In this document: positions 1 through 5,221 of the stretch, piece after piece | Layout of the letters: each line of letters opens with the position of its first letter | How positions within the stretch are numbered: position 1 is the first letter of the stretch | NCBI GenBank assembly: GCA_030765605.1 | Contig: JAVCCG010000055.1 | Span: 1-5,221, forward strand | Direction of reading: 5' to 3' | DNA from: Candidatus Alcyoniella australis | Lineage (GTDB): Bacteria; Lernaellota; Lernaellaia; JAVCCG01; Alcyoniellaceae | Length of the DNA: 5,221 nucleotides | Position numbers and translations under genes: made by a program | The notes under the pieces: model-generated | The model's database searches: none | Told to the model about the DNA's origin: nothing | Seen by the model: only the letters and a program-made list of their open reading frames with translations

Positions 1-543
1 ACTTGTACCAGACCAGGTGGATGCGGTCCTGGCCGTCGATGGCCGCGGCGAGCATGCCGCCGCACTCGGGCATCGGCTCGATAGTCTGATTGACCCATTC
101 GCCGCTGACCAGCGTGGTGTGCAGCAGCTGGCCCACGGCGCTGCCCAGGCGGATAACGTGCGGCGTGCCCGCGGAGTCCAGGGCGATCGAGCGATCATGC
201 GGTATTCATCTGAACTGTCGAGCAGCTCGACGCGCCAACCCTTATTCTCGCGCTGGGCGTAATACAGGTTGTTTAGCTCGAAGGTGTGGCCGTCGTACTG
301 GTTGTCAGTGAACACCAATTGCTCGGCGTCGACGCTTTGGCTGATGTTTGTTACGTAGTCGTCCTGATCCGCAGTCTCGAACACGGCTTCGAGTTCCCAG
401 ACGTAGCCTGTGGGCGACTCGTCGTCATCGTCGAGCAGGTCGTCGTCATCATCATCGTCGTCGTCTGCGCAGCCGCAGCCCGTGCCGAGTGCACAAATCA
501 AGAAAGTTGCGCAGAGCAACACGATTAGACGCCAATTTTTCAT
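1..543 (-). CDS. Repeat-containing lipoprotein with poly-Asp N-terminus; 3' partial and apparently frameshifted
   Basis: Starts at ATG 543-541 behind a strong GGAGGA ribosome site (spacer about 5). The N-terminus has basic residues (K2, R5), a hydrophobic stretch 6-19 and Cys at 23 and 25, which looks like a lipoprotein signal, although the lipobox (L-G-T-G-C) is imperfect. Nine consecutive Asp follow (27-35), then LLDDDD, likely a flexible acidic spacer outside the membrane. The rest resembles short repeats of the type 'LYYA..GW..E.LDSS...SIALDSAGTPHV', as in beta-propeller-like surface proteins. The initial frame holds to about codon 115 (R115, 201-199); afterwards sensible sequence (IALDSAGTPHV, then AIDGQDRIHLVWYK) appears only in another minus frame, from about 199 to the window edge. 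The initial frame stays open to position 1 but its residues become Arg/Ser/Pro-rich. Either a sequencing error or a pseudogene. The 3' end is outside the window. Function is unknown; I infer a secreted, membrane-anchored protein. Confidence 0.5.
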   Translation of the reverse strand, partial: MKNWRLIVLLCATFLICALGTGCGCADDDDDDDDDLLDDDDESPTGYVWELEAVFETADQDDYVTNISQSVDAEQLVFTDNQYDGHTFELNNLYYAQRENKGWRVELLDSSDEYRMIARSPWTPRARRTLSAWAAPWASCCTPRWSAANGSIRLSSRCPSAAACSPRPSTARTASTWSGTS

Positions 544-581
544 GGGATCCTCCCCCGAACGCCCCAAATATAAGCGAACAA

Positions 582-610
582 ATTATAACGCACGAGGGGA
601 TGTATCAGAA
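582..610 (-). promoter_or_regulatory. Candidate sigma70-type promoter for the lipoprotein gene
   Basis: On the minus strand there is a perfect TATAAT at 587-582, about 40 nt upstream of the lipoprotein ATG, in an AT-rich island within GC-rich DNA. A weak -35 match (TTCTGA, 3 of 6) lies at 610-605 with a 17-nt spacer. The element sits immediately after the stop codon of the upstream isomerase gene, so the lipoprotein could be transcribed on its own. The -10 match is direct; promoter activity is inferred. Confidence 0.4.
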
Positions 611-611
611 A

Positions 612-1502
612 TTAATCGATTAAAGTTCGCAAGCGCTCCACTGCCGCGGCTGTCCCTTCGAGTTTGGCGCGATAGGCCGCCTCACCCGCCTGGTGCTTAG
701 GCACGATCATCTCCAACGTGATCGAGCGCAGGCGAGGGGCACGGGCCAGCAGCGGCATCACCGTCGGCCAGTCGATGGTTCCCTCGAACGGCACCAGGTG
801 CTCGTCGTCCTGGCCGTGGTTGTCCGACAGGTGCGCGGCGATCAGCCTCTCGCCCACGTCGTGCAGATCCTGCACCGCGTCGCCGGGCACGTGGGAGTGG
901 GCCACGTCAATACACAGGCCCACGCGTTCATGACCCACGGCGTCGCAGAACCTGCCCAGCATTGCCGCTGTGGTGCCCGGGCTCATCACGTTCTCCACGG
1001 CCACGTACAGGCCCAACGGCTCGATCACCTTCCACAGCTTCTCGAACTCGCGCAGGTATGTGTCGTAGCCCTGCTCGGTGGTCCAGGCGCGGTAGATTTT
1101 GGCCGGGGCGATCGATCCGTCGCCGTTGACCTCGACCTCCTCGTCGCCCTGGCCGTGCTCCACCAGCAGCTCGCAGCCCAGGTCCGCGGCCACGCGCGCC
1201 ATCTGCGCCTTGACCTCGAACGCCTGGCGCAGCCAGGGCTCGTAGGGCTCGGACAGGCTTAGGTAGTGAAACGATGATTTGTCCGTATCAATGTGAAACG
1301 GCAGGTGCAGCGAGCGCGGCTTGAGGCCGAACTCTTCCAACCAGCGGGCGAGCTGCGCCACGCGTTTAGGGTCGCGCCAGTCGAAGCGCTCGGGCGTGCC
1401 GTCGATCTCAACGTACTTGAAGCCGTACTCGGGCAGCAGCGCCAGGTGGCGCTGTTCCAAGGGCACGCCCTCGAACAGGCAGGTGCCTATCGAGAAATCC
1501 AT
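612..1502 (-). CDS. Sugar phosphate isomerase/epimerase-like TIM-barrel protein (AP endonuclease family 2 fold)
   Basis: A 296-residue cytoplasmic protein of the xylose-isomerase-like TIM-barrel superfamily (Pfam PF01261), whose members are metal-dependent isomerases, epimerases or endonuclease IV relatives. Visible barrel motifs in order: VEIDGTPERFDW (31-42), LHLPFH (65-70), LLVEHGQGDEE (112-122), VAVENV (167-172), GLCIDVAHSH (195-204), AAHLSDNHGQDDEH (222-235), FEGTIDW (239-245) and ITLEM (261-265). Likely metal or catalytic residues are H66, E170, D199, H202, H224 and E264. Length is normal for the family. I chose ATG 1502 over the in-frame ATG at 1535 because GGAGG lies 5 nt upstream of 1502, and the earlier start would add eleven unconserved residues that cover an inverted repeat. 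The substrate cannot be read from sequence. It is separated from the metal-cluster genes by 184 bp, and a pathway link to them is not evident. Family call is confident; exact reaction is unknown. Confidence 0.9.
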   Translation of the reverse strand: MDFSIGTCLFEGVPLEQRHLALLPEYGFKYVEIDGTPERFDWRDPKRVAQLARWLEEFGLKPRSLHLPFHIDTDKSSFHYLSLSEPYEPWLRQAFEVKAQMARVAADLGCELLVEHGQGDEEVEVNGDGSIAPAKIYRAWTTEQGYDTYLREFEKLWKVIEPLGLYVAVENVMSPGTTAAMLGRFCDAVGHERVGLCIDVAHSHVPGDAVQDLHDVGERLIAAHLSDNHGQDDEHLVPFEGTIDWPTVMPLLARAPRLRSITLEMIVPKHQAGEAAYRAKLEGTAAAVERLRTLID

Positions 1503-1507
1503 AGTTG

Positions 1508-1512
1508 CCTCC
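1508..1512 (-). promoter_or_regulatory. Ribosome binding site that decides the isomerase start
   Basis: GGAGG reads on the minus strand at 1512-1508, followed by CAACT and ATG 1502-1500. This spacing favours the start at 1502 over the upstream in-frame ATG at 1535, which has no comparable site. Confidence 0.8.
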
Positions 1513-1521
1513 GGCCGATCG

Positions 1522-1551
1522 ATCGTACGGCGCATATCATGCGCCGCTCAA
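1522..1551 (-). promoter_or_regulatory. Candidate promoter of the isomerase gene with a palindrome in its spacer
   Basis: On the minus strand TTGAGC (1551-1546, 4 of 6 to TTGACA) and TACGAT (1527-1522, 4 of 6 to TATAAT) are 18 bp apart. The spacer is almost entirely an inverted repeat: an 8-bp arm CGGCGCAT, a 3-nt centre, and its complement, spanning 1528-1546. A palindrome in this position is the arrangement used by MerR-type and some other activators or repressors. Predicted transcription would start only about 12-15 nt before the GGAGG site or overlap it, giving a very short leader. The inverted repeat is seen directly; the promoter assignment is inference from two modest hexamer matches. 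Confidence 0.3.
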
Positions 1552-1554
1552 CGC

Positions 1555-1569
1555 CCGGCTTAGAGCCGG
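1555..1569. repeat. Short inverted repeat in the gap between the mrp fusion and the isomerase
   Basis: A perfect 6-bp stem CCGGCT / AGCCGG with a 3-nt loop. No T-run follows on either strand, so it is not a classical intrinsic terminator. It lies 8 bp from the larger inverted repeat at 1528-1546. Together they make this gap unusually rich in hairpin-forming sequence. Confidence 0.5.
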
Positions 1570-1670
1570 CACAAAACTCGTGAGCGCACCATGCTCGTTG
1601 CACAAAGATGCTTGCCGCGTCGCGGCATGGGTCGTCGCGTCACGATTTGGGTCCGCTCGCGTGCTTTGCG

Positions 1671-1687
1671 GGCACCTCGAAGGTGCC
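1671..1687 (-). terminator. Hairpin directly after the mrp-ORP fusion gene; possible transcription end
   Basis: A perfect 7-bp stem GGCACCT / AGGTGCC with a 3-nt loop begins at the last base of the TAG stop codon (1689-1687) of the Mrp fusion gene. Read as minus-strand RNA it is a GC-rich hairpin with a UUCG-like loop. No U-tract follows (CGCAAAGC...), so if it ends the operon it would be a non-canonical or Rho-assisted terminator, or instead a 3'-end stabilising stem. The hairpin is direct; its role is inferred. Confidence 0.4.
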
Positions 1688-2931
1688 TAGTGGTCGCAGA
1701 TGTTGTCGCCGGTCGCCAGGGTTCCGGCGATGTATTGCCGCACCAGCTCCTCGGGGGTCGATCCGGGTTGCGCACCCACGCGCACCTCAATGCCGAAATC
1801 TGTGAAGAACTGCTGCGCGCGCGATCCCATGCCGCCGGCGATGATGATATTGGCCCCTTGCTCACTGAGCCAGCGCGGCAGCACGCCCGGCTCGTGGGGC
1901 GGTGGCGGAAGCTGCTTGGTGTCGATGATCTCGTTGTTTTGCACGCTAACCAGGGTAAATACTTCGCAGTGGCCGAAGTGCGCGCACATCGTGCCCTCAG
2001 CCGTTGGAATCGCAATATTGGTAACTGCGCTTGAGCCCTGCGGCTCGGCCGTTTGCGGCTGCTGCGATGGCTTTGATTCAGCGGGCTGCTGTTCGTTGCC
2101 TGACGATGCGGCCACGATTTTTTCGAGAATTTCGTTGTAGGCCGCCTGCACCGGCCAGCCGTCCTGCTGGAGCATCAGCGGCTTGCCTGCGTCGCCGGAT
2201 ACCACCACCCGCGGGTCCAGGGGGATGCCGCCGAGGAACGGCACCTTGGCCGCTTCGGCCGTGCGCTTTCCGCCGCCGGAGCCGAACAGCGCCTCGCTGT
2301 GGCCGCAGTGGGGGCAGACGTAGGAGCCCATGTTTTCGATCAGACCCAGCACCGGCATGTTCACCGAACGGCAGAAGGTCAGCGATTTGCGGACGTCGGC
2401 CAGTGAGACCTCCTGAGGCGTGGTCACCACCAACGCTTTGACGCCGGTGAAGTCCTGGGCCACGGTCAGCGGCTCGTCGCCGGTCCCCGGAGGGGAATCG
2501 ATCAGCAGGTAGTCCAGATCGCCCCACTGGCTGTCGGCCACGAACTGGCGGATCACGCCGATTTTCAACGGGCCGCGCCAGATTACCGCATCGTCTTTGC
2601 TCTTCAGTAGGTTGCCCATTGAAAGCACTTTGAGGTTGGGCAGAAACTGCAGCGGGGTAATGCCTTCGGGCGAGGTCTGCGGATGTTCGTCGACCAGGCC
2701 CAGCAGTCCGGGCACGGTCGGGCCGTGCAGGTCGATGTCGAGCAGGCCGACCTGATACCCGCGCTTGGCCAGCCCCACGGCGAGGTTGGCGGCCACGGTG
2801 CTCTTGCCCACGCCGCCCTTGCCGCTCATCACCAGGATCTTGTTTTTTACTTTGGCCAAAGTCTCGGTTATGCGCTCGGTCTGGGCCTGCATCTGCGCTT
2901 TGCGATCGGACTGTTGCTGATTATCTTGCAC
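1687..2931 (-). CDS. mrp: Mrp/NBP35-family Fe-S carrier ATPase fused to a C-terminal NifX/ORP-type domain (MrpORP-like)
   Basis: A 414-residue cytoplasmic protein with two modules. Residues about 28-275 are an Mrp/ApbC-type P-loop ATPase: deviant Walker A SGKGGVGKST (36-45), LLDIDLHGPTVPG (63-75), MGNLL (105-109), IDSPPGTGDEP (144-154) and the cluster-bridging motif CPHC (206-209). Mrp proteins bind a labile 4Fe-4S cluster at the dimer interface through this CxxC and pass it to target proteins. A Gln/Pro/Ser-rich linker (about 275-302) leads to a NifX/NifB-C-type domain (PF02579, about 303-410) with AHFGHCEVF (317-325), PPPPHEPGVLPRWL (342-355), IIAGGMGSRAQ (363-373) and terminal CDH. This matches the MrpORP architecture of Desulfovibrio (DVU2109). 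The start is GTG 2931-2929, with GGAG 6 nt upstream. It is the last gene of the cluster, 59 nt after the stand-alone ORP-type gene, and a hairpin follows its stop. Transfer of a cluster to the neighbouring ORP-type protein is inferred. Confidence 0.95.
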   Translation of the reverse strand: MQDNQQQSDRKAQMQAQTERITETLAKVKNKILVMSGKGGVGKSTVAANLAVGLAKRGYQVGLLDIDLHGPTVPGLLGLVDEHPQTSPEGITPLQFLPNLKVLSMGNLLKSKDDAVIWRGPLKIGVIRQFVADSQWGDLDYLLIDSPPGTGDEPLTVAQDFTGVKALVVTTPQEVSLADVRKSLTFCRSVNMPVLGLIENMGSYVCPHCGHSEALFGSGGGKRTAEAAKVPFLGGIPLDPRVVVSGDAGKPLMLQQDGWPVQAAYNEILEKIVAASSGNEQQPAESKPSQQPQTAEPQGSSAVTNIAIPTAEGTMCAHFGHCEVFTLVSVQNNEIIDTKQLPPPPHEPGVLPRWLSEQGANIIIAGGMGSRAQQFFTDFGIEVRVGAQPGSTPEELVRQYIAGTLATGDNICDH

Positions 2932-2937
2932 GGATTA

Positions 2938-2941
2938 CTCC
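2938..2941 (-). promoter_or_regulatory. Ribosome binding site supporting the GTG start of the Mrp fusion
   Basis: GGAG at 2941-2938 is followed by a 6-nt spacer and GTG 2931-2929. The next in-frame Met is 13 codons later and lacks a good site, so the non-ATG start is preferred. Confidence 0.7.
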
Positions 2942-2990
2942 AAGTACTTTGTTTTTCAATTCGTGATCCGATTCCGTAAGCCGGTGGGCG

Positions 2991-3353
2991 TTATACCCAA
3001 TGTCCTGTGACGTTGGCGTCGGAGCTGGGCTGGTATTTGCCGGCCTTGAAATCCTCGATCGCTTGCCGTACGGTTCCGGTCGCGCCAGAATAGATCTTGA
3101 TTCCGGCGCTGCTGAGCACGGCGAAGGCCTTGGGTCCGCAGTTGCCGGTGAGCACGGCCTCGGCGCCCGAGGTGACCACGGACTGTCCGGCCTGGACCCC
3201 GGCTCCCTGCATCGCATGCAGGTTTTGCTCGTTGCCCAGCACCTTGTGCTCGCCGCTGTCAGTATCATACAGGATCATGCAGCGGGCACGGCCAAAGCGC
3301 GGGTCTACTTCGGAGTCAAGGCTTTCGCCGACGGATGTTATCAATAGTTTCAT
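2991..3353 (-). CDS. NifB/NifX-family Mo-Fe cluster-binding protein, orange-protein (ORP)-like
   Basis: A 120-residue single-domain protein of the dinitrogenase iron-molybdenum cofactor biosynthesis family (PF02579), the group that includes NifX, NafY and the Desulfovibrio orange protein, which bind Mo/Fe/Cu-sulfide clusters. Family motifs are MKLLITS at the N-terminus, DPRFGRA (17-23), NEQNLHAMQGAGVQAGQ (41-57), VLTGNCGPKAF (67-77), AGIKIYSG (83-90), TVRQAIEDFKAGK (94-106) and GHW (117-119). Cys residues are at 25 and 72. The start is ATG 3353 with AGGA 6 nt upstream. It lies 27 nt after the zinc-ribbon gene and 59 nt before the Mrp fusion, which carries a second, divergent copy of the same domain. 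It is the likely cluster acceptor or storage protein of this operon. No nif structural genes are visible, so a role in nitrogenase assembly is unlikely. Which metal it binds cannot be read from sequence. Confidence 0.93.
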   Translation of the reverse strand: MKLLITSVGESLDSEVDPRFGRARCMILYDTDSGEHKVLGNEQNLHAMQGAGVQAGQSVVTSGAEAVLTGNCGPKAFAVLSSAGIKIYSGATGTVRQAIEDFKAGKYQPSSDANVTGHWV

Positions 3354-3380
3354 CGTTTGTCCTTTCCGGATCGTTCTCGA

Positions 3381-3608
3381 TTATTTTTCACAACAGCGCT
3401 TGGGCTGATCGCAGGGTTCGCCGCGTCCGCAGCACGCGCTGTTGTCCGATGAGTGGCCTTGGCCGTTGATTGCGAACCCGCCGGGCGCGCTGAGTTGCTT
3501 CGCGGCCTCGCCCTCACAAAACGGGCAGACCGGCGCGGGCTCGTCAGCGTTTTGCAGCCGTTCGAACTGCACGCCGCATTCAAGACAGATGTATTCGTAG
3601 ATCGGCAC
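3381..3608 (-). CDS. FmdB-type small zinc-ribbon protein with a Cys-rich C-terminal tail
   Basis: A 75-residue protein beginning MPIYEYICLECG, the hallmark of the FmdB/CxxC_CxxC zinc-ribbon family (PF09723). The ribbon ligands are C8, C11, C28 and C31. After a Gly/Ser-rich stretch (GGFAINGQGHSS) comes a tail with five more Cys: C59, C60, C66, C72, C73, so nine Cys in 75 residues. FmdB-type proteins are usually annotated as putative regulators, but most are functionally uncharacterised. The start is GTG 3608-3606, decided by AAGGAG 5 nt upstream; this site overlaps the stop codon of the upstream ATPase, with only 2 nt between the genes, suggesting translational coupling. The ORP-like gene follows after 27 nt. 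Position inside the metal-cluster operon suggests metal sensing or delivery, which is inference. The tail could bind a second metal or cluster, or form disulfides. Confidence 0.9.
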   Translation of the reverse strand: MPIYEYICLECGVQFERLQNADEPAPVCPFCEGEAAKQLSAPGGFAINGQGHSSDNSACCGRGEPCDQPKRCCEK

Positions 3609-3610
3609 GG

Positions 3611-4477
3611 CTACTCCTTGTGCAGCAAGCGCATGGTCTCGTTGTAAACCGCGCGCAGCACTTCGAGGGTCGCTGATTCGCCGAGCTCGGGCAGTGTGCG
3701 CGCCGCGAGCTGCGCGCGGGTGATTGCGCTGTCAAAGGGCACGCGGCCGACAACTGTGGCCCCGAGCTGCACGGCGCGTTCCTCGATTTGCTCACACATT
3801 CTTTCGTCGATGTCGTAACGGTTGACACAGATCGCACTGGGCAGCTTGAAGTGCGCGGCGAGCTGCAGCACGCGTTCCAAATCGTGCAGGCCCGAGGGCG
3901 AGGGCTCGCTGATAATCAGCAGCATATTCGCGCCGCTGAGCGAGGCGATCACCGGGCAGCCGATGCCCGGCGGGCCGTCAACGAGCAGCGTCTCGATTCC
4001 GCGCTGGGCGCAGACCTCCACCGCGCGTGCCTTGACCTGGGACACGAGCTTGCCCGAGTTCTCCTGGGCAATGCCCAGCCGGGCGTGGATCAGCGGGCCG
4101 AAGCGCGTTTCGGACTCGAACCAGCGGCCCGCGATCTCGTGGGTCAGGCTGATGCTCGTAACCGGGCAGTGGTCGGCGCAGGCGCCGCAGCCCTCGCAGG
4201 CTAATTGGTCGATGACGAACTGCGGCGAGATCGCCTCAAAGCGGCACAGCTCGAGACAGCGGCCGCATTCGCTGCACTGTTCGAGGTCGTTGCTCGCGCT
4301 TAGGCCGCCGAGAAACTCGTGTTCGAGTGCGACCTGCGGGTCGAGAATCAGGTGCAGGTCGGCCGCGTCCACGTCGCAGTCGGCCAGGGCAACGTTGTCC
4401 GCCAGTGCGGCGAACGCGCCGACGATGCTGGTCTTGCCAGTGCCGCCCTTGCCGCTGAGCACTACTAACTGTTTCAT
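3611..4477 (-). CDS. MinD/ParA-family ATPase with inserted 2x[4Fe-4S] ferredoxin domain (second of a pair; DVU2103/DVU2104-like)
   Basis: A 288-residue P-loop ATPase. Walker A of the deviant MinD/Mrp type is SGKGGTGKTS (8-17). DCDVDAADLHL (33-43) is the switch region after the first strand. A ferredoxin-type insert has C68, C71, C74, C78 and C94, C97, C100, C104, enough for two 4Fe-4S clusters. The second ATPase half carries LLVDGPPGIGCPV (164-176) with a Cys directly after the switch II loop, and CVNRYDID (217-224). The ORF is open upstream to about 4813, but that extension overlaps the neighbouring ATPase in another frame. The true start is ATG 4477-4475, which shares ATGA with the stop of the preceding paralogue and lies at the normal distance before Walker A; the ribosome site is weak, consistent with coupled translation. 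Such ATPases occur in pairs next to NifX/ORP genes in anaerobes. Using ATP to load or move Fe-S or Mo-type clusters is the likely role; heterodimerisation with the upstream paralogue is inferred. Confidence 0.93.
   Translation of the reverse strand: MKQLVVLSGKGGTGKTSIVGAFAALADNVALADCDVDAADLHLILDPQVALEHEFLGGLSASNDLEQCSECGRCLELCRFEAISPQFVIDQLACEGCGACADHCPVTSISLTHEIAGRWFESETRFGPLIHARLGIAQENSGKLVSQVKARAVEVCAQRGIETLLVDGPPGIGCPVIASLSGANMLLIISEPSPSGLHDLERVLQLAAHFKLPSAICVNRYDIDERMCEQIEERAVQLGATVVGRVPFDSAITRAQLAARTLPELGESATLEVLRAVYNETMRLLHKE
3614..3619 (-). promoter_or_regulatory. Ribosome binding site for the GTG-started zinc-ribbon gene
   Basis: AAGGAG at 3619-3614 abuts the TAG stop of the upstream ATPase, with a 5-nt spacer to GTG 3608-3606. 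It fixes the zinc-ribbon start and ties its translation to the preceding gene. Confidence 0.75.
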
Positions 4478-5221
4478 CGCGCACCGCCGGCCAACGCCGT
4501 GACACGCGTTAGTATCTGTTCGAAAATCGGCCGCAGTCGGGGCAGGGCGTCCACGGCCAGCTTGCCGCGGGCGTAGGCCTGCGCCAGCTCGCGATCCTCG
4601 GGGATCTGCGCCAGCACCTCCAGTTCGTGCTCGGCGCAATAGCGCAAAGTGCGATCGTCGCCCACGTCCGCGCGGTTGATCAGCACGGCGCAGGGCAGGC
4701 CGAGCTTGCGCACCATTTGTACGGCCAGATCGAGGTCGTTGAGTCCGAACGGCGTGGGCTCGGTGACCATCAGCACGAAGTCCGCGCCGGATACCGAGTT
4801 CAGCGCAGGGCACGAGGTGCCCGGCGGCGCGTCGAGGATCACCAGCCGATCGCTGTCCAGTCGGCGTTTGACCTCGCGGATTAGCGGCGGGCTTTGGGCC
4901 TCGCCCACGTTGAGCCGGCCCTGTAAAAAACGCACCTCGCCGCTGTGCCCGCTGAACACCTCGCCGATCGGCCGTTCGATCTCGCTGATCGCGTCACGCG
5001 GACACGAGGCCAGGCAGTTGCCGCAGGAGTGGCACAGCTCGTCGAAGATCATCACCGATTTTTGCAACACGGCCAGGGCGTTGAAGCGACAGGCGCGGGC
5101 GCAGGCGCCGCAGAAGTCGCAAAGCTGGTAGTCCACGCGCGGCACACGCGTATTGATGATTTCGCGTTTGGTTATTTTTGGGTGGAGGAAGAGCTGGCCG
5201 TTGGGCTCCTCCACGTCGCAA
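4474..5221 (-). CDS. MinD/ParA-family ATPase with inserted 2x[4Fe-4S] ferredoxin domain (first of a pair), N-terminus outside the window
   Basis: The 248 visible residues lack the N-terminal Walker A, which must lie beyond position 5221. The visible part starts CDVEEPNGQLFLHP, the conserved segment that normally follows strand 2 of this family (usual form 'DCDVEEPN.HLFL'), so only about 30-40 residues are missing. GTG 5214-5212 in this frame is a Val codon of that conserved segment, not a start. The ferredoxin insert has C34, C37, C40, C44 (CDFCGACARAC) and C63, C66, C69, C73 (CHSCGNCLASCP). The ATPase half resumes at VILDAPPGTSCPA (127-139), then VTEPTPFGLNDL (152-163) and VLINRADVGD (179-188). 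The TGA stop (4476-4474) overlaps the ATG of the paralogous ATPase. Homologous pairs accompany orp genes in Desulfovibrio (DVU2103/DVU2104). Likely role: ATP-dependent Fe-S or Mo-type cluster handling in the cytoplasm. The family call is firm; partner and substrate are inferred. Confidence 0.93.
   Translation of the reverse strand, partial: CDVEEPNGQLFLHPKITKREIINTRVPRVDYQLCDFCGACARACRFNALAVLQKSVMIFDELCHSCGNCLASCPRDAISEIERPIGEVFSGHSGEVRFLQGRLNVGEAQSPPLIREVKRRLDSDRLVILDAPPGTSCPALNSVSGADFVLMVTEPTPFGLNDLDLAVQMVRKLGLPCAVLINRADVGDDRTLRYCAEHELEVLAQIPEDRELAQAYARGKLAVDALPRLRPIFEQILTRVTALAGGAR

Follow-up and report, generated by a model that had tools for sequence, protein, structure and literature searches.

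In D. vulgaris, the orp operons are driven by sigma54 and the activator DVU2106 (PMC3897727). For the orange protein (ORP) complex of D. vulgaris Hildenborough (DvH), which is encoded by the divergent orp1/orp2 operons (DVU2103-DVU2109), co-purification of Orp3, Orp4 and Orp8 and the transfer of Fe-S clusters to them by MrpORP have been described (PMC6345978). With this system, the locus presented here shares two ferredoxin-ATPases as a pair, an ORP/Orp8-type protein and MrpORP, as well as a sigma54 activator if contig C17 is its neighbor. The window (the whole stretch of DNA that was analysed) is the entire contig C55 with a length of 5,221 bases; the draft genome comprises 4.29 Mb and is 98% complete, and six same-class relatives were among the genomes compared.

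Gene content of the operon and assignment of its products

Gene calls and coordinates agree with the five same-strand genes listed in the earlier note: on the minus strand, two ferredoxin-ATPases (FA1 and FA2), an FmdB zinc ribbon, an ORP-like protein and MrpORP follow one another with intergenic gaps of -4 (an ATGA overlap), 2, 27 and 59 nt, and no terminator-like sites were found inside the operon on the coding strand. FA1 (4474..5221, minus strand), an Orp3/Orp4-type ferredoxin-ATPase with two PF00037 matches and a weak PF10609 match, is represented by 248 codons in the window and open at the contig end; its N-terminus including the Walker A motif is located on the dovetailing contig C17 (start at C17:662). 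The paralogue FA2 (3611..4477, minus strand; PF01656, PF00037), relatives of which were present in 79/241 genomes, contains the Walker A motif GKGGTGKT and two 4Fe-4S motifs. Both proteins thus carry 4Fe-4S ferredoxin sites within a MinD/Mrp-like ATPase, with two such motifs apiece. The zinc ribbon gene (3381..3608, minus strand; 75 aa, GTG start; PF09723/TIGR02605) is preceded by a Shine-Dalgarno sequence AAGGAG (3619..3614) that overlaps the 3' end of FA2, and is followed by the genes of a single-domain protein of ORP (Orp8) type (2991..3353, minus strand; 120 aa; PF02579, 84.5 bits) and of MrpORP (1687..2931, minus strand; PF10609 plus PF02579, corresponding to NF041136). Downstream of the operon, a xylose-isomerase-like TIM barrel (PF01261; 612-1535, minus strand) and a lipoprotein-like ORF with an Asp run (1-567, minus strand) are encoded, both probably unrelated.

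The same genome harbors a second orp cluster (L007, on contig C79, 1-4678) with an activator, in which FA1 and FA2 are fused to a 603-aa protein; ATPase frames of more than 600 aa in G002, G224, G193, G222, G119, G050, G080 and G124 probably represent the same fusion. An FA1-type ATPase of another genome (G231:C1:8709-9560, minus strand) contains one in-frame TGA, which may encode selenocysteine or else stem from a sequence error or from decay to a pseudogene.

MrpORP scored 512 bits against the NF041136 equivalog model (cut-off 450; NCBI) and is a fusion of two domains, Mrp/NBP35 P-loop (residues 27-272) and PF02579 (312-401). Its translation reads the deviant Walker A GKGGVGKST, CPHC, CAHFGHCE, the C-terminal CDH and PPPPHEPGVLP, to be compared with the described deviant Walker A, CXXC, CXHFGHCE, C-terminal CDH and TPPPHXPGXXP (PMC6345978). 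The domain pair and listed motifs of the DvH and DdG20 proteins (Orp9/DVU2109 and Dde3202; NF041136) are therewith matched; in contrast to these, the N-terminal four-Cys motif is missing, and the translation has no cysteine before Walker A. This motif has been reported for the two proteins of DvH and DdG20 and not as a family criterion (PMC6345978).

NifX (TIGR02663) shares the PF02579 fold with the ORP-like protein, and a grouping with NifX was what the earlier note had named as speaking against its ORP reading. With D. gigas ORP, it shares 44% identity (E 7e-22), whereas identity to NifX proteins amounts to 25-27% over 68-90 residues (best E 0.007). A 162-row tree groups the ORP-like protein with D. 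gigas ORP (94/99 clade). In another tree, the ten NifX proteins included make up a clade of their own (100/100); its branch measures 4.2 changes per column, a length that makes the attachment point of this clade untrustworthy. The NifX model TIGR02663 was matched neither by the ORP-like protein nor anywhere else in the genome, and a search of the genome for nitrogenase-type proteins (PF00148) revealed none. A tblastn comparison with 72,556 plasmids (E<=1) yielded three matches, two of them annotated as NifB/NifX-family cluster-binding protein and one unannotated. Based on the identity values and trees, the assignment as NifX was rejected and that as ORP upheld. With the MrpORP equivalog, the ORP-type assignment and the paired ATPases, it is near certain that the operon belongs to the orp kind, as had been proposed in the form of a system with its core genes on one strand.

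Probable upstream continuation and putative sigma54-dependent regulation

Over 552 bases, the end of the window (4670-5221) and the start of C17 (L008, 1-552) correspond end to end and ungapped with 95.5% identity, and 18/25 differences in this overlap concern third codon positions. C55 and C17 probably represent one locus that the assembly divided on account of strain variation: Because the overlap resembles that of strain variants and the genome is devoid of other FA1 ends for two copies, C17 is very likely the upstream continuation of the window, and a separate duplicated locus was judged less likely. Following the FA1 N-terminus, C17 encodes a cytochrome c7/c3-like multihaem protein (698-1771 of L008, minus strand, between the DUF5320 gene and FA1), a DUF5320 protein, a second PF02579 protein and a divergently oriented activator of PAS-sigma54 type (454 aa); no multihaem gene was found at a distance of up to 7 kb from the ATPases in the other surveyed orp loci.

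That no sigma54 regulator is visible, as noted earlier, holds for the window itself but results from where the contig stops, since the window is the whole of C55 and the activator is located on C17; an absence of sigma54 control was rejected on this ground, provided that C17 is the neighboring contig. A weak -24/-12 candidate (9/12; 30/2000 shuffles as good) immediately precedes the second PF02579 gene of C17, and the equivalent place of the C79 orp cluster exhibits an 11/12 match (2/2000 shuffles as good); among the same-class relatives, matches of 9/12 (G004) and 11/12 (G002) were detected. Judged from the C17 activator and these matches, the regulation probably resembles that of D. vulgaris, contrary to the former suggestion that it may differ.

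Recurrence of the zinc ribbon and its cysteine tail beside orp genes

The zinc ribbon scored 61.7 bits against TIGR02605 (cut-off 31.3) and contains two CxxC motifs; the N-terminal ribbon cysteines Cys8, Cys11, Cys28 and Cys31 are all invariant, and PF09723 was found in 19/19 tail-type members scanned. Its C-terminal part bears a conserved cysteine tail, CCGRGEPCDQPKRCCEK (3384..3434, minus strand; cysteine pattern in 19 relatives), which reads CCGRGEPCDQPKRCC in the window: Cys59, Cys60 and Cys66 are invariant among the 19 relatives and Cys73 is nearly so, and the form CCGxxxxCDxPKRCC recurs near letter-for-letter in L064, L131, L076 and L040. In the AF2 model, the ribbon has pLDDT values of 85-89 and the tail is disordered (pLDDT 40-51), which fits a flexible metal-holding arm without proving it. 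Another FmdB subtype, the tail of which reads SCPTGTCPLS or closely similar, was observed in or beside orp clusters, mostly of planctomycetes (L067, L074, L078, L080, L086 and L178, the latter with the variant DTCPTGTCPLS).

The neighborhood comparison comprised 80 loci (L054-L133) chosen solely by their similarity to FA2. Within these, 33 FmdB genes were present in 30/80 orp-like loci, a proportion that should not be extended to orp systems in general, given that the selection favors relatives of the FA2 in the window; 33/33 were on the FA2 strand, and 21/33 encode a CC-containing cysteine tail. By chance, 0.73 FmdB genes would be expected in 80 loci, based on a background of 0.69 per Mb in FmdB-positive genomes (n=125) among the matches listed. 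The best ~150 FmdB matches listed from 241 genomes gave a corresponding picture: 11/28 tail-covering matches were located within 8 kb of FA2, versus 0/98 tail-less and 0/24 intermediate ones (tail-covering versus tail-less, p 1e-8), and 8/25 tail-covering matches remained near FA2 after omission of the three loci that had entered the profile (p ~1e-6, among the matches listed). Of the remaining 17 tail-covering matches, 11 were inspected: four adjoin another NifX-fold or Mrp gene or lie on an orp fragment (G193, G006, G004, G129), five are tail-type FmdB genes with no orp gene nearby (G121, G239, G154, G222, G228), and two have no CC motif (G119, G231). In G006 (L167, 5583-6265) and G004 (L173, 5164-6178), the tail-type zinc ribbon adjoins a different NifX-fold protein (26-30% identical) away from the ATPases.

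A chance neighbor unlinked to the orp genes would be compatible with the same-class operon of G002, which has the order FA1-FA2-ORP-MrpORP and no zinc ribbon; the 33 same-strand genes versus 0.73 expected and the tail-type enrichment (p 1e-6 to 1e-8 among the matches listed) nevertheless make such an explanation very improbable, and it was rejected because of these recurrence counts. The view of the zinc ribbon as a recurrent partner was thus borne out. Its position between the ATPases and the ORP gene holds for the window and for eight cases in the 80 loci, in which FmdB is directly flanked by FA2 on one side and by an ORP-family gene on the other, but is one of several: FmdB was also encountered between FA1 and FA2, before FA1 and after MrpORP. 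The zinc ribbon is a movable accessory and not a fixed insertion. In G004, the gene that separates FA1 from FA2 is IscU-like, and a radical-SAM gene separates FA2 from ORP; the differing gene content of G002 and G004 indicates that the slots around FA2 take exchangeable accessory genes. Frequent neighbors of the ATPase pair in the 80-locus survey were metallo-beta-lactamase-like (29 loci), radical-SAM (28), DUF134-like (24) and IscU/NifU-like genes (22), named by reading of the sequences and not by family search; FmdB is, together with these, among the commonest genes of the FA2 slot. Since the described DvH ORP complex and the G002 operon do without it, the zinc ribbon is dispensable for the system. 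No link between FmdB and ORP was found in the open-access literature; as this type of FmdB gene recurs beside the orp system in many bacterial phyla, the tail-type zinc ribbon is apparently an undescribed accessory gene of orp systems.

Possible roles of the zinc ribbon and comparison with known systems

The ORP and MrpORP assignments, the recurrence of the zinc ribbon and the sigma54 activator on C17 together point to a normal orp system of an uncultured bacterium, with a recurrent accessory gene. By analogy to D. vulgaris, the ORP-type protein (Orp8) would carry a metal-sulfide cluster, such as the Mo-Cu sulfide cluster of ORP, and associate in a complex with the two ferredoxin-ATPases (Orp3/Orp4); MrpORP would load the Fe-S clusters of the complex. 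The zinc ribbon might act in this context as a small maturation factor: the zinc-binding ribbon (Cys8/11/28/31) would be folded and serve for docking, and a soft metal or an Fe-S unit would be held by the flexible tail CCGx4Cx4-5C(C) and passed on to ORP or the ATPases. We consider the chances of such a maturation role about even; that the complex forms here, which metal is held and in which direction it is handed over are points that we infer. More generally, and somewhat more tentatively, tail-type FmdB proteins could belong to the ORP systems of many phyla as a so far undescribed accessory subunit or metal/cluster carrier, acting together with ORP/NifX-fold proteins via a second metal site in the tail.

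Alternatively, the zinc ribbon could be a regulator with no part in cluster chemistry, which would sense metal or redox state and adjust how the operon is transcribed or translated. Zinc ribbons can bind nucleic acid; the tail of this one, however, is cysteine-rich and not basic. The designation of the FmdB family as 'putative regulatory protein' (PMC9312934) also favors a regulator, which is yet rather unlikely: the sigma54 activator on C17 would already explain transcriptional control, and the gene is located within the operon at variable places beside metal-cluster genes. Slightly more doubtful still is a subunit that gives structure or stability to the ORP complex and has zinc as its sole metal, with a second structural zinc at the tail cysteines; the ribbon is indeed the sole confidently modeled part (pLDDT 85-89) and its four cysteines are invariant, but the absence from many otherwise complete clusters would be odd for a structural role. 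As to the maturation factor, ORP systems are widespread in anaerobes, and the tail-type zinc ribbon provides a concrete, testable candidate for a part of ORP-cluster maturation; if true, this would be the first function for one subtype of a family still labelled 'putative regulatory'.

The locus can be delimited from the known systems as follows. NifX differs by its 25-27% identity to the ORP-like protein, its own 100/100 clade and the missing nitrogenase-type protein in the genome. The N-terminal ribbon Cys8/11/28/31 is common to the FmdB family (TIGR02605/PF09723), of which the zinc ribbon described here constitutes a subtype with the tail CCGx4Cx4-5C(C) that is encoded mostly beside orp genes. 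Compared with the DvH orp operons, the core genes are located on one strand, an FmdB zinc ribbon that has no counterpart in the described DvH complex is positioned between the second ATPase and ORP, and genes for a DUF5320 protein, a second NifX-fold protein and a multihaem cytochrome are found upstream on C17.
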